From: Pseudorhodobacter turbinis
GTDB taxonomy: Bacteria > Pseudomonadota > Alphaproteobacteria > Rhodobacterales > Rhodobacteraceae
DNA length: 64,000 nucleotides
Reading direction: 5' to 3'
Assembly: GCF_005234135.1 (NCBI RefSeq)
Contig: NZ_CP039964.1
Span: forward strand, 930,001-994,000
Shown: piece after piece, positions 1 to 64,000 of the stretch
How the letters are laid out: each line of letters opens with the position of its first letter
How positions within the stretch are numbered: the stretch's first letter is position 1
The notes under the pieces: generated by a model
The model's database searches: none
Told to the model about the DNA's origin: nothing
The model's input: only the letters and a program-made list of their open reading frames with translations
Translations under genes and position numbers: made by a program

Positions 1-864
1 GAGTCCTTTACCGTCTCTATTCCGCCCACGCATAAGGCCACCCGGATCGAGCTGCCAACGACCACGCCCGACCCGCTGACCAGCTTTGCCGTGACCGAGC
101 GGCGGAAACTGCCCGATCTTGGCCTTTCCACCCGCGCAGGCGGCAAGCATGACATCATGATCTTTGTGCATGGCTACAACTATTCCTTTGCGGAATCGCT
201 GTTTCGTCTGGCACAGGTTGCCACCGACGGGGAGTTAACGGAAACGCCGGTGCTTTTTGCCTGGCCCTCGGCGGCCACTGTGGTGGGCTATATTGCCGAT
301 AAGGATGCCGCGACCTATTCGCGCGATGATCTGGTGGCGCTTTTGACGGATGTCGCCACCGACCCGAACATCGGAGAGATCACCCTCTTCGGGCACTCCA
401 TGGGCGGATGGCTGGTGGCCGAGGCCCTGCGCCAGTTGCGATTGAGCGGACAGGATAAGGTGATTGACCGGCTGGCGAATGTGGTTCTGGCCGCACCCGA
501 CATCGACCTTGATGTGTTCCACCGGCAATTGCGCACTATCGGGCCGCTGACCCCGCCCATGACGCTGCTGGTCTCAGCCGATGATCGTGCCTTGCGGCTT
601 GCAGAGTGGCTTGCGGGATCGCGGGCGCGGTTGGGAACGACAGATACCAACGACCCCAAGGTTCAATCGCTTGCAGCGGCACATGGCTTGCTGGTGATTG
701 ATATTTCAAAAGTGGACGCGTTGGACCCGAGCAACCACAACAGGTTCGCAGGGTTGATGACCGTGTTGCCCCGCGCGCCCAGCAGCACGCTGGCCTCATT
801 GCGGCATGCAGGCGCCTTTATCCTTGAACCGATAAGCGCCACACTGGTTGCATCGCAAAAGTAA
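1..864 (+). CDS. alpha/beta hydrolase (DUF900-like), 5' truncated by window edge
   Basis: The reading frame is open from base 1, so the N-terminus lies outside the window; the GTG at 91 is an internal codon or a secondary start. The visible part has alpha/beta-hydrolase landmarks: an oxyanion-region motif VHGYNYSF, a nucleophile elbow GHSMGG, a candidate acid in VSADDRAL and a candidate catalytic His in DPSNHNRF. This matches the DUF900 group of putative esterases, usually lipoproteins or membrane-anchored. The substrate cannot be read from sequence. It converges on the DUF302 gene 32 bp downstream. Confidence 0.75.
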   Translation, partial: ESFTVSIPPTHKATRIELPTTTPDPLTSFAVTERRKLPDLGLSTRAGGKHDIMIFVHGYNYSFAESLFRLAQVATDGELTETPVLFAWPSAATVVGYIADKDAATYSRDDLVALLTDVATDPNIGEITLFGHSMGGWLVAEALRQLRLSGQDKVIDRLANVVLAAPDIDLDVFHRQLRTIGPLTPPMTLLVSADDRALRLAEWLAGSRARLGTTDTNDPKVQSLAAAHGLLVIDISKVDALDPSNHNRFAGLMTVLPRAPSSTLASLRHAGAFILEPISATLVASQK

Positions 865-896
865 TGCCGGGACCCGTTGTCGGTCCCGGCATATGG

Positions 897-1343
897 TTAC
901 TCGGCCGAGGTTGCCTTATCGGTCAGGGCCTTCAACGCGCCATTTACCTTGGTCACGATCTCTGCATCTGCGGGGATATCCAGACCCGCAAACAGATCCT
1001 CGGCAGGTGACCAGAGCAATTGGGTGGTGCCATCAGCGTCCTGATAGGCAAGCACACGCAGCGGCAATTCCAGACCCGCGCGCAGATCGGCCTCCATCGC
1101 GGCGGTGCCCAAGGCCGGATTTCCGAACACCAGCAAGGTCGCATCCGGAATGGATTTTCCAACGCTCTCGGCCCCTTTGGCATGATCAATGCGCGCAAAA
1201 ATCGTCGCACCTGCACCTGTCGCTGCGGCTTCCAGCTTGTCGATGGTTTCACCGACCGACAAGGGCGATGGTTTGGTGACATTATCAGCCCAAGCCGTCG
1301 TGGCCGAAAGGGCGAGAATGGTCGCGGCGATATAATGCTTCAT
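897..1343 (-). CDS. DUF302 family periplasmic protein
   Basis: A 148-residue protein with a clear Sec signal peptide (MKHYIAATILALSATTAWA) followed by a DUF302-type domain; it has the family's 'IFARIDHAKGA' and 'LLVFGNPALGT' stretches. DUF302 proteins are small alpha/beta proteins of unknown biochemical role, often exported. It is a single gene, convergent with the upstream hydrolase and separated by 75 bp from the end of the P450 gene, so it may be read with that operon or from its own promoter. Function unknown. Confidence 0.8.
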   Translation of the reverse strand: MKHYIAATILALSATTAWADNVTKPSPLSVGETIDKLEAAATGAGATIFARIDHAKGAESVGKSIPDATLLVFGNPALGTAAMEADLRAGLELPLRVLAYQDADGTTQLLWSPAEDLFAGLDIPADAEIVTKVNGALKALTDKATSAE

Positions 1344-1418
1344 GTCGTGCTCCTGTTGTGATCACCACCAATCAAGCGGGGTGGCCAATAAAATAAATGG
1401 CCAGCCCGATCGGTTTTT

Positions 1419-2639
1419 TCAACCGCTTGCGCTGCGGTCGGGGAATTTATCTTGGGCCACACGCACCGGCAAACCGGTCGGACCACGAAAAGCAAAGCCG
1501 TGAAACCTTACCTCGGGCTCCTCCATCAGCGCCATATCCGGAAGGCGCGCAAAAACTTCGGGTAAAACGACATCCCCCGCCAACAGACGGTAGGCGTTTC
1601 CGCCCAAGCATTGATGCGGCCCGTCGCCAAAGCTATGGTTGCGCAAGGCAGGGCGGTGGATATCAAAGCGCTCGGGGTGGGCCCAGATATCCTCGTCATG
1701 ATTGGCCGAGGCCTGAACCGCCATCACGGTTTCCCCTTCGGGAATAAGCACGCCGCGCATGATCAGCGATTTCTTGACAATGCGGGGGCTGGCCTGAATG
1801 GGCGCGACCCAGCGCAGCCCCTCCTCAACCGCGGCGTCCCAGGTGCCGGTCGCAATGCAGCTTTGCAACTGCGCGGGGTTCGCAAGCAACCCGTAAAGCG
1901 TTGAGAGCAGCGCATCGCGGGTTTCAATCACCGCGCCGCCGATGCAGATCTTCATATTGGTTCTGATCTGCGACAACGGGATCGGGTCGGGTTGATTGGC
2001 CATCGCTGACAGCACCGAGCCATCAGGGGCCGCACGGTGCCGTTCGATCATCGCATCAAAGCAAGCGTTCATCTCGGCGTTGGCCTGATCGCTGACCTTG
2101 AAAACCGCAGGGTCGAAACTGGCGTTCATCGCACCGGTCACAAGGGCATCGGCCCATGCAAACAGTTGCGCGTCGTCAACCTTACCCAGCCCAAGCACAA
2201 GCTTGACATAGCCCGCGCTGATCGGCGTGGCGAGGGCAGGCAACAGGTCAAGAACGCCCTGCCCGGCCATAGAGCCTAACACGCGGTCCGTCAGCGCCGC
2301 GAATGCCGGCTGCCACATTTGAACGTGGTCGACGGTCAAGGCCGGCTCCATCGCGGCACGTTCGCGCAGATGCGGGCAGCCGTCCTTGCGCATCAAGGTA
2401 TGGCCGCCAAAGGCGCGCTGCATCGGCGTGGTCGTGTCAGAGGACCCGAAATGTTCGCCGTCGGTTTTGACGCGCAAGACATCCTCTGCCTTGGTGAACA
2501 GGATCCGCCCACCCAGTGCCGCGATCCGTGCAACCGGCATCGTGTGGCGCAAGCGGGCATAGACCTGCGCGGGATCGCTTTGCAACATCGCAAGCGTGGT
2601 CAGTTCGTCCGTTGGCACCGCGCCGGGCGCATCAGGCAT
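1419..2639 (-). CDS. cytochrome P450
   Basis: A 406-residue soluble bacterial P450 without an N-terminal membrane anchor. The haem-binding loop is SFGDGPHQCLGG (FxxGxxxCxG, with the Cys thiolate ligand), the K-helix ExxR is in AAVEEGLRW, and the I-helix region reads GGAVIETRDAL. Length is typical of class I bacterial P450s that take electrons from a ferredoxin; no ferredoxin or reductase gene lies beside it. Its start overlaps the end of the osmC-like gene by 8 bp, and it is the last gene of the dctPQM-osmC-P450 run, so it probably oxidises a compound related to what the TRAP system imports (inference). Confidence 0.9.
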   Translation of the reverse strand: MPDAPGAVPTDELTTLAMLQSDPAQVYARLRHTMPVARIAALGGRILFTKAEDVLRVKTDGEHFGSSDTTTPMQRAFGGHTLMRKDGCPHLRERAAMEPALTVDHVQMWQPAFAALTDRVLGSMAGQGVLDLLPALATPISAGYVKLVLGLGKVDDAQLFAWADALVTGAMNASFDPAVFKVSDQANAEMNACFDAMIERHRAAPDGSVLSAMANQPDPIPLSQIRTNMKICIGGAVIETRDALLSTLYGLLANPAQLQSCIATGTWDAAVEEGLRWVAPIQASPRIVKKSLIMRGVLIPEGETVMAVQASANHDEDIWAHPERFDIHRPALRNHSFGDGPHQCLGGNAYRLLAGDVVLPEVFARLPDMALMEEPEVRFHGFAFRGPTGLPVRVAQDKFPDRSASG

Positions 2640-3045
2640 CTGCGTTAACTTCTGTGGTGACCGAGACGGGACAGTTCAACGTATTGCTGACAGTGCAGAT
2701 CGATTTGGCCTGCTCCACGATCGGTGCGATCAATGCCTCATCCGCGACCAGACGGCCCAGAACGGTGATCTCAATACTGCCAACGCGGCTTGGATCATCC
2801 AAAGCTTTGACCCCTTCGACCCGCACCGAGAACGGCTGCAAAGCAGCATTCTGCTGTCCCGCCGCCCATTGCACGGATTTCAGGATACAAGCCGCAAGCG
2901 AGGCCAAAAGCGTATCAACTGGCGTATGCGTGGGCGGATATGCAGATGCCTTTGCCACATCGCGGTAGGCATATTGAATGGTATCGCTACCATCAAAGAT
3001 CGCAAAAACGGGGCCGAATTTACGCGGGCGGGCATTAAGAGCCAT
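2632..3045 (-). CDS. OsmC/Ohr family protein
   Basis: A 137-residue protein with the OsmC-family fold signatures: the first conserved Cys in LAACILKS (helix following TPVDTLLASLAAC) and the second in SICTVSNTLNCPV. Family members reduce organic hydroperoxides with the two cysteines, although many OsmC-like proteins have other or unknown roles. It lies 15 bp after dctM and overlaps the P450 gene by 8 bp, so it is translationally coupled to it. Peroxide protection of the P450 pathway is an attractive but unproven reading. Confidence 0.85.
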   Translation of the reverse strand: MALNARPRKFGPVFAIFDGSDTIQYAYRDVAKASAYPPTHTPVDTLLASLAACILKSVQWAAGQQNAALQPFSVRVEGVKALDDPSRVGSIEITVLGRLVADEALIAPIVEQAKSICTVSNTLNCPVSVTTEVNADA

Positions 3046-3060
3046 AAGGACACTCCAGTA

Positions 3061-4353
3061 TTAAAAAAGCAGGTTCGGAAGGAAAAGCGCCAACGCCGGA
3101 AACAGCGTCAACAGCAGGATCGCAAACAGATGGATCAGCCAATAGGGCACGGTGGCATAGGCGACGCGGCCAAGGCTGACTTGGTTATTTGTGAGCGAGG
3201 TCAGCACCGAAAGGTTCAAGCCCACCGGCGGCGTCACCTGGCCGATCTCGATCACAATCGTGATGATCACACCGATCCAGATTGCATCAAAACCAAGGCC
3301 CGTCAGCAATGGAAAGACCACCGGCAAGGTCATGATCATCAAGGATAGCCCGTCAAAGAAACAGCCCATAACCAAATAGATCAGCACCACCAACAGCAAG
3401 ACGCTATAGGTGCCAAGGCCGCTTTCGGCCACCACCTCCAAAATCTTTTGCGGCAGGCCCAGAATGCTGACCGATTGCGCCAGAATGGTCGCGCCCAGCA
3501 CGAGAAATCCCACCGCCGAAAACAGCAGGACGGAATTATAAATCGCCTCGATCAGCTTGGAAAACGTCAGATCGCCCCAGATCGACGAAATGATAACCGC
3601 CAGAACAACGCCCACACCGGCGGCCTCGGTCGGGGTGGCAAGGCCAAGAACAATCGTGCCGATCACACCTGCGATCAACGCCAACAGCGGCCAGATCTGT
3701 CGCAGCCCAAGAATGATTTCCCAAAGGGTGCTGCTATGCGGATCACGCGGGGCAAGCGACGGGTTGCGGATACATCTGACCAAGATATAGGCCATGAACA
3801 TCGCCCCGACCAACAAGCCCGGTACAATCCCCGCCGCAAACAGCCGCCCGATAGAGGTTTCCGTCAGCGCGCCGTAAATCAGGAAGGACAGGCTGGGCGG
3901 GATCAACAGGCCAAGCGTGCCGCCCCCCGCAAGGCTGCCCACCACCATATCCTTGTTATAGCCACGCTTGGCCATCTCGGGGTATGCAACAGACCCTACG
4001 GCGGCCGCGGTTGACAGGCTTGACCCGCTGACGGCGCCAAAGAGGGTGCAAACCGCGATATTGGTGTGCAACAAGCCCCCCGGCACCCGCCGGAACAGTG
4101 GCGAAAAGGCGGAATAGGCCTTCTCGCTGATGCCGCTGCGCAAGAGGATTTCGCCCAGCAGGATGAACATCGGCACGGCGCTTAGGGTGAAGGAATTGAA
4201 CACGCCCCAGATGGCATCAATCGCCAAGGACGTCGCGCCATTGGAGTAGAACTGCAAGATAACCAGCCCGGTGATGCCAAGGGCAGCACCCAAGGCAACG
4301 CCAGTGCCCGCGCTAAAGACGATACCGCCAATCAGTGTGAACCAAAGTGTCAT
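3061..4353 (-). CDS. dctM: TRAP transporter large permease subunit (DctM)
   Basis: A 430-residue inner-membrane protein with about a dozen hydrophobic segments, as expected for the DctM subunit that forms the Na+-driven translocation path of TRAP transporters. Family stretches visible include 'VPMFILLGEILLRSG', 'AVSGSSLSTAAAVGSVAYPEM' and 'GQVTPPVGLNLSV'. It overlaps dctQ by 4 bp (ATGA) and is followed closely by osmC and the P450 gene. The substrate is probably an organic acid but cannot be named. Confidence 0.93.
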   Translation of the reverse strand: MTLWFTLIGGIVFSAGTGVALGAALGITGLVILQFYSNGATSLAIDAIWGVFNSFTLSAVPMFILLGEILLRSGISEKAYSAFSPLFRRVPGGLLHTNIAVCTLFGAVSGSSLSTAAAVGSVAYPEMAKRGYNKDMVVGSLAGGGTLGLLIPPSLSFLIYGALTETSIGRLFAAGIVPGLLVGAMFMAYILVRCIRNPSLAPRDPHSSTLWEIILGLRQIWPLLALIAGVIGTIVLGLATPTEAAGVGVVLAVIISSIWGDLTFSKLIEAIYNSVLLFSAVGFLVLGATILAQSVSILGLPQKILEVVAESGLGTYSVLLLVVLIYLVMGCFFDGLSLMIMTLPVVFPLLTGLGFDAIWIGVIITIVIEIGQVTPPVGLNLSVLTSLTNNQVSLGRVAYATVPYWLIHLFAILLLTLFPALALFLPNLLF

Positions 4354-4877
4354 TCGAGGGGGTTTCCAGAATTGGGTGCCGCGTTATCGAAATCCTCAAT
4401 GATCCCGACCATACGCGCCAGCAAAATCGCCCCCGTGGTCGCCAGCGAAAGCGGCATCAGCGCCATCCAAGGCCACAGCAAAAGGCGCGTCGTCTCGGTC
4501 TTGAGGTTGCGTTTGAAGGCGAATTCGAACCAGGGGATTGTTTCCACGATCAACCAGCCGAAAAACCCGATCCCGACCAGTAATGCGACAATGTTCATCA
4601 CCCTGCGCGAGGGGCCTTGCAGCCGATCCGCGATCAGGGAAACCCGAACGTGCTTTTGCTTCAATGTCACCATGGGCAGGCCCAGAAACAAGGAAACACT
4701 TAGCATCAGGCCAACGACTTCTTCGGTGATATGGACCGGCGAATTGGCGAATTTGCGCATCATAACGCTGGTCACGATGATGCCGACAATCGCCGTCATC
4801 CCCAAGGCCGCAAGGGCAGCACAAGCCAGGGCCAGCCGATCCAGCCCCAGCGCGATGATGTTTTTAATTGTGTTCAC
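4350..4877 (-). CDS. dctQ: TRAP transporter small permease subunit (DctQ)
   Basis: A 175-residue protein with four hydrophobic segments, the standard DctQ architecture; it pairs with DctM in the membrane. The stretch 'EEVVGLMLSVSLFLGLPMVTLKQKHVRVSL' region carries the family's conserved K/R-H-V-R-V pattern. It sits 9 bp after dctP and overlaps dctM by 4 bp, so the three subunits are one transcription unit. Confidence 0.9.
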   Translation of the reverse strand: MNTIKNIIALGLDRLALACAALAALGMTAIVGIIVTSVMMRKFANSPVHITEEVVGLMLSVSLFLGLPMVTLKQKHVRVSLIADRLQGPSRRVMNIVALLVGIGFFGWLIVETIPWFEFAFKRNLKTETTRLLLWPWMALMPLSLATTGAILLARMVGIIEDFDNAAPNSGNPLE

Positions 4878-4886
4878 AAGCGCCTC

Positions 4887-5897
4887 TTAGCGACCCAATG
4901 CCTTAAGCACACGTTCGCGGTACGCGGGCGCATTGCCACCGGCTTCCTCGGCCAATTGTGCCCAGGTTTCCGTCATCGAAGACACAACCAGCGCGCGATC
5001 CTCATCGGAGAAATCCTCCCCCCAGATAACACCACCATCGGCGAGGGTCTGGCGCGCGTCCAGTTCAAGCTGGAGGTCTTTTTCATATTGGTTGGTGCGG
5101 TCCCACAGGTCATCGGCTGCCTTGGTAATGGTTGCCTTGACGGACTCGTCGGTTGCCTCCCAACGGTCGGTGGCCACCCCGATCACATAGGGGCCCGACG
5201 CCATAGGATAGAGGTAGGACGCATATTTAGCGACCTCTTGCAACGATACCGTATGGGCGTAAAGCGCGGGGTAAAGCGCGCAATCCACGACGCCGGTTTT
5301 CATCGCAACATACATTTCCTCTTGGGGAACGATCTGCGCGGCGATGCCCAGACGAGTGAAGGTTTCAACCTGATCACGCGCCCAAACCCGCAGCTTCTTG
5401 GATTTCAGGTCTTCAAGCGTGCGCACAGGCTCATCCCGGCAAAAGACCGAAACCGAAAGCATCGGAATCGCAACATAACCAACCGAGGACACACCCCAAT
5501 CGGTGAACTCTTCTTGATATATCTCGCGCACGGTGGGGATCACCTGCTCGAATTCCTCAATGGAACCGATTGTCCCCTGAACCACGACCGAGCTAAGGGC
5601 GGGGGCATCACGGCCCAGATAATTCGCCCACATCAGGCTCATCTCAACGGCACCCTTGGGCAAAAACCGCAAGGTGTCGGTGTTGGGCAGGCCCAGCGAG
5701 CCACCGCTATAAAGCTTGAGGGATGTCTCACCGCCCAGCGCTGCGTTCACCTCTTCGACGAATTGCTCCATCTGTGCGGTTTCGGGGCGGGTTTCGGGCA
5801 AGAAGTTGTTGAACCGCCATTCCTCGGCCATGGCCGGGGTCATGGTCATGCCAAGGGCGGTAAGGCCCAGTGCAACGCTTGTGCGAATTTTGCTCAT
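4887..5897 (-). CDS. dctP: TRAP transporter substrate-binding protein (DctP)
   Basis: Periplasmic solute receptor of the TRAP system, 336 residues from the chosen start MSKIRTSVALGLT. That start gives a normal signal peptide ending ...PAMA/EEWRF and has an AGGGAG-like ribosome site just upstream; a longer frame reaching 6071 adds 58 residues that look unlike a signal peptide and is rejected. Mature-protein features include the pocket region with 'LRVWARDQVETFTRLG' and 'YVAMKTGVVDCALYPA', the typical place for the ligand-carboxylate-binding Arg in DctP proteins. First gene of the dctPQM-osmC-P450 run. Confidence 0.9.
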   Translation of the reverse strand: MSKIRTSVALGLTALGMTMTPAMAEEWRFNNFLPETRPETAQMEQFVEEVNAALGGETSLKLYSGGSLGLPNTDTLRFLPKGAVEMSLMWANYLGRDAPALSSVVVQGTIGSIEEFEQVIPTVREIYQEEFTDWGVSSVGYVAIPMLSVSVFCRDEPVRTLEDLKSKKLRVWARDQVETFTRLGIAAQIVPQEEMYVAMKTGVVDCALYPALYAHTVSLQEVAKYASYLYPMASGPYVIGVATDRWEATDESVKATITKAADDLWDRTNQYEKDLQLELDARQTLADGGVIWGEDFSDEDRALVVSSMTETWAQLAEEAGGNAPAYRERVLKALGR

Positions 5898-6197
5898 CCT
5901 GAAGGCTCCCTGTAGGGTTATCTTTTGATATATTGGGCAGACCCTTAGTATGTTTTTGCATGCCGCGCCACTGTGGAACGCGCCATTTTCCAAAAGGCGA
6001 GTCGCCCTGTCCTTGCCTGACAATGGCGCAAGCGATCCAAGGATACTATCATTTTTCCGCCCCGCCCCCACCCCGTTCCATTCAGCCGGTCCTTAACCGG
6101 ATGCAGGGGGCGATCAGGAAAAGGAAACAGGAAGGCACCGTGCGCACCTTCCCTCTCGCAGCCCTTCAGACGGGCAAGGGGCTAAGCCCCCAAGATA
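5898..6197. other. intergenic region between dctP and pstB
   Basis: 300 bp without a credible gene. The left part must hold the dctP promoter (reading left). The right part lies downstream of pstB (also leftward) and contains a 6-bp GGAAGG/CCTTCC stem near 6130-6152 that could be a weak terminator, though no T-run follows it. Nothing else recognised. Confidence 0.5.
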
Positions 6198-7055
6198 TCA
6201 GCCATAGCGACCGGTGATATAGCTTTCTGTGCTTGGATGTTTCGGACTGGTGAAGATCTGGCTGGTTTCACCAAACTCGATCAACTCACCCAGATACATA
6301 AAGGCCGTCCGGTGTGAAATCCGTGCCGCCTGCTGCATGTTATGGGTCACGATCACCACGGTCACGGTTTCTGCAAGCTCTTGCACAAGGTCCTCGACCT
6401 TGGCGGTGGCAATCGGGTCAAGCGCCGACGTCGGCTCATCCAGAAGCAGGATCTCGGGGTTTGGCGCAAGGGCACGGGCGATGCACAAGCGTTGCTGTTG
6501 GCCGCCCGACAGATCATTGGCCGAACCGTGCAGCTTGTCCTTGACCTCATCCCAGATCGCGGCGCGTTTGAGGGCGGTCTCAACCGCCTCTTCGATCACG
6601 GCGCGGTTTTTGATGCCGCGCACGCGCAGACCGGCGGCCACGTTTTCAAAGATTGACTTGGGGAACGGGTTCGGCTTTTGAAACACCATCCCCACGCGCA
6701 GGCGCACCACAACCGGATCGGCCTCGGGGCCAATAAGGTTCTCGCCGTCCTGTTCCAGGATCACGCGGCCCTCATAGCGGTTGCCGGGATAAAGGTCATG
6801 CATCCGGTTCAGGCTGCGCAACAAGGTGGATTTACCACAGCCAGACGGCCCGATGATCGCCGTCACCTTGCGGTCAAGGATCGGCATATCGACATTTTTG
6901 ATTGCCTGCATCCCGTTGGAATAAAAGAAACTGAAGTTCTCTATCCGTGCGCAAAGCGGCTCGCTTTCGGGGGCGGGCTTGATCGGGGGCGGCGGTGCCG
7001 CTGCGGTCGTTTCTGTGGTTTCTGTGGCTTTGGGGGTCATGCCGATATCCATCAT
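6198..7055 (-). CDS. pstB: phosphate ABC transporter ATP-binding protein PstB
   Basis: A 285-residue ATPase of the high-affinity phosphate transporter. Walker A is GPSGCGKST, the ABC signature is LSGGQQQR, Walker B is [14 protein letters not shown] and the switch His lies in VTHNMQQA. The N-terminus carries about 30 extra low-complexity residues (Thr/Ala/Pro-rich) before the domain; a shorter start at 7052 is possible. It is the last gene of pstSCAB, 3 bp after pstA, and is expected to be induced through the Pho box upstream of pstS. Confidence 0.97.
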
Positions 7056-7058
7056 GGG

Positions 7059-8012
7059 TTAATTCCTTGAGCCTTTGCGAAGACGGTATCTGATCCAGAT
7101 CGCAACGCCGTTAAGTGAAAGGGTCAGCGCCATCAGCACCACGCCGGTGGCAGCCGCATTGGTGTGGAAATCGGCCTGCGGGCGCGAAACCCAGTTGAAC
7201 ATCTGAATGGGCAGAACCGTAAACGGCGCGTTCAGCCAGTCAAAGTTGATAAAGGGCAACTCACCCGAGATCGGTGCCGGTGGCAGGAAAGCGATGAAGG
7301 TCAGCGCGCCGATGGTGATGATCGGAGCAGTTTCACCGATGGCACGGCTCAGGCCCACGATGGCGCCGGTCAGAATGCCGGGACGCGCAGCCGGAAGGAT
7401 ATAGTTCCACATCACCTGCCACTGGTCGGCCCCAAGGCCATAAGCACCTTCCTTGATGATCTTGGGGATGGCACGCACCGCCTCACGGGTGGAAACGATG
7501 ACAATCGGCAAGATCAACAGGGCCAAAGTCATCCCCGCCACCAAGACCGTTTTGCCCAGGTTCATCCCGTAAACAAACAGGCCAACCGCCAGCAGACCAT
7601 AGATGATCGAGGGCACACCGGCCAGATTGGCGACGTTGATCTCGATCAGATTGGCAAGCCAACCCTTGCGGGCATATTCTTCCAGATAAAGACCCGCAGC
7701 CACCCCGATCGGGATCGCCAGCAGCGCCGTCACCAGCATGATCAACAAAGAGCCGACCCAAGCCGAAAGAATACCGGCCCGCTCGGCCTTGCGCGATGGG
7801 AAGTTGGTCAGAAAGTCATAGTCAATCCGCCATAGGCCGCGCACAACAAGATCGCCGATAAGGGTCAGCAGCAAGGTCATGGCAATGGCCATAACGACAA
7901 GCCCGCCTGCCGAGAAGATTATATCACAGCGTTTGGCACGGGCGATGGCGGCATAGGCGGCCTGATCGGTCTTGACCGCGGCACCCAGTGCGCCTTGGGT
8001 TGTTACAGACAT
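7059..8012 (-). CDS. pstA: phosphate ABC transporter permease PstA
   Basis: A 317-residue inner-membrane permease with six or so hydrophobic segments and the ABC permease EAA-like loop ('KEGAYGLGADQWQVMWNYILPAARPG' region). It forms the channel with PstC. It starts 1 bp after pstC ends and is followed by pstB, so it is co-translated in the pst operon. Confidence 0.96.
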   Translation of the reverse strand: MSVTTQGALGAAVKTDQAAYAAIARAKRCDIIFSAGGLVVMAIAMTLLLTLIGDLVVRGLWRIDYDFLTNFPSRKAERAGILSAWVGSLLIMLVTALLAIPIGVAAGLYLEEYARKGWLANLIEINVANLAGVPSIIYGLLAVGLFVYGMNLGKTVLVAGMTLALLILPIVIVSTREAVRAIPKIIKEGAYGLGADQWQVMWNYILPAARPGILTGAIVGLSRAIGETAPIITIGALTFIAFLPPAPISGELPFINFDWLNAPFTVLPIQMFNWVSRPQADFHTNAAATGVVLMALTLSLNGVAIWIRYRLRKGSRN

Positions 8013-8013
8013 C

Positions 8014-8958
8014 TTAGTAAACCTCGCGGAATTTGCGGCGCAGTAAGAAACCGACGACGTTGAATAACAAGGTGATCAGGAACAGCAGCAAACCGACCGC
8101 AAAGATGGTCTGATAGGCAAGAGAGCCATGCGCCACATCACCCAAGCTCATCTGAACGATATATGCGGTGATGGTGGCTGCGCCCTCTCGGGGGTCCCAC
8201 GTCAGGTTGGGGTTTTGACCCGCAGCGATGGCCAAGACCATAGTTTCGCCCACAGCACGGGACATGCCAAGGATAAAGGCCGCCGTGATGCCGGAAAATG
8301 CCCCCGGTATCACCACTCTGATCGCCACTTGCCACTTGGCCATGCCAAGCGCATAGGCCCCTTCGCGCAACCCGTTGGGCACGGCGCGCATCGCATCCTC
8401 GGATACCGAGACGACATAGGGCAAGATCATGATGCCAAGGATGATCCCCGGCACCAGTAGGTTAATCCCCTTCAGGCCGGGAATAAGCTGCTGCAAGAAC
8501 GGCGTCATAACCAAAAGCGCGAAATAGCCGTAGACAACGGTTGGCACCGCCTCAAGCATCTCTAGCGCGGGTTTGATCACCTCGCGGACAGCCGGTCTGG
8601 CATATTCGCTAAGGTAGATCGCCATGGTCAGGCCGAATGGAATGGCAATCAGCATCGCCAGTCCCGCCGTCTGCAAGGTCGCAAACAACAGTGGCAACAC
8701 ACCAAATTGCGGGTTGGCAAAAACCGGCGTCCACATCGTGCCGAACAAGAAATCGGTCAGCGGGATTTGCATGAAGAAAGGCCAGGAATCGCGTACCAGA
8801 ATGAAAACGATGGCCGTTGTCACGAAAATCGACAATGCGGCACTTAGGAACAGGAACACGCGCATGATGTTGGCAATCATTTTGCGACGTTTGACGAACC
8901 CGCTTTTAATCAGTTCTGACCCTGTGGGAATGGCAGAGTTGGTCAATTGAACCCCCAA
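8014..8958 (-). CDS. pstC: phosphate ABC transporter permease PstC
   Basis: A 314-residue permease with multiple membrane segments and the EAA-type loop 'REGAYALGMAKWQVAIRVVIPGA'-like region that contacts PstB. It pairs with PstA. It follows pstS after 48 bp, a usual spacing in pst operons where pstS is made in excess. Confidence 0.96.
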   Translation of the reverse strand: MGVQLTNSAIPTGSELIKSGFVKRRKMIANIMRVFLFLSAALSIFVTTAIVFILVRDSWPFFMQIPLTDFLFGTMWTPVFANPQFGVLPLLFATLQTAGLAMLIAIPFGLTMAIYLSEYARPAVREVIKPALEMLEAVPTVVYGYFALLVMTPFLQQLIPGLKGINLLVPGIILGIMILPYVVSVSEDAMRAVPNGLREGAYALGMAKWQVAIRVVIPGAFSGITAAFILGMSRAVGETMVLAIAAGQNPNLTWDPREGAATITAYIVQMSLGDVAHGSLAYQTIFAVGLLLFLITLLFNVVGFLLRRKFREVY

Positions 8959-9006
8959 TCATTGGTAATGGCGGGCCGGTATGGCCCGCCACTGGGATAC
9001 ATAGGA

Positions 9007-9984
9007 TCAGTTAGCGGCGAGCAGGTCGGCAACGCTTACGCCGATCTTGGAACCACCATCGAAGAAAGAGCCGGTCTTGCGTGCGTCAATCTTTTCCTCG
9101 GCCAGAACGAAGGCCTCTTTTGGCAGGGCAAGATAGCCGGTTTCCGAAACCAGTTCCTGCGCATGCTCTGGATCAAACATGAACTTGGCATAGGCCAGAA
9201 CTTCGGGCTTTTCGTCCAGATGCGCCTTATTGGCATAGATGAACAGCGGGCGGGTCAGCGGCTGATAGGAACCGTCACCGGCGGCCTCGACCGTCGGGGC
9301 CACACAATCGCCACCCTGATAAGAAATTTCGACCGCTTTTACGCGGCTCCGGTTTTCTTCCAGATAGGCCAGACCCAAAAAGCCGATCGCGTCAACGTCG
9401 GTCGACACACCCTGAATGGTGATGTTGTCATCTTCGGTCGCAGTGAAATCGCCGCGCGATGCACCCTCTTCGCCAACGATCGCGAAGGTGAAGTAGTCAT
9501 AAGTGCCCGAGTCGGTGCCAGCACCGAAAAGCGTCAACCCGTGGTCGGGGAATTCAGGGTTCAACTGGCTCCAGTTGTCGATTTTGCCCTGTGCTTCTGG
9601 CTCATAGGCTTTTTTCAGCTCTTCAACGGTCATGCAGCTTGCCCAGGTGTTTTCCGGGTTCGCAATGACGGCAAGCGCATCCATTGCAACGGGCAGTTCG
9701 ATAAACTCGATACCGTTTTCTGCACACAACTCGGCTTCCGAAGTTTTGATCGGACGCGACGCACCGGAAAAGCTGGTCTCACCGCGGCAGAACTTTTTGA
9801 AACCGCCGCCCGTGCCGGACACACCGACCACAACGCGGTTGCCAGTGGCAATCTGGAATTCCTCGGCAAATGCCTCTGAAACAGGATATACAGTGGAGGA
9901 ACCGTCAATCTGAACGGCGTCCTGCGCCATAGCAAAACCGGGCAAAACAAGGGCAGCAGCAGCTGTGAGGGTAAAATTACGCAT
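9007..9984 (-). CDS. pstS: phosphate-binding periplasmic protein PstS
   Basis: A 325-residue exported phosphate receptor. The signal peptide is MRNFTLTAAAALVLPGFAMA, followed by the PstS-family opening 'VQIDGSSTVYPVSEAFAEEF' and the phosphate-contact segments 'GVSGTGGGFKKFCRGETSFSGASR' region and 'GAGTDSGTYDYF'. It is the first gene of pstSCAB and has a Pho box about 80 bp upstream. Confidence 0.97.
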   Translation of the reverse strand: MRNFTLTAAAALVLPGFAMAQDAVQIDGSSTVYPVSEAFAEEFQIATGNRVVVGVSGTGGGFKKFCRGETSFSGASRPIKTSEAELCAENGIEFIELPVAMDALAVIANPENTWASCMTVEELKKAYEPEAQGKIDNWSQLNPEFPDHGLTLFGAGTDSGTYDYFTFAIVGEEGASRGDFTATEDDNITIQGVSTDVDAIGFLGLAYLEENRSRVKAVEISYQGGDCVAPTVEAAGDGSYQPLTRPLFIYANKAHLDEKPEVLAYAKFMFDPEHAQELVSETGYLALPKEAFVLAEEKIDARKTGSFFDGGSKIGVSVADLLAAN

Positions 9985-10063
9985 GAGCAGTATATTCTCC
10001 TGTCAGGTTTAAGTAGCTCGGTGCAGGCCTAATCCGGGCGCATGACAGAAATGCAAAGGTTTT

Positions 10064-10081
10064 GTGAAGGTTTTGTGACAG
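10064..10081 (-). promoter_or_regulatory. Pho box upstream of pstS
   Basis: On the minus strand the site reads CTGTCACAAAACCTTCAC, two 7-bp half-sites in direct repeat with 11-bp periodicity, close to the PhoB consensus CTGTCAT-N4-CTGTCAT. A further weaker repeat with TGTCAT lies downstream at about 10050. It is 80-97 bp upstream of the pstS start, the right place for PhoB activation under phosphate limitation. Confidence 0.8.
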
Positions 10082-10211
10082 GGTAAAGCGGCGGGCGGCA
10101 GGCCGGATTTTGCGGCAAACACCCCCCTTGTCCTTTAGCTGTCTTGTCGTCAATGTGGCGCCAACCCGACCGGATGCCCCCCCTCACCCAAGCAAAATTT
10201 GAGAATGAACC

Positions 10212-11276
10212 ATGACCGACCATGACATGGATAACCGACCAAATGTTCAGGCTCTGATCGCAGCCTTTCCCTTACCCACATTGGTTATTGACACGGCCGA
10301 ACAGATCATCGCCCTGAACGATGCGGCCGGAAAAATGCTGGGCCCCAACGCTGCAGGACGGCATTTCACCGCTACTTTGCGCAATCCCAAACTGGTGCGC
10401 GCGATTGAGAGGGGGCTGCGGGACAGCGCACCCCAAAGCATCGCGTACCAAGGGATAGAGAATGGCGCGGACATCCATTATGATGTCCACCTGCAACAGA
10501 TCGCCAAAACCGGCCAGCTTCTGGTCAGCCTTCAAAATGTCGAAGGCCAGGCCCAAGCCGAACAGATGCGCCGCGACTTCATCGCCAATGTCAGCCATGA
10601 GCTGCGCACCCCCCTGACCGGTATGATCGGCTTTATCGAAACCCTGCGCACCTCGGCCCGTGACGATGCGCGCGCGCGGGATAAATTCTTGGGCACCATG
10701 GCGCGAGAGGCCGAGCGGATGAACCGCCTTGTGCATGACCTCCTATCCCTAAGTCGGGTAGAGGCAGAGCAACGCGTGCGCCCCACCGAACGGCTGGACC
10801 TGCGCAATGTCTTGCAAACCACCCAGCGCAATCTCGACAGGCTGGCGCTTAAAAGCAATGTCAGCCTGAAGCCCGATCTGGGGGCAGAGCCGTTGTTTGT
10901 CATCGGAGAGATGGACCAATTGTTACAGGTCTTTACCAATCTTTTGGAAAACGCGATGAAATACGGCGGCGCGGATCAATCCGTCGAGATTACCAGCCAG
11001 ATCATCGCACATGATCCGGTTTTGCGCGGCCCCGCGATTGGGCTGACGATTGCCGACCACGGGCCGGGCATCGACCCCATCCACATCCCGCGCCTGACAG
11101 AGCGTTTCTACCGCGCCGACAGCCACCGCAGCCGCGAGCTGGGCGGAACCGGCCTTGGGCTGGCGATTGTGAAACATATCCTCAACCGTCACAGGGGCCG
11201 GTTGAAAATATCCAGCGCTTTGGGGGAAGGCGCGCAATTCACCGTCATCCTGCCCCCCGCCCCCGAGAAAAGCTGA
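10212..11276 (+). CDS. phoR: phosphate regulon sensor histidine kinase PhoR (cytosolic form)
   Basis: A 354-residue kinase: PAS-like sensor domain (about residues 10-110), HisKA with phospho-acceptor His129 in NVSHELRTPL, and a HATPase domain with an N-box (NLLENAMKYG), G1 (DHGPGIDP) and G2 (GGTGLGLAIV). There is no transmembrane segment, unlike E. coli PhoR, so phosphate signalling must reach it through PhoU or PstB contacts in the cytoplasm. It is divergent from pstS and upstream of phoU-phoB, which supports the PhoR assignment. Confidence 0.9.
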   Translation: MTDHDMDNRPNVQALIAAFPLPTLVIDTAEQIIALNDAAGKMLGPNAAGRHFTATLRNPKLVRAIERGLRDSAPQSIAYQGIENGADIHYDVHLQQIAKTGQLLVSLQNVEGQAQAEQMRRDFIANVSHELRTPLTGMIGFIETLRTSARDDARARDKFLGTMAREAERMNRLVHDLLSLSRVEAEQRVRPTERLDLRNVLQTTQRNLDRLALKSNVSLKPDLGAEPLFVIGEMDQLLQVFTNLLENAMKYGGADQSVEITSQIIAHDPVLRGPAIGLTIADHGPGIDPIHIPRLTERFYRADSHRSRELGGTGLGLAIVKHILNRHRGRLKISSALGEGAQFTVILPPAPEKS

Positions 11277-11297
11277 TTTTCCGGCCCCTTGGGGATA

Positions 11298-11330
11298 GTG
11301 TCATAAATCTGTAACATAACCGTCGCAAAA
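11298..11330 (+). promoter_or_regulatory. Pho box upstream of phoU-phoB
   Basis: Three 11-bp direct repeats in phase: GTGTCATAAAT, CTGTAACATAA and CCGTCGCAAAA. The first two form a good PhoB box (compare CTGTCATAAATCTGTCA). It lies in the 147-bp gap between phoR and phoU, about 95-125 bp upstream of the phoU start, suggesting phoU-phoB are autoregulated separately from phoR. Confidence 0.75.
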
Positions 11331-11423
11331 CCGCAGCGTTGCACAGCGATAACCACAGTCGAAAGCCGCCCCCCGCACGAGGGCGGCTGCCGATCAAGAA
11401 ACATTCGCAAGATTGGATGACCC

Positions 11424-12131
11424 ATGACAAAAGACCATATTTCTTCAGCTTTTGACACCGATCTGGCGGTCATTCAGGCCCAGATCATGAAAATGGGCGG
11501 GCTGGTAGAGGATGCCATCCGCCTTGGCATGCAATCGCTTGAAACCCGCGACGAAGAGTTGGCGCAACAGGTTCGCGCCGCCGATGCCGCAATTGACGAA
11601 CTTGAAGAAACGATAAACGAGGCCGCCGCCCGCATCATCGCCCTGCGCGCCCCCACCGCCATTGACCTGCGCCTGATCCTTTGCGTGATCAAGATCAGCG
11701 GCAATCTTGAGCGCATCGGCGACTACGCCAAAAACATGGCCAAACGGACCGAGGTTCTGTCACAGGTCTCGCCCATCGGGGACAGCATCGGCACGCTGCG
11801 CCGCATGACCCGCGCGGTTCAGGTGATGCTCAAGGATGCGCTGGACGCCTATATCCAGCATGACCCGGCACTGGCCGCCGATGTGATCGCGCGCGACGTG
11901 GATGTCGACCAGATGTATAACGCGCTTTTCCGCGAACTTCTGACCTTCATGATGGAAGATCCGCGCAATATCACCGCCTGCCTGCATCTGCACTTTATCG
12001 CCAAAAACACCGAGCGTATGGGCGATCATGTCACCGCCATCGCGGAGCAGGTCGTTTATCTGGCAACCGGTAAGCAACCCGATGAGAACCGCCCCAAGGC
12101 AGATTCGACCTCATCGACAACAGGGGTCTAA
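11424..12131 (+). CDS. phoU: phosphate signalling protein PhoU
   Basis: A 235-residue all-helical protein made of two PhoU three-helix repeats. Both carry the acidic metal-binding type motif: 'IKISGNLERIGDYAKNMAKR' in the first half and 'HFIAKNTERMGDHVTAIAEQ' in the second. PhoU links PstSCAB activity to PhoR, keeping the regulon off when phosphate is plentiful. It sits between phoR and phoB, 3 bp from phoB, behind its own Pho box. Confidence 0.96.
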   Translation: MTKDHISSAFDTDLAVIQAQIMKMGGLVEDAIRLGMQSLETRDEELAQQVRAADAAIDELEETINEAAARIIALRAPTAIDLRLILCVIKISGNLERIGDYAKNMAKRTEVLSQVSPIGDSIGTLRRMTRAVQVMLKDALDAYIQHDPALAADVIARDVDVDQMYNALFRELLTFMMEDPRNITACLHLHFIAKNTERMGDHVTAIAEQVVYLATGKQPDENRPKADSTSSTTGV

Positions 12132-12134
12132 AGG

Positions 12135-12824
12135 ATGGCAGCCCTGCAACCACAAGTGCTTCTGGTCGAGGATGAACCGGCACAGCGTGAGGTTCTGACA
12201 TATAATCTGGAGGCAGAGGGATTCTCTGTTCGTTGCGCAGAAAACGGCGAAGAGGCCATCTTGATGGTCAACGAAGCCCTGCCCAATCTTGTTATCCTCG
12301 ACTGGATGATCCCCCTGATGAGCGGGATCGAGGTTTGTCGCCAACTCAAGAACCGCTTTGATACCCGCAATATCCCGATCATCATGCTCTCGGCGCGGTC
12401 GGAAGAGGTCGATACCGTGCGCGGTTTGGAAACCGGCGCCGATGATTATGTGATCAAGCCCTATTCCGTGCTGGAGCTGATGGCGCGGGTGCGTACACAG
12501 CTGCGCCGCGCCGGTGTCGCAATGGCAGGCGGCGCGCTGGCATTCGAAGATATCACCCTTGATGTCGAAAGCCACCGCGTGTGCCGCAACGATCAGGAAT
12601 TGAAACTGGGACCGATAGAGTTCCGGCTCTTGACCCGCCTGATGGAACGCCCGGGCCGGGTGTTCAGCCGCGAGCAATTGCTCGACCTGATCTGGGGGCG
12701 CGATATATTCGTCGATACGCGCACGGTTGATGTCCATGTCGCGCGGCTGCGCAAACAGTTGACACGTTTTGGCGGGGACAACCCGATCCGGACCATTCGC
12801 GGTTCAGGCTATGCCATCGGCTAG
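12135..12824 (+). CDS. phoB: phosphate regulon response regulator PhoB
   Basis: A 229-residue OmpR/PhoB-type regulator. The receiver domain has the acidic pair in LVEDEPAQ, phospho-acceptor Asp56 in VILDWMIPLMSG and the conserved Lys in VIKPYSVLEL; the C-terminal winged-helix domain contains the typical 'RTVDVHVARLRKQL' recognition helix and 'IRTIRGSGYAI' wing. It binds the Pho boxes seen in front of pstS and phoU. It starts 3 bp after phoU. Confidence 0.96.
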   Translation: MAALQPQVLLVEDEPAQREVLTYNLEAEGFSVRCAENGEEAILMVNEALPNLVILDWMIPLMSGIEVCRQLKNRFDTRNIPIIMLSARSEEVDTVRGLETGADDYVIKPYSVLELMARVRTQLRRAGVAMAGGALAFEDITLDVESHRVCRNDQELKLGPIEFRLLTRLMERPGRVFSREQLLDLIWGRDIFVDTRTVDVHVARLRKQLTRFGGDNPIRTIRGSGYAIG

Positions 12825-12884
12825 GCGATCTTTCCCGCTTGGCATCGCCCTGCCCCGCGACTAGGGTCAAGAGGTACGTTCTTG

Positions 12885-13040
12885 ATGAGGCCCGCCATGC
12901 CCGCCCCTATTCTGGTTTCAATGCTGCTTCTTGTGACCCTCGCGGCGGGGCTGACCATCGCCGCCGCCTTTAGCTTTGGCCTGCCCGTCGCGGCCCTTGC
13001 ATTTGGGGCCATTGCGCTGCGGTTTTGGATGTCAAAGTGA
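12885..13040 (+). CDS. small membrane protein of unknown function (51 aa)
   Basis: A short frame of 51 codons starting ATG at 12885 with AGAGG ten bases upstream; an alternative ATG is at 12897. The product is almost entirely hydrophobic (two stretches rich in Ala, Leu, Val, Ile and Gly, ending RFWMSK), so it is predicted to be an integral membrane peptide. Its stop codon overlaps the start of the DUF1638 gene (TGATG), which argues for real translation and coupling. No family recognised. Confidence 0.6.
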   Translation: MRPAMPAPILVSMLLLVTLAAGLTIAAAFSFGLPVAALAFGAIALRFWMSK

Positions 13041-13684
13041 TGAAAGCGCTGCCCGATGACCGCAGCCTGACCGAAACCGGCCTCGCACCGCTCGGAGAGG
13101 GTCGCGTCTTGCTGATTGCCTGCGGGGCGCTGGCGCATGAGATCCTTGCCTTGAAACGGTTGAACGGCTGGGCGCACCTCGACCTGCGCTGCCTGCCCGC
13201 CAATTTGCACCTTTGGCCCGACCGCATTCCCCCCGCAGTTGAAGCGGCCGTGGCAGAACACCGCGCGGATTATGACAAGATCTTTGTGGTCTATGCCGAT
13301 TGCGGCACCGGTGGGCAGTTGTTCGATACCTGCAAAAGACTGGGGGTCGAAATGGTTGAGGGCCCGCATTGCTATTCGTTTTTTGAAGGGAATGCCGCAT
13401 TTGCCGTTAAGGCCGAGGATGAATTCCGCGCCTTCTACCTTACCGATTTTCTGGTGCGCCAGTTTGATGCCTTTGTCTGGCGGCCCATGGGGCTTGATCG
13501 TCACCCCGAACTACGAGACATGTATTTTGGAAATTACACCACGCTGATTTATCAGGCGCAAACCAATGACCCCGCACTGGATGCCAAGGCCGAGGACTGC
13601 GCCAAGCGGCTCGGGCTGGTCTATCTTCGCCGCTTTACCGGCTACGGCGATCTTGCGCCTGCGCTGGCCCGTCAAATACCCTAG
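13040..13684 (+). CDS. DUF1638 domain-containing protein
   Basis: A 214-residue protein from the ATG at 13040, which overlaps the previous stop. The N-terminal 'RVLLIACGALAHEILALKRLNGW' region and the central 'VVYADCGTGGQLFDTCKRLGVEMVEGPHCYSFFEG' region are hallmarks of DUF1638, found widely in alphaproteobacteria and methanogens. Conserved Cys and His residues suggest metal or cofactor binding, but the function is not established. Possibly co-transcribed with the small membrane protein. Confidence 0.8.
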   Translation: MKALPDDRSLTETGLAPLGEGRVLLIACGALAHEILALKRLNGWAHLDLRCLPANLHLWPDRIPPAVEAAVAEHRADYDKIFVVYADCGTGGQLFDTCKRLGVEMVEGPHCYSFFEGNAAFAVKAEDEFRAFYLTDFLVRQFDAFVWRPMGLDRHPELRDMYFGNYTTLIYQAQTNDPALDAKAEDCAKRLGLVYLRRFTGYGDLAPALARQIP

Positions 13685-14018
13685 GCTCCAGACTTCGGTA
13701 ACGGGGACGTCTCAGTCAAGTGCTTTTTGACATACGCATCCGGCCGCATAGTTGCGGATTTGATGACAGTTGTTTTCTGAGCCGTTCTGCTTTCGCCACA
13801 GCCTTCTTTTGAGATCACCCCGGGTGCATGCTTCGGTCCGTGGTCAGCGCGATGGCTACCAACATGATGCTGGTTCAAATGCAATTCCGATGTGCCCATC
13901 TCATAGGCGTGCTCGATGTTGGTCGGCAACAGTCCGGAGCACGGCATCATCGGAACCACGTCCCTAGGGGACCTCGAAGGCCTGCAGTCAGGCGCGTGAC
14001 GGCAGGAAAAGCAATTTT
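13685..14018. other. gene-free junction between DUF1638 gene and IS110 element
   Basis: 334 bp with no recognisable gene. Short frames exist on both strands but have no family resemblance that I can see and no ribosome site. It probably includes the 3' non-coding end of the IS110 element plus older insertion debris. Confidence 0.4.
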
Positions 14019-15050
14019 TTAGACCGCATGGGGCACGGCAGTGTCTGATCGAAAGTCTGTGTCATCAACCCACATCCGGTGCAGGATCACCCCGATGCGC
14101 CGGGCTAACGCGACCATGGCGCGCTTACCACCTCTGCGGCGGGCGACTTGCGCTGCCCATGTTCTCAGCCAGGTCGAACGCCCGCGGTGCAACATCACGG
14201 TCGCAGCCTGACATAGCGCGCGACGCAGGTTGACATCACCTGCCTTGGTGATGCCGCCTGAGACATCGCGTTCGCCCGACTGGTTGCGTGATGGTGTCAT
14301 GCCGACCCACGGGCCAACATTCTTGGAAGATGTGAACCGGGTGGGATCATCGACGGCTGATCTGTAGGTTAGCGCGACAACAGCTCCCACTCCAGGCATC
14401 GACATAAGTCGACGACAGACTGGGTCATCCTGAGCCATCTGACGGACAAGGCGTTCCAATCCCGCCAGCTCCTTTCGCAAGGATGCCCGTGCCAGAAGCA
14501 TAGGGCCTGTCGCGGCCTCCAGCATCGAATTACCGTCCGCCAATTCGCGGATTCGGTGTTCATACCTGCCCCGAGAGATAGCACCAACTTTCAACCCAAA
14601 GTTCCGCAACAGCCCACGCATAGACATTTCTAGGGCGATCATACCTTGCTGGATGGCCTTTCGGGCACCGAGCACGGCACGAACTTCTTGCGCCGAGACG
14701 GATTTGCAGTGAACGGGCCGGAACCAGCCAAGGTGAAGCAGGCGCGCAATGCCCTCGGCATCCCGCCGGTCCGTCTTGATTGGCATCGCCTTCAGGGCGC
14801 CTTTTACCTGGCGGGTTTCCATCAGGACGACTTCAAGCCCTGCAACGCTCATTGCGCGATGTAACCATTGAGACAATGGGCCAGCCTCGAGCCCAATGGC
14901 GGCAATAGTGCCGTCCTGTTCGCGGGCCCAACGCACCAATTCTTCAGGTTCACTGGCGACCTGCGCTTCTTTCACGATCTTGCCATGCTCGCTGATCACG
15001 CAAATTGCGGTCTTTGCCAGCGATACATCCAACCCAACAAACAGTCTCAT
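14019..15050 (-). CDS. IS110-family transposase (DEDD, apparently intact)
   Basis: A 343-residue transposase from start MRLFVGLDVSLAKTA. The RuvC-like DEDD residues are visible as Asp8 (FVGLDVS), Glu55 (IGLEAGPL), Asp94 and Asp97 (KTDRRDAE). The C-terminal Tnp_20 domain has 'MSMPGVGAVVAL', 'WVGMTPSRNQSGERD' with the catalytic-type Ser, and 'GGITKAGDVNLRR'. No frameshift or stop is present. IS110 elements have no classic inverted repeats or target duplications and are now known to use a structured non-coding RNA to choose targets. The right edge abuts an IS5-family remnant. Confidence 0.93.
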   Translation of the reverse strand: MRLFVGLDVSLAKTAICVISEHGKIVKEAQVASEPEELVRWAREQDGTIAAIGLEAGPLSQWLHRAMSVAGLEVVLMETRQVKGALKAMPIKTDRRDAEGIARLLHLGWFRPVHCKSVSAQEVRAVLGARKAIQQGMIALEMSMRGLLRNFGLKVGAISRGRYEHRIRELADGNSMLEAATGPMLLARASLRKELAGLERLVRQMAQDDPVCRRLMSMPGVGAVVALTYRSAVDDPTRFTSSKNVGPWVGMTPSRNQSGERDVSGGITKAGDVNLRRALCQAATVMLHRGRSTWLRTWAAQVARRRGGKRAMVALARRIGVILHRMWVDDTDFRSDTAVPHAV

Positions 15051-15244
15051 CCTGTAGCCCTCCATGTGGATCCAATACGGGATGGTCGACAAATTGCCCC
15101 TGATCTTGCAAGCGGTAACAGGCAGTGTGCAACGCAGGCCCCGTTACGGCATCTCATTAATCGTCAATGGCAAAACAATACGACTGCAGCAAGAGCTATG
15201 GCGGAGAAGAATACTTTGGGGCACCTATCGTAGCGTGTTGTCAC

Positions 15245-15295
15245 CTATGAGGAGGATCAGGAAACAGTCCGGGGGGCCGTTTTCCCGACGATTGG
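15245..15295. repeat. short insertion replacing two codons of the IS5 transposase
   Basis: Between the codons for FGRLKDW and V-T-T-R-Y, where two arginine codons are normally found, 51 bp of unrelated sequence is present. It contains an imperfect stem: GGAAACAGTCC pairing with GGCCGTTTTCC across a G-run. Probably a small palindromic insertion or an excision scar; origin unknown. Confidence 0.4.
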
Positions 15296-15328
15296 CCAGT
15301 CCTTCAAGCGCCCGAACATGATCTCAAT

Positions 15329-15365
15329 GTGTTACCTGGCAGCGCATGTTTACATACGCGAGAAG
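15329..15365. repeat. 37-bp palindrome-containing insertion in IS5 transposase
   Basis: These 37 bp interrupt the transposase between KRR(K)R and IEIMFGRLK and shift the frame. The core GCGCATGTTTACATACGC is a near-perfect inverted repeat with one G-T wobble. No target duplication is evident. Confidence 0.45.
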
Positions 15366-15570
15366 GCGTTTGCGACGTTTGTAACGGCGCTTGTCGTATT
15401 TGACAGGCTTTGTGCGGGACTTCCGGCCAGGGATGCACGGCTTTATACGCTTGTTTTCAAAGTATTCACGGAACCAGTCGGCATCATAACCCCAGTCGGC
15501 CCGAAGCCATTGTGCAGATGGAAGACTGCTCAGCAATGCCGCCGCGCCAGTACAGTCGCTGATCCGCTGC

Positions 15571-15602
15571 CCTCTCGCGGTTTGCGTGCAAACCGCGAGA
15601 GG
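15571..15602. repeat. 32-bp palindromic element, copy B
   Basis: Perfect inverted repeat with 15-bp arms (CCTCTCGCGGTTTGC and its complement) and a 2-bp centre. It has the same layout as copy A at 17075-17106 and shares an outer flank (GATCCGCTGC here, GATCCGTTG there, read on the opposite strand). Arm differences between the copies are compensated on the other arm. It lies exactly at a deletion junction in the IS5 transposase. Confidence 0.75.
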
Positions 15603-15689
15603 GGATCATAACCGTCCCTGCCAAGCGGTTTTGCGCATGCCGAAAGCGCCGCTACCCATGTCACCCCACCACTTCCATCCATTGTAGAG

Positions 15690-16987
15690 ATGGAGTGGTT
15701 GCCGCCCTCCCAAGGGGGCATCGTGATGTGCCAAAGTGGTGTTGTTCAACGCCACGCGAAGAGGAGGACGGCGAGATGAAGGATATGATGATTGGGGTCG
15801 ATCTGGCAAAAAATGCTTTTCAGGTTCATGGTCCCCCTCGAACGGGGGAGGTTCGGTTCCGCAAAAAGCTGACGCGAACACAGTTTCCTGTGTTCATGGC
15901 TCAGCAGGAGCCCTGCCTGGTCATTTTTGAAGCTTGCGGCAGCGCGCATTACTGGGCGCGTGAGATGGAAGCAGTTGGCCATGAGGTAAAACTGATCGCG
16001 CCACAGTACGTTAGCCCGTTCGTTAAACGTCAGAAAAATGATGCTGCTGATGCTGAAGCGATCGTCATCGCTGCCCGCCAGCCGGAGATGCGTTTTGTTG
16101 AACCCAAAACGCTCGAACAGCAGTCTCGCGCAGCCTTATTCCGTGGCCGTGAACGACTGGTTCATCAGCGGACCGCGGATCTAAATGCATTGCGGGCGCT
16201 TCTATATGAGCACGGACATGTGTTTCCCGTAGGAATGCACCACCTCAATCGCATAACGGCCCTTGTAGAAAGAAGATAAAACCGTCGGGTTGCACGCACT
16301 GATCCGCGAGGAGTGCTTGGAGCTACTGGCACCTATTGCAGAAAAAACGGCGCGTGTCATCGAACGCACCACAAAACTCAAGACGCTGGCCGCCGAGTCA
16401 GACAGGGCGCGACTTTGCGGCTTGGCTGGGTCTTGTTCCCAAGCAACATTCTTCTGGAGGCAAGGAACGTTTAGGGCGGATGACCAAGGCTGGCCAAGCT
16501 GATATCCGACGCCTTCTGATCATTGGCGCAATGTCGCGATTAGGTTGGCTTGTCCAGCGCACCATTTTGAAGGGCAGCTGGTTGTCACGGATATTGGAGC
16601 GCAAACCCATGATGCTGGTTGCGATTGTGCTGGCAAACAAGATGGCCCGCCAAATATAGGCTATGCTGACGAAGAACGAAGATTACAGGGATTCGGCGCT
16701 GGTGGGCTCGGCATGATGTTCATGTCAAACTGCTAGCGATGGCGCCAAGGGAGTGTAAGTAGAAGACCCGAATGGGCAAAATGATCGAACAGATCCGGAT
16801 AGGGAAAACCAGTAAGACCCTGAAAGTAAGAAAGCTCGGTGTTGAGATTTGGACCAGATCCGCTGATCACCATCCCGGCCCGCGGTTTTTGAAAATGCCG
16901 TATCTTGAGGCCTGACAAAAGTTCGCACTCGATCACAGCCCAACAGGGTCAAAAACTTCTTGCATTATGGACGGCAACCACAAAAAG
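15690..16987 (+). mobile_element. decayed IS1111-type (IS110 family) element nested in the IS5 remnant
   Basis: The limits come from the points where IS5 coding sequence stops and resumes (15689 and 16988), giving 1298 bp. Subterminal inverted repeats GTGGTTGCCG (15695-15704) and CGGCAACCAC (16972-16981) are perfect over 10 bp, as expected for the IS1111 subgroup. A 280-bp non-coding tail follows the transposase frame, the region where IS1111 relatives carry their guide RNA. Confidence 0.75.
15776..16703 (+). pseudogene. IS1111-type transposase pseudogene
   Basis: Starts MKDMMIGVDLAKNAFQVHG and keeps the DEDD N-terminal domain (Asp in GVDLAK, Glu in VIFEACGS, Asp pair in QKNDAADAEA). The frame is lost after HHLNRITALVERR, then returns as LIREECLELLAPIAEK; a deletion removes the segment that normally holds the PGVGP motif, and the C-terminus resumes in another frame as GRDFAAWLGLVPKQHSS. 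A TAG replaces the usual Trp codon near the end (MARQ-I-stop-AMLTKNEDYRDSA). Not functional. Confidence 0.88.
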
Positions 16988-17074
16988 CGTCTTAGCTGGG
17001 CCATATTCCTTTGGGGCATCACACTACCGCAAACCATTGCGATTGATGAATATAATTCCGCTCAGAACGCGCCC

Positions 17075-17106
17075 CCTTTCACGGTTTGTCTAGAAACCGT
17101 GAAAGG
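17075..17106. repeat. 32-bp palindromic element, copy A
   Basis: Perfect 13-bp arms, CCTTTCACGGTTT and AAACCGTGAAAGG, around a 6-bp loop GTCTAG. It interrupts the IS5 transposase between VDD and R-V-L-S-G codons; removing about 40 bp (palindrome plus short flanks) restores the expected reading. Related to copy B at 15571-15602. Confidence 0.75.
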
Positions 17107-17367
17107 CAACGGATCATCCACGCGCGGCTTGCCATGGCGCTTCGGAAAAAACGGCCGCAGCCGCGCCGTTTGGTCTTCGTTCAGCCAGTAAAGATTGCTC
17201 ATAGCGCACCATGTTCAGGGGGAATTGTATCACGCGCGCCGCCAGTCCTCACCAATTTAATGGGTCTGGAGCCTACCTAAGGTCGAACTGGCATCGGAAT
17301 TAGATGGCACAACCATAGGTAGATATGGTATCGCATCACAACAAGTTGAGTAATTTCGGGATGGGGC

Positions 17368-17796
17368 ATGATGGGCCAAATAGGACGCACGTCGGAACCG
17401 GCCGCAATTACCGCCCGCGCTGAAAGTTTTTCTCGCATCTTTGCGCAGCTTTGGGGCGCACGCGATGTAGCGGGGCTGGCCGCCCTGATGGCCGAGGACG
17501 CCGAGATGCTAAGCCTGACCGGCGGCTGGGCCGAGGGCCGCGCCGAGATTGAGGCCCTCTTGGCCAGCGAGTTTGCCGGTGCTTTTGGCCGGTCCCGCCT
17601 CGTTAGCGGCAAGACCCGTCTGCGCACGCTGGGACCGGGGACCGTCGTTTTGCAGCAACGCTTTGTGCTGTCGGGTTTGCTGGATGGGGAGGGGCGCGAT
17701 ATCGGACGCACCGGCGCGATGCTGATTGCGGTTCTGGTGGCTGGCCCTGATGGTTGGCAAGCCGTTACCCTGCAGTTTTCGGCAGTGGACCCTTAG
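17368..17796 (+). CDS. NTF2-like / SnoaL-type protein (DUF4440-like)
   Basis: A 142-residue protein with the cone-shaped NTF2-like pattern: an N-terminal helix pair ('SRIFAQLWGARDVAGLAALMAEDAEML'-like stretch), then strands rich in Val and Gly ending 'WQAVTLQFSAVDP'. Such domains act as small-ligand pockets, isomerases or association modules; no catalytic residue set is clear. It lies between the IS5 remnant and recN, converging on recN with a 4-bp stop overlap. A second ATG at 17371 is equally possible as start. Confidence 0.65.
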   Translation: MMGQIGRTSEPAAITARAESFSRIFAQLWGARDVAGLAALMAEDAEMLSLTGGWAEGRAEIEALLASEFAGAFGRSRLVSGKTRLRTLGPGTVVLQQRFVLSGLLDGEGRDIGRTGAMLIAVLVAGPDGWQAVTLQFSAVDP

Positions 17797-19433
17797 CCAA
17801 GCAAGGCGCGCGCCGCCTCTCGGGCCGCCGCTGTGATGGTATCGCCTGCCAGCATCCGCGCAATCTCCTCGATCCGCTGATCGGGGGACAGAGGCGTGAC
17901 GGTTGAAGTGGTCATCCCTTTGGAGACATTCTTTTCCACCCGCCAGTGATGTGCCCCAAGGGCCGCAACCTGAGGCGAGTGCGTCACGACCAAAAGCTGC
18001 GCCGTGGTGGAAAGCGCCGCCAAACGCCGACCAACAGCATCGGCGGTAGCCCCACCGACACCGCGGTCGATCTCGTCGAAAATCATGGTCAGCCCCGGCG
18101 TATTGCCCGCCAGACAAACCTTCAGCGCCAGCAAAAACCGCGACAGTTCACCGCCCGAGGCGATTTTGTTCAACGGCCCCGCAGGCGCGCCGGGATTGGT
18201 TGCCACAGTAAAGGCAACCTCATCCATCCCGTCCGGCCCTGCCTCCACTTGCGTGATCGCCGTAGCAAAAACCGCGCGTTCCATCTTCAGCGGGGCAAGC
18301 TCTGCCGCCATCGCCTTATCCAGCCGCTTTGCCGAAGACCGGCGCACCTCGGTCAGACGGGCCGCGCGGCGGCGGTAGGTGGTTTCGGCCTCGGCCAAGG
18401 CCAGATCGAGGGCGGCGAGGTTGCCCTCCCCCCCGTCGATCACCGCAAGCCTTTTGCGCAACCCTTCGGCGAAATCGCCCAAATCATCGGCCAGCACGTT
18501 ATGCTTGCGGGCAAGCGCGCGAATGGCGAACAGACGTTCTTCCAACTGTTCCAGCTCATAAGGGTTGAAATCCAGCGCCGAAAGGCAATCTTCCACGCCG
18601 GTCTGCGCCTCATCCAGTTCCACCAGAACACGTCCCAAGGCAGAAAGCGCACCGTCCAAACGGCCCTCGGCACGATCGGCAACCCCTTCCAACCAGCGCA
18701 GGGCGTCGACCAACACGCCCTCGGCCCCTTGGTCGGACATCGCGGCTTGGGCGCGAGCAATATCACTGCGGATCTTCTCGGCGCTTTGCATGGAGCGGCG
18801 GCGCACGTCCAAGGTCGCCTCCTCGCCCGGCTCCGGGGAAAGCTTGTCCAGCTCTGCCACCGCGTGGCGCAGAAATTCCTCTTCGACCTTTGCGGCCGCA
18901 AGGGTCTCCTCGGCGCGGGATTTTGCGCGGCGGGCGGCGGCAAGGGCCGTCCATGCAGAACGCACCGGCCCCACATCAACTGACGCAAAACTATCAAGAA
19001 TCAGGCGATGCCCGCGCGGATTCAACAGCCCGCGATCATCATGCTGGCCGTGCAGTTCCACCAGTGTATCCGAAAGGGCGCGCAATACCTCCCCGCTTGC
19101 GCGGCGGTCATTGATCCAAGCGGTCTTGCGGCCATCGGCGGTATTAATCCGGCGCAGGATCAGCTCATCCTCAGCCACGATTCCGGCCTCGGCCAATACG
19201 CCCCGCGCAGCGTGATCGGGCGACAGATCAAACACGGCCGTCACCTCGCCCTGATCGGCACCGGCGCGCACCAATTCGGCGCGCCCCCGCCAGCCCAGAA
19301 CAAAGCCCAAAGCATCCAGCAGGATCGACTTGCCCGCGCCGGTTTCGCCGGTCAACACATTGAGACCCGGCTGGAAGTTTAGATCCAGCCGGTCAATGAT
19401 CAACAAATCGCGAATTTCAAGCGAGCGGAGCAT
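17793..19433 (-). CDS. recN: DNA repair protein RecN
   Basis: A 546-residue SMC-like ATPase for double-strand break repair. The N-terminus opens MLRSLEIRDLLIIDRLDLNF with Walker A GETGAGKSILL; the middle is coiled coil (about 150-370); the C-terminal half has the signature region ASGGELSRFLLALK, Walker B LTMIFDEIDRGVGG and the D-loop, then 'LVVTHSPQVAALG'. It is the last gene after ftsZ-lpxC-bamD, 33 bp from bamD, an order common in alphaproteobacteria. Confidence 0.96.
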   Translation of the reverse strand: MLRSLEIRDLLIIDRLDLNFQPGLNVLTGETGAGKSILLDALGFVLGWRGRAELVRAGADQGEVTAVFDLSPDHAARGVLAEAGIVAEDELILRRINTADGRKTAWINDRRASGEVLRALSDTLVELHGQHDDRGLLNPRGHRLILDSFASVDVGPVRSAWTALAAARRAKSRAEETLAAAKVEEEFLRHAVAELDKLSPEPGEEATLDVRRRSMQSAEKIRSDIARAQAAMSDQGAEGVLVDALRWLEGVADRAEGRLDGALSALGRVLVELDEAQTGVEDCLSALDFNPYELEQLEERLFAIRALARKHNVLADDLGDFAEGLRKRLAVIDGGEGNLAALDLALAEAETTYRRRAARLTEVRRSSAKRLDKAMAAELAPLKMERAVFATAITQVEAGPDGMDEVAFTVATNPGAPAGPLNKIASGGELSRFLLALKVCLAGNTPGLTMIFDEIDRGVGGATADAVGRRLAALSTTAQLLVVTHSPQVAALGAHHWRVEKNVSKGMTTSTVTPLSPDQRIEEIARMLAGDTITAAAREAARALLG

Positions 19434-19466
19434 AGAGTTCTTCGCAGGCGCGCGCGCGCTCCATTC

Positions 19467-20309
19467 TTACAACCACTTACCCTGAATGACCTGCCGGTAC
19501 ACATTGCTCAGCCAGCTTTCGCCCTGCGCCTCCATCGACAATCCGCGACCTTTGAGAAGACGGAAACTGTCATCATAGAAGGGGCTGGATTGATAGTTGT
19601 GGCCTAAAATAGCCCCGGCCGTTTGCGCCTCGGCGGTCAGCCCAAGCGCAAGATAGGATTCGACCAAGCGGTGAAGCGCCTCGGCAGTGTGGGTCGTGGT
19701 CTGGAAATCCTCGACGACCACACGGAAACGGTTGATCGCCGCCGTATATTGCCCTTTTTTCAGGTAATAACGCCCGATTTCCATTTCCTTGGCGGCCAGA
19801 TGGTCAAACGCCAGATCAAATTTCAGAATCGAGGAACGCGCATATTCGCTATCGGGATATTGCTCGATCACCTCGCGCATGCCCTGCAACGCTTGGAAGG
19901 TCAGGCCCTGATCACGGCCAACTTCGTCAATCTGGTCATAATAGGACAGCGCCAGAAGATATTGCGCATAGGCTGCATCTTCCTCGGCTGGATAAAGATC
20001 AAGGTAGCGCTGTGCCGAAGCGCGCGCATCCTCATAATTCTTGGCCTTGTGCTGCGAGAAGGCCTGCATGATCAGCGATCGTTTGGCCCATTCCGAATAG
20101 GGATAAAGCCGCTCTACCTCTGAGAAATACCTGATCGCGCTGTCGGGCTTGCGGCTGGTTTCCAGCGCAAGCTCCCCACGTTTATAGATCTCTTCTGCCG
20201 TCAGGCTTTCAAGAGGCACCTCTTTCGGCCCACCACCGGCACAGCCGGAAAGGCCCGCAGCAATCACAGCCGCCCAAATGAACCCTGCGCGTGACTTAAC
20301 GCTTGTCAT
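19467..20309 (-). CDS. bamD: outer-membrane assembly lipoprotein BamD
   Basis: A 280-residue lipoprotein of the BAM complex that inserts beta-barrel proteins. Start chosen at MTSVKSRAGF, which gives a lipoprotein signal peptide with lipobox LSGC (Cys about residue 22). TPR-like helical repeats follow, with 'EEIYKRGELALETSRKPDSAIRYF' and 'YLKKGQYTAAINRFRVVVEDF'-type units. A frame extending upstream to 20375 lacks any signal character and is rejected. Lies between lpxC and recN. Confidence 0.94.
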   Translation of the reverse strand: MTSVKSRAGFIWAAVIAAGLSGCAGGGPKEVPLESLTAEEIYKRGELALETSRKPDSAIRYFSEVERLYPYSEWAKRSLIMQAFSQHKAKNYEDARASAQRYLDLYPAEEDAAYAQYLLALSYYDQIDEVGRDQGLTFQALQGMREVIEQYPDSEYARSSILKFDLAFDHLAAKEMEIGRYYLKKGQYTAAINRFRVVVEDFQTTTHTAEALHRLVESYLALGLTAEAQTAGAILGHNYQSSPFYDDSFRLLKGRGLSMEAQGESWLSNVYRQVIQGKWL

Positions 20310-20419
20310 CTTCCGCCTACCCCATAATCCTGCCAATACCGACCACAACGGGTCCGGTTTGATACGTCCTAGCACAGAAAAATCCGCTGCGCAAAACGCC
20401 TTTCACCTTTTAGGGACGG

Positions 20420-21340
20420 TTATGCATGAACAGGGACATCAGAGCGCAAAACCCCAACGCCAGGCAGCTTTCTACCGGTCGGAAGGCCACATTCCACGAC
20501 CTCCCAAGCCCCTGCTTGTGCAAAAAGGGCGCGCAAAAGGCGGTTGGTCATCGCATGACCGGCACGCAAACCGGTGTAACGGCCAAGAATCGGTCCGCCT
20601 GCCAGCGCCAGATCCCCGAGCGCATCCAGCATCTTGTGGCGAACCGGCTCATCCGCGTAACGCAACCCACCGGGGGACAGGACGCGGTCACCCTCAAACA
20701 CCACGGCGTTGTCCAGATTGCCACCCAAGGCCAGACCATTGGCCCGCATCGTATCCACATCCGATTGACGGCAAAAAGTGCGGCTGTCGCACAGCTCACG
20801 CACAAAGGCGCCGTTCGACATGTTCAAGGCTTTTTCCTGATGGCCAATCGCGGCCTCGGCGAAATCAATGCTGAAATCGATCTCTAGCATGTCGGATGGT
20901 TCCAGACGTGCAACGGCATCGCCTTCGCGCACTTCGATGGTTTTCAGAACGCGGATCGCACGGACGGGCACGTTTTGCGTGCGCACGCCCTTGGCCAGCA
21001 GGCCCGATACAAATGGCCCGGCAGAACCGTCAAGGATCGGAACTTCGGGGCCGTCAATTTCGATCAAGGCGTTATGGACACCGCAACCGGCAAGGGCGGC
21101 CATGATATGTTCGATGGTCGACACGGAATGACCTGCCGCATTGGCGACAAGCGTGCACAGGCGCGACGGCACGACAGCATCCCAGCGCGCCGCAATCAGC
21201 GTGTCGCCTGTATCAATGTCGGTCCGACGGAACCAAATGCCATAATCAGCAGAGGCGGGCTTTACCACCATACGAACCGGCTTGCCGCTATGCAGCCCGG
21301 TGCCGACAAAAACCACTTCGGATTTGAGCGTATGTTGCAC
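20420..21340 (-). CDS. lpxC: UDP-3-O-acyl-N-acetylglucosamine deacetylase LpxC
   Basis: A 306-residue Zn-dependent enzyme that commits UDP-acyl-GlcNAc to lipid A synthesis. The zinc-ligand His residues are visible in 'STIEHIMAAL' (first) and 'VRHKMLDALGDLAL' (second His and the following Asp). The opening 'QHTLKSEVVFVGTGLHSGKPVRM' matches the family. It follows ftsZ, the usual dcw-end location, but a terminator and about 180 bp separate them, so it likely has its own promoter. Confidence 0.97.
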   Translation of the reverse strand: MQHTLKSEVVFVGTGLHSGKPVRMVVKPASADYGIWFRRTDIDTGDTLIAARWDAVVPSRLCTLVANAAGHSVSTIEHIMAALAGCGVHNALIEIDGPEVPILDGSAGPFVSGLLAKGVRTQNVPVRAIRVLKTIEVREGDAVARLEPSDMLEIDFSIDFAEAAIGHQEKALNMSNGAFVRELCDSRTFCRQSDVDTMRANGLALGGNLDNAVVFEGDRVLSPGGLRYADEPVRHKMLDALGDLALAGGPILGRYTGLRAGHAMTNRLLRALFAQAGAWEVVECGLPTGRKLPGVGVLRSDVPVHA

Positions 21341-21551
21341 GATATCACCTTCTGGCCGTTTCTATTTCGTTGCCGTCCGCCTGCTCGATACGTTTGGTTT
21401 TTTCGCCAAACTCTGTACAGGTTTTCGGTGAATTTTACATAGACAGCCAGACACGCCGCAACAACTCACTCTTTGTGACCTTCTGTTACAAAACTGCAAT
21501 TTAAACGCAGGAGACCGCCTACCCCACCACATCCCCTTGAAGTTAAACGAA

Positions 21552-21580
21552 AAAAGGGCCCGCTAGAGCGGACCCTTTTC
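21552..21580 (-). terminator. rho-independent terminator after ftsZ
   Basis: On the minus strand: AAAAGGGTCCGC, loop TCTA, GCGGGCCCTTTTTT. The 12-bp stem (one G-T pair) followed by a T-run sits 20 bp after the ftsZ stop. It marks the end of the division cluster transcript before lpxC. Confidence 0.85.
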
Positions 21581-21598
21581 CAATCATATTTGATCGGT

Positions 21599-23236
21599 TT
21601 AGTTGGCCTGACGGCGCAGGAAGGCTGGGATTTCAATCCGCTCCTGATCCGCGCTCATTTCCGGATCATCGTCATAGCTGGTGACAGGCGGCTGTTGCCG
21701 GGCAGCTTGCTGCTGTCCGGCAGGGCGTTCAGCGTGACCTTCGGGGTGGCCAGCCATGCGGTTGATCAGCGATCCGATGCCAAAGCGCGGGCGCGCGCCC
21801 TCAGCCGCGGCGGGACGGGCTGCCTGCTGGGGTGCAGGGGCAGCAGCGCTTGGGGCCGAACGTGCGGGGGCTTTGGAAACAGCCGCCTGCAGACGGGCCA
21901 AGGCTTCTGGCGAGGGGGAGCCAGCAGGGCGTGGGCGCGGCGCTACGAATTCCGAGGCATTCGCATCAAAGGCATTTGTCGCCGGGCGTGGCTGCGGGCG
22001 ATAGGCAGGGGGTGGCAAATCATCGGCATGGGCCGTTTGCTGCTGCGGTTCCGCCTCATATTGCTGGGCTTCGACCTCTTGGTCGAACAAGCTTGGCGCG
22101 CGTTCTTGCACAGCGGCGGGGCGATGCTCTTCGCGGGCCGGGGCCTGTGCGACTTCTGCGGCACGGACTGGCGCGGGTTCTGGTTCCGCGTTTGGCGCAA
22201 CAAAGGTCGGTGTCGGCAAAGGAGCCGCCATCGAGCGGCGCACAACAGGCTGCTCCGCGTTCGAGATATTGGCATCAATCCCGGTCGCAACCACGGAAAC
22301 GCGCAAACGGCCTTCCATTTCGGTATCCAGCGTGGAGCCGACGATGATATTCGCATCCGGATCGACTTTTTCGCGGATGATATTCGCGGCTTCGTCCAGC
22401 TCGAACAATGTCAGGTCATAGCCGCCGGTGATGTTGATCAAAACACCCTTGGCACCATGCAGGCTGATTTCATCCAAGAGCGGGTTAGCGATTGCCTTTT
22501 CGGCGGCCTGAACGGCGCGATCGTCGCCCTCGGCCTCGCCGGTGCCCATCATCGCCTTGCCCATCTCATCCATCACCGAACGCACGTCGGCAAAGTCGAG
22601 GTTGATCAGGCCGGGGCGCACCATAAGGTCTGTCACACCCTTAACACCTTGATACAGCACATCATCGGCCAGCGCGAAAGCTTCGGTAAAGGTCGTACGC
22701 TCATTCGCCAAACGGAACAGGTTCTGGTTTGGAATGATGATCAACGTGTCGACAACTTTTTGCAGCGCCTCAATGCCGTCTTCGGCTTGCTTCATGCGCT
22801 TGTTGCCTTCGAACTGGAAAGGCTTGGTGACAACACCAACGGTCAAAACGCCCAGCTCCCGCGCGGCTTGCGCGATGATCGGGGCAGCACCCGTTCCGGT
22901 ACCGCCACCCATGCCAGCCGTGATAAAGCACATATGCGCACCGGCAAGATGGTCAACGATTTCTTCGATAGTTTCTTCGGCCGCAGCCGCACCAACGGAA
23001 GGACGCGCACCGGCACCCAGACCTTCGGTCACTTTCAGACCCATCTGGATGGTCGCCGTCGCACGGCTTTGCGAAAGCGCTTGTGCGTCGGTGTTGGCCA
23101 CCACAAACTCCACGCCTTCAAGTTGTTGGTCGATCATGTTGTTGACAGCATTGCCGCCAGCCCCGCCAACTCCGAAAACCGTGATCCGCGGCTTAAGTTC
23201 CTCGCGCTGCGAAGTCATCATCAAATTAAGTGCCAT
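21599..23236 (-). CDS. ftsZ: cell division protein FtsZ
   Basis: A 545-residue tubulin homologue that forms the division ring. The GTP-binding motif is [12 protein letters not shown], with '[13 protein letters not shown]' at the N-terminus and the T7 region further on. The globular part ends near residue 320; then comes a long Ala/Pro/Gln-rich linker of about 200 residues, typical of alphaproteobacteria, and the conserved tail [12 protein letters not shown] that binds FtsA and other partners. Last gene of dcw proper. Confidence 0.98.
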
Positions 23237-23417
23237 GTGCCAGTCCGCCTGCCTATGAATTTCCCTGCGCCTTTAGGTGGCGCTTTCAGTCCCGATATGC
23301 GCCATTATTACGCATAAGCGAGGCAAAGGTCACGCAGAAAACATGGTCTCGACACAAAATATGGGCGAATTTATGCCGTTTTTAACGGTATCTGGGGCAG
23401 TTGGGCCGATAGTGTGG

Positions 23418-24752
23418 TCACCAATTGTCCTTGAACCATTTCAAAGCGCGCTTTAGCGACCGCGCGGGGTAACGCTCTGCCGGAATATCGAAATCCCACC
23501 ACTCGTCTTGCGGATGGGCGGCAAAAAGGCACAACCCCACCGCCGATGAAAACGCAGGGCCGGTTGCGGCCTGCGGCAAGCCTTGCACCCGCAACGGGCG
23601 ACCAAGGCGCACCCGTTGCCCCAAGATCCGCGCGGCCAGCCCGTCCAGCCCCGGGATCTGGCTTGCGCCGCCGGTCAGCACGATCTGCTGGCTTGGCAAA
23701 TGGTCAAAGCCTGCGGCATCCAGACGGGCCCGGGCCTCTTCCAAAATCTCCTCAACCCTGGGGCGCATGATACCGATCAGCTCCGTGCGGCTTACCTGAC
23801 GACGGTCTTTTTCCCAATCGCCACTGTCACCACCAATCTCGATCATCTCGCGGTCATCCATGCCGGTGGCATGCACCCCGCCAAATTTGGTCTTGATACG
23901 TTCGGCCGTGGTCAACGGCACCTGCAACCCCTTGGAGATATCAGAGGTGACATGATCCCCCCCCATCCGCACGGAATCCGCATAAATCATGTGTTTCTTC
24001 ATAAACACCGAAATGCCGGTCGATCCGCCGCCTAAGTCAATACAGGCCGCGCCCAGCTCTTGCTCATCCTCCACCAAGGAGGAAATCCCCGAAACATAGG
24101 CCGAGGAGGCCATGCCTGCCAGCTCCAGATCACAGCGTTTAAGGCAATAGATCAGGTTTTGCACCACGCTGGCGTCCACCGTCATCATGTGCAAATCGCA
24201 CGACAGGCGGTTGCCGATCTGCCCCCGCGGATCGCCCAACCCGGTGCGGTGATCCAGTGCAAAGTTCACCGGCTGCGCGTGCAAAACCTCACGCCCCTCG
24301 CCCACATCCGGCACATCACAAGAGGCCAGAACCCGCGCAACGTCCTGCTCGGACACGACTGAATCTTCCAGCTCCCACTCTCCGACAAGGCCGTAGCTGC
24401 GTGGCTCTGCCCCTGAAAAACAGGCGATCACATGATCGACCCGCACATTCGCCATCTTTTGCGCCGATTGAACGGCCGTGCGGATCGCGCGCTCGGTCTC
24501 ATTCATCACCGCGATTTCGCCAAAGCGCACCCCGCGCGACCGCGTTGTCGCCGCACCGATCACCCGAAATGATGATTGCCCCGCCATGGAGCCAACACCG
24601 TCCATCTCGCGCAAACCGTCACTATCGGAAAAGCGCAAGATCAGGCAACCGACCTTGCTGGACCCGATGTCCAAAATCGCGATCACGCCGCGCTGCATGG
24701 CGGCACGCCGGATGTTACGCATCGCGCGTTGGGTTTGGTAAAGATCGGTCAT
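23418..24752 (-). CDS. ftsA: cell division protein FtsA
   Basis: A 444-residue actin-like protein that tethers FtsZ to the membrane. The phosphate-1 motif is 'IAILDIGSSKVGCLI', phosphate-2 'AACIDLGGGSTGISVF', and the adenosine motif 'IVLTGGASQIPGL'. The C-terminus 'LKRALKWFKDNW' is an amphipathic membrane-targeting helix. Overlaps ftsQ by 4 bp. The 181-bp gap to ftsZ probably holds an extra ftsZ promoter. Confidence 0.97.
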   Translation of the reverse strand: MTDLYQTQRAMRNIRRAAMQRGVIAILDIGSSKVGCLILRFSDSDGLREMDGVGSMAGQSSFRVIGAATTRSRGVRFGEIAVMNETERAIRTAVQSAQKMANVRVDHVIACFSGAEPRSYGLVGEWELEDSVVSEQDVARVLASCDVPDVGEGREVLHAQPVNFALDHRTGLGDPRGQIGNRLSCDLHMMTVDASVVQNLIYCLKRCDLELAGMASSAYVSGISSLVEDEQELGAACIDLGGGSTGISVFMKKHMIYADSVRMGGDHVTSDISKGLQVPLTTAERIKTKFGGVHATGMDDREMIEIGGDSGDWEKDRRQVSRTELIGIMRPRVEEILEEARARLDAAGFDHLPSQQIVLTGGASQIPGLDGLAARILGQRVRLGRPLRVQGLPQAATGPAFSSAVGLCLFAAHPQDEWWDFDIPAERYPARSLKRALKWFKDNW

Positions 24753-25642
24753 AGGTCATTCTCCGCAGGAATAATGCCGCGCTGACGGCGTAATTCGGCC
24801 AAGGAATAAGGTGCAAGCCGCAAGGAAGGGCGGGCCTGCAAACGAAGGTCAACAGCCGAGATGTCACGGGCCAGAACCTCTTGCGCCTGATCCAGCGCAA
24901 TAAGACGTTCCAGCGCAAGAACGGGCTGATCGGTAGGCAAAAGGATGCGTTGATCGCGGTCCAGCACGATATCCCAGCGCCGGTTTCCCATGCGCACAAG
25001 CCCGCGCAGACGGGGCAAAAGCGGACCTGCAGAGGCAAATATCTGGCGCGCCTCGGCAATCGCCTTATCCGCCCCCTCGCCCGCGATCAGCGGAAGGTCG
25101 GGACGGTCACTGCGCGCCTCGACCTCGGCCACGCGCTTGCCGGTTTCGTCCACCAACCAAATACCCGCCGCATCACGCCAGACAAAGGCCGGTTCACGCT
25201 CTTTGATCACCACTTGCAAAATGCCGCCGGACTGGACCCGCACATCAACAGTACCGACCGCATAAAGCTGGGCCACCTTGCTGCGCGCCGCCTCCAGATC
25301 CAGATCAAGCGAGCTAAGCGGCAAGGGCAGCGCCAGCGCAGTGCGCACAGCCTCGGCCAGTTCCGGCGAGGCGCCCTCAACCGACAGCAGGGTCACCTGA
25401 AACTCGGGCCGGTTTTTGATCTTTTCGCGCATATCCGTATAGATCGAGGCCAGCGCATCGCGCCGCCCCTCATCCGCCAGATAGCCGCCGACCGCCACAG
25501 CCAACACAAGCGCAGGCAGGCCCACGCGCAAGGCCGCGCGCACCGAGGGCGTCAACCACAGGCGTTGCAACCGGTAGGCCATCCGGCTTGGCGCCGGATC
25601 GCGACGCTGGGCGCTTCGTTTCTGGCCAGCTATCGGTCGCAT
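24749..25642 (-). CDS. ftsQ: cell division protein FtsQ
   Basis: A bitopic division protein of 297 residues from the start MRPIAGQKRSAQRRDP, chosen because it follows the usual 13-bp overlap with ddl and gives a basic cytoplasmic tail, one membrane helix (about residues 40-60, 'AALRVGLPALVLAVAVGGYL') and a periplasmic POTRA plus beta domain. The longer frame reaching 25861 overlaps ddl deeply and lacks family resemblance. Confidence 0.93.
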   Translation of the reverse strand: MRPIAGQKRSAQRRDPAPSRMAYRLQRLWLTPSVRAALRVGLPALVLAVAVGGYLADEGRRDALASIYTDMREKIKNRPEFQVTLLSVEGASPELAEAVRTALALPLPLSSLDLDLEAARSKVAQLYAVGTVDVRVQSGGILQVVIKEREPAFVWRDAAGIWLVDETGKRVAEVEARSDRPDLPLIAGEGADKAIAEARQIFASAGPLLPRLRGLVRMGNRRWDIVLDRDQRILLPTDQPVLALERLIALDQAQEVLARDISAVDLRLQARPSLRLAPYSLAELRRQRGIIPAENDL

Positions 25643-26553
25643 GAGGCATCCTCGACAATCGCGCGGCACAACGCTGGAAAGCTGATCCCTACGGCGGCGG
25701 CTTGCTCGGGTGCAAGCGAGGTGGGCGTCATGCCGGGCTGGGTGTTTGTCTCCAGTATGATCAGCCCGTCCAAACCGCGCGATGCATCCCAGCGAAAATC
25801 GGTACGCGACAGCCCGCGACACCCCAACGCCTGATGCGCCCGCAACGCGTAATCCTTGCAAGCCTTTGAAATATATTCCGGAACATCGGCCGGTATCACA
25901 TGACGCGACCCGCCCACCGAATATTTCGCGTGATAGTCGTACCAGCCCTCAACAATGATATCGGTCACGCCAAGCGCGCGATCTCCCAACACAGAGGTCG
26001 TCAGCTCCCGCCCCGGCGCATAGGTTTCGACCATCACCACGTCGGGCATTTCATCCGACAATTGCGGCGGCGCGTTTGCCGCCTCATGCACGATATAAAC
26101 CCCGACCGAGGACCCTTCATTATTGGGTTTGACCACATAGGGCGGCGGCATCACATGGCGCGCACAAACATCGGCCTTGCTGGCAAGGGTGCTGGTGACA
26201 ACCGGCAGGTTTGCGGCCCGAAACGCGGCTTTGGATTTTTCCTTATCCATGGCAAGTGCCGAGGCCAAAACCCCCGAATGGGTATAGGGAATGCGCAACC
26301 ATTCGAGCAGGCCTTGCACACAGCCATCCTCACCCCAGCGGCCATGTAGGGCATTGAACACAACATCAGGTTTGATTTCGGAAAGGCGTGCGCAAAGGTC
26401 TGGTCCGGCATCAACCGTAACCACCTTAAATCCGGCCTCCGTCAGGGCATTGGCGCATTCACGCCCGGATGACAAGGATACCTCCCGCTCTGCGGAAGGC
26501 CCACCCATCAAAACGACCACTGTGGAGGCTGCCCCGCTCGACATGCCAACCAT
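25630..26553 (-). CDS. ddl: D-alanine--D-alanine ligase
   Basis: A 307-residue ATP-grasp enzyme joining two D-Ala for the peptidoglycan stem peptide. Features: 'VVVLMGGPSAEREVSLSSG' N-terminal domain, 'HGRWGEDGCVQGLLEWLRIPYTHSG' region, ATP-binding 'PYVVKPNNEGSSVGV' and the C-terminal metal-binding 'IILETNTQPGMTPTSL' with Glu and Asn ligands. GAGG lies 11 bp upstream of the ATG used. Overlaps ftsQ by 13 bp. Confidence 0.97.
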   Translation of the reverse strand: MVGMSSGAASTVVVLMGGPSAEREVSLSSGRECANALTEAGFKVVTVDAGPDLCARLSEIKPDVVFNALHGRWGEDGCVQGLLEWLRIPYTHSGVLASALAMDKEKSKAAFRAANLPVVTSTLASKADVCARHVMPPPYVVKPNNEGSSVGVYIVHEAANAPPQLSDEMPDVVMVETYAPGRELTTSVLGDRALGVTDIIVEGWYDYHAKYSVGGSRHVIPADVPEYISKACKDYALRAHQALGCRGLSRTDFRWDASRGLDGLIILETNTQPGMTPTSLAPEQAAAVGISFPALCRAIVEDASCDR

Positions 26554-26588
26554 ATTATTTACTGCCTCAAGGCCTTTTGCGGCCCGTA

Positions 26589-27536
26589 TTATTGTTTTTC
26601 AGCAAGCCTTTCGCCGACCCGCTTGATTTCCCATACTAGCCGTATTCCGCTGTGTTGGAAAACCCTATTTCGCACCTCTTCGCCCAATTCTTCTAGATCT
26701 GCGGCGGTTGCGCCACCCTTGTTGATCAAAAAGTTGGAATGCATCTCGCTCATCTGGGCGCCGCCGATGCTTGCGCCGCGCATTCCGGCATCGTCGATCA
26801 CCTTCCATGCCTTCAACTCATGGCTGTCATCCGCCCGCCCCGTCGAGGAAAACCCCGCCGGATTGCGAAAGGTCGACCCAGCCGAGCGGTCCTTGGTCGG
26901 CTGTGTCGCATCACGTTTGGCCAGTTGATCGGCCATACGGGCATGCAATTCCTGCGGATCGCCCTTTGGCGCGCGAAAAGTGGCACCGATGATCACCGCC
27001 CCTTCGGGCAAATGCGATTGGCGATACGCAAATTCCAATGCCTCCGGGGCAAGGCTTTGCAAATGCCCCTGACGCGTAACCACATGGATTTCTTGCACCA
27101 AATTAGCGGTGTAATGCCCATAGCAGCCCGCGTTCATCCGCACCGCACCGCCAATGCTGCCCGGAATAGTCCGCAAAAACGTCAGGTCCAGCCCCGCATC
27201 CGCAGCCTTGCGCGCTACATGACTGTCTAATGAGGCGGCTCCCGCGGTGACGGTATCGCCGTCAATCACGATCGAATTGAACCCGCGCCCAAGCCGAATG
27301 ACAACGGCCCGAAGCCCGCCGTCCCGCACGATCAGGTTGGAGCCGACCCCCATCGGAAACACCGGCACCTTTGGCGCAAGTGCGGCCAGAAACTGGCACA
27401 GATCATCCACATCCGCAGGCTGGAACAGAAAATCCGCAGGCCCGCCCACGCGCAGCCACGTCAGATCGGCCAACGTCCGGTTTTGGGTCAGGGTGCCGCG
27501 CGCTGCGGGCATCAGGAATGCGGGGTTTTCAGCCAT
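26589..27536 (-). CDS. murB: UDP-N-acetylenolpyruvoylglucosamine reductase MurB
   Basis: A 315-residue FAD enzyme that makes UDP-MurNAc. FAD-binding residues are in '[15 protein letters not shown]' and '[15 protein letters not shown]'; the segment '[15 protein letters not shown]' and the later 'STFRNPAG' (active-site Ser) identify a type I MurB. Sits between ddl and the DUF2484 gene. Confidence 0.97.
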
Positions 27537-27551
27537 TGCAAGAACCTGCCC

Positions 27552-27803
27552 CTATTCCGCGGGATGTGCGGATTTGGATTTCAACCAGCGCCAAAGATAG
27601 ATCACCGGCCAGCGCAGCACCGAAGTGCCCATCGCCAATATGATCAACCCCACCACAGGGCCATTGCTCCACGTCACCCACCCCAAGATCGGAATGCCCA
27701 CCGCGATCAGCGCATAGGCCGCGCGCCAGTGATTGTCGCGACTGGGGAAAAACCCCGTCACATTGGCCGCCACCAGCCAAAGAAATGCGACACCTAGCGC
27801 CAT
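27552..27803 (-). CDS. DUF2484 small membrane protein
   Basis: An 83-residue protein with three hydrophobic segments ('MALGVAFLWLVAANVTGFFP', 'AAYALIAVGIPILGWVTW', 'GPVVGLIILAMGTSVL') and a basic tail. It matches DUF2484, found in the same murC-murB gap in Rhodobacterales. Start chosen at 27803, 2 bp after the murC stop; a longer frame into murC is ignored. Role unknown, probably division or wall related given its position. Confidence 0.8.
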   Translation of the reverse strand: MALGVAFLWLVAANVTGFFPSRDNHWRAAYALIAVGIPILGWVTWSNGPVVGLIILAMGTSVLRWPVIYLWRWLKSKSAHPAE

Positions 27804-27805
27804 CT

Positions 27806-29230
27806 TTATGCGCCCTCGCCCTGCAAAAGGGCTGGCAGGCCGGTCGCCCATGTGGAGATTGTCCCTGCCCCAAGACACACAACCATATCACCAGGCCGTG
27901 CCTGCTCACGGACCAACCGCGCCAGATCGTTTTCATCCAAGATCGCGCGGGCATGACGGTGCCCATGGGCGATAAGCCCTGCAACCAGATCATCACGCTC
28001 TGCCCCCGGGATCGGGTCTTCGCCGGCACCGTAAACCTCGGCGATGGCGACCACATCCGCCTCGTTGAAACAGGTGCAGAAATCCTCAAACAAGCTCGAC
28101 AGGCGGGAATAGCGGTGCGGCTGATGCACGGCGATCACGCGGCCTTTGGTGGCCTGACGCGCGGCACGCAGCACGGCGGCAATTTCCACCGGATGGTGAC
28201 CGTAATCGTCAATGATGGTCACGCCGTCCACGACACCCACACGGGTAAAGCGACGATTGACCCCGCCAAATGCGGCAAGCGCCTCGCGGATCGCATCCAT
28301 GCGCATACCAAGGAAACGGCACACGGCAATCGCGGACAAGGCGTTGGAAACATTGTGATCCCCCGGCATTGGCAAGGTGCAGCCCTCAATCACCATGGGG
28401 CGACCTGCCTCACGGGATTCGCCCTGCAAGGCCACATCGAAATGCGCGATGCCATCCTCATAGGTCAGGTTGACCGCCCGCACATCGGCCTGCGGGTTAA
28501 AGCCGAATGTCACCACGCGGCGGTCGGTGATTTTGCCCACCAGGGTTTGCACCTCGGGGTGATCGGTGCAGCAAACCGCCAAACCGTAAAACGGAATATT
28601 GGACACAAAGTCATAAAACCCTTGGCGCAGCGCGTCAAAGCTGCCCCAATGCTCCATATGCTCGGGGTCGATGTTGGTCACAATCGCGATGGTCGCGGGC
28701 AAACGGTTGAACGAACCATCGCTCTCATCGGCCTCGACCACCATCCATTCGCCAGCGCCCGCCCGCGCGTTGGAACCATATGCATGGATCACGCCGCCAT
28801 TGATCACAGTCGGGTCAAACCCGCCCTTATCCATCAAGGTCGCAACCATCGTGGTGGTCGTGGTTTTGCCATGCGTGCCGCCAATCGCGATGTTGGATTT
28901 CAGACGCATCAACTCGGCCAGCATCTCGGCGCGGCGCACCACGGGGCGGCCCAAACGGCGCGCTTCCTCCAGCTCGGGGTTGCCCTTTTTGATCGCGGTG
29001 GAAATCACAACCACGGCCGCCTCACCGATATTCTCGGCGCGCTGGCCCTCAAACACCGTCGCGCCAAGCGTCACCAGACGGTCGGTGATTTTCGAGGCTT
29101 TGGCATCAGAGCCCTGCACGGAATAGCCAAGCGTCATCAACACTTCGGCGATGCCCGACATGCCGATACCGCCAATACCGATAAAATGGATCGGTCCCAA
29201 TGCGACGGGAAGTTTGGTGGAGGCAATCAT
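27806..29230 (-). CDS. murC: UDP-N-acetylmuramate--L-alanine ligase MurC
   Basis: A 474-residue Mur ligase. The Rossmann-like opening is '[17 protein letters not shown]', the ATP loop '[19 protein letters not shown]' and the C-terminal ligase domain includes '[18 protein letters not shown]' and '[11 protein letters not shown]'. It adds L-Ala to UDP-MurNAc. Overlaps murG by 4 bp. Confidence 0.98.
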
Positions 29231-30321
29231 GGGTGGGCTCTTTCTGTCAGGCTTGTCACAAGGTCTACAAGGCGGTCCGTGGCATCCGCCCGCCCCAGCC
29301 CCAGCGCATTTCGCGCCATGGCCTGCGCGGCTTGCGGGTTTTCAAATACAGCCGCCATTTGCGCCGACAGGCTTTCGGCGTCAAGCGCTGATTCCGGGAT
29401 CAGGATGGCGGCATCCGCACCGACAAGCCCGCGCGCATTGGCGGTTTGGTGATCGCCGGTCGCGGCGGCATAGGGGATGAAGACCGCAGGCCGTCCAATC
29501 ACGGAAATATCCGCAACCGATGACGCCCCCGAACGCGAGATCACAAGCTGCGCCTCGCTAAGGCGTCGTGGGATGTCGTCGAAAAACGGCTGCACATCGG
29601 CATGGATACCGGCCTGCGTATAGGCCGCGTCAACGCGGGCCACATCCTCGGCGCGGGCCTGATGGGCCACGCGCAGGTTGGCGCGCAACGCCTCGGGCAA
29701 AAGCGCCACCGCAGCGGGCACCACATCAGACAGGATGCGCGCACCTTGGCTGCCGCCGATCACCACCAGCGACATCGGGTAATCGCCAGGCGCAATATAG
29801 CCCGCGCCCGCACGTTCCAGCACGCTGGCGCGCACAGGGTTTCCGGTATGGATCCCCGTCACGCCCTCGGGCAAATTCGTAGGCCAAGTGCCACAAGCCA
29901 CCGCCATAACGCGGGGCGCAAATATCCGGTTCACACGGCCCAAAACGCCGTTTTGTTCATGAATCATCCGCGGCAGGCGCAGCATGGTTGCCGCAGCCAG
30001 CGCCGGAATAGACGGGTAACCACCAAAGCCCACCACAACGGCAGGCTTGTCACGCGACATCCCCAAAAGCGCGCCCAACACGCCGCCCGCAATGCGGAAC
30101 GGCACGGCCACCTTGGCCAGAATCCCACCCCGCGCAAAGGTGGCCGAGGCGACTTGCTGCACCACGACCTCTTTCGGGAAGCCGCCGGTATAGCGCGCGC
30201 CACGCGCATCGGTGGAAAGCTTCACGCGCCATCCGCGTGCGACCATCGCCTCGGCCAAAGCCTGTGCAGGGAACATATGCCCGCCGGTGCCGCCGGCTGC
30301 GATCAACAAAAGTGGTGCCAT
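29227..30321 (-). CDS. murG: lipid II synthase MurG (GlcNAc transferase)
   Basis: A 364-residue GT-B glycosyltransferase acting on the inner face of the membrane to turn lipid I into lipid II. Glycine-rich loops '[17 protein letters not shown]' and '[15 protein letters not shown]', and the UDP-binding stretch '[18 protein letters not shown]' are visible. Start set at MAPLLL because GGGGG lies 8 bp upstream; a start 24 bp earlier is less likely. Confidence 0.97.
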
Positions 30322-30334
30322 CTGCCCAGCCCCC

Positions 30335-31501
30335 TTATCGCCCACGACGGAACAGGATTTCCCCGATCTGCCCTTGTGGTCGCGTTCTGGTCAGCGCCAG
30401 CAACATCCCAACGGTAATCCCTGCCGCAATCAAGGACGACCCGCCATAAGATACAAACGGCAACGTCATCCCCTTAGAGGGCAGCAACCGCACCGCCACG
30501 CCCATATTCACCATCGCTTGCACCGCAAAAATGCACGCCAACCCCGAGCCGGCAAGCCGGATAAAGGGATCACGTTCCCGCATCAACCGGAACAGCGACA
30601 GCACAACAATGGTGGCGTAAAGCCCGATGATGCACAGCACCAACAACAGCCCGTATTCCTCGGCCGCAACAGCGATGATAAAATCGGTATGCGCATCAGG
30701 AAGCGACCATTTCACCTGACCCTCGCCCACGCCCACGCCGAAAAACCCACCCTCTTGAATGGCATTGGTCGCATAGCCGATCTGGGTGCGTGGATCGATG
30801 TCGGGCGACAGAAAACCGTTGATCCGGCGGGCAAAGTGTTCCGAGTTTTCATAGGCAAACATCGCCCCCGCCCCGACCATCCCGATAACAGTGCCGATCA
30901 AAATCATCGGCGCACCGGCGATGAAATAAACCACCGACCAGCCAAAGATAATCAGGGCCGCTTGCCCGAAATCGGGCTGCAAAGCCAGCAGCAAAACCAC
31001 GATAAAGGTGATGAGAAAGGACATGGATTTACCACGCGGCCCGTTCACCTCTTGTGCCGCGGCCATCAGCCAAGCCGTCAGCACGATGAAACCGGGCTTC
31101 AAAAATTCGGACGGTTGCACCGAGGCAAAGCCAAAGCTGATCCAGCGCACCGCACCCTTGCCAAAATCCGTCCCGATTACCGGCAAAACGGCCAATGCCG
31201 CAAAGGCGCCCAAAAAGCCCAGCACCCCCAAGCGGCGGATCATCAGCGGCGGCATCATCGAAACGCCCAGCATCACTGCAAGGCCGATGGTGCCGAAAAA
31301 CGCTTGCCGTTTGACGTAGTAAAACCCGTCCAGCCCGTTGCGCTGCGCCAGCGGTACCGAAGCTGCAAGCCCAAGCAAAAGCCCGATGCCAAAAAGCGCG
31401 AAAACCGCCGTTAGGGACCAGCGATCAATGCTGCGCCACCAACGTGGGAGAATGGGGTCCACCACCCGACTGGGTGAGGAACCATAGACCATGTCAGTCA
31501 T
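30335..31501 (-). CDS. ftsW: lipid II polymerase / division protein FtsW
   Basis: A 388-residue SEDS glycosyltransferase with about ten membrane segments. The conserved stretches '[23 protein letters not shown]' and '[15 protein letters not shown]' and the end '[16 protein letters not shown]' identify FtsW rather than RodA by context. Works with FtsI at the septum. Upstream there is a 195-bp gap to murD holding an inverted-repeat element. Confidence 0.96.
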
Positions 31502-31513
31502 GGGGTACCGCCT

Positions 31514-31669
31514 GATTTTGCCTGCATACTGCCGTCATGCCCGGATGTGTCCCCGGATCTTCCCCAAAGTTTAGCGAAGATCGCGCGCCATGGCTAGAGG
31601 GAAGCGCAAGCCCGACCCTTCAAAACGGATTTTTAAGGGCAGAGGCTTTGACGGAATGCAGGCAAAATC
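31514..31669. repeat. 156-bp element with terminal inverted repeats in the murD-ftsW gap
   Basis: Ends are GATTTTGCCTGCAT at 31514-31527 and its perfect complement ATGCAGGCAAAATC at 31656-31669; the pairing continues imperfectly (ACTGCCGTC with GACGGA). Inside are smaller stems GATCTTC/GAAGATC and CCCTT/AAGGG. No coding potential. It resembles a miniature inverted-repeat element or a long processed hairpin within an otherwise compact operon. No clear target duplication. Confidence 0.5.
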
Positions 31670-31696
31670 GCTCTAAGGTAAAGAACGCCGCCGGCG

Positions 31697-33100
31697 TTAC
31701 CCGCCAAGCGACACTTTCACGCAGGCGCAAAAATCATCTCCGCGCTTCTCGAAGTTCGGATATTGGTCAAAAGAGGCCGCCGCCGGGGCGAGCAACACCA
31801 CATCCCCTGCCTCGGCCTCGGCGGCCGCACGCTCCACCGCGACGGCCATGGTTTCGCACAGCTCATAAGGGGTGTCGCCCAGCTCCAGCGCGAAATCACG
31901 GGCGGAATGGCCGATCAGATAGGCTTTGGCAACAGCACCCAAATAGGGGACCAACCCCTTGATGCCGCCCTCTTTGCCCATGCCGCCCGCAATCCAGCGA
32001 ATGCGTGCAAAGGCCTGCAACGCCTTGGCCGCACTATCGACATTGGTCGCCTTGCTGTCGTTGACAAAGCGCACACCGTCCCGCTCGCCCACCAGTTGAC
32101 TGCGATGCGGCAAGCCGCCAAAGCTGCGCAGCGCCTGCTCTATCACCTTCGGGCCGATCCCGAGGCTGCGCACCGCCGCATAGGCCGCACAAGCGTTTTG
32201 ATGGTTATGCGCCCCCGGCAGCCCCGCAATGGCACGCAAATCAATCGAGGCCACCTGCCGCCCCTTGCGCCATTCGCTCAGGAACCCCTTGCGTACAAAG
32301 ACCGACCAGCCGAACCCCTCCAGCTTTTGCCCCGAAGAAATCCGGATCACCCGATCATCCTGCGGCCCTTCGGCCATTTGTCCGGCAAGAAACTGCCCCT
32401 CCACCTCATCCACACCGATCACGGCGCGGTCAGGCCCACCCTCGGCGAACAAGCGGCGTTTGGCGGCGAAATAGCCCCCCATGCCGTGATGGCGATCCAG
32501 ATGATCGGGCGAAAGATTGGTGAAAACCGCGATGTCGGGGGTCAACGACCGGGCAAGCTCTGTCTGGTAGCTCGACAGTTCCAGCACGATCACCTCACCG
32601 TCGATGCCCGGATCGATATCCAAAACACCGCGCCCGATGTTGCCCGCCATCTGACACGGCCTGCCCGCCACCTCTAGGATGTGATGGATCAGCGCGGTCG
32701 TGGTGGATTTGCCGTTTGAACCCGTCACCGCAATCACGCGGGGCGTGGTGTCAAACCCGTCCCAATCATCATTGGCAAAGCTGCGAAAGAACAGCCCGAT
32801 GTCATTGTCCACCGGAACGCCGGCCTTTAGGGCGGCGGCGATCACGCGGTTGGGTTCAGGGTAAAGATGCGGGATACCCGGTGATGTGATAAGGGCCGCG
32901 ACCCCATCAAACGCGCCGTTGCGGCCCAGATCGGAAATCTCGAAGCCTTCGGCCTGCGCGGCCTCGCGGGCCTCGGCGCTGTCATCCCAGACGACCGGCA
33001 CGGCACCGCCCGCCAGCAATGCCCGCGCCGTCGCAAGGCCGGACCGCCCAAGCCCCAGAACAGCAACCTTCTGGTCAACAAAACAGGTAACAGGAATCAT
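31697..33100 (-). CDS. murD: UDP-N-acetylmuramoylalanine--D-glutamate ligase MurD
   Basis: A 467-residue Mur ligase from start [16 protein letters not shown]. The ATP loop is '[17 protein letters not shown]' and the C-terminal domain includes '[20 protein letters not shown]' and '[11 protein letters not shown]'. It adds D-Glu. A start 30 bp further upstream is possible but offers no better ribosome site. Confidence 0.97.
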
Positions 33101-33176
33101 GGCGCGCCTTTCAAACAGGTTTGGCCGCACAATGGGCGGGCAAGGCGGGGGGGTTCAAGCCCCCTTTACGCCCGGC

Positions 33177-34259
33177 TTAACGCAGTTTCAACGTGGCAAG
33201 CCCGATCAGCGCAAGGATCAACGAGATAATCCAGAAACGGATGACGATCTGCGGCTCTGCCCAGCCTTTCTTTTCAAAGTGGTGATGGATCGGCGCCATC
33301 AAAAACACCCGCCGTCCCGTGCGCTTGAAATAAAGCACTTGGATGATGACCGACATCGCCTCCACCACGAACAAGCCGCCGACGATTGCCAAGACGATCT
33401 CATGCTTGGTGCAAACCGCGATGGCACCAAGCGCGCCGCCCAAAGCCAGCGATCCGGTATCGCCCATGAACACCGCCGCTGGCGGGGCGTTATACCACAA
33501 GAACCCCAATCCCCCGCCGAAGAGGGCCGCAGTAAAGATAAACAGTTCACCCGTGCCGGGAATGAAATGGACCCCCAGATAATCGGTATAGTTATAGTTG
33601 CCAACGATATAAGAAATAACACCCAAGGTAGAGGCCGCAATCATCACCGGCATAATCGCAAGCCCGTCCAGCCCGTCCGTCAGGTTCACCGCATTGGCCG
33701 AACCGACAATCACAATCATCCCGAAGGGCACAAAGAACCAGCCAAGGTCAAGCAGCACATTCTTGAACACGGGCAAAGCAAGGTTGTAGGAAAGCGCCTC
33801 AGGGTGGTAATGCGCCGCCGCGGCCGTAGCCAGAAAGGCAATGATCAGCCCAAGGACAATACGCACCCTGGACGATACACCCTTGGTATTTTGCTTGGAA
33901 ACCTTGGCATAATCATCGGCAAAGCCGATCAACCCAAAGGAAAACGTCACACCCAGCACGATCCAGACATAGGGGTTGTCCAGCCGCGCCCAAAGCAGGG
34001 TCGAAAACAACAGCGCCGACAGGATCAGCAAGCCGCCCATCGTCGGCGTGCCCACCTTGGCGAGGTGCCCTTGCGGGCCGTCATCGCGGATCGGCTGGCC
34101 CTTGCCCTGACGACGCCGCAGCATATTGATCAGCGGTTTGCCAAAGATAAACCCGAAGATAAGTGCGGTAAAAAACGCCATTCCTGCGCGAAAGGTGATG
34201 TAGCGAAACAGGTTAAAAACATCGCCGCCGTCCGAAAATTCAGTAAGCCAATAGAGCAT
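33177..34259 (-). CDS. mraY: phospho-MurNAc-pentapeptide transferase MraY
   Basis: A 360-residue polytopic enzyme (about ten membrane helices) that makes lipid I. Catalytic aspartates are seen in '[17 protein letters not shown]' and '[11 protein letters not shown]', and the His-rich loop is '[16 protein letters not shown]'. Begins immediately after murF (stop and start adjacent). Confidence 0.98.
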
Positions 34260-35702
34260 TCACGCGTTTCCTTGATGTAGGGCGCTGGGTTGCCCCAATT
34301 TACGCAAGGCGTCAACCACCCTGCTAACCTTGATGCCCTTGGACCCTTTGACCAGCACAATATCGCCCGCATCGACCAGTTGCGCCGCCTTGGGCAACAG
34401 CTCCTCGGCGGCTTCAACCCAATGGCCGCGCTTGGATTTGGGCAAGGCGCTGTGCAGCGCGCGCATGCGGGGGCCAACGCAATGGACAAGTGTGATATGC
34501 GCCAAGGCGGGGTGATCCGCGAGGGCGGCATGCAACGTGTCTTCGGTCGGGCCGAGTTCCAGCATATCGCCCAGAACCGCAATGCGGCGCCCCTTGCTGA
34601 TACGGCCAACGCGGTCGGTCGGCTGACAGGCCGCCAGCAAATCGAGCGCGGCCGAAACCGATGCCGGATTGGCGTTGAATGCATCATCGATTAACCCGAA
34701 AGAGAGCCCCTCGACATCGTCCAGCATGATGACTTCGCGTGTTCCGCGCCCTGCGGGCGGTGCCCAATGGCCAAGGTCGGTCGTGGTGATCGCACGGTCA
34801 AAATCCAGCGCATCCGAGGCCGCAAGCACGGCCAGCGCATTGGCCGCAAAATGTTTTCCCGGTGTCGCAAGTTTAAAGAGCATATCCTGCCCCGCCTGCC
34901 GCGCCCGCGCGATGGTGGCAAATTCGGTGATCTGCACATGCGTCAGCCGGTAATCGGCCTGCGCATGGGTGCCAAACAGCACCGTGCGCACACCCGCCAA
35001 TGACGCCCGCGCCGTCAGGATCGGCGTCACCGTCAGATCGGCCGGCAGGATTGCGGTCCCCCCCTCCACCAACCCGTCGAAAATCGCGGCTTTCTCTTGG
35101 GCGATGCCCGCGACATCCTCAAACGCCTCCAAATGGGCCGAGGTGACGGTGGTGATAATCGCCACATGCGGGCGCGCCATTTGTGACAGGGGCGCAATTT
35201 CGCCGGGATGGTTCATGCCAATCTCGATCACCGCAATATCGGCATCCGCAGGCATCCGCGCCAGCGTCAGCGGCACACCCCAATGGTTGTTATAGCTGGC
35301 CTCGGCGGCATGCACCGTCCCTTGCCCCGCAAAAGCCGCACGTAACATATCCTTGGTCGAGGTCTTGCCAACCGAACCCGTAACCCCGATCACCCGCGCC
35401 GAAGTCCGCGCGCGCGCAGCACGGCCCAGATCCTCCAGCGCCTTCAACACATCCGGCACCACCAGCAGCGGCGCATCCTCGGCAACCCCCTCGGGGATAT
35501 AGCTGACAAGCGCTGCGGCGGCCCCTTTGGCCAAGGCGGCGGCAACAAAATCATGCCCGTCGCGCACATCCTTTAGCGCCACGAACAGATCGCCCTTTTG
35601 CAAGCTGCGCGTATCAATGGAAACGCCGCTTGCAACCCAGCCGATGGGAGAGCGGCCCCCTGTGGCTGCAATTGCATCTTGGGCGGTCCAGAGCGACGTC
35701 AT
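34260..35702 (-). CDS. murF: UDP-MurNAc-tripeptide--D-Ala-D-Ala ligase MurF
   Basis: A 480-residue Mur ligase. The ATP loop is 'VIGVTGSVGKTSTKDML', followed by 'YNNHWGVPLTLARMP' and the C-terminal 'IDDAFNANPASVSAALDLL'. It adds the D-Ala-D-Ala made by the ddl product in the same cluster. The next gene mraY starts directly after it. Confidence 0.97.
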   Translation of the reverse strand: MTSLWTAQDAIAATGGRSPIGWVASGVSIDTRSLQKGDLFVALKDVRDGHDFVAAALAKGAAAALVSYIPEGVAEDAPLLVVPDVLKALEDLGRAARARTSARVIGVTGSVGKTSTKDMLRAAFAGQGTVHAAEASYNNHWGVPLTLARMPADADIAVIEIGMNHPGEIAPLSQMARPHVAIITTVTSAHLEAFEDVAGIAQEKAAIFDGLVEGGTAILPADLTVTPILTARASLAGVRTVLFGTHAQADYRLTHVQITEFATIARARQAGQDMLFKLATPGKHFAANALAVLAASDALDFDRAITTTDLGHWAPPAGRGTREVIMLDDVEGLSFGLIDDAFNANPASVSAALDLLAACQPTDRVGRISKGRRIAVLGDMLELGPTEDTLHAALADHPALAHITLVHCVGPRMRALHSALPKSKRGHWVEAAEELLPKAAQLVDAGDIVLVKGSKGIKVSRVVDALRKLGQPSALHQGNA

Positions 35703-35769
35703 GGTAGTATCCTTTTAGTATCAAATGGCCGGCTCAATGCGCCGTGCCGAAAATATCAAGCGGTCTGTG

Positions 35770-37242
35770 TCAGATCATGCCGTCAAGGGCAGCCACCGCG
35801 ATCGAGGCCTGCTCGACGTCATCAAACGGGTAAACCTGCCCCTTGATCGTCTGGCCGGATTCGTGGCCCTTGCCCGCAATCAACAAGGCATCACCGGGAC
35901 CAAGACTGTCGACCCCGCGCAAGATCGCCTCGGCCCGATCACCAACATTGCTGGCTTCGGGGCATGCGGCCATAATTGCGGCGCGAATGGCGTCCGGATC
36001 TTCGGATCTGGGGTTATCATCGGTGACGATTAGCACATCGGCATGTTCGGCTGCGGCCTTGCCCATCAACGGGCGCTTGGTGGTATCACGGTCCCCGCCC
36101 GCCCCAAAGACCACCACAATACGCCCCATAACATGCGGGCGCAGCGCCCTCAGCGCGGTTTCCAACGCATCAGGGGTATGGGCGTAATCGACAAAGACGC
36201 TGGCGCCGTTTGCGCGGGTCGCGGCCAGTTCCATCCGTCCGCGCACGCCTGTCAGCTGCGGCAGCACCGCAAACACCCGTGCCGGATCATCGCCGCCCGC
36301 AATCGCAAGCCCTGCGGCCAGCACAACATTATCCGCCTGAAACCCGCCGATCAGCGCAAGGCGGACTTGATGCGCCTCGCCCAGCCATTCGATGCGAACA
36401 TCCTGACCCGTCGCATCGAAACGCTGGCCCAGAATGCGCAGATCGGCCGTGCCTTTGCGGCCCACGCGCAAAACATCCTGTCCGCGATCCTCGGCCAAGG
36501 CGGCCATATCCTCACCGCGCGGATCATCGATATTGACAACGGCAACGCCATCCTCGGGCAAAATCCGCGTGAAAAGCCCCGCCTTGGCATCGAAATAGGC
36601 GTCAAAGCTGTGGTGATAATCAAGGTGATCTTGGGTGAAATTGGTAAAGCCCGCTGCATCAAGCCGCACACCATCAAGGCGGCGCTGGTCCAGCCCATGC
36701 GATGAGGCCTCCATCGCGGCGTGGGTGATCCCGCCCCCCGAGGCATCGGCCAAAAGCCGGTGCAGGGTGATCGGCTCGGGCGTGGTATGGGCGCAGGGCG
36801 CATGCCATGCCCCCTCAACCCCCGTGGTGCCAATGTTGATGGCGGCATGATCCAACGCCATCCAGATCTGACGTGTAAAGGTCGCGACCGAGGTTTTGCC
36901 ATTGGTCCCCGTCACCGCGACAATCGTTTCAGGCTGAGCGCCCGACCAAAGAGCTGCGGCATAGGCCAACGCCTGCCGCGCATCCTCGGTCACGATCAAG
37001 GCCGCATCGCCCAGATCATCGCGCGCAATCGCCGCGCCCTCGGCATCGGTCAAAATGGCCGCGGCCCCGCGTGCCACGGCCGCACGAATATATTCCGCAC
37101 CGTGAATGACCGAACCGGGCAAAGCGGCAAATAGCACGCCTTTGGTCACGGCGCGGCTATCAACGCATAGCCCTGTGATATCGGGATTTGCCCCAGCGCG
37201 CGCCGTCAGGCCAAGGTCGGAAAGTTTTGTGGCCTGTGTCAT
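35770..37242 (-). CDS. murE: UDP-MurNAc-L-Ala-D-Glu--diaminopimelate ligase MurE
   Basis: A 490-residue Mur ligase from start MTQATKLSDLGLT. The ATP loop is 'IVAVTGTNGKTSVATFT'. The C-terminal substrate motif reads 'VTDDNPRSEDPDAI', the DNPR form that specifies meso-diaminopimelate rather than lysine. Lies between ftsI and murF. Confidence 0.97.
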   Translation of the reverse strand: MTQATKLSDLGLTARAGANPDITGLCVDSRAVTKGVLFAALPGSVIHGAEYIRAAVARGAAAILTDAEGAAIARDDLGDAALIVTEDARQALAYAAALWSGAQPETIVAVTGTNGKTSVATFTRQIWMALDHAAINIGTTGVEGAWHAPCAHTTPEPITLHRLLADASGGGITHAAMEASSHGLDQRRLDGVRLDAAGFTNFTQDHLDYHHSFDAYFDAKAGLFTRILPEDGVAVVNIDDPRGEDMAALAEDRGQDVLRVGRKGTADLRILGQRFDATGQDVRIEWLGEAHQVRLALIGGFQADNVVLAAGLAIAGGDDPARVFAVLPQLTGVRGRMELAATRANGASVFVDYAHTPDALETALRALRPHVMGRIVVVFGAGGDRDTTKRPLMGKAAAEHADVLIVTDDNPRSEDPDAIRAAIMAACPEASNVGDRAEAILRGVDSLGPGDALLIAGKGHESGQTIKGQVYPFDDVEQASIAVAALDGMI

Positions 37243-37262
37243 CGCCCTGTCCATTCTAATCG

Positions 37263-39050
37263 TTACTGACTGACTGCTGATACCTCATTCAGGGGGGCAT
37301 ATTCAATCTGTGGTCTTAGGCCCAACAAGGGCGCTGTGCGGCGGATCACCTCGGCGGCGACGGGCACGGCGGTCCAACCGGCGGTGCGACGCGGGCGGGT
37401 ACTGGAATTATCCGACGCCTCATCCAGCGTCACAACCAGCACATATTGCGGATCGGAGGCAGGGAACATGGCCGCAAAGGTATTGATGTTCTTACCCTTG
37501 TCATAGCCACCGCCACGTTTGACCTTATCGGCGGTGCCAGTTTTGCCAGCGACTTCATAGCCCTCTACCTCGCCAAAGCTGGCTGTGCCGCGGGTCACGA
37601 CCTGACGCAACATCAAGGCCGCCGCACGGGCATTCTCGGACGACAGAATACGCTTTCCTGCCGGAGGCTTGTCACGGCGCAACAAAGTGGGGGTCAACAA
37701 CACACCACCATTTGCAATTGCGGAATATGCGGAGGCAAGATGCATCGGGCTGGCCGACATGCCATGCCCGTAAGAGGCGGTGATCGTCACGATATCAGCC
37801 CAACGTTTGGGCAGAATCGGCGCCGCCCCCGTTGCCTCTGACAGCTCCAGCGGCACCGGATCGAACAGCCCCAAGGACTTGAAAAATTCCTGCTGCCGCT
37901 CTCCACCGATTCTAAGCGCCAGATTGGCCGTGCCCACGTTGGAGGATTTTACAATCACATCCGTCACCGACAACAACGGGCCATAATTCTTGCTTCCGTA
38001 CTCTCCGATCCGGTGCTTGCCCCAGCGCAAAGGCGCATCGGCATCAACCATCGTATGGGCATCAACCAACCCCAGTTCCATCGCCTGCGAGGTGGTGAAA
38101 ATCTTGAAGGTAGAGCCCAGCTCATACACCCCTTGCACGGCATGGTTGAACAAAGGGCTGTCTGCGGGATCGCCCTTTAGCAAGGGCGTGGGCCGGTCGT
38201 TGGGGTCAAAATCCGGCAAGGACACCATAGAGAGCACCTCACCGGTATGCACATCCATCAACACGCCCGCCGCCGCCTTGGCATTCATCATCCGCATGCC
38301 GGTCTCAAGCACCTCATGCATGGCGGTTTGCACTGTCATATCAATAGACAGCGCCAGCGGGGTTGCCGCCTGTGCCGGATCGCGCAACCGCGAATCCAGC
38401 GCGCGTTCCACACCGGCGATGCCGATCACCTCGGCGGAATGCACGCCCTCGACACCAAAGGACGCCCCCCCAAGGATATGCGAGGCCAGCTTGCCATTGG
38501 GATAGAGCCGCATATCGCGGGGGCCAAACAACAGACCCGGATCGCCGATGTCATGCACGGCCTGCATCTGCTCGGGACTCAACTTCTTGCGCAGCCACAA
38601 GAAAGAGCGGCCATCGGTAAAGCGGCGCTCCAGATCTTCGGCCTTCATATCGGGGAACAGGGCCGAAAGCTCCAACGCGACACGGGCCGGATCAATCATC
38701 TGCTTGGGATGGGCATAAAGCGCATGGGTGGAGAAATTCGTCGCCAGAATACGGCCGTTGCGGTCGGTAATATCGGCCCGCCTGCCGCTGATTTCTGCAC
38801 CTAATCCAGCCGAGCGCGGCTCCATCGGTTCGCTTGCGGCCAAAAGCCCCATGCGCGCACCAACCACCATAAAGGCCGCGAAAAACGCAAGGCCAAGCAC
38901 AAGCAAACGCCCCTCGGCGCGGTGCTGTGCCTTTGCGCGGGTGCTTTCTGCCCGCAGGCGGATATTCTCACGTTCGATATGATCGGGGTTTTCACCCTTT
39001 ACACGGGCAGACAGGATGCGCGCGAGGGGGCGCAGGGGCGTGCGGATCAT
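37263..39050 (-). CDS. ftsI: septal transpeptidase FtsI (PBP3)
   Basis: A 595-residue class B penicillin-binding protein with one N-terminal membrane helix (about residues 50-70). Active-site motifs are ELGSTFK (SxxK nucleophile Ser), SSN in VIVKSSNVGTA, and KTG in VAGKTGTADK. Cross-links peptidoglycan at the septum together with FtsW. Overlaps ftsL by 4 bp. Confidence 0.97.
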   Translation of the reverse strand: MIRTPLRPLARILSARVKGENPDHIERENIRLRAESTRAKAQHRAEGRLLVLGLAFFAAFMVVGARMGLLAASEPMEPRSAGLGAEISGRRADITDRNGRILATNFSTHALYAHPKQMIDPARVALELSALFPDMKAEDLERRFTDGRSFLWLRKKLSPEQMQAVHDIGDPGLLFGPRDMRLYPNGKLASHILGGASFGVEGVHSAEVIGIAGVERALDSRLRDPAQAATPLALSIDMTVQTAMHEVLETGMRMMNAKAAAGVLMDVHTGEVLSMVSLPDFDPNDRPTPLLKGDPADSPLFNHAVQGVYELGSTFKIFTTSQAMELGLVDAHTMVDADAPLRWGKHRIGEYGSKNYGPLLSVTDVIVKSSNVGTANLALRIGGERQQEFFKSLGLFDPVPLELSEATGAAPILPKRWADIVTITASYGHGMSASPMHLASAYSAIANGGVLLTPTLLRRDKPPAGKRILSSENARAAALMLRQVVTRGTASFGEVEGYEVAGKTGTADKVKRGGGYDKGKNINTFAAMFPASDPQYVLVVTLDEASDNSSTRPRRTAGWTAVPVAAEVIRRTAPLLGLRPQIEYAPLNEVSAVSQ

Positions 39051-39412
39051 GGCGTATCCTCCATCTGATCAGAAAGCGTGCCCATGGTATCCACCGGCAT
39101 TCCCAGCTCTGGCAGCATCAGCGGCGGAAGCGGATAGGCGACCTGCTCTACTCGGCCGAATTGCTCTGGCTCCATCGGCAAAAGGCCCAGACTGTCAAAG
39201 TTCAGCACCACAAGATCGCGCAACCGCGACGGGCGGTTGAGATAGGCCCATTCCGCGCGCTGCTGCGAGAGCGCCTCTCTCAGATAGGCGATCTCGCGGG
39301 TCAGGGCGGTCACATCTTTTTGCGCGCGCTGTGTGGCGTAGTTTTCACGGTATGCCCAAAAGGCAAGCGACATCAGAACCACGGCTGAGAGGATAAAAAG
39401 GAAGGGGCGCAT
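39047..39412 (-). CDS. ftsL: cell division protein FtsL
   Basis: A 121-residue bitopic protein: N-terminal membrane helix ('PFLFILSAVVLMSLAFWAY') followed by a short coiled-coil ('RAQKDVTALTREIAYLREALSQQ') and a Pro-rich tail. Sequence conservation of FtsL is low, so the call leans on its place between rsmH and ftsI, with a 4-bp overlap with ftsI and a 1-bp overlap with rsmH. Confidence 0.9.
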   Translation of the reverse strand: MRPFLFILSAVVLMSLAFWAYRENYATQRAQKDVTALTREIAYLREALSQQRAEWAYLNRPSRLRDLVVLNFDSLGLLPMEPEQFGRVEQVAYPLPPLMLPELGMPVDTMGTLSDQMEDTP

Positions 39413-40446
39413 CAGCGATGTCCTTTCGGCGGCCTGGCTTTTGAGGATCTTTTGGTGCCGGAGGAGGCGGGCAGCATCGGTACGCCAAGGGCAGCCGGAT
39501 CGACCGCCGCTGCGGGGGCCTCGGTACGCTTGCCCACGCGCAGCTTGGAGGACCGCGCCCGTGGGTTTGCCGCGATCTCATCGGCATCGGGGGCCACGGC
39601 GCCCTTGGTCACAAGGGTAAAGCGCGGGGTCGCCTCATCGCGTTCGGGGGCATAGCGGTTGGTCTGGGCATCCTTGCCCGCACGGTTCTGGAAAAACCGT
39701 TTGACGATACGGTCCTCAAGGCTGTGGAAGGTGACAACGGCCAACATACCACCGGGTTTAAGCGCGCGTTCAGCGGCCATAAGCCCTTCGATCAGCTCGT
39801 TAAATTCGGTGTTCACGGCAATGCGGATCGCCTGAAAGCTGCGCGTGGCAGGGTGCGACTGGCCGGGCTTGGGGCGTGGCAAACAGCCCGCCACGATGGA
39901 GGCCAGCTTCAATGTCGTGGTGATCGGTTGCGCCTCACGGGCTGCAACAATCGCACGCGCAATCCGGCGCGAGGCGCGCTCTTCGCCGTAGTGGTACAAG
40001 ATATCGGCAAGCCGTGCCTCAGGGGCGCTATTGACCAGATCGGCCGCACTTTCGCCGTCTTGCGCCATGCGCATATCCAAAGGGCCGTCCTTGGCAAAAG
40101 AGAACCCGCGCGCGGCTTGGTCCAATTGCATGGATGACACACCAAGATCCAACACGATACCGTCCAGCAAATCATCCGAATAGCTATCAAGTTGGGAAAA
40201 CGTGCCTGCCACCAACCGCAGCCTGTCACCGTATTCAGGAGCCCAAGCGGCAGCCATCTCTAGCGCCAGCGGATCACGGTCCACGCCAATCACACAATCG
40301 GCACCCGCCGCAAGCAAGGCCCGCGTATATCCGCCAGCGCCAAATGTACCGTCAAGCCAATGGCCCGAAACCGGGCCAACCGCATCAACTAACGGGCCGA
40401 TAAGAACCGGAATATGCGGGCGACCGGTGGGATCGCTGGGTTCCAA
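39412..40446 (-). CDS. rsmH: 16S rRNA m4C1402 methyltransferase RsmH (MraW)
   Basis: A 344-residue SAM-dependent enzyme modifying C1402 in the ribosomal P site. The family opening '[13 protein letters not shown]', SAM motif '[16 protein letters not shown]' and '[15 protein letters not shown]' near the C-terminus are present. The tail is basic. Follows mraZ by 3 bp. Confidence 0.97.
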
Positions 40447-40449
40447 GGC

Positions 40450-40959
40450 CTATTCCCCCTGATCAGTGCCGCTGAGCAGCGACAACACGTCCACACCTTC
40501 AGGAAGCTCATCCTCTTCGTCATCAAGGCTGCCGTTTACGGCGTCATAAGTATCGCGTTTCCAGATTTTGAAGCGGTCCAGCGCACCGGCAAAAGCGGTC
40601 TCGCCACCGTCATCGAATGCGATCTTGTCGCGCACCTTTTGCGGCAACACGATCCGGCCGTTTTCATCAATTTCCACGGTGAGAGAGCGGGTGATCAGAT
40701 CACGCTCTGCGATCTCGCGCTGTTTGGACCCGATCGGCAGCTTGCGCACGCGTGCGGCCAAAAGATCGGCGTCGCGCACGGTATAACATTCAACGAACTG
40801 GCGTGATTTGCCACCATAGACGATCACAATGCGGGTGCGGGGGTAATCGGCGCTTGGCGGGTCACCTGCATCGAGGACACGGCGAAAGGCCGCAGGGATG
40901 GATACCCGCGCCTTGCTATCTACCTTTTGGTAGTATTCGCCTCTGAAGTCTTCCGACAC
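40450..40959 (-). CDS. mraZ: transcriptional regulator MraZ
   Basis: A 169-residue protein with two SpoVT/AbrB-like halves: 'YYQKVDSKARVSIPAAFRRVL' and 'TVEIDENGRIVLPQKVRDKI'. MraZ forms rings of 8-12 subunits and represses its own dcw operon by binding TGGG repeats spaced 10 bp apart. First gene of the cluster; the TGGGA arrays upstream fit this role. The C-terminal acidic tail is longer than in E. coli MraZ (152 aa). Confidence 0.95.
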   Translation of the reverse strand: MSEDFRGEYYQKVDSKARVSIPAAFRRVLDAGDPPSADYPRTRIVIVYGGKSRQFVECYTVRDADLLAARVRKLPIGSKQREIAERDLITRSLTVEIDENGRIVLPQKVRDKIAFDDGGETAFAGALDRFKIWKRDTYDAVNGSLDDEEDELPEGVDVLSLLSGTDQGE

Positions 40960-41247
40960 GGTTTGTTCGTCCCTTGCACCCTCACCCCAGTAATTGCCCC
41001 TTAAAACGGGAAACGGCGGATTGAGCTGCTGCCACTGCCCAATCCGCCGCCCTGTCCCGCTTGCGGGTTAACCGACTGCGCGCGCCACCTGGGGGGATGT
41101 CTGCTCGCTCGCGCGCCGGATTAGTTTTTCGTCGGAAGCAAAAAAGCGGTTGCCTGTATGAGCCTGCTATTTCTTGCCTTTTCGGGGTCTTTTTGATCGC
41201 CCCTATTTATTTTGCCCGTTCCTTGCTTCCGTGAACAATGATTGCCA

Positions 41248-41282
41248 TGGGATTTCATGGGACGCAATGGAAAATTTTGGGC
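41248..41282 (+). promoter_or_regulatory. TGGGN box array 1 (candidate MraZ operator)
   Basis: Four boxes exactly 10 bp apart: TGGGA (41248), TGGGA (41258), TGGAA (41268), TGGGC (41278), with 5-bp spacers. This is the arrangement MraZ binds in E. coli. It lies 290 bp upstream of mraZ, on the strand opposite to mraZ. Confidence 0.65.
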
Positions 41283-41418
41283 AGAGCAGAGCACATCTTG
41301 TTTCAGCAAGGACCCAAAAACAGCATTTGGTACGGAAATAACACCAATTCTAGCTACCTGTACCGCAAAGCCACGGCAAGCACACAACATATGGGGGCCG
41401 TCAATCGGGACAACTATT

Positions 41419-41433
41419 TCCCAAAAAATCCCA
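41419..41433 (-). promoter_or_regulatory. TGGGN box pair 2 (candidate MraZ operator)
   Basis: On the minus strand, TGGGA at 41433-41429 and again at 41423-41419, separated by five T residues, giving exact 10-bp phase. Same orientation as mraZ transcription, about 460 bp upstream. Confidence 0.55.
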
Positions 41434-41563
41434 ATTTTTTCTGAAGTGTTCCCGGAAACCCGCAGTTTTCAAACAAGACAGGCCACTCTTTGCGGGAGAT
41501 CAGCCCAAAATTTGCCCGTGCAAAGCGAATTTGATTCGGGGAGTGGGATGGAAAAGACGGAAA

Positions 41564-41610
41564 TCCCAAACCATCCCATCCCAAAATGCCGTCCGTCCCA
41601 CAAAATCCCA
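41564..41610 (-). promoter_or_regulatory. TGGGN box array 3 (candidate MraZ operator)
   Basis: Minus-strand TGGGA boxes begin at 41610 and 41600 (10 bp apart), then at 41583, 41578 and 41568; the last two are again 10 bp apart, and a TGGTT lies between them. A further TGGGA-TGGAA lies on the plus strand at 41544-41553. The cluster is 600-650 bp upstream of mraZ and may also affect mrp. Confidence 0.55.
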
Positions 41611-41681
41611 AGACCTGACAACAAGGGGCCGCGCAGAGCTATTCCCGCACGGCCCCTTGCCGGATCTCCTAATGGTGGGTG

Positions 41682-42749
41682 TCAGGCCATACCGCCTGCG
41701 ATCAACCGCGCGGCCAATGCGGCATAGGCCTGGGCTGCCGGACCATCCCCCAAGGCTATCGGCGCACCGGCATCACCCGCCAAGCGGGTATCAAGCTCCA
41801 GTGGCAACTCACCCAGGAAAGGCACGCCGATCTTGGCGGCCTCTGCCGCCACGCCGCCATGACCAAAGAGATGCGCCTCATGCCCGCAATTGGGGCAGAC
41901 ATAGGTGGACATATTCTCAATCAACCCCAGCACCGGCGTTTTCAGTTTGCCGAACATATCAAGCGCGCGGCGCGCATCCAGCATCGCCACATCCTGCGGG
42001 GTAGAGACGACAATCGCCCCCGTCAGCTTGGTGCGCTGACAAAGCGTCAGTTGAATGTCCCCCGTCCCCGGCGGCAGATCCACAATCAGAATGTCCAGCT
42101 TGCCCCATTCCACCTGTGTGAGCAGCTGTTGCAACGCCCCCATGATCATCGGGCCGCGCCAGACAACGGCCTCATCCTCTTTCAGCATCAAGCCGATCGA
42201 CATAACGGTCACCCCATGCGCCTGAAGCGGGATGATGGTCTTGCCGTCCGGCGAGGCGGGGCGCTTGGAGACCCCCATCATCCGAGGCTGCGACGGGCCG
42301 TATATATCGGCATCCAGCAACCCCACACGGCGGCCCTGTTTGGCCAATGCCACCGCAAGATTGGACGACACGGTGGATTTACCCACCCCGCCCTTGCCTG
42401 AACCGACAACGACAATCCGGTCAATCCCGCTGATCGGCGCGGGGCCGCCCTGTTGCGGTGTGGGATGCTGCCCGATTTTCAAGCTGGGCGCCTTGGCCGC
42501 AGGGCCATGGGCCGTTGTCACCGCCTGCACCGCCTCAACACCAGCCAAGGCGCGCACGGCGGCCTCGGCCGTGGCCTGCACCGGGGCGAGCGCGCGGGCC
42601 TCTTCAGGCGTTGGTGCCTCAATCACAAAGCGGACTGTGCCCGCCTCTACCGTCAGCGCCCTGATCAAATCCCGCGAGACCAACGTCCCGCCACCGGGCA
42701 AGGCAACACTGTCCAGCGCCGCCATTACCGTCTCTTTATCCAAAGCCAT
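41682..42749 (-). CDS. mrp: Mrp/ApbC/NBP35-type Fe-S cluster carrier ATPase
   Basis: A 355-residue protein from start MALDKETVMAALD, chosen for GGAG 8 bp upstream. The N-terminal part is a MIP18-like (DUF59) domain, followed by a P-loop NTPase with the deviant Walker A 'VGSGKGGVGKSTVSSN' and the Cys pair 'YVCPNCGHEAHLFG' that bridges an Fe-S cluster between subunits. It delivers Fe-S clusters to apoproteins. Monocistronic, upstream of the dcw regulatory region. Confidence 0.95.
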   Translation of the reverse strand: MALDKETVMAALDSVALPGGGTLVSRDLIRALTVEAGTVRFVIEAPTPEEARALAPVQATAEAAVRALAGVEAVQAVTTAHGPAAKAPSLKIGQHPTPQQGGPAPISGIDRIVVVGSGKGGVGKSTVSSNLAVALAKQGRRVGLLDADIYGPSQPRMMGVSKRPASPDGKTIIPLQAHGVTVMSIGLMLKEDEAVVWRGPMIMGALQQLLTQVEWGKLDILIVDLPPGTGDIQLTLCQRTKLTGAIVVSTPQDVAMLDARRALDMFGKLKTPVLGLIENMSTYVCPNCGHEAHLFGHGGVAAEAAKIGVPFLGELPLELDTRLAGDAGAPIALGDGPAAQAYAALAARLIAGGMA

Positions 42750-42922
42750 GCTATCCACTCCGACTGTTCGGACTGCAGAATGTCAGTTTACAGACGGAGG
42801 GCAAGGGCCACAGGGCCATTTGACCGGAAATCAGGAAGGGTATCTTATTACCCTTTGTTTACCTTAGGTTAATTAATCACCCCGCCATTCGTTGAACGCA
42901 TAGCTGCAATGCAGCAATGGCC

Positions 42923-42951
42923 GTTGTGCAATCGCAGCATATGCCCCATCT
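42923..42951 (+). promoter_or_regulatory. RpoH-type promoter for the DUF1127-ccsR locus
   Basis: A -35-like GTTGTG at 42923 and a -10-like CCATCT at 42946 (within GCCCCATCT) are separated by 17 bp, matching the alphaproteobacterial heat-shock sigma pattern (CTTGAA, 17 bp, CCATNT). A start about 7 bp downstream gives a leader of roughly 45 nt. The orthologous R. sphaeroides locus is RpoHI/HII dependent. rpoH itself lies in this window. Confidence 0.65.
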
Positions 42952-43005
42952 TACTAACAACAGCGCGACAAGATGCGCTTTGAATGAAAAGAAGCGAGAC
43001 TTAAA

Positions 43006-43221
43006 ATGGCTTTTACAAGCACAACATCCGTCGGCAGCCTAGGCCTCATGGACCGCATCGCAAACGTTGTGAAGTCCACCAAAGAAGCCTTGCATCGCCG
43101 CCGCGTCTATAACCAGACCGTATCGGAACTGCGCGGCCTGTCGACGCGTGAACTGAATGATCTGGGCATTGCCCGCGGCATGATCACCCGTATCGCCCTT
43201 GAAGCGGCCTACGGGAAGTAA
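43006..43221 (+). CDS. ccaF1: DUF1127 RNA-binding protein, CcaF1 type
   Basis: A 71-residue protein with a C-terminal DUF1127 domain ('ELRGLSTRELNDLGIARGMI'), an Arg-rich middle (HRRRVYNQ) and a basic helical N-terminus. In R. sphaeroides the 71-residue DUF1127 protein CcaF1 is an RNA-binding factor transcribed together with the CcsR RNAs and aids their maturation. The four CcsR-like units begin 13 bp after this stop codon, so orthology is well supported by context. Confidence 0.88.
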   Translation: MAFTSTTSVGSLGLMDRIANVVKSTKEALHRRRVYNQTVSELRGLSTRELNDLGIARGMITRIALEAAYGK

Positions 43222-43234
43222 CATCTGAATTCAT

Positions 43235-43303
43235 ACAAGAGCCTTTCTCCTCCCTCAGGCTCTTGTGTGACAGCGGCGACACTCCTCCTCCCTTGTGTCG
43301 CCG
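43235..43303 (+). ncRNA. ccsR1: CcsR (Cuckoo) sRNA unit 1
   Basis: Two adjacent hairpins, 7 bp apart, with pyrimidine loops. Hairpin 1 has 10-bp arms ACAAGAGCCT/AGGCTCTTGT and loop TTCTCCTCCCTC (one change from the motif). Hairpin 2 has 9-bp arms CGGCGACAC/GTGTCGCCG and loop with CCTCCTCCC at 43284-43292. This is the paired-hairpin layout of Cuckoo RNAs. Confidence 0.88.
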
Positions 43304-43339
43304 ACCTTATACGAAAACTTCGGTTTTCATGAATACCAA

Positions 43340-43409
43340 CCGGTTCCTCCTCCTCCCTGAGCCGGATGGGATATGCAGCGGCCCCTATCCTCCTCCCGGG
43401 GGTCGCTGC
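43340..43409 (+). ncRNA. ccsR2: CcsR (Cuckoo) sRNA unit 2
   Basis: Hairpin 3: arms CCGGTTC/GAGCCGG (one G-U pair) with CCTCCTCCC at 43349-43357. Hairpin 4: arms GCAGCGGCCCC pairing with GGGGTCGCTGC-type sequence and CCTCCTCCC at 43389-43397. They are 9 bp apart. A UUCG-capped hairpin (GAAAAC/GTTTTC at 43313-43328) separates this unit from unit 1. Confidence 0.88.
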
Positions 43410-43456
43410 GCAAAGTTTCAGGGTGCAGGTCTTCGTGATCTCCCCAAAGCAGATGC

Positions 43457-43525
43457 CCGGCCTCTCCTCCTCCCTGGCCGGTCGTAAACGTGGCGGTCCC
43501 TATCCTCCTCCCGGGGGCCGCTACG
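43457..43525 (+). ncRNA. ccsR3: CcsR (Cuckoo) sRNA unit 3
   Basis: Hairpin 5: arms CCGGCC/GGCCGG with CCTCCTCCC at 43466-43474. Hairpin 6: long arms from CGTGGCGGTCCC to GGGGGCCGCTACG (G-U pairs included) with CCTCCTCCC at 43504-43512. Spacing 7 bp. Hairpin 6 is similar in sequence to hairpin 4, suggesting unit duplication. Confidence 0.88.
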
Positions 43526-43562
43526 AAACCTTTGGGTCGTGCTTTGCACAACCCTACTGCCA

Positions 43563-43639
43563 TTGTCCGTCCCTTCCTCCTCCCTTGAGGGTACGGACAA
43601 GATGGAACGGCGGCGCGCTCCTCCTCCCTGCGCGCCGCC
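43563..43639 (+). ncRNA. ccsR4: CcsR (Cuckoo) sRNA unit 4
   Basis: Hairpin 7: arms TTGTCCGT/ACGGACAA continued by CCCT/AGGG past one bulge, with CCTCCTCCC at 43576-43584. Hairpin 8: 10-bp arms GGCGGCGCGC/GCGCGCCGCC with CCTCCTCCC at 43620-43628. Spacing 8 bp. Last unit before the downstream hairpin. Confidence 0.88.
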
Positions 43640-43681
43640 TGTTTCCCCCTCCCCGATTTTCATATTTGCTTTGCACAGCAC

Positions 43682-43725
43682 TTTTGCGCCGGTGAACCCT
43701 GTTCACAGACGCAAAATGCAATTTT
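43682..43725. terminator. hairpin between ccsR4 and uvrD, likely bidirectional terminator
   Basis: TTTTGCG (43682) pairs with CGCAAAA (to 43716), with an inner stem GTGAAC/GTTCAC and a 3-nt loop. The A and T runs on both sides would let it end the ccaF1-ccsR transcript (rightward) and the uvrD transcript (leftward). Confidence 0.6.
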
Positions 43726-43746
43726 GGTTTTGAAGTACCTTACAGC

Positions 43747-46119
43747 TTAAAACGGCAGGTCATGTGCCTGATCGGCAGCCACAACAAAGCTTGCGATCAC
43801 CTTTTTAGATCCGGCCTTGTCAAAGGCCACGCCCAGCTTATCGCCCTCGATCGCATCGACGGTGCCATAGCCGAATTTCTGGTGGAACACGCGATCGCCT
43901 TGGGTAAAGGAAGATACCGCCGCCAGATCGATCACGGTCCCTTTCGCCTCTCGGGGTTGGCCGGTACCCCGCTGTGCGGAACGTTCTTGCATCCGCCGCC
44001 ACCCCGGAGAGTTATAGACATCGGCGCTGGCTACGCGTTCCTCGAGCTTTGGCGCGGGGGCCGCAGCACCGTAACCGCCGCCATAAAGACCCGGCGGCGT
44101 CAGGATATCGACATGATCCGCCGGAAGCTCGTCAATGAACCGGCTGGGAAGCTGGCTTTGCCATTGGCCATAAACCCTGCGGTTGGCGGTAAAGGAGATG
44201 GTGCAAAGCACCTCGGCCCGCGTGATGCCGACATATGCCAGACGGCGCTCTTCTTCCAAACCTTTGGCACCGCTTTCGTCCATGCTGCGCTGTGAAGGGA
44301 ACAGGCCATCCTCCCACCCCGGCAAGAACACCACCGGAAACTCCAAGCCTTTGGCTGCGTGGAGCGTCATGATGCTGACCTTGGCGCCCTGCTCGTCGGT
44401 CTCGTTTTCCATGATAAGGCTGACATGTTCCAAGAACCCTTGCAGGTTCTCAAAGTTATCCAGTGCCTTGACCAGTTCCTTAAGGTTCTCCAACCGGCCC
44501 GGCGCCTCGGGCGTTTTGTCGTTTTGCCACATGGCGGTGTAACCGGATTCCTCCAGAATCGCCTCGGCCAGCTCAATATGATTATAATTCGGGGCAAGCG
44601 TGGCATCATGCCAGCGCCCCATCCCATCAGTAAAGGCGCGCAGCTGCCCTGCCCCTTTACCCGAAATCCCGCCCTCGGCCAGTAAAGCCCGCGCACCGGC
44701 CAAAAGTGTCAGCCCCTCGGCGCGCGCGCGGCGTTGAATATTTTGGCGCGCCTTATCGCCCAGCCCGCGTTTTGGGGTGTTAATGACCCGCTCAAAGGCC
44801 AGATCATCCTCGGGTGAGATCGCAAGCCGGAAATAGGCCATCGCATCGCGAATCTCCATCCGCTCATAGAATCGCGGCCCACCGATCACGCGGTACGGCA
44901 GGCCGATGGTCAGGAAACGATCCTCAAACGCGCGCATCTGATGCGAGGCGCGGACCAGTATAGCCATATTATCGAGGCTCTGCGCATCCATCGCGCGGGT
45001 GCCGCGTTGCAGGCTTTCGACCTCATCCCCGATCCAGCGGGCTTCTTCCTCACCGTCCCAATGGCCGATCAGGCGCAGCTTCTCGCCCTCTTCGCGGTCG
45101 GTCCAAAGCGTCTTGCCCAAGCGCCCCGAATTGCCCGCAATCACCGCCGAGGCGGCCGCAAGAATATGCGGGGTAGAGCGATAGTTTTGTTCCAGCCGCA
45201 CCACTTCGGCACCGGGGAAATCGGTTTCAAACCGAAGGATATTGCCAACCTCGGCCCCACGCCAGCCATAGATCGACTGGTCATCATCGCCCACACAGCA
45301 GATATTTTTATGCGCTTGCGCCAACAGCCGCAGCCAGAGGTATTGGGCGACGTTGGTATCTTGGTATTCGTCCACGAGGATGTATTTGAACCAGCGCTGG
45401 TACTGCGCCAAAATATCGGGATGGGCCTGAAACAGTGTAACGGTATGCAGCAGCAAATCACCGAAATCGGTGGCGTTGAGGCTGCGCAACCGGTCTTGGT
45501 ACTGCTGGTAAAGCTCGGTGCCGCGACCATTATAGGCAGATGCTTCGGATGCGGGCACCTTTTGCGGCGTCCAGGCGCGGTTTTTCCAGCTATCGATTAC
45601 ACCTGCCAACATCCGCGCGGGCCAGCGTTTTTCGTCAATATCACTAGCGGCGATAAGTTGTTTCAAAAGCCGAAGCTGGTCATCGGTATCCAGAATGGTG
45701 AAATTCGACTTCAGCCCCACCAATTCGGCATGACGGCGCAGGATTTTCACCGAGATCGAATGGAACGTGCCCATCCACTTCATGCCATCCGCCGATTGGC
45801 CCATCAGCCGTGCCACGCGCAGCTTCATCTCGCGCGCGGCCTTATTGGTAAAGGTCACGGCCAAAATCTCATGCGGGTTGGCGCGGCCGGTGTTGAGCAG
45901 ATGCACAATCCGCGTGGTCAGCGCCTTGGTCTTGCCTGTTCCCGCGCCCGCAAGCATCAAGACGGGGCCGTCCAGCGCCTCTACCGCGGCGCGTTGCGCG
46001 GGGTTGAGGTCGTCCAGATAGGGTGCCGGCCGCGCAGCCATCGCACGCCTCGACAAGGGCACCTGCGGGGCGGGTGCGGCGGCAGCCTCAAAGGCGTCAT
46101 TTTCATCAAATCCGTTCAT
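43747..46119 (-). CDS. uvrD: UvrD/PcrA-type ATP-dependent DNA helicase
   Basis: A 790-residue superfamily 1A helicase (3'-5') for nucleotide excision repair and replication. Motifs: Q motif near 'LNPAQRAAVEAL', Walker A 'AGAGTGKTKALT', motif II 'VDEYQDTN', motif III 'DDDQSIYGWRGA', motif IV 'EQNYRS', motif V 'MTLHAAKGLEFPVVF' and motif VI 'EERRLAYVGITRA'. The C-terminus has the Tudor-like RNA polymerase-interaction region ('GDRVFHQKFGYGTVDAIEGDK' segment). Confidence 0.96.
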   Translation of the reverse strand: MNGFDENDAFEAAAAPAPQVPLSRRAMAARPAPYLDDLNPAQRAAVEALDGPVLMLAGAGTGKTKALTTRIVHLLNTGRANPHEILAVTFTNKAAREMKLRVARLMGQSADGMKWMGTFHSISVKILRRHAELVGLKSNFTILDTDDQLRLLKQLIAASDIDEKRWPARMLAGVIDSWKNRAWTPQKVPASEASAYNGRGTELYQQYQDRLRSLNATDFGDLLLHTVTLFQAHPDILAQYQRWFKYILVDEYQDTNVAQYLWLRLLAQAHKNICCVGDDDQSIYGWRGAEVGNILRFETDFPGAEVVRLEQNYRSTPHILAAASAVIAGNSGRLGKTLWTDREEGEKLRLIGHWDGEEEARWIGDEVESLQRGTRAMDAQSLDNMAILVRASHQMRAFEDRFLTIGLPYRVIGGPRFYERMEIRDAMAYFRLAISPEDDLAFERVINTPKRGLGDKARQNIQRRARAEGLTLLAGARALLAEGGISGKGAGQLRAFTDGMGRWHDATLAPNYNHIELAEAILEESGYTAMWQNDKTPEAPGRLENLKELVKALDNFENLQGFLEHVSLIMENETDEQGAKVSIMTLHAAKGLEFPVVFLPGWEDGLFPSQRSMDESGAKGLEEERRLAYVGITRAEVLCTISFTANRRVYGQWQSQLPSRFIDELPADHVDILTPPGLYGGGYGAAAPAPKLEERVASADVYNSPGWRRMQERSAQRGTGQPREAKGTVIDLAAVSSFTQGDRVFHQKFGYGTVDAIEGDKLGVAFDKAGSKKVIASFVVAADQAHDLPF

Positions 46120-46336
46120 TCGGCCAGCTTAGCCAGTTTACAAGGCCGCGAAAAGACCTGTTCTTACAATGTTCCGCAACACAACGCGATCAAAGCGCAT
46201 TCTTTTGAAGACTGGCTATGCACATCCATTATACCAATTATTGCACAAATGTTTCAAAAAAAGGCAAATAGTCTATTGCGCTGCGGTGCGGCGTGCATAA
46301 ACTGCGCCCAAATTCACCAACATATTGGATCCCGCC

Positions 46337-49300
46337 ATGGCCGAATTTCGCAAAATCCTGATCGCAAACCGCGGGGAAATTGCCATCCGCATCATGCGGG
46401 CCGCCAATGAGATGGGCAAGAAAACCGTGGCGGTTTACGCTGAGGAAGACAAGCTGGGCCTGCACCGTTTCAAAGCGGATGAGGCCTACCGGATCGGCGA
46501 GGGCCTATCGCCTGTCGGCGCATATCTAAGCATCCCCGAGATCATTCGCGTGGCGAAAATGTCGGGTGCCGATGCGATCCACCCCGGCTACGGTCTGCTG
46601 TCGGAAAACCCTGATTTCGTCGAGGCTTGCGATAAGGCGGGCATCACCTTCATCGGGCCCAAGGCCGCGACAATGCGCGCTTTGGGCGATAAGGCATCTG
46701 CGCGCCGCGTGGCGATTGAGGCGGGTGTGCCCGTCATCCCCGCCACCGAAGTTTTGGGCGATGATTTCGACGCGATCAAGGCCGAGGCAGCGGCGGTCGG
46801 CTATCCCTTGATGCTCAAGGCGTCGTGGGGCGGCGGCGGTCGCGGAATGCGCCCGATCTTGGCCGAGGACGAGCTGGTCGACAAGGTTAACGAGGGCCGA
46901 CGCGAGGCCGAGGCCGCCTTTGGCAATGGCGAGGGTTTTCTGGAAAAGATGATCCAGCGCGCACGTCACGTCGAAGTGCAGATCCTTGGCGACAAACACG
47001 GCGAAATTTACCATCTGTATGAGCGCGACTGTTCCGTACAGCGCCGCAATCAAAAGGTGGTCGAACGCGCACCGGCCCCCTATCTGACTGACGCCCAACG
47101 TGCCGAGGTTTGTGATCTGGGCCGCAAAATCTGCGCCCATGTCGGCTATGAATGTGCGGGCACCGTCGAATTCCTGATGGATATGGATGACGATAAATTC
47201 TATTTCATCGAGGTGAACCCCCGCGTTCAGGTCGAACATACCGTGACCGAAGAGGTCACCGGCATCGACATCGTGCAGGCACAAATCCGCATCGCCGAAG
47301 GCAAGACCCTCGCCGAGGCGACGGGCGCTGCAAGCCAAGCCGAAATCACGCTTTCGGGTCATGCGCTGCAATGCCGCGTCACGACCGAGGACCCGCAAAA
47401 CAACTTCATCCCCGATTACGGACGGATCACGGCCTACCGTTCGGCCACCGGCATGGGGATCCGTCTGGATGGCGGCACCGCCTATGCCGGCGGGGTGATT
47501 ACGCGGTATTACGACAGTCTTTTGGTCAAGGTCACCGCTTGGGCCCAAACCCCCGAGGCCGCGATCAACCGGATGGACCGCGCCCTGCGCGAGTTTCGGA
47601 TCAGGGGGGTGTCGACCAATATCGCCTTTGTCGAGAACCTGCTGAAACATCCGACATTCCTCGACAATACCTATACCACCAAATTCATCGACACCACGCC
47701 AGAGCTGATGGATTTCAAGAAACGCCGGGACCGCGCGACGAAAATCCTGACCTATATCGCGGATATCACCGTGAACGGGCATCCCGAAACGGCGGGCCGT
47801 CCCGTCCCGATGACCGAGATCCGCGACCCCAAGCCGCCAGCCCCGCGCAGCGAACCTCCGATGGGCACCCGCAACCTGCTGGAACAAAAAGGCCCGCAAG
47901 CGGTCGCCGACTGGATGCGCGCGCAGACCAAACTGCTGATCACCGACACCACGATGCGCGACGGGCACCAATCGCTTTTGGCCACACGGATGCGCTCTAT
48001 TGATATGATCCGCGTGGCGCCGACCTATGCGGCCAATCTGGGCGGGTTGTTCAGCGTGGAATGTTGGGGCGGGGCGACCTTTGACGTGGCCTATCGGTTC
48101 TTGCAGGAATGCCCGTGGCAACGGCTGCGCGATATTCGCGCCGCGATGCCCAATGTGATGACGCAAATGCTGCTGCGCGCATCGAACGGGGTTGGTTATA
48201 CCAACTATCCCGACAATGTGGTGCAAGGCTTTGTGACCCAAGCAGCGGAAACCGGCGTTGATGTCTTCCGCGTGTTTGACAGCCTTAACTGGGTGGAAAA
48301 CATGCGCGTGGCGATGGATGCGGTGGTCGCGGCCGATAAGGTTTGCGAAGGCACGATTTGCTATACCGGCGATATGCTGAACCCGGATCGGGCCAAGTAC
48401 GACCTGAAATATTACGTCACCATGGGACAGGAATTGAAAGCCGCCGGCGCGCATGTACTGGGATTGAAGGATATGGCGGGCCTGTTGAAACCCGCCGCCG
48501 CCCGTGTCTTGGTCAAGGCTTTGAAGGAAGAGGTTGGCCTGCCGATCCATTTCCACACCCATGACACCGCGGGGATTGCCTGTGCGACCATCCTTGCCGC
48601 TGCCGATGCGGGCGTCGATGCGGTGGATTGCGCGATGGATGCGTTATCGGGGAACACCAGCCAGGCCACTTTGGGCACAATTGTGGAGGCGCTGGCCCAT
48701 ACCGACCGCGACACCGGCCTTGATATCGGCGCGATACGTCAGATTTCGAACTATTGGGAGGGGGTGCGGGCGCATTACGCGGCCTTCGAATCCGGCCTGC
48801 AGGCCCCCGCATCGGAGGTTTACCTGCATGAGATGCCCGGTGGTCAGTTCACCAACCTCAAGGCGCAAGCGCGGTCATTGGGGCTGGAGGAACGCTGGCA
48901 TGAGGTGGCGCAGACCTATGCCGATGTGAACCAGATGTTCGGGGATATCGTCAAGGTCACGCCTTCGTCGAAAGTGGTTGGCGATATGGCCTTGATGATG
49001 GTCGCACAGGGGCTCAACCGGGCGCAGGTCGAGGATCCAGTAGTAGAGGTGGTTTTCCCTGATTCCGTCGTCGATATGCTGCGCGGCAATCTGGGCCAAC
49101 CGCATGGTGGCTGGCCGGATGCAATCGTGCAAAAGGTGCTGAAAGGCGAAGCCCCTTCGACCGACCGTCCCGGCGCGAACCTGCCGCCCGTTGATATGGC
49201 CGCGACGCGCGCCAAGCTTGCCGCTGATCTGGCCGCGGGGGCCGAGGAACCCGATGAGGAAACCGTCGATGACGAGGATCTCAACGGCTATCTGATGTAC

Positions 49301-49798
49301 CCCAAGGTCTTTATGGACTACCGCACGCGCCACCGCCTGTATGGGCCGGTGCGCACCCTGCCCACCCGCACCTTCTTTTACGGGATGGACGCAGGCGAGG
49401 AAATCTCTGCCGAGATCGCTGCGGGTAAGACGCTGGAAATTCGTCTACAAGCGGTCAGCGAGACGGGGGATGACGGCGATGTCAAAGTGTTCTTTGAACT
49501 GAACGGCCAGCCCCGTGTGATCCGCGTGCCAAACCGCGCCGCCAAGGCCAAAACCGCCGCCAAGCCAAAGGCCGAGGAAGGCAACGCCAACCATATCGGC
49601 GCACCGATGCCCGGCTCAATCGCGAGCCTTGGGGTCAGCGTTGGTCAGAAGGTGAATGCGGGTGATCTGTTGTTGACGATCGAGGCGATGAAAATGGAAA
49701 CCGGCCTGCACGCCGATCGCGCCGCGACGGTCAAAGCCATCCATATCACCCCCGGTGCACAAATCGACGCCAAAGACTTGTTGATAGAGCTGGAGTAA
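46337..49798 (+). CDS. pyc: pyruvate carboxylase
   Basis: A 1153-residue single-chain enzyme that refills oxaloacetate. Domains in order: biotin carboxylase (1-460; 'KILIANRGEIAIRI', ATP loop 'KASWGGGGRGMR', 'FIEVNPRVQVEHTVTEEVTG'), carboxyltransferase (about 540-810; 'TDTTMRDGHQSLLATRMR' with metal ligands), tetramerisation region and C-terminal biotin carrier with AMKM, the biotinyl Lys about residue 1119. Start at ATG 46337 (MAEFRK); a TTG 12 bp earlier is less likely. Followed by a terminator. Confidence 0.98.
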   Translation: MAEFRKILIANRGEIAIRIMRAANEMGKKTVAVYAEEDKLGLHRFKADEAYRIGEGLSPVGAYLSIPEIIRVAKMSGADAIHPGYGLLSENPDFVEACDKAGITFIGPKAATMRALGDKASARRVAIEAGVPVIPATEVLGDDFDAIKAEAAAVGYPLMLKASWGGGGRGMRPILAEDELVDKVNEGRREAEAAFGNGEGFLEKMIQRARHVEVQILGDKHGEIYHLYERDCSVQRRNQKVVERAPAPYLTDAQRAEVCDLGRKICAHVGYECAGTVEFLMDMDDDKFYFIEVNPRVQVEHTVTEEVTGIDIVQAQIRIAEGKTLAEATGAASQAEITLSGHALQCRVTTEDPQNNFIPDYGRITAYRSATGMGIRLDGGTAYAGGVITRYYDSLLVKVTAWAQTPEAAINRMDRALREFRIRGVSTNIAFVENLLKHPTFLDNTYTTKFIDTTPELMDFKKRRDRATKILTYIADITVNGHPETAGRPVPMTEIRDPKPPAPRSEPPMGTRNLLEQKGPQAVADWMRAQTKLLITDTTMRDGHQSLLATRMRSIDMIRVAPTYAANLGGLFSVECWGGATFDVAYRFLQECPWQRLRDIRAAMPNVMTQMLLRASNGVGYTNYPDNVVQGFVTQAAETGVDVFRVFDSLNWVENMRVAMDAVVAADKVCEGTICYTGDMLNPDRAKYDLKYYVTMGQELKAAGAHVLGLKDMAGLLKPAAARVLVKALKEEVGLPIHFHTHDTAGIACATILAAADAGVDAVDCAMDALSGNTSQATLGTIVEALAHTDRDTGLDIGAIRQISNYWEGVRAHYAAFESGLQAPASEVYLHEMPGGQFTNLKAQARSLGLEERWHEVAQTYADVNQMFGDIVKVTPSSKVVGDMALMMVAQGLNRAQVEDPVVEVVFPDSVVDMLRGNLGQPHGGWPDAIVQKVLKGEAPSTDRPGANLPPVDMAATRAKLAADLAAGAEEPDEETVDDEDLNGYLMYPKVFMDYRTRHRLYGPVRTLPTRTFFYGMDAGEEISAEIAAGKTLEIRLQAVSETGDDGDVKVFFELNGQPRVIRVPNRAAKAKTAAKPKAEEGNANHIGAPMPGSIASLGVSVGQKVNAGDLLLTIEAMKMETGLHADRAATVKAIHITPGAQIDAKDLLIELE

Positions 49799-49819
49799 TC
49801 CAGCCCCATCAAGGATTAG

Positions 49820-49850
49820 CAGGGGCATCCGGTGCCCCTGTTTTCTTATT
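49820..49850 (+). terminator. rho-independent terminator after pyc
   Basis: CAGGGGCA, 5-nt loop TCCGG, TGCCCCTG, then TTTTCTTATT. An 8-bp GC-rich stem with a T-run, 22 bp after the pyc stop; it reaches into the 3' end of the convergent EF-hand gene. Confidence 0.85.
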
Positions 49851-50082
49851 CGGAAATGGTGCCCGCCGAAACGGCGTTGGCAAGTTCACCCATATCGACA
49901 AGCCCATCGGTATTCCGGTCAGCCGAGGAAAATTGCACTGCGGTAATCGCGGGATAGGCCGCGGACAGCTCTGCCATGGAAAAGGCACCATCGCCGTCAA
50001 GGTCCTCGATGACGGTCTGCGCATTCGCCTGTGCCACCGCAAAGGCCGATATTGCGCTGAGGGTCAGAATGAAACGCTTCAT
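49846..50082 (-). CDS. small secreted EF-hand protein
   Basis: A 78-residue protein with signal peptide MKRFILTLSAISAFAVAQANA and two EF-hand calcium loops: DLDGDGAFSMAEL and DRNTDGLVDMGEL. Such two-loop periplasmic proteins (calmodulin-like) are common in Rhodobacterales; the partner is unknown. Start at 50082 is chosen because it opens the signal peptide. Convergent with pyc. Confidence 0.85.
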   Translation of the reverse strand: MKRFILTLSAISAFAVAQANAQTVIEDLDGDGAFSMAELSAAYPAITAVQFSSADRNTDGLVDMGELANAVSAGTISE

Positions 50083-50200
50083 CAAATATCTCCGTAAATC
50101 AGCCCGAAGGGGCCATAACACAACATAGTTGAACGGGGGCAGAAATCCATATGATTCCTCACCCCCGAACGGCATAGCGCCTACCCGTTTGGGCGAAGGC

Positions 50201-50722
50201 CTACTTTTTCTTTACGAATTCGGTCAGAATGACGATGCGCTGACCATCAACCCGTCCCTCGATATGGGCGGCATTTTCGGCGACAAGGGAAATCCCCCGC
50301 ACTGCTGTGCCGCGCTTGGCGGTAAACCCGCCACCCTTGACAGGCAGATCCTTGATCAAAACCACTGTATCGCCCGTGGCCAACAAAGTGCCGTTGCTAT
50401 CGCGGTGCTCTACGGCCTCGGGCGCGTCAACGATGGTCTGCACTTCGGGCAACAAGATCATACCGTCCCGCAACTCGGCGGCCCAATCCTCTTCCAACGC
50501 GCGCAAACGGCGCCAGACCGCATATTGAACCGCAGGCACCGCCGACCATGCAGCCCCTTCAAGACAACGCCAATGGCCGGGCGTATCCGCGCTTTCCCCC
50601 CGACAGACAGTGCAAAGCACCACGGGGCCGACGGGCTCCACCTCTACTCCGGCAAGGCGGGTATCATCGCCACAAAACTCGCAAACGCCACCGCTGCGCG
50701 CCAACAATTCATCAAGTGTCAT
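50201..50722 (-). CDS. PhnA/YjdM-like zinc-ribbon protein
   Basis: A 173-residue protein with an N-terminal zinc ribbon (GGVCEFCGDD and VLCTVCRG, two CxxC pairs) and a C-terminal YjdM/PhnA domain ('SNGTLLATGDTVVLIKDLPVKGGG', 'KRGTAVRGI'). Despite the old name it is not a phosphonate hydrolase by evidence here; the role of the family is unclear. Single gene. Confidence 0.8.
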   Translation of the reverse strand: MTLDELLARSGGVCEFCGDDTRLAGVEVEPVGPVVLCTVCRGESADTPGHWRCLEGAAWSAVPAVQYAVWRRLRALEEDWAAELRDGMILLPEVQTIVDAPEAVEHRDSNGTLLATGDTVVLIKDLPVKGGGFTAKRGTAVRGISLVAENAAHIEGRVDGQRIVILTEFVKKK

Positions 50723-50941
50723 CAGACAGATCCTTTACTGGTTCACTTTGGCATAGGCAGCGACGCGTGAAATAGCAATCCCGCGCCCTACCTAACACCC
50801 TGTAAAACAAGCCAAAGCCTTACGACCCCCCGTCCCCGAGGAGGTGTTTTGCAGAAAAATGCAAAAAAGTTACCGAGGGCGCATTTTTCCTCTTGCAGCC
50901 GCCGCGCCCTCTTTGTAAACCCTGCCTTACCGAAAGGGAGT

Positions 50942-51016
50942 GCGGGCGTAGCTCAGGGGTAGAGCATAACCTTGCCAAGGTTAGGGTCGGGCGTTCGAAT
51001 CGCCTCGCCCGCTCCA
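50942..51016 (+). tRNA. tRNA-Gly(GCC)
   Basis: Cloverleaf folds cleanly: acceptor GCGGGCG/CGCCCGC, D arm with AGCTCAGGGGTAGAGC, anticodon stem AACCT/AGGTT with loop TTGCCAA (anticodon GCC), T arm GGGCGTTCGAATCGCC, discriminator T and an encoded CCA at 51014-51016. Confidence 0.96.
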
Positions 51017-51048
51017 ATTTCGGTCCTGCCAAGATGCAGGCATGCAAG

Positions 51049-51073
51049 AGGTCGCCTACGGGCGGCCTTTTTT
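51049..51073 (+). terminator. rho-independent terminator after tRNA-Gly
   Basis: Stem AGGTCGCC/GGCGGCCT with loop TACG followed by TTTTT, 33 bp after the tRNA end. Confidence 0.8.
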
Positions 51074-51228
51074 GCGTTCGGGCGTACAGACACCTTTGAC
51101 AGATGATCGGGCTTGCCCGGATACGACAGTATCGGTAAGAACGAATTAAGAACGTTCACACGGCACCGGTTCGACTGTTGACCTATATGATCACAACGGG
51201 TTGTATGTGCGAAAAGAAAGCGGGCAAC

Positions 51229-52188
51229 ATGCTGACATCTGTAGAACTTTGCGCTGGCGCTGGCGGCCAAGCCCTCGGGCTGGAAAAGGCCGGATTCGCC
51301 CATACCGCGCTGGTCGAGATTGACAAGCACTGCTGCAATACCCTGCGTCACAACCGCCCCGAATGGAATGTGCTGGAAGAAGACATCCGCATTTTCAAGG
51401 AGCGCGCAGCGGATTTCAGGGGGATGGATCTTTTGGCCGGCGGCCTGCCCTGCCCGCCCTTTTCTGTTGCCGGCAAACAGCTTGGCGAATTGGATGAGCG
51501 TAACCTCTTTAACGACGCTATTGATATTATCGATGCCGCCCGCCCCCGCGCCGTGATGATCGAAAACGTGCGCGGCTTTTTGGGTGCGGTTTTCCACGAC
51601 TACCGCGAACGCCTGAAGACGCAGCTGGATAAACTGGGGTATAAGACGGATTGGCGTCTGTTGAATGCATCCGATTACGGGGTGCCCCAGCTTCGGCCTC
51701 GCGTGGTGATCGTCGCGATTCCCAAAGAGCGCGCCGATTTCTTTGATTGGCCAGAGCCGAATCCCCACAACCCGCCCACCGTTGGCGAAACCCTGCGCGA
51801 CCTTATGGCGGCAGGCGGCTGGCGCGGCGCCGAGGAATGGGCCGCAAAAGCTGATGAGATTGCGCCCACCATCGTCGGCGGCTCTAAGAAACACGGCGGC
51901 CCCGATCTTGGCCCAACCCGTGCGCGGGCCGCATGGGCCACTTTGGGCGTAGAGGGGCGCACCATCGCCCCCGAGGCCCCCGACCCTTTCCACAGCGGCA
52001 TGCCGCGGCTGACGGTGGAAATGGTCGCCCGCATCCAAGGCTTTCCTTCCGACTGGCATTTCACCGGCAGTAAAACCAATGCGTACCGGCAGGTCGGCAA
52101 TGCCTTCCCGCCGCCGGTGGCGCAGGCGGTCTCAACGCAGATCAGCAAAGCGCTTCGCAAGCGGGTGCTACGCGCGGTCAATGGCTGA
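51229..52188 (+). CDS. DNA (cytosine-5) methyltransferase of a type II R-M system
   Basis: A 319-residue m5C methyltransferase. Motif I 'VELCAGAGGQALGLEKAGF', motif IV 'GGLPCPPFSVAGKQ' with the catalytic Cys, motif VI 'IENVRG', motif VIII 'QLRPRVVIV' and motif X 'RQVGNAFPPPVA' are all present; the target-recognition region between VIII and IX is short. Earlier in-frame starts exist at 51178 (TTG), 51187 and 51205; 51229 puts motif I at the usual distance from the N-terminus. The gene next to it encodes the cognate nuclease, 11 bp away. Confidence 0.92.
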   Translation: MLTSVELCAGAGGQALGLEKAGFAHTALVEIDKHCCNTLRHNRPEWNVLEEDIRIFKERAADFRGMDLLAGGLPCPPFSVAGKQLGELDERNLFNDAIDIIDAARPRAVMIENVRGFLGAVFHDYRERLKTQLDKLGYKTDWRLLNASDYGVPQLRPRVVIVAIPKERADFFDWPEPNPHNPPTVGETLRDLMAAGGWRGAEEWAAKADEIAPTIVGGSKKHGGPDLGPTRARAAWATLGVEGRTIAPEAPDPFHSGMPRLTVEMVARIQGFPSDWHFTGSKTNAYRQVGNAFPPPVAQAVSTQISKALRKRVLRAVNG

Positions 52189-52199
52189 GCTTTGCAGCC

Positions 52200-53099
52200 T
52201 TGAAAAAGACCCTTCCTGAAACGATCGTTACCGCAGGCCATCCGGATCACGTCCTGCTAACTGCCATCGCGACTGAGATTTCGGATCGCGCCGGCGGCGA
52301 GTTAGCTTTGGCCGCGCGATTCGCGGCGATGCTGCGGCAATGCGTTGATGATGTGATCATGACGCCGAAAACCGGACGGCGATCCTATGACGAATTGGAA
52401 AAGACCGAAAAGACCTATATCGGCACGCGGGTCGAAATAGAGCTGCGCGCCATGCTGCGCCTGCCCAAGGGCAAGCTGGACACCGTGATTCTGGGGCGTG
52501 ACGTCGATATCAAGAACACAATGGGCAGCAATTGGATGATCCCGACCGAGGCCGTGGACAACCCCTGCATTCTGGTCGCCGCCGATGAGGTGCGGGCCTT
52601 ATGCTATCTTGGCCTGATCGTGGCACGGCCCGATTACTTAACGTTTGGCAAAAACAAGGATGGCAAGAAAAGCGTGTCGGCGCTTGGGTTTGCCAATATC
52701 CTGTGGCTGCTGAAGGAACACCCCTATCCACCAAACTTCTGGCGCACGGTGCCCGCCGATGTGATCGAACGGATTTTTGCCGGGCAATCGGGCAACCAGC
52801 GCATGGCCAATCTGTTCCGCGAGGTGCAAGGCCTGCCGATCACCCGCGACGTGGTAGAGGCCGTGGCCCAGCAACAAGATTTCATGCGCCGCATCCGGTC
52901 CGATAACGGCAGGGGTACAAGGGACCATCTGGCGCGTGAAGGCGTCTTGCTTTTGTCGGGGCACTATGACGCGCCCCTTATCACTGCCTTGGGCCTACCG
53001 GCCTGTTCGGGCAGTGAATTTATATCCTACAAACCCTTGTCACAGGCAGAGGTGGATCTGGCCGCGACACATGGCATTGCCCTGAACCGGGGCAACTAG
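52200..53099 (+). CDS. NaeI-like type II restriction endonuclease
   Basis: A 299-residue protein resembling NaeI (317 aa, GCCGGC). The PD-(D/E)xK core is visible as E79 (TRVEIEL), D94 (KLDTVI), D103 and K105 (RDVDIKNT); D94-D103-K105 has the same 9 and 2 residue spacing as D86-D95-K97 of NaeI. The second half ('VAADEVRALCYLGLIVARPDYL', 'YPPNFWRTVPADVIERIFAG') is the NaeI DNA-binding/topoisomerase-like domain. It starts with TTG, without a strong ribosome site; a CTG at 52185 is an alternative. Target specificity is inferred only from family. Confidence 0.8.
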   Translation: MKKTLPETIVTAGHPDHVLLTAIATEISDRAGGELALAARFAAMLRQCVDDVIMTPKTGRRSYDELEKTEKTYIGTRVEIELRAMLRLPKGKLDTVILGRDVDIKNTMGSNWMIPTEAVDNPCILVAADEVRALCYLGLIVARPDYLTFGKNKDGKKSVSALGFANILWLLKEHPYPPNFWRTVPADVIERIFAGQSGNQRMANLFREVQGLPITRDVVEAVAQQQDFMRRIRSDNGRGTRDHLAREGVLLLSGHYDAPLITALGLPACSGSEFISYKPLSQAEVDLAATHGIALNRGN

Positions 53100-53170
53100 C
53101 AGGCGCTGGGGCTCTAAGCCATTGACCTGCGCTTTCCAGCAACAGTCCCAATATTGGCAAGAATGGCGGC

Positions 53171-53185
53171 CACAAGATATTGACA
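53171..53185. promoter_or_regulatory. possible NrdR-like box / promoter element before the riboswitch
   Basis: CACAAGATATTGACA resembles the AT-rich palindrome bound by NrdR, and its right part is TTGACA, a -35-like hexamer. A second palindrome, CCAATATTGG, is at 53148-53157, 25 bp centre to centre; NrdR pairs usually sit at whole helical turns (21 or 31 bp), so the match is imperfect. Confidence 0.3.
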
Positions 53186-53211
53186 AACTACCCCCTCTAC
53201 TCCACCACTGC

Positions 53212-53394
53212 TGGTGTCATGGTGCCTCGGGGCGACTCGGGGTTAAAAGGAAAGCCGGTACGGTCAGTTTGCCCGAAAGGGCGCTGCCACCGCAATTGTA
53301 AGTGGTTCGCAACGTTAACATATAGCTTGGGGTGTAGGCCTTGAGGTGTTGGCCGCGTAATGGGAACCGAGCCGGAAAACCGACCCTGACACCA
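53212..53394 (+). ncRNA. cobalamin (AdoCbl) riboswitch controlling nrdHIEF
   Basis: Closing helix P1 pairs TGGTGTCA (53212-53219) with TGACACCA (53387-53394). Inside are the family's conserved blocks: TTAAAAGGAAAGCCGGT, GCTGCCACCGCAATTGTAA (B12 box region, compare GCTGCCCCCGCAACTGTAA) and TGGGAACCGAGCC. About 110 nt then lead to nrdH, room for an expression platform. With cobalamin present this should switch the class Ib reductase off in favour of a B12-dependent class II enzyme expected elsewhere in the genome. Confidence 0.9.
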
Positions 53395-53505
53395 AAGACG
53401 AAACCGCGCAGCGGGCGTGAATACGTGATTGGAAACAGGACCGAAACCTGCTTTAATCATGTGCCACACCCGCGCATTAAAAACACTGATAAAGGGGCCA
53501 CAGGC

Positions 53506-53727
53506 ATGACCATCACCGTTTACTCCAAACCCGCTTGCGTGCAATGCACCGCCACCACCCGCGCTTTGGATGCAAAAGGGATCACCTACACTGTGGTAGA
53601 CCTGACCGAAGACGCAGACGCGATGGACCGCGTTACCTCGTTGGGCTACCGCCAAGCCCCCGTTGTGATCGCCGGTGATGCGCATTGGGCGGGCTTTCGC
53701 CCTGATATGATTGGCCAATTGGCCTGA
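53506..53727 (+). CDS. nrdH: glutaredoxin-like protein NrdH
   Basis: A 73-residue electron donor for the class Ib reductase. The active site is CVQC in 'YSKPACVQCTATTRAL', and the C-terminal 'GYRQAPVVIAGDAHWAGFRPDMI' is typical of NrdH. The ATG at 53506 is chosen for AAAGGGG 9 bp upstream; a longer frame extends into the riboswitch leader and is rejected. Confidence 0.95.
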   Translation: MTITVYSKPACVQCTATTRALDAKGITYTVVDLTEDADAMDRVTSLGYRQAPVVIAGDAHWAGFRPDMIGQLA

Positions 53728-53731
53728 TGAT

Positions 53732-54145
53732 GTGACCCGGCTTGTCTATTACTCGTCGGCCTCTGGAAATACGGCGCGTTTCATTGCACAATTGGGTCTA
53801 GCTGCTGCGCGAATCCCTGTTCGCCCGAACGACCCTATGCCGGATCTTGTTACACCCTATGTGTTGATCTGCCCTACCTTCGCCGATGGCGAGGGGCGTG
53901 GGGCAGTTCCAAAACAAGTGATCCGCTTTTTGAATGATCCATCACGCCGCGCGGGCTTGCGCGGCGTTATTGGCGCCGGAAATCGTAACTTCGGCACAAC
54001 CTATGCTTGTGCTGCCGACGTGATCTCCGCAAAATGTAATATCCCCGTGCTCTACCGGTTTGAGCTGGCGGGAACCGAAACCGATATCACCCGTGTCCGA
54101 ACGGGCCTTGCCGAATTCTGGGGGACTGAATGCTCGACGTCGTAA
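53732..54145 (+). CDS. nrdI: flavodoxin-like protein NrdI
   Basis: A 137-residue FMN protein that supplies the oxidant to assemble the Mn(III)2-tyrosyl cofactor of NrdF. The phosphate loop is '[14 protein letters not shown]', followed by '[13 protein letters not shown]' and '[14 protein letters not shown]'. Start GTG at 53732, 4 bp after the nrdH stop, gives the usual NrdI N-terminus. Overlaps nrdE by 16 bp. Confidence 0.92.
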
Positions 54146-56253
54146 AGCCTGCGCTGGATTACCACGCATTAAATGCCATGCTAAACCTCTATGATGATGC
54201 GGGGAACATCCGCTTTGATGCTGACCGCAAGGCTGCACGAGAGTATTTCTTGCAGCACGTCAATCAAAATACCGTTTTCTTTCATAGCCTTGATGAAAAA
54301 CTCGGCTATTTGGTCGAGGAAGGCTATTACGAAGGCGAAGTGCTGGATCAATATTCCAAGAACTTTCAGCGCAAGATCTGGGAGGCAGCATTTGGCGCCA
54401 AGTTCCGTTTTCCGACCTTCCTTGGGGCGTTCAAATATTACACCAGCTACACGCTGAAAACCCGTGACGGGCAGCGCTATTTGGAACGCTATGAGGACCG
54501 TGTGGTCATGGTCGCCCTTGCGCTGGCCCGCGGTGATGAAACCCAAGCCATGCGCTTTATGGAAGAGATCATCGCAGGCCGCTTCCAGCCCGCCACGCCG
54601 ACGTTTTTGAACGCAGGCAAGGCATCACGCGGCGAGCTGATTTCGTGTTTCCTGCTGCGGCTCGAAGACAACATGGAAAGCATCGGTCGCGGCATCAACT
54701 CCGCGCTGCAACTGTCCAAGCGTGGCGGCGGTGTGGCCTTGATGCTGACCAACCTGCGCGAGGCGGGTGCACCGATCAAAGGGATCGAGAACCAGTCCTC
54801 GGGCGTCATTCCGGTGATGAAACTGCTAGAAGACAGCTTTAGCTATGCCAACCAATTGGGCGCGCGTCAGGGTGCGGGGGCGGTTTACCTCAATGCCCAC
54901 CACCCCGATATTTTCCAGTTCCTTGATACCAAGCGCGAAAATGCCGATGAAAAGATCCGCATCAAAACCCTGTCGCTTGGCGTGGTGATCCCCGATATCA
55001 CCTTTGAATTGGCCAAAAAAAATGAGGATATGTACCTCTTCTCGCCGCATGACGTGGCCAAAGTTTACGGCGTTCCCTTCTCGGAAATCTCGGTCACCGA
55101 GAAATACGCCGAGATGGTGGATGACAAGCGGATCAAGAAAAAGAAGATCAACGCGCGGGAATTTTTCCAGACCATCGCGGAAATCCAGTTCGAATCCGGC
55201 TACCCCTATGTGATGTTCGAAGACACCGTGAACCGCGCCAACCCGATTGCGGGCCGGATCAGCATGTCGAACCTGTGTTCGGAAATTTTGCAGGTCAACC
55301 GCGCGTCGGAATTCAATGACGACCTTAGCTATTCCAAAATGGGTACCGATATTTCGTGCAACCTTGGCAGCCTGAATATTGCCGCCACGATGGACGGCCC
55401 CGGTTTCGGCGCCACGATTGAGGCCGCCGTGCGCGCGCTGACGGCTGTGTCCGAGATGTCGGCGATCGATTCCGTGCCCTCGGTCCGTCACGGCAATGAT
55501 GAGGCCCATGCCATCGGCCTTGGCCAGATGAACCTGCACGGCTTCCTTGCGCGCGAACGCATTCACTACGGCAGCTCGGAAGGCGTCGAATTCACCTCCG
55601 TTTACTTTGCCGCCGTTGCCTATCACGCGATCCGCGCCTCCAATCTTTTGGCGCAAGAGCGTGGCAAGACTTTCGTCGGCTTTGAGGATTCAACCTATGC
55701 GGACGGGTCGTTCTTTGACAAATATACCACCCGTGACTGGCTCCCCACATCCGAGGATGTCACCCGTGTGTTTGCCAACATCACCCTGCCCACTCGCGCC
55801 GATTGGGAGGTGCTCAAGGCCGATGTCATGGCCCACGGGCTTTACAATCGTAACCTGCAAGCGGTGCCACCGACCGGTTCGATCAGCTATATCAACAACT
55901 CCACCTCCTCGATCCATCCGATTGTCTCCAAGATCGAAGTGCGCAAGGAAGGCAAGATCGGCCGCGTCTATTACCCGGCCGCCTTCATGAACAATGACAA
56001 TCTGGAATACTACCGCGACGCCTATGAAATCGGGCCGGATGCGATCATCGACACCTATGCTGCCGCGACCGAACATGTGGATCAAGGCCTGTCCCTGACC
56101 CTGTTCTTCCCCGCTGAGGCTACGACGCGCGATATCAACCGCGCCCAGATCTATGCCTGGAAAAAGGGCATTAAAACCATTTATTACATTCGCTTGCGTC
56201 AATCTGTCCTTGAAGGGACAGAGGTTGAAGGCTGCGTCTCCTGCTCGCTGTAA
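54130..56253 (+). CDS. nrdE: class Ib ribonucleotide reductase large subunit NrdE
   Basis: A 707-residue catalytic subunit. Active-site region '[14 protein letters not shown]' with a catalytic Cys, '[16 protein letters not shown]', '[18 protein letters not shown]' and '[18 protein letters not shown]' are in place, and the C-terminal Cys pair (EGCVSCSL) is the shuttle reduced by NrdH. No N-terminal ATP cone is present, as usual for class Ib. Start overlaps nrdI. Confidence 0.97.
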
Positions 56254-57237
<984 letters not shown>

Positions 57238-57264
57238 GCCTGCGCCATCAAACGCTATCTTATG

Positions 57265-57303
57265 GCCCCTACCGCGTGTAAAATCGCGGTAGGGGCTTTT
57301 TAT
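57265..57303 (+). terminator. strong rho-independent terminator after nrdF
   Basis: 12-bp perfect stem GCCCCTACCGCG/CGCGGTAGGGGC, 8-nt loop, then TTTTTATT. It lies 28 bp past the nrdF stop and closes the riboswitch-nrdHIEF unit. Confidence 0.92.
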
Positions 57304-57313
57304 TAGGGAAACG

Positions 57314-57658
57314 ATGCAACGCGATCAGATCAACGCCTTTTGCCGCGCCCTTCCGGCCACAACTCATGTCGTGCAATGGGGTGGCTCCGATGTGTGGAAG
57401 GTTGGCGGCAAGGTCTTTGCCATCGTCAGCGCGGAAGGGGTATCGTTCAAGACATCGGAACTTATGTTCGAAGTGCTGGGCCACGAAGAGGGCATTCGCC
57501 CTGCCCCCTATCTGGCCTCACGCGGGTTCAAATGGTTGCAGCACTATGGCCCGCCCGGCGGATTACCCGATGCCGAGCTGGGCCAAGCACTTGAAACCTC
57601 TTACGAGATGATACGCGACGCCTTACCGCGCAAGACACGCGCCGAATTGGGGGTTTAG
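57314..57658 (+). CDS. MmcQ/YjbR family protein
   Basis: A 114-residue protein of the MmcQ/YjbR (CyaY-like fold) group: 'HVVQWGGSDVWKVGGKVFAIVS' and 'SRGFKWLQHYGP' are family hallmarks. Often annotated as DNA-binding, without firm proof. Preceded by the nrdF terminator; its stop overlaps that of the convergent rpoH gene by 4 bp. Confidence 0.8.
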   Translation: MQRDQINAFCRALPATTHVVQWGGSDVWKVGGKVFAIVSAEGVSFKTSELMFEVLGHEEGIRPAPYLASRGFKWLQHYGPPGGLPDAELGQALETSYEMIRDALPRKTRAELGV

Positions 57659-58551
57659 GCGGGGATCGCCATCCCCTTTTCGCGCGCAAGCTCTCGCATT
57701 TTGTCTTGCAGCTTTTCAAACGCCCGCACTTCGATCTGACGGATACGTTCGCGCGATACGCTGTAGGTTTCCGAAAGCTCTTCCAGCGTGACAGGCACCT
57801 CGTTCAAACGGCGCTGTACCAAGATGTCCTTTTCGCGGTCGTTCAAGACAGACATCGCCTCGATCATCATCTCGCGGCGGGTGTCCATCTCATCCTTTTC
57901 GGCGTAATCATTGGCTTGATCGCTGTCTTCATCCTCAAGCCAGTCCTGCCATTGCGTAGACCCCTCGCCGTCAGAGCCCACCGTCACGTTCAACGAGGCA
58001 TCCCCCCCCGACATACGCCGGTTCATAGAGATCACCTCTGCCTCTGTCACGTTCAATTCAGTGGCAATCCGGGCGACGTTTTCAGGGCGCAAATCGCCCT
58101 CTTCCAGCGCGCCGAGTTTGGACTTGGCTTTGCGCAGGTTGAAAAACAGCTTCTTTTGCGCCGAGGTCGTGCCAAGTTTTACCAAAGACCATGACCGCAG
58201 GATATATTCCTGAATGCTGGCGCGAATCCACCACATCGCATAGGTCGCCAAACGGAACCCCTTTTCGGGATCAAAGCGTTTCACCGCCTGCATCAGGCCC
58301 ACGTTCGCCTCCGAGATCACCTCGGCCTGCGGCAAGCCATAACCACGGTAGCCCATTGCAATTTTCGCCGCCAGTCGCAGATGCGAGGTGACCATTTTAT
58401 GCGCCGCCGTGCTGTCTTGGTGGTCCACCCAGCGTTTGGCGAGCATGTATTCTTCTTCAGGTTCCAACAGGGGAAACTTGCGGATTTCCTGCATATAGCG
58501 GTTCAGGCCCTGTTCGGGGCTTGGGGCTGGCAGGTTTGCATATGTACTCAT
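57655..58551 (-). CDS. rpoH: RNA polymerase heat-shock sigma factor RpoH
   Basis: A 298-residue sigma-32. Region 2 includes 'LVTSHLRLAAKIAMGYRGYG'-type sequence and 'EANVGLMQAVKRFDPEKGFRLATYAMWWIRA', the RpoH box region 'QKKLFFNLRKAKSKLG' follows, and region 4 has 'VTLEELSETYSVSRERIRQIEVRAFEKLQ'. Three ATGs stand in tandem; the third (58551) is used because it leaves 6 nt after GGAGG, whereas the first leaves none. Directs heat and oxidative stress genes, probably including ccaF1-ccsR in this window. Confidence 0.95.
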   Translation of the reverse strand: MSTYANLPAPSPEQGLNRYMQEIRKFPLLEPEEEYMLAKRWVDHQDSTAAHKMVTSHLRLAAKIAMGYRGYGLPQAEVISEANVGLMQAVKRFDPEKGFRLATYAMWWIRASIQEYILRSWSLVKLGTTSAQKKLFFNLRKAKSKLGALEEGDLRPENVARIATELNVTEAEVISMNRRMSGGDASLNVTVGSDGEGSTQWQDWLEDEDSDQANDYAEKDEMDTRREMMIEAMSVLNDREKDILVQRRLNEVPVTLEELSETYSVSRERIRQIEVRAFEKLQDKMRELAREKGMAIPA

Positions 58552-58706
58552 CATCATCCTCCGTCCCGCATTCGGTCTATGCCGTGCCCGGGCTTGGCAA
58601 ATTTAGGTATCGCATAGGGGGCAACTGCGCCCTTACCTGCGTTAAACCCAAGATGTGCCTAGTTCCGTCGGTTTGCCAGAATTATGTCTGCCCGATCACG
58701 CATATG

Positions 58707-59750
58707 TCACCCAGCATGCCCGATTGCCGTTAACAAATTCTTCATATCCTCCGGCAACTCCGAGGAAAACTCCAGCATTTCACCTGTGACCGGATGCGCA
58801 AACCCCAAGGTCGCTGCGTGCAGGGCTTGGCGGCCAAAACCTTCAACTGCGGCAACGGCAGCGGCCCCCAGCGCCTTTTCGCTAACACGACGCTTGCCAC
58901 CATAGGTAGGGTCCCCGATCAACCCGTGGCCCGCATAGGCCATATGAACACGGATCTGATGGGTGCGCCCGGTTTCCAGCCAACACTCCACAAGGGCGGC
59001 CACAGGCGGCGTGCCAAATGTTTCAAGTGTACGCGCCCGCGTGACCGCATGACGCCCCACCCCGTCGAAATAGATCGCCTGTTTTTGACGGTCGGTGCGG
59101 TGGCGGGCCAGATTGGTCGCGATGCGCAAGATATTCCCCAGCTCAAAGCTGGCGCCATTAATGCCCCGCAAACGCGGATCCGCGGCACTCGGTGCACCGT
59201 TCACAATGGCCAGATAGCGGCGATTGACGGTATGCGCCTCAAACTGCGCGGCCAAGCCGTGATGCGCGCGGTCAGATTTCGCCACGACCAACAGGCCACT
59301 GGTCTCCTTATCGATGCGGTGCACGATGCCGGGGCGTTTTTCGCCACCCACACCCGACAGATTGCCGCCAAAATGATGAAGCAGCGCATTGACCAACGTA
59401 CCCGTCCATGACCCCGGTGCCGGATGCACCACCATGCCCGCCGGTTTATCGACCACGATCAGATCGGCATCTTCCCAGACCACAGTCAGCGGGATATCCT
59501 CGGCCAACGTATCGACATCCACCGCCGGTTCCAGCGTCAGGGCATAGACCTGCCCCTCCTCTACCCGCGCTTTGGGGTTGACGACGGGGGTGTCGTCCAG
59601 CGCGACCAACCCCTGTCCAATCATCTTCATCAAACGAGAGCGTGACAATGACGCTTCTTCTGGCACATCACGCGCAAGCGCCTTATCAAGGCGGTCAGGC
59701 GGGGCCTCCCCGATGGTGACATGCAAAACAGGCAAGGATGAATTGGCCAT
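58707..59750 (-). CDS. RluA/RluD-family pseudouridine synthase
   Basis: A 347-residue enzyme: N-terminal S4 RNA-binding domain ('RLDKALARDVPEEASLSRSR') and catalytic domain with 'IVVDKPAGMVVHPA' and 'HRIDKETSGLLVV', where the Asp is the nucleophile of the HRxD motif. Closest to RluD, which modifies 23S rRNA helix 69. Start MANSSLPVLHVTIG is chosen because the upstream extension to 60026 reads through the divergent gene and is low-quality sequence. Confidence 0.92.
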   Translation of the reverse strand: MANSSLPVLHVTIGEAPPDRLDKALARDVPEEASLSRSRLMKMIGQGLVALDDTPVVNPKARVEEGQVYALTLEPAVDVDTLAEDIPLTVVWEDADLIVVDKPAGMVVHPAPGSWTGTLVNALLHHFGGNLSGVGGEKRPGIVHRIDKETSGLLVVAKSDRAHHGLAAQFEAHTVNRRYLAIVNGAPSAADPRLRGINGASFELGNILRIATNLARHRTDRQKQAIYFDGVGRHAVTRARTLETFGTPPVAALVECWLETGRTHQIRVHMAYAGHGLIGDPTYGGKRRVSEKALGAAAVAAVEGFGRQALHAATLGFAHPVTGEMLEFSSELPEDMKNLLTAIGHAG

Positions 59751-60069
59751 GGAACAGGCTCCGGCACCGGAAGGGCTTCCGCCCAGCCTCAGGTTTCTAA
59801 AAGGATTGGTGATCGCATTGATGATCACCATGATTGTCGCGGTCATAACCGTGGTCGCGGTGATTGTCACCCGCATGCCACAAAGCTTTGTATCCCAACC
59901 GGCCGCCTTGCCACAATTGCCAAGCGCCATTACCCTACCCGAAGGTACCAAAGCGCAAGCCGCGACCTTCGGTGAAGGCTGGATCGCCATTGTGACTGAT
60001 GACAATCGCATGCTGATATACTCCACTCAGGGCAGTTTACAGCAAGAGGTCACTTTACTTACACGCTAG
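59749..60069 (+). CDS. DUF6476 family membrane protein
   Basis: A 106-residue protein with one membrane helix ('GLVIALMITMIVAVITVVAVIV') and a C-terminal beta-like segment ('ATFGEGWIAIVTDDNRMLIYS'). Small proteins of this kind next to rluD are typical of Rhodobacterales. Its ATG shares two bases with the ATG of the pseudouridine synthase on the other strand (CCATGG at 59747-59752). Function unknown. Confidence 0.75.
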   Translation: MEQAPAPEGLPPSLRFLKGLVIALMITMIVAVITVVAVIVTRMPQSFVSQPAALPQLPSAITLPEGTKAQAATFGEGWIAIVTDDNRMLIYSTQGSLQQEVTLLTR

Positions 60070-60121
60070 TCGCGGTTTTTACTGCCCTTATACATTTCTT
60101 AACGTACGCCCCTCCGCGCTG

Positions 60122-61870
60122 ATGAATGTTCAAAGGAGCGACCCCCTGCAACATGCGCCGCAAGCCTATACCGCAACCGATGAGATCAAGCGTCAGCTTG
60201 ACCATCTGTGGCGTGAAAGATGGGTCAGAACGGCGCTGCCGGTCATCGCGCTTTTATTGACCATCATCTATTTGCCGATCTGGTTTTCCATTCTGGCAAT
60301 TGTCATCAACCTTGGCGCCGAGTTTCTGTCCATGACCTTCATGCGCGGACTTGACCCGACACGCCAACCCAAACGCTATCTCTACGTGATAGGCTGTATG
60401 TTCATCATACATTTCAGCTTTTGCCTGCCGGCGGTCCTGATCTGGCAACAAAATCTCTATAACGCCAAGGCCTTTTCTGTCGGGCTTCTCATGGCCACGC
60501 TGATGCAGCTTATCTCGGCGCGCAGCATCCATCTGCCCTTCGGTTACATCGGGTTGTGGGCCGCTGTGCTGTCAGCTGTGTGTGGCAATACTTATTACTG
60601 GGTCCAGCTGCACGATTTCTCCGGGCTATTCCTGACCTCGCTGGGAATTTTCTGCGGCGTTGGCTATACGGTGGTCGCAATGCACACCAGCCACCGCTTG
60701 CACCGCGATTCTGCATTGGACCGTCAGGCAGCACTGGACAGCAATCGCGCCAAAAGCCGGTTTCTGGCGCAGGTCAGCCATGAGTTGCGCACCCCTTTGA
60801 ACGCTATTTTGGGCATGGGTCATGCTGAGCTGCGCCGCAACCGTGACGCGCTTGGCAAAACCCGCTTGTCGGTGCTTATCGCCTCGGCCGAGGGGCTTTC
60901 GACCCTGCTTGATGACATTCTGGACATGTCCGCGATTGAGGCGGGTAGCCTGCCCATCCGCCCCCTGCAAGTGTGCCCCAGCGAAGAGATCGCCGCGACC
61001 CTTGCACTTTATCAACCCGCCATTACCGAGGCGGGGCTGACACTGTGCCAGAACATCGATGCAAGTCTGGAAAAGACTTGGGTGCTGGATCCGCAGCGGC
61101 TGCGCCAGTGTTTGTCCAATCTGTTATCCAATGCGCTCAAAAGCACAAAGCAGGGTGGCATTAATATCATCGCGGGCAGCAAAACCGATGCCGAGGGCAA
61201 GCCATTGCTGTGCATAGATATATACGACAGCGGGCCCGGCATCCCCCCACATCTGCACGACAAGGTGTTTGAGCCTTTCTGCACAGGCCGCGCAAGGACA
61301 TCGGGCAGCGGGCTTGGGCTTTCGATCAGCCGCACATTGGCACGGCAAATGGGCGGGGATTTGGTGATCGCTGCCAACACAGCCGATCAAAGCGGCGCGC
61401 ATCTTGTTCTGACGATCCAGATGAACACCGTGCAAGAGCCCCCCACCGCCAGCACCGCGCCCTCTGCCGCCGGTCCCACCACGATAGCGGGGATGACCAT
61501 TCTGGTGGTTGATGACGTCGCCACAAACCGGTTGGTTGCCGCCACTTACCTGCGGATGCTCGGGGCCAATATGCTAGAGGCGACCAGCGGCGCCGAGGCT
61601 TTGACGATCCTTGAACGCAACCACCCTGACCTTGTGCTGCTGGATATGAACATGCCGGATATGAACGGGCTGGAAACACTTGCAAGGATACGCGCTTTGC
61701 CCGGTGACATCGCCTCATTGCCCGTTATTGCCATGACGGCCGACGCGATGGCAGAGCATCGCTCTTTCTATCTGGGCAGCGGCCTTGACGGCTATTTGGC
61801 GAAACCAATCACCCCGTCGCGGATCGAGGCAGAAGTTGCTGCTGTTTTAGGCGAAGCCACCCCCTTCTGA
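60122..61870 (+). CDS. hybrid histidine kinase/response regulator, membrane-bound
   Basis: A 582-residue protein: N-terminal membrane sensor with about five or six helices (residues 36-190), HisKA with His220 in 'AQVSHELRTPLNAILGMG', HATPase with N-box 'NLLSNALKS', G1 'YDSGPGIPP' and G2 'GSGLGLSIS', and a C-terminal receiver with the phospho-acceptor Asp in 'DLVLLDMNMPDMNG' and a conserved Lys in 'YLAKPITPSRIE'. The ligand sensed is unknown and no separate output regulator is adjacent, so it may feed a phosphorelay. Confidence 0.9.
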   Translation: MNVQRSDPLQHAPQAYTATDEIKRQLDHLWRERWVRTALPVIALLLTIIYLPIWFSILAIVINLGAEFLSMTFMRGLDPTRQPKRYLYVIGCMFIIHFSFCLPAVLIWQQNLYNAKAFSVGLLMATLMQLISARSIHLPFGYIGLWAAVLSAVCGNTYYWVQLHDFSGLFLTSLGIFCGVGYTVVAMHTSHRLHRDSALDRQAALDSNRAKSRFLAQVSHELRTPLNAILGMGHAELRRNRDALGKTRLSVLIASAEGLSTLLDDILDMSAIEAGSLPIRPLQVCPSEEIAATLALYQPAITEAGLTLCQNIDASLEKTWVLDPQRLRQCLSNLLSNALKSTKQGGINIIAGSKTDAEGKPLLCIDIYDSGPGIPPHLHDKVFEPFCTGRARTSGSGLGLSISRTLARQMGGDLVIAANTADQSGAHLVLTIQMNTVQEPPTASTAPSAAGPTTIAGMTILVVDDVATNRLVAATYLRMLGANMLEATSGAEALTILERNHPDLVLLDMNMPDMNGLETLARIRALPGDIASLPVIAMTADAMAEHRSFYLGSGLDGYLAKPITPSRIEAEVAAVLGEATPF

Positions 61871-61988
61871 CCACGCAAGACCGTCGCCGCCACAACCGCC
61901 TGTCTTGGATGTTGCCGCTAACAATCCTTCTTGCCATACGGGAAACCTGCGGCATAGGGTGGTGAGATCATATTAGTCGGAGCAGCCC

Positions 61989-63053
61989 ATGACCGCCACC
62001 CGAACTGCCGTCGAAGCCAACAGCATTGTCAAAGCCTTCGGGCAAGGTGCTGTGGCGATCAAGGCATTGGATAACGTTTCAGTACAGATCAAACAGGGGG
62101 AGTTTTTCACCCTGCTCGGCCCCTCTGGATGCGGCAAAACCACACTTTTGCGCCTGATTGCGGGGTTTGATACCCCCACCTCTGGTCAGATTTTGCTGGA
62201 TGGCACCGATATCACCCATCTGCCGCCAAACAAGCGCCCTGTGAACACGGTGTTTCAAAGCTATGCGCTGTTTCCGCATCTGACCGTTGCCGAAAACATC
62301 GCTTTTGGATTGCAGATGCAGGGCCGCCCCAAGGCCGAGGTGACCGAGAGCGTGGCCCGCATGCTGGCCCTCGTTCAGTTGGAACCAATGGCCAAGCGCA
62401 AGACCAGCCAGCTTTCGGGCGGCCAGCAACAGCGCGTAGCGCTTGCCCGTGCATTGGCCCCCAGCCCCAAGGTTCTGCTGCTGGATGAACCGCTGTCCGC
62501 ACTGGATTTGAAGCTGCGCAAGGAAATGCAGATCGAGCTGAAGCGTTTGCAAATGGAAACCGGCATCACTTTTGTCTTTGTCACCCATGACCAGGAAGAA
62601 GCGCTGACCATGTCGGACCGCATCGCCGTGATGAGCGCGGGCCATATCCAGCAAATCGGCGCCCCGCGTGATATCTATACCCGTCCCGCCAACCGTTTTG
62701 TCGCCAGCTTCATCGGGGAAACCAATTTCCTGAGCGGACAAAGCGATGGCACCACTGTCACTCTCGCCAATGGCGCAATAATGCCCCTCATCGCGCCCCA
62801 AGGCCGCATCAACCTTGCGATCCGCCCGGAACAGGTGCGCGTGGTCCCGCCGGGAACCGATGGGGCGATGCCTGCCCGCGTTGCCTCGACCGTGTATTTC
62901 GGCACCGACACCCACCTCCATCTGCATCTGGAGGGTGGAATAGATATCATCGCCCGCCAGCAAAGCCCGGCACAGGGCGGTGCGGCGATGGAAAAAGGCG
63001 AAGATGTCGGCGTCATCCTTGCCGAAGGTGCCCTGCAAGCGTTGGAGGATTAA
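61989..63053 (+). CDS. potA: spermidine/putrescine ABC transporter ATP-binding protein PotA
   Basis: A 354-residue ATPase. Walker A '[17 protein letters not shown]', ABC signature '[15 protein letters not shown]', Walker B '[12 protein letters not shown]', and a C-terminal TOBE domain ('[11 protein letters not shown]', '[18 protein letters not shown]'). '[26 protein letters not shown]' is typical of PotA. The next two genes are PotB and PotC homologues. Confidence 0.88.
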
Positions 63054-63054
63054 T

Positions 63055-63963
63055 ATGTCAGCCGAAACCGACGCCGAAACCCGCAAGACCCGCAACGCAT
63101 GGCTGTTGTCCACACCTGCGCTGGTGCTGTTGCTGTTTGCCGCCTCTGGGCCGCTGCTGATTGTGCTGACCTATTCCTTCCTTGCGCCAGGGGAATATGG
63201 CAATGTGATCTGGGATCTTGACCTGCGCGGCTGGATCTCTATCCTTTATACAAAGGATATCTTTGACGGGACCTATCATCTGGCCGACGCGCATCTGTCG
63301 ATCTTCTGGCGATCGGTCAAACTGTCCTTGATGACCACGGCCATCACCTTCGCGGTGGGCTTTCCGACGGCTTGGTTCATCGCCACACGCTCGCCTGCAC
63401 AACGCGCATTTTGGCTGTTCCTGATCACCATTCCGTTCTGGACCAACCTCTTGATCCGCACGGTGGCAATCAATGAGGTGATCCGCAATGAGGGGCTGTT
63501 CAACACCTTCCTGATCTGGCTGGGCGTGATCGCAGAGCCGATCCGCATCATCTATACCGATACCGCCGTGCTGATCGGCATGGCTTATGTCTATTTGCCC
63601 TTGATGGTCTTGCCGCTTTTCGCCGCCATTGACCGCTTTGATATGCGGCTGTTGGAGGCGGGATATGATCTTTATGCCAGTCGGGGCCAAGTGCTGCGCC
63701 GGGTGATCCTGCCTATTGTGAAACCGGGGATCGTGGCGGGGTCGATCCTTGTGTTCGTACCTTCGCTGGGGGCGTACGTTACGCCGCGCGTCTTGGGCGG
63801 CGGCAAGAACATGATGATCGGCAACTTTATTGAATTGCAATTCGGACAGGGGCGCAACTGGCCCTTGGGGGCGGCGCTCTCGATGACATTGCTTTGTGTG
63901 GTGATGGTGGCGCTGCTGATCTATGTGCGCGCGGCAAATAAGGGGGACAATCAACATGGCTAA
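63055..63963 (+). CDS. potB: polyamine ABC transporter permease PotB
   Basis: A 302-residue permease with six membrane segments and the ABC permease loop 'EAGYDLYASRGQVLRRVILPIV'. 'TNLLIRTVAINEVIRNEGLFN' and 'GAYVTPRVLGGGKNMMIGNFIELQFG' are PotB/type-1 features. ATG at 63055 follows GGAGG and lies 1 bp after the potA stop. Overlaps the following gene by 8 bp. Confidence 0.88.
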   Translation: MSAETDAETRKTRNAWLLSTPALVLLLFAASGPLLIVLTYSFLAPGEYGNVIWDLDLRGWISILYTKDIFDGTYHLADAHLSIFWRSVKLSLMTTAITFAVGFPTAWFIATRSPAQRAFWLFLITIPFWTNLLIRTVAINEVIRNEGLFNTFLIWLGVIAEPIRIIYTDTAVLIGMAYVYLPLMVLPLFAAIDRFDMRLLEAGYDLYASRGQVLRRVILPIVKPGIVAGSILVFVPSLGAYVTPRVLGGGKNMMIGNFIELQFGQGRNWPLGAALSMTLLCVVMVALLIYVRAANKGDNQHG

Positions 63964-64000
63964 TCGTGCCTTTGAAGTGGCCCGCCTGCCCGGCTTTCGT
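63956..64000 (+). CDS. potC: polyamine ABC transporter permease PotC, 3' truncated by window edge
   Basis: Only the first 15 codons are in the window (MANRAFEVARLPGFR). The ATG overlaps the potB end by 8 bp, as expected for translational coupling. The name rests on the operon order alone. Confidence 0.5.
   Translation, partial: MANRAFEVARLPGFR

Follow-up and report, generated by a model that had tools for sequence, protein, structure and literature searches.

A ccaF1-CcsR-type operon in Pseudorhodobacter turbinis with a conserved double promoter box resembling the LsrB/VtlR site

A short DUF1127 gene followed by a series of hairpins in Pseudorhodobacter turbinis raises the question of whether this locus is the counterpart of the ccaF1-CcsR1-4 operon of Rhodobacter sphaeroides and, if so, which factors turn it on. 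We analyzed the locus within the window, the whole 64,000-nucleotide stretch of DNA under study, and compared it with related loci and genomes. Table 1 shows the positions of the features. The initial annotation had claimed a 71-residue DUF1127 gene and an rpoH gene in the same window, and both were found.

Table 1. Features of the locus and candidate regulatory genes (window coordinates unless a contig is named)
Feature	Position	Strand	Basis
Box A CGCATAGCTGCAATG, LsrB/VtlR-like, 3 mismatches from the Brucella 15-mer	42897..42911	+	fits consensus GCAT-N3-TG-N3-T
Box B TTGTGCAATCGCAGCA, overlapping the proposed -35	42924..42939	+	conservation among loci
RpoH-type -10 CCCCATCT; hexamer CCATCT at 42946-42951, 16 nt after TTGTGC	42944..42951	+	sequence
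ccaF1 homologue, 71-aa DUF1127 protein	43006..43221	+	PF06568, E 1.3e-11
Hairpin pair 1, CcsR-like unit; loops TCTCCTCCC then CCTCCTCCC	43232..43303	+	RF02791, 47.3 bits, E 2.4e-10; folds
Hairpin pair 2, CcsR-like unit	43336..43409	+	RF02791, 47.6 bits, E 2.1e-10; folds
Hairpin pair 3, CcsR-like unit	43453..43525	+	RF02791, 41.9 bits, E 9.8e-9; folds
Hairpin pair 4, CcsR-like unit; weak T tract after the last hairpin	43564..43643	+	RF02791, 27.3 bits, E 2.1e-4; folds
rpoH, candidate sigma factor for the -10	57655..58557	-	NCBIfam TIGR02392, 367 bits (cut-off 323)
LsrB-like LysR gene	contig C2: 233784-234647		protein match, 46% identical to class-level LysR

Exact copies of CCTCCTCCC occurred seven times in the 64-kb window, all on the plus strand from 43284 to 43628, against a mean of 0.38 and a maximum of 2 in shuffled windows. 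The eighth loop, TCTCCTCCC, was at 43246, and all eight hairpins folded, just as had been described (seven exact loops and one changed). The folding energy of the hairpin region was -207.1, compared with a shuffle mean of -146.7 (z -10.7), and none of 100 shuffles was as low. The four regular pairs also stood, each 72 to 80 nt long; the spacings came out slightly different (3 to 6 nt between the hairpins of a pair instead of 7-9, and 32 to 43 nt from pair to pair instead of 36-47), since the end of a stem can be set differently. Of the 23 copies of CCTCCTCCC in the whole genome, the seven behind the DUF1127 gene formed the sole cluster. TGTTTC directly followed the last hairpin, and a scan limited to loops of at most 8 nt found no Rho-independent terminator at the 3' end of the array. 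Both flanking genes are on the opposite strand; the upstream one presumably encodes an Mrp-like ATPase and the downstream one a UvrD-like helicase. Elsewhere in the window, a Cobalamin riboswitch (RF00174, 52 bits) at 53203-53402 precedes, by about 730 nt, a large plus-strand frame (54130-56253), which we take to be a ribonucleotide reductase, and we assume that the frame at 14019-15065 resembles an IS110-type transposase.

The CcsR1 covariance model (RF02791) matched all four pairs with E values from 2.1e-10 to 2.1e-4 (27-48 bits, gathering score 65.3), and the alpha-r14 model matched three of the pairs, all below gathering. The Rfam check that had been proposed was thus positive in its four CcsR1 matches and negative at the gathering score, which none of them reached. 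CcsR1 matches were found in 31 of the 61 genomes searched, our own included, and in 9 of 9 within the genus. Because only 2 of the 31 matching genomes reached the gathering score while 29 remained below it, we consider the threshold strict and the locus not odd. The nearest named matches of the DUF1127 protein were from P. aquimaris (85% identical) and then from other Pseudorhodobacter. With four CcsR1 matches, a DUF1127 gene directly upstream and a like arrangement in relatives, it is virtually certain that the locus is a cuckoo (CIN1) operon of the ccaF1-CcsR kind and corresponds in Pseudorhodobacter to ccaF1-CcsR1-4, as the initial annotation had proposed. The operon itself is essentially known biology in a new genus.

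The arrangement was then followed in 76 named loci collected via the DUF1127 protein (77 with the window; a few contigs end inside the array). At least one hairpin lay behind the DUF1127 gene in 75 of the 76 and at least two in 72, with 1 to 15 hairpins across the 75 loci that had any and the first loop 19 to 180 nt past the DUF1127 stop codon. The reverse strand of the same stretch contained no hairpin in any of the 77 loci. Pairing was usual, not universal: L022 and L028 carry 14 and 15 motifs at about even spacing. Since pairing and number vary among relatives, the "four CcsR RNAs" are one state of a variable array. L022, L025 and L028 have long arrays of 11 to 15 motifs, mostly evenly spaced and without the usual pair organization. 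In P. wandonensis, equal-scoring CcsR units follow one another in regular 117-nt steps on two contigs, one of which ends there (L020 and L033; G007 contigs C24 and C45), either because the units were amplified recently or because the assembly breaks inside the array.

We then analyzed the promoter region. The letters were as first read, with GTTGTG at 42923, 17 nt and CCATCT at 42946. The description of these as an RpoH-type promoter held for the -10, CCCCATCT, which fits RpoH. The GTTGTG -35, on the other hand, proved to belong to a longer and more widely conserved element, TTGTGCANNNGCAGCA, accompanied by an upstream box, and the best conserved stretch of the aligned upstream regions was not the -10. 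This element, box B, was exact in 70 of the 77 loci and had two mismatches at most in 73; it was absent in L064, L065, L071 and L099, of which L071 also has no array and L099 retains a clear box A. A two-hairpin cuckoo without a clear box accounted for the CcsR1 match in G045 (L027), and the CcsR1 match in G047 (L030) was rejected as spurious, the motif being absent.

The upstream box A was compared with the Brucella VtlR (LsrB) box, for which we used the 15-mer TGCATGGCTGCATTG, the reverse complement of the VtlR motif as printed in the available text of PMC12595884. All 73 box B loci had a box A within four mismatches of it and 68 within three (one mismatch in 14 loci, two in 29, three in 25 and four in 5), counts that are not independent, the loci being related and box A having been defined after the alignment was viewed. 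Among 7,278 control 45-mers taken from other parts of these loci, three mismatches or fewer were found in 0.03% and four in 0.4%, and shuffled sequences behaved alike. In the window, GCATAGCTGCAATG at 42898-42911, upstream of the -35, satisfies the looser VtlR consensus GCAT-N3-TG-N3-T given in the text seen of PMC7486931. Of the published consensus letters, the T at position 9 of the box was kept in only 7 of the 73 loci. Box A and box B started 27 or 28 nt apart in 71 of the 73; for the other two, L035 and L085, the scoring had picked an overlapping register at 19, and an equal match lies at about 27. The -10 was more variable, with CCATNT in 35 loci, TANNNT in 24 and other sequences in 14. 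CCATNT was typical of Rhodobacter and Pseudorhodobacter relatives and TANNNT of many Roseobacter relatives, with the exception of L078, L081, L084, L092 and L095, which are on the Roseobacter side and have CCATNT.

The strict two-box pattern had matches in 157 of the 296 Rhodobacteraceae genomes, and the reversed pattern had no match in any of them. It occurred once per matching genome except in G350, G392 and G453, and the single site in our genome was the ccaF1 promoter. When 30 strict-pattern sites were fetched, all 30 had CTCCTCCC within 1,100 nt downstream, 29 of them two or more copies and L239 one (counted as sequence motifs, not folds). A DUF1127 frame lay between box and array in 27 of the 30, so that the box tracks the array more closely than it tracks the protein. 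In the other three (L233, L244 and L257), where no such frame was detected, the bipartite box is directly followed by 8 to 10 CTCCTCCC motifs. In an earlier set of 28 Rhodobacteraceae loci (L001-L029 less L027, our own included, partly overlapping the named loci), both boxes were present at 27-28 nt in 26, and L008 and L016 miss one. Box B alone was unspecific: it was found in 61 of 289 class-level genomes, and the reversed control was occasionally found too. In the 30 loci fetched from this box B search (L128-L157) no candidate for box A came closer than 6 mismatches, and no CTCCTCCC followed. Our genome has 12 other box B sites with at most one mismatch, and the four at which box A was sought (L107, L109, L110 and L114) were all negative.

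A second, small cuckoo-like locus was observed on contig C3 (70,154 bases), at about 1900-3645 of L228 (C3:15500-20500). Two DUF1127 frames are followed there by two hairpin-like sites with the motifs GCTCCTCCC and CCTCCTCCC. In the fold of the second site the loop holds the motif (-26.3 kcal/mol), and the first folds only with the motif partly paired (-14.0 kcal/mol). Degenerate box A-like copies upstream have 4 to 5 mismatches. The divergent gene at this locus is, we assume, a LysR different from the LsrB-like one described below.

Rhizobial LsrB (VtlR) is reported to activate AbcR sRNAs, DUF1127 genes and NfeR1, an alpha-r14 (cuckoo-type) sRNA (PMC7486931, PMC12595884 and PMC10746234, in the parts available). 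A search with the LysR protein encoded beside trxB in a class-level genome returned one match in our genome at E 1e-40 or better (Table 1). When this protein was compared with all PDB sequences, the best match was 9HH1 at 236 bits and the next scored 99; 9HH1 is described as the structure of Agrobacterium LsrB (PMC11975290, in part). Identity to Agrobacterium LsrB was 77% over residues 1-65, the DNA-binding domain, and 40% overall. We regard the protein as a putative LsrB orthologue, judging from best matches; no NCBIfam model reached its cut-off among the matches listed. Of the 23 family genomes searched, 22 had the gene; G003 (87% complete) had none, and G009 had a second, weaker match. Unlike the rhizobial trxB-vtlR order, trxB in our genome has no LysR neighbor. 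Because the rhizobial cysteines C144 and C273 are replaced by V and A, leaving C190 as the only cysteine, the orthologue may answer another signal. In 3 of 7 class-level LysR loci (L188/L219, L189 and L190) a 3-mismatch box lay just downstream of the LsrB-like gene. This is only suggestive, since the same scan found boxes with three mismatches or fewer inside trxB-like coding sequence (L188, L189, L191 and L194). At L219:4639-4860, the trxB-LysR pair is directly followed by a sequence resembling box A and by a SorX-like sRNA match that falls slightly short of gathering; in Agrobacterium, abcR1 is reported to lie just downstream of the LsrB gene (PMC7486931, in part). Taken together, the sequence comparisons make direct control of the operon by this LsrB-like LysR, as a predicted activator, reasonably likely.

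It could be argued that the operon is simply RpoH driven and that the upstream boxes belong to another factor or to an extended promoter, unrelated to any LsrB-type protein. The -10 and the presence of rpoH would agree with this, as does the ascription of the R. sphaeroides operon to RpoHI/RpoHII in the text available from PMC10253847 and PMC8307010, and the LysR protein is also present in four genomes that gave no CcsR1 match (G009, G012, G016 and G022). However, CCATNT occurs in just 35 of 73 loci that all carry both boxes, and box A agrees with the VtlR site far better than the controls do; the boxes downstream of LsrB-like genes point the same way, though suggestively only. We therefore consider control by RpoH without an LsrB-type protein rather unlikely.

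The loops and arms of the hairpins were analyzed next. With no fold filter applied, all 383 distinct sites carrying the exact motif folded below -8 kcal/mol, with a mean of -18.3. When 3' arms were swapped between loci, the mean rose to -9.95 kcal/mol with 63.5% below -8, and when they were swapped within loci, to -10.3 kcal/mol with 66% below -8. Native sites thus fold far better than swapped ones, indicating that the arms covary site by site; about two thirds of the swapped hairpins still fold below -8 kcal/mol because the arms share a C-rich/G-rich bias. A single-hairpin covariance model had no base pairs, since loop lengths differ in the ungapped alignment, and was set aside. Loop changes at positions 1 to 9 numbered 50, 17, 5, 2, 0, 2, 2, 3 and 4 among 451 fold-filtered hairpins, a set chosen with up to two mismatches allowed, so that loop variability is underestimated. 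These folds and counts support the earlier view that the loops are fixed while the arms vary, with structure under selection. The nearly invariant core, UCCUCCC, is complementary to GGGAGGA and contains the anti-Shine-Dalgarno CCUCC, and the proposed loop match to that sequence was thereby confirmed. The core is, however, shifted relative to the 16S tail, an arrangement that suits ribosome-binding sites of mRNAs as targets. We consider it quite probable that the hairpin RNAs have anti-Shine-Dalgarno action.

On the other hand, the hairpins might mainly bind CcaF1 or RNase E, as a sponge or processing platform, rather than act as base-pairing sRNAs. In R. sphaeroides, CcaF1 and RNase E reportedly work together in CcsR maturation (PMC10253847, in part), and the wide range in hairpin number would suit a dosage effect. 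Against a sponge stand the 3 of 30 box-linked arrays without a detected DUF1127 frame, the finding that the loop is invariant while the arms change, the reported CcsR target mRNA flhR (PMC8307010) and the reported action of NfeR1 anti-Shine-Dalgarno motifs on targets (PMC7143759; both sources in part), so that this alternative appears quite improbable. That the repeats are a chance or selfish array without function, to which the differing lengths and the identically scoring tandem units of P. wandonensis might lend themselves, is already contradicted by the CCTCCTCCC count against shuffles, the fold z of -10.7, the arm-swap test, the loop conservation, the fixed site after DUF1127 and the family-wide linked promoter element, and was rejected.

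Returning to anti-Shine-Dalgarno sRNAs, we searched our genome for GGGAGGAG and GGAGGAGG with an ATG 3 to 11 nt on and obtained 16 and 17 matches. From 20 target regions fetched, 13 gave an open frame of at least 60 aa starting at such an ATG, and the 10 of these that were scanned included soxA, a GntR regulator, an acetoacetyl-CoA reductase and, as components of transporters, an ABC ATPase, DcuC and three periplasmic binding proteins. The candidate site at ugpB may not mark the true start of that gene. We treat the list as leads only, not shown to be enriched over ordinary ribosome-binding sites.

The explanation that we favor, and hold to be likely, is a ccaF1-CcsR operon with anti-Shine-Dalgarno sRNAs under a sigma-32-like -10 together with an LsrB/VtlR-type LysR activator. 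Transcription would start from the -10 and would need the activator, predicted to be the single LsrB-like protein of the genome, at box A; the same protein would probably be bound at box B as well. One transcript would encode a small RNA-binding DUF1127 protein and the four hairpin-pair RNAs, the CU-rich loops of which would mimic the anti-Shine-Dalgarno sequence. RNase E, aided by CcaF1, is reported to cut the precursor into sRNAs in R. sphaeroides and may do so here. To judge from the R. sphaeroides papers, the operon would also be induced by stress. The loops would then pair with purine-rich ribosome-binding sites, mainly via UCCUCCC with GGGAGGA as target, and the paired sRNAs would repress a set of mRNAs.

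The conserved double box in the promoter, resembling an LsrB/VtlR site, is apparently new. In the literature searched, which was consulted in part and did not extend to the founding CcsR, CcaF1 and cuckoo papers, no text tied LsrB/VtlR to CcsR or placed it in Rhodobacterales, and four R. sphaeroides papers dealing with CcaF1 or CcsR contained no word beginning with LysR. If our reading of the promoter is true, it names the missing activator of a stress-sRNA family so far ascribed, in the texts available, to sigma factors, and links two separately studied sRNA systems. It would also mean that an LsrB-like protein occurs outside Rhizobiales, contrary to a 2025 paper that, in the part available, states LsrB to occur solely there (PMC11975290). 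A broader proposal seems to us evenly balanced between true and false: that throughout Rhodobacteraceae an LsrB/VtlR-type LysR activator constantly targets the cuckoo array via the bipartite box, with a -10 that is sigma-32-like on the Rhodobacter side and in a few others and sigma-70-like in many Roseobacter relatives; that the regulator extends beyond Rhizobiales; and that the split rhizobial targets (DUF1127 genes and anti-Shine-Dalgarno sRNAs) and the Rhodobacter operon derive from one ancient LysR-cuckoo-DUF1127 circuit, in which the array is able to stand without DUF1127.

Among known systems, ccaF1-CcsR1-4 of Rhodobacter (Cereibacter) sphaeroides (RF02791; CIN1, cuckoo) shares with this locus the 71-aa DUF1127 protein, four hairpin-pair RNAs in the 3' region, CCUCCUCCC loops in paired hairpins and an RpoH-like -10. 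The arm sequences differ here, and the Rfam scores are below gathering; the nearest named relative compared was Cereibacter changlensis, the locus of which (L039) has 12 hairpins. The NfeR1/alpha-r14 sRNAs of rhizobia (RF02344) likewise carry an anti-Shine-Dalgarno motif in their hairpin loops, on stems that vary, and LsrB is reported to bind the NfeR1 promoter and activate it by way of a TGCA-N6-GCAT motif (PMC10746234, in part). NfeR1 differs, as far as the available text goes, in being a stand-alone sRNA with three hairpins (PMC7143759) and a sigma-70 promoter, and its motif is printed with N6, whereas most boxes here and the Brucella box have N5. The VtlR/LsrB regulon of Agrobacterium and Brucella (abcR, DUF1127 genes and vrsA) is alike in the DNA-binding domain (77%), in a box A like the published 15-mer, and in having DUF1127 genes and sRNAs as targets. 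The present locus has both target types in one operon, with a second box, box B, added and a sigma-32-like -10, and the trxB synteny and the conserved cysteines of that regulon are missing here.
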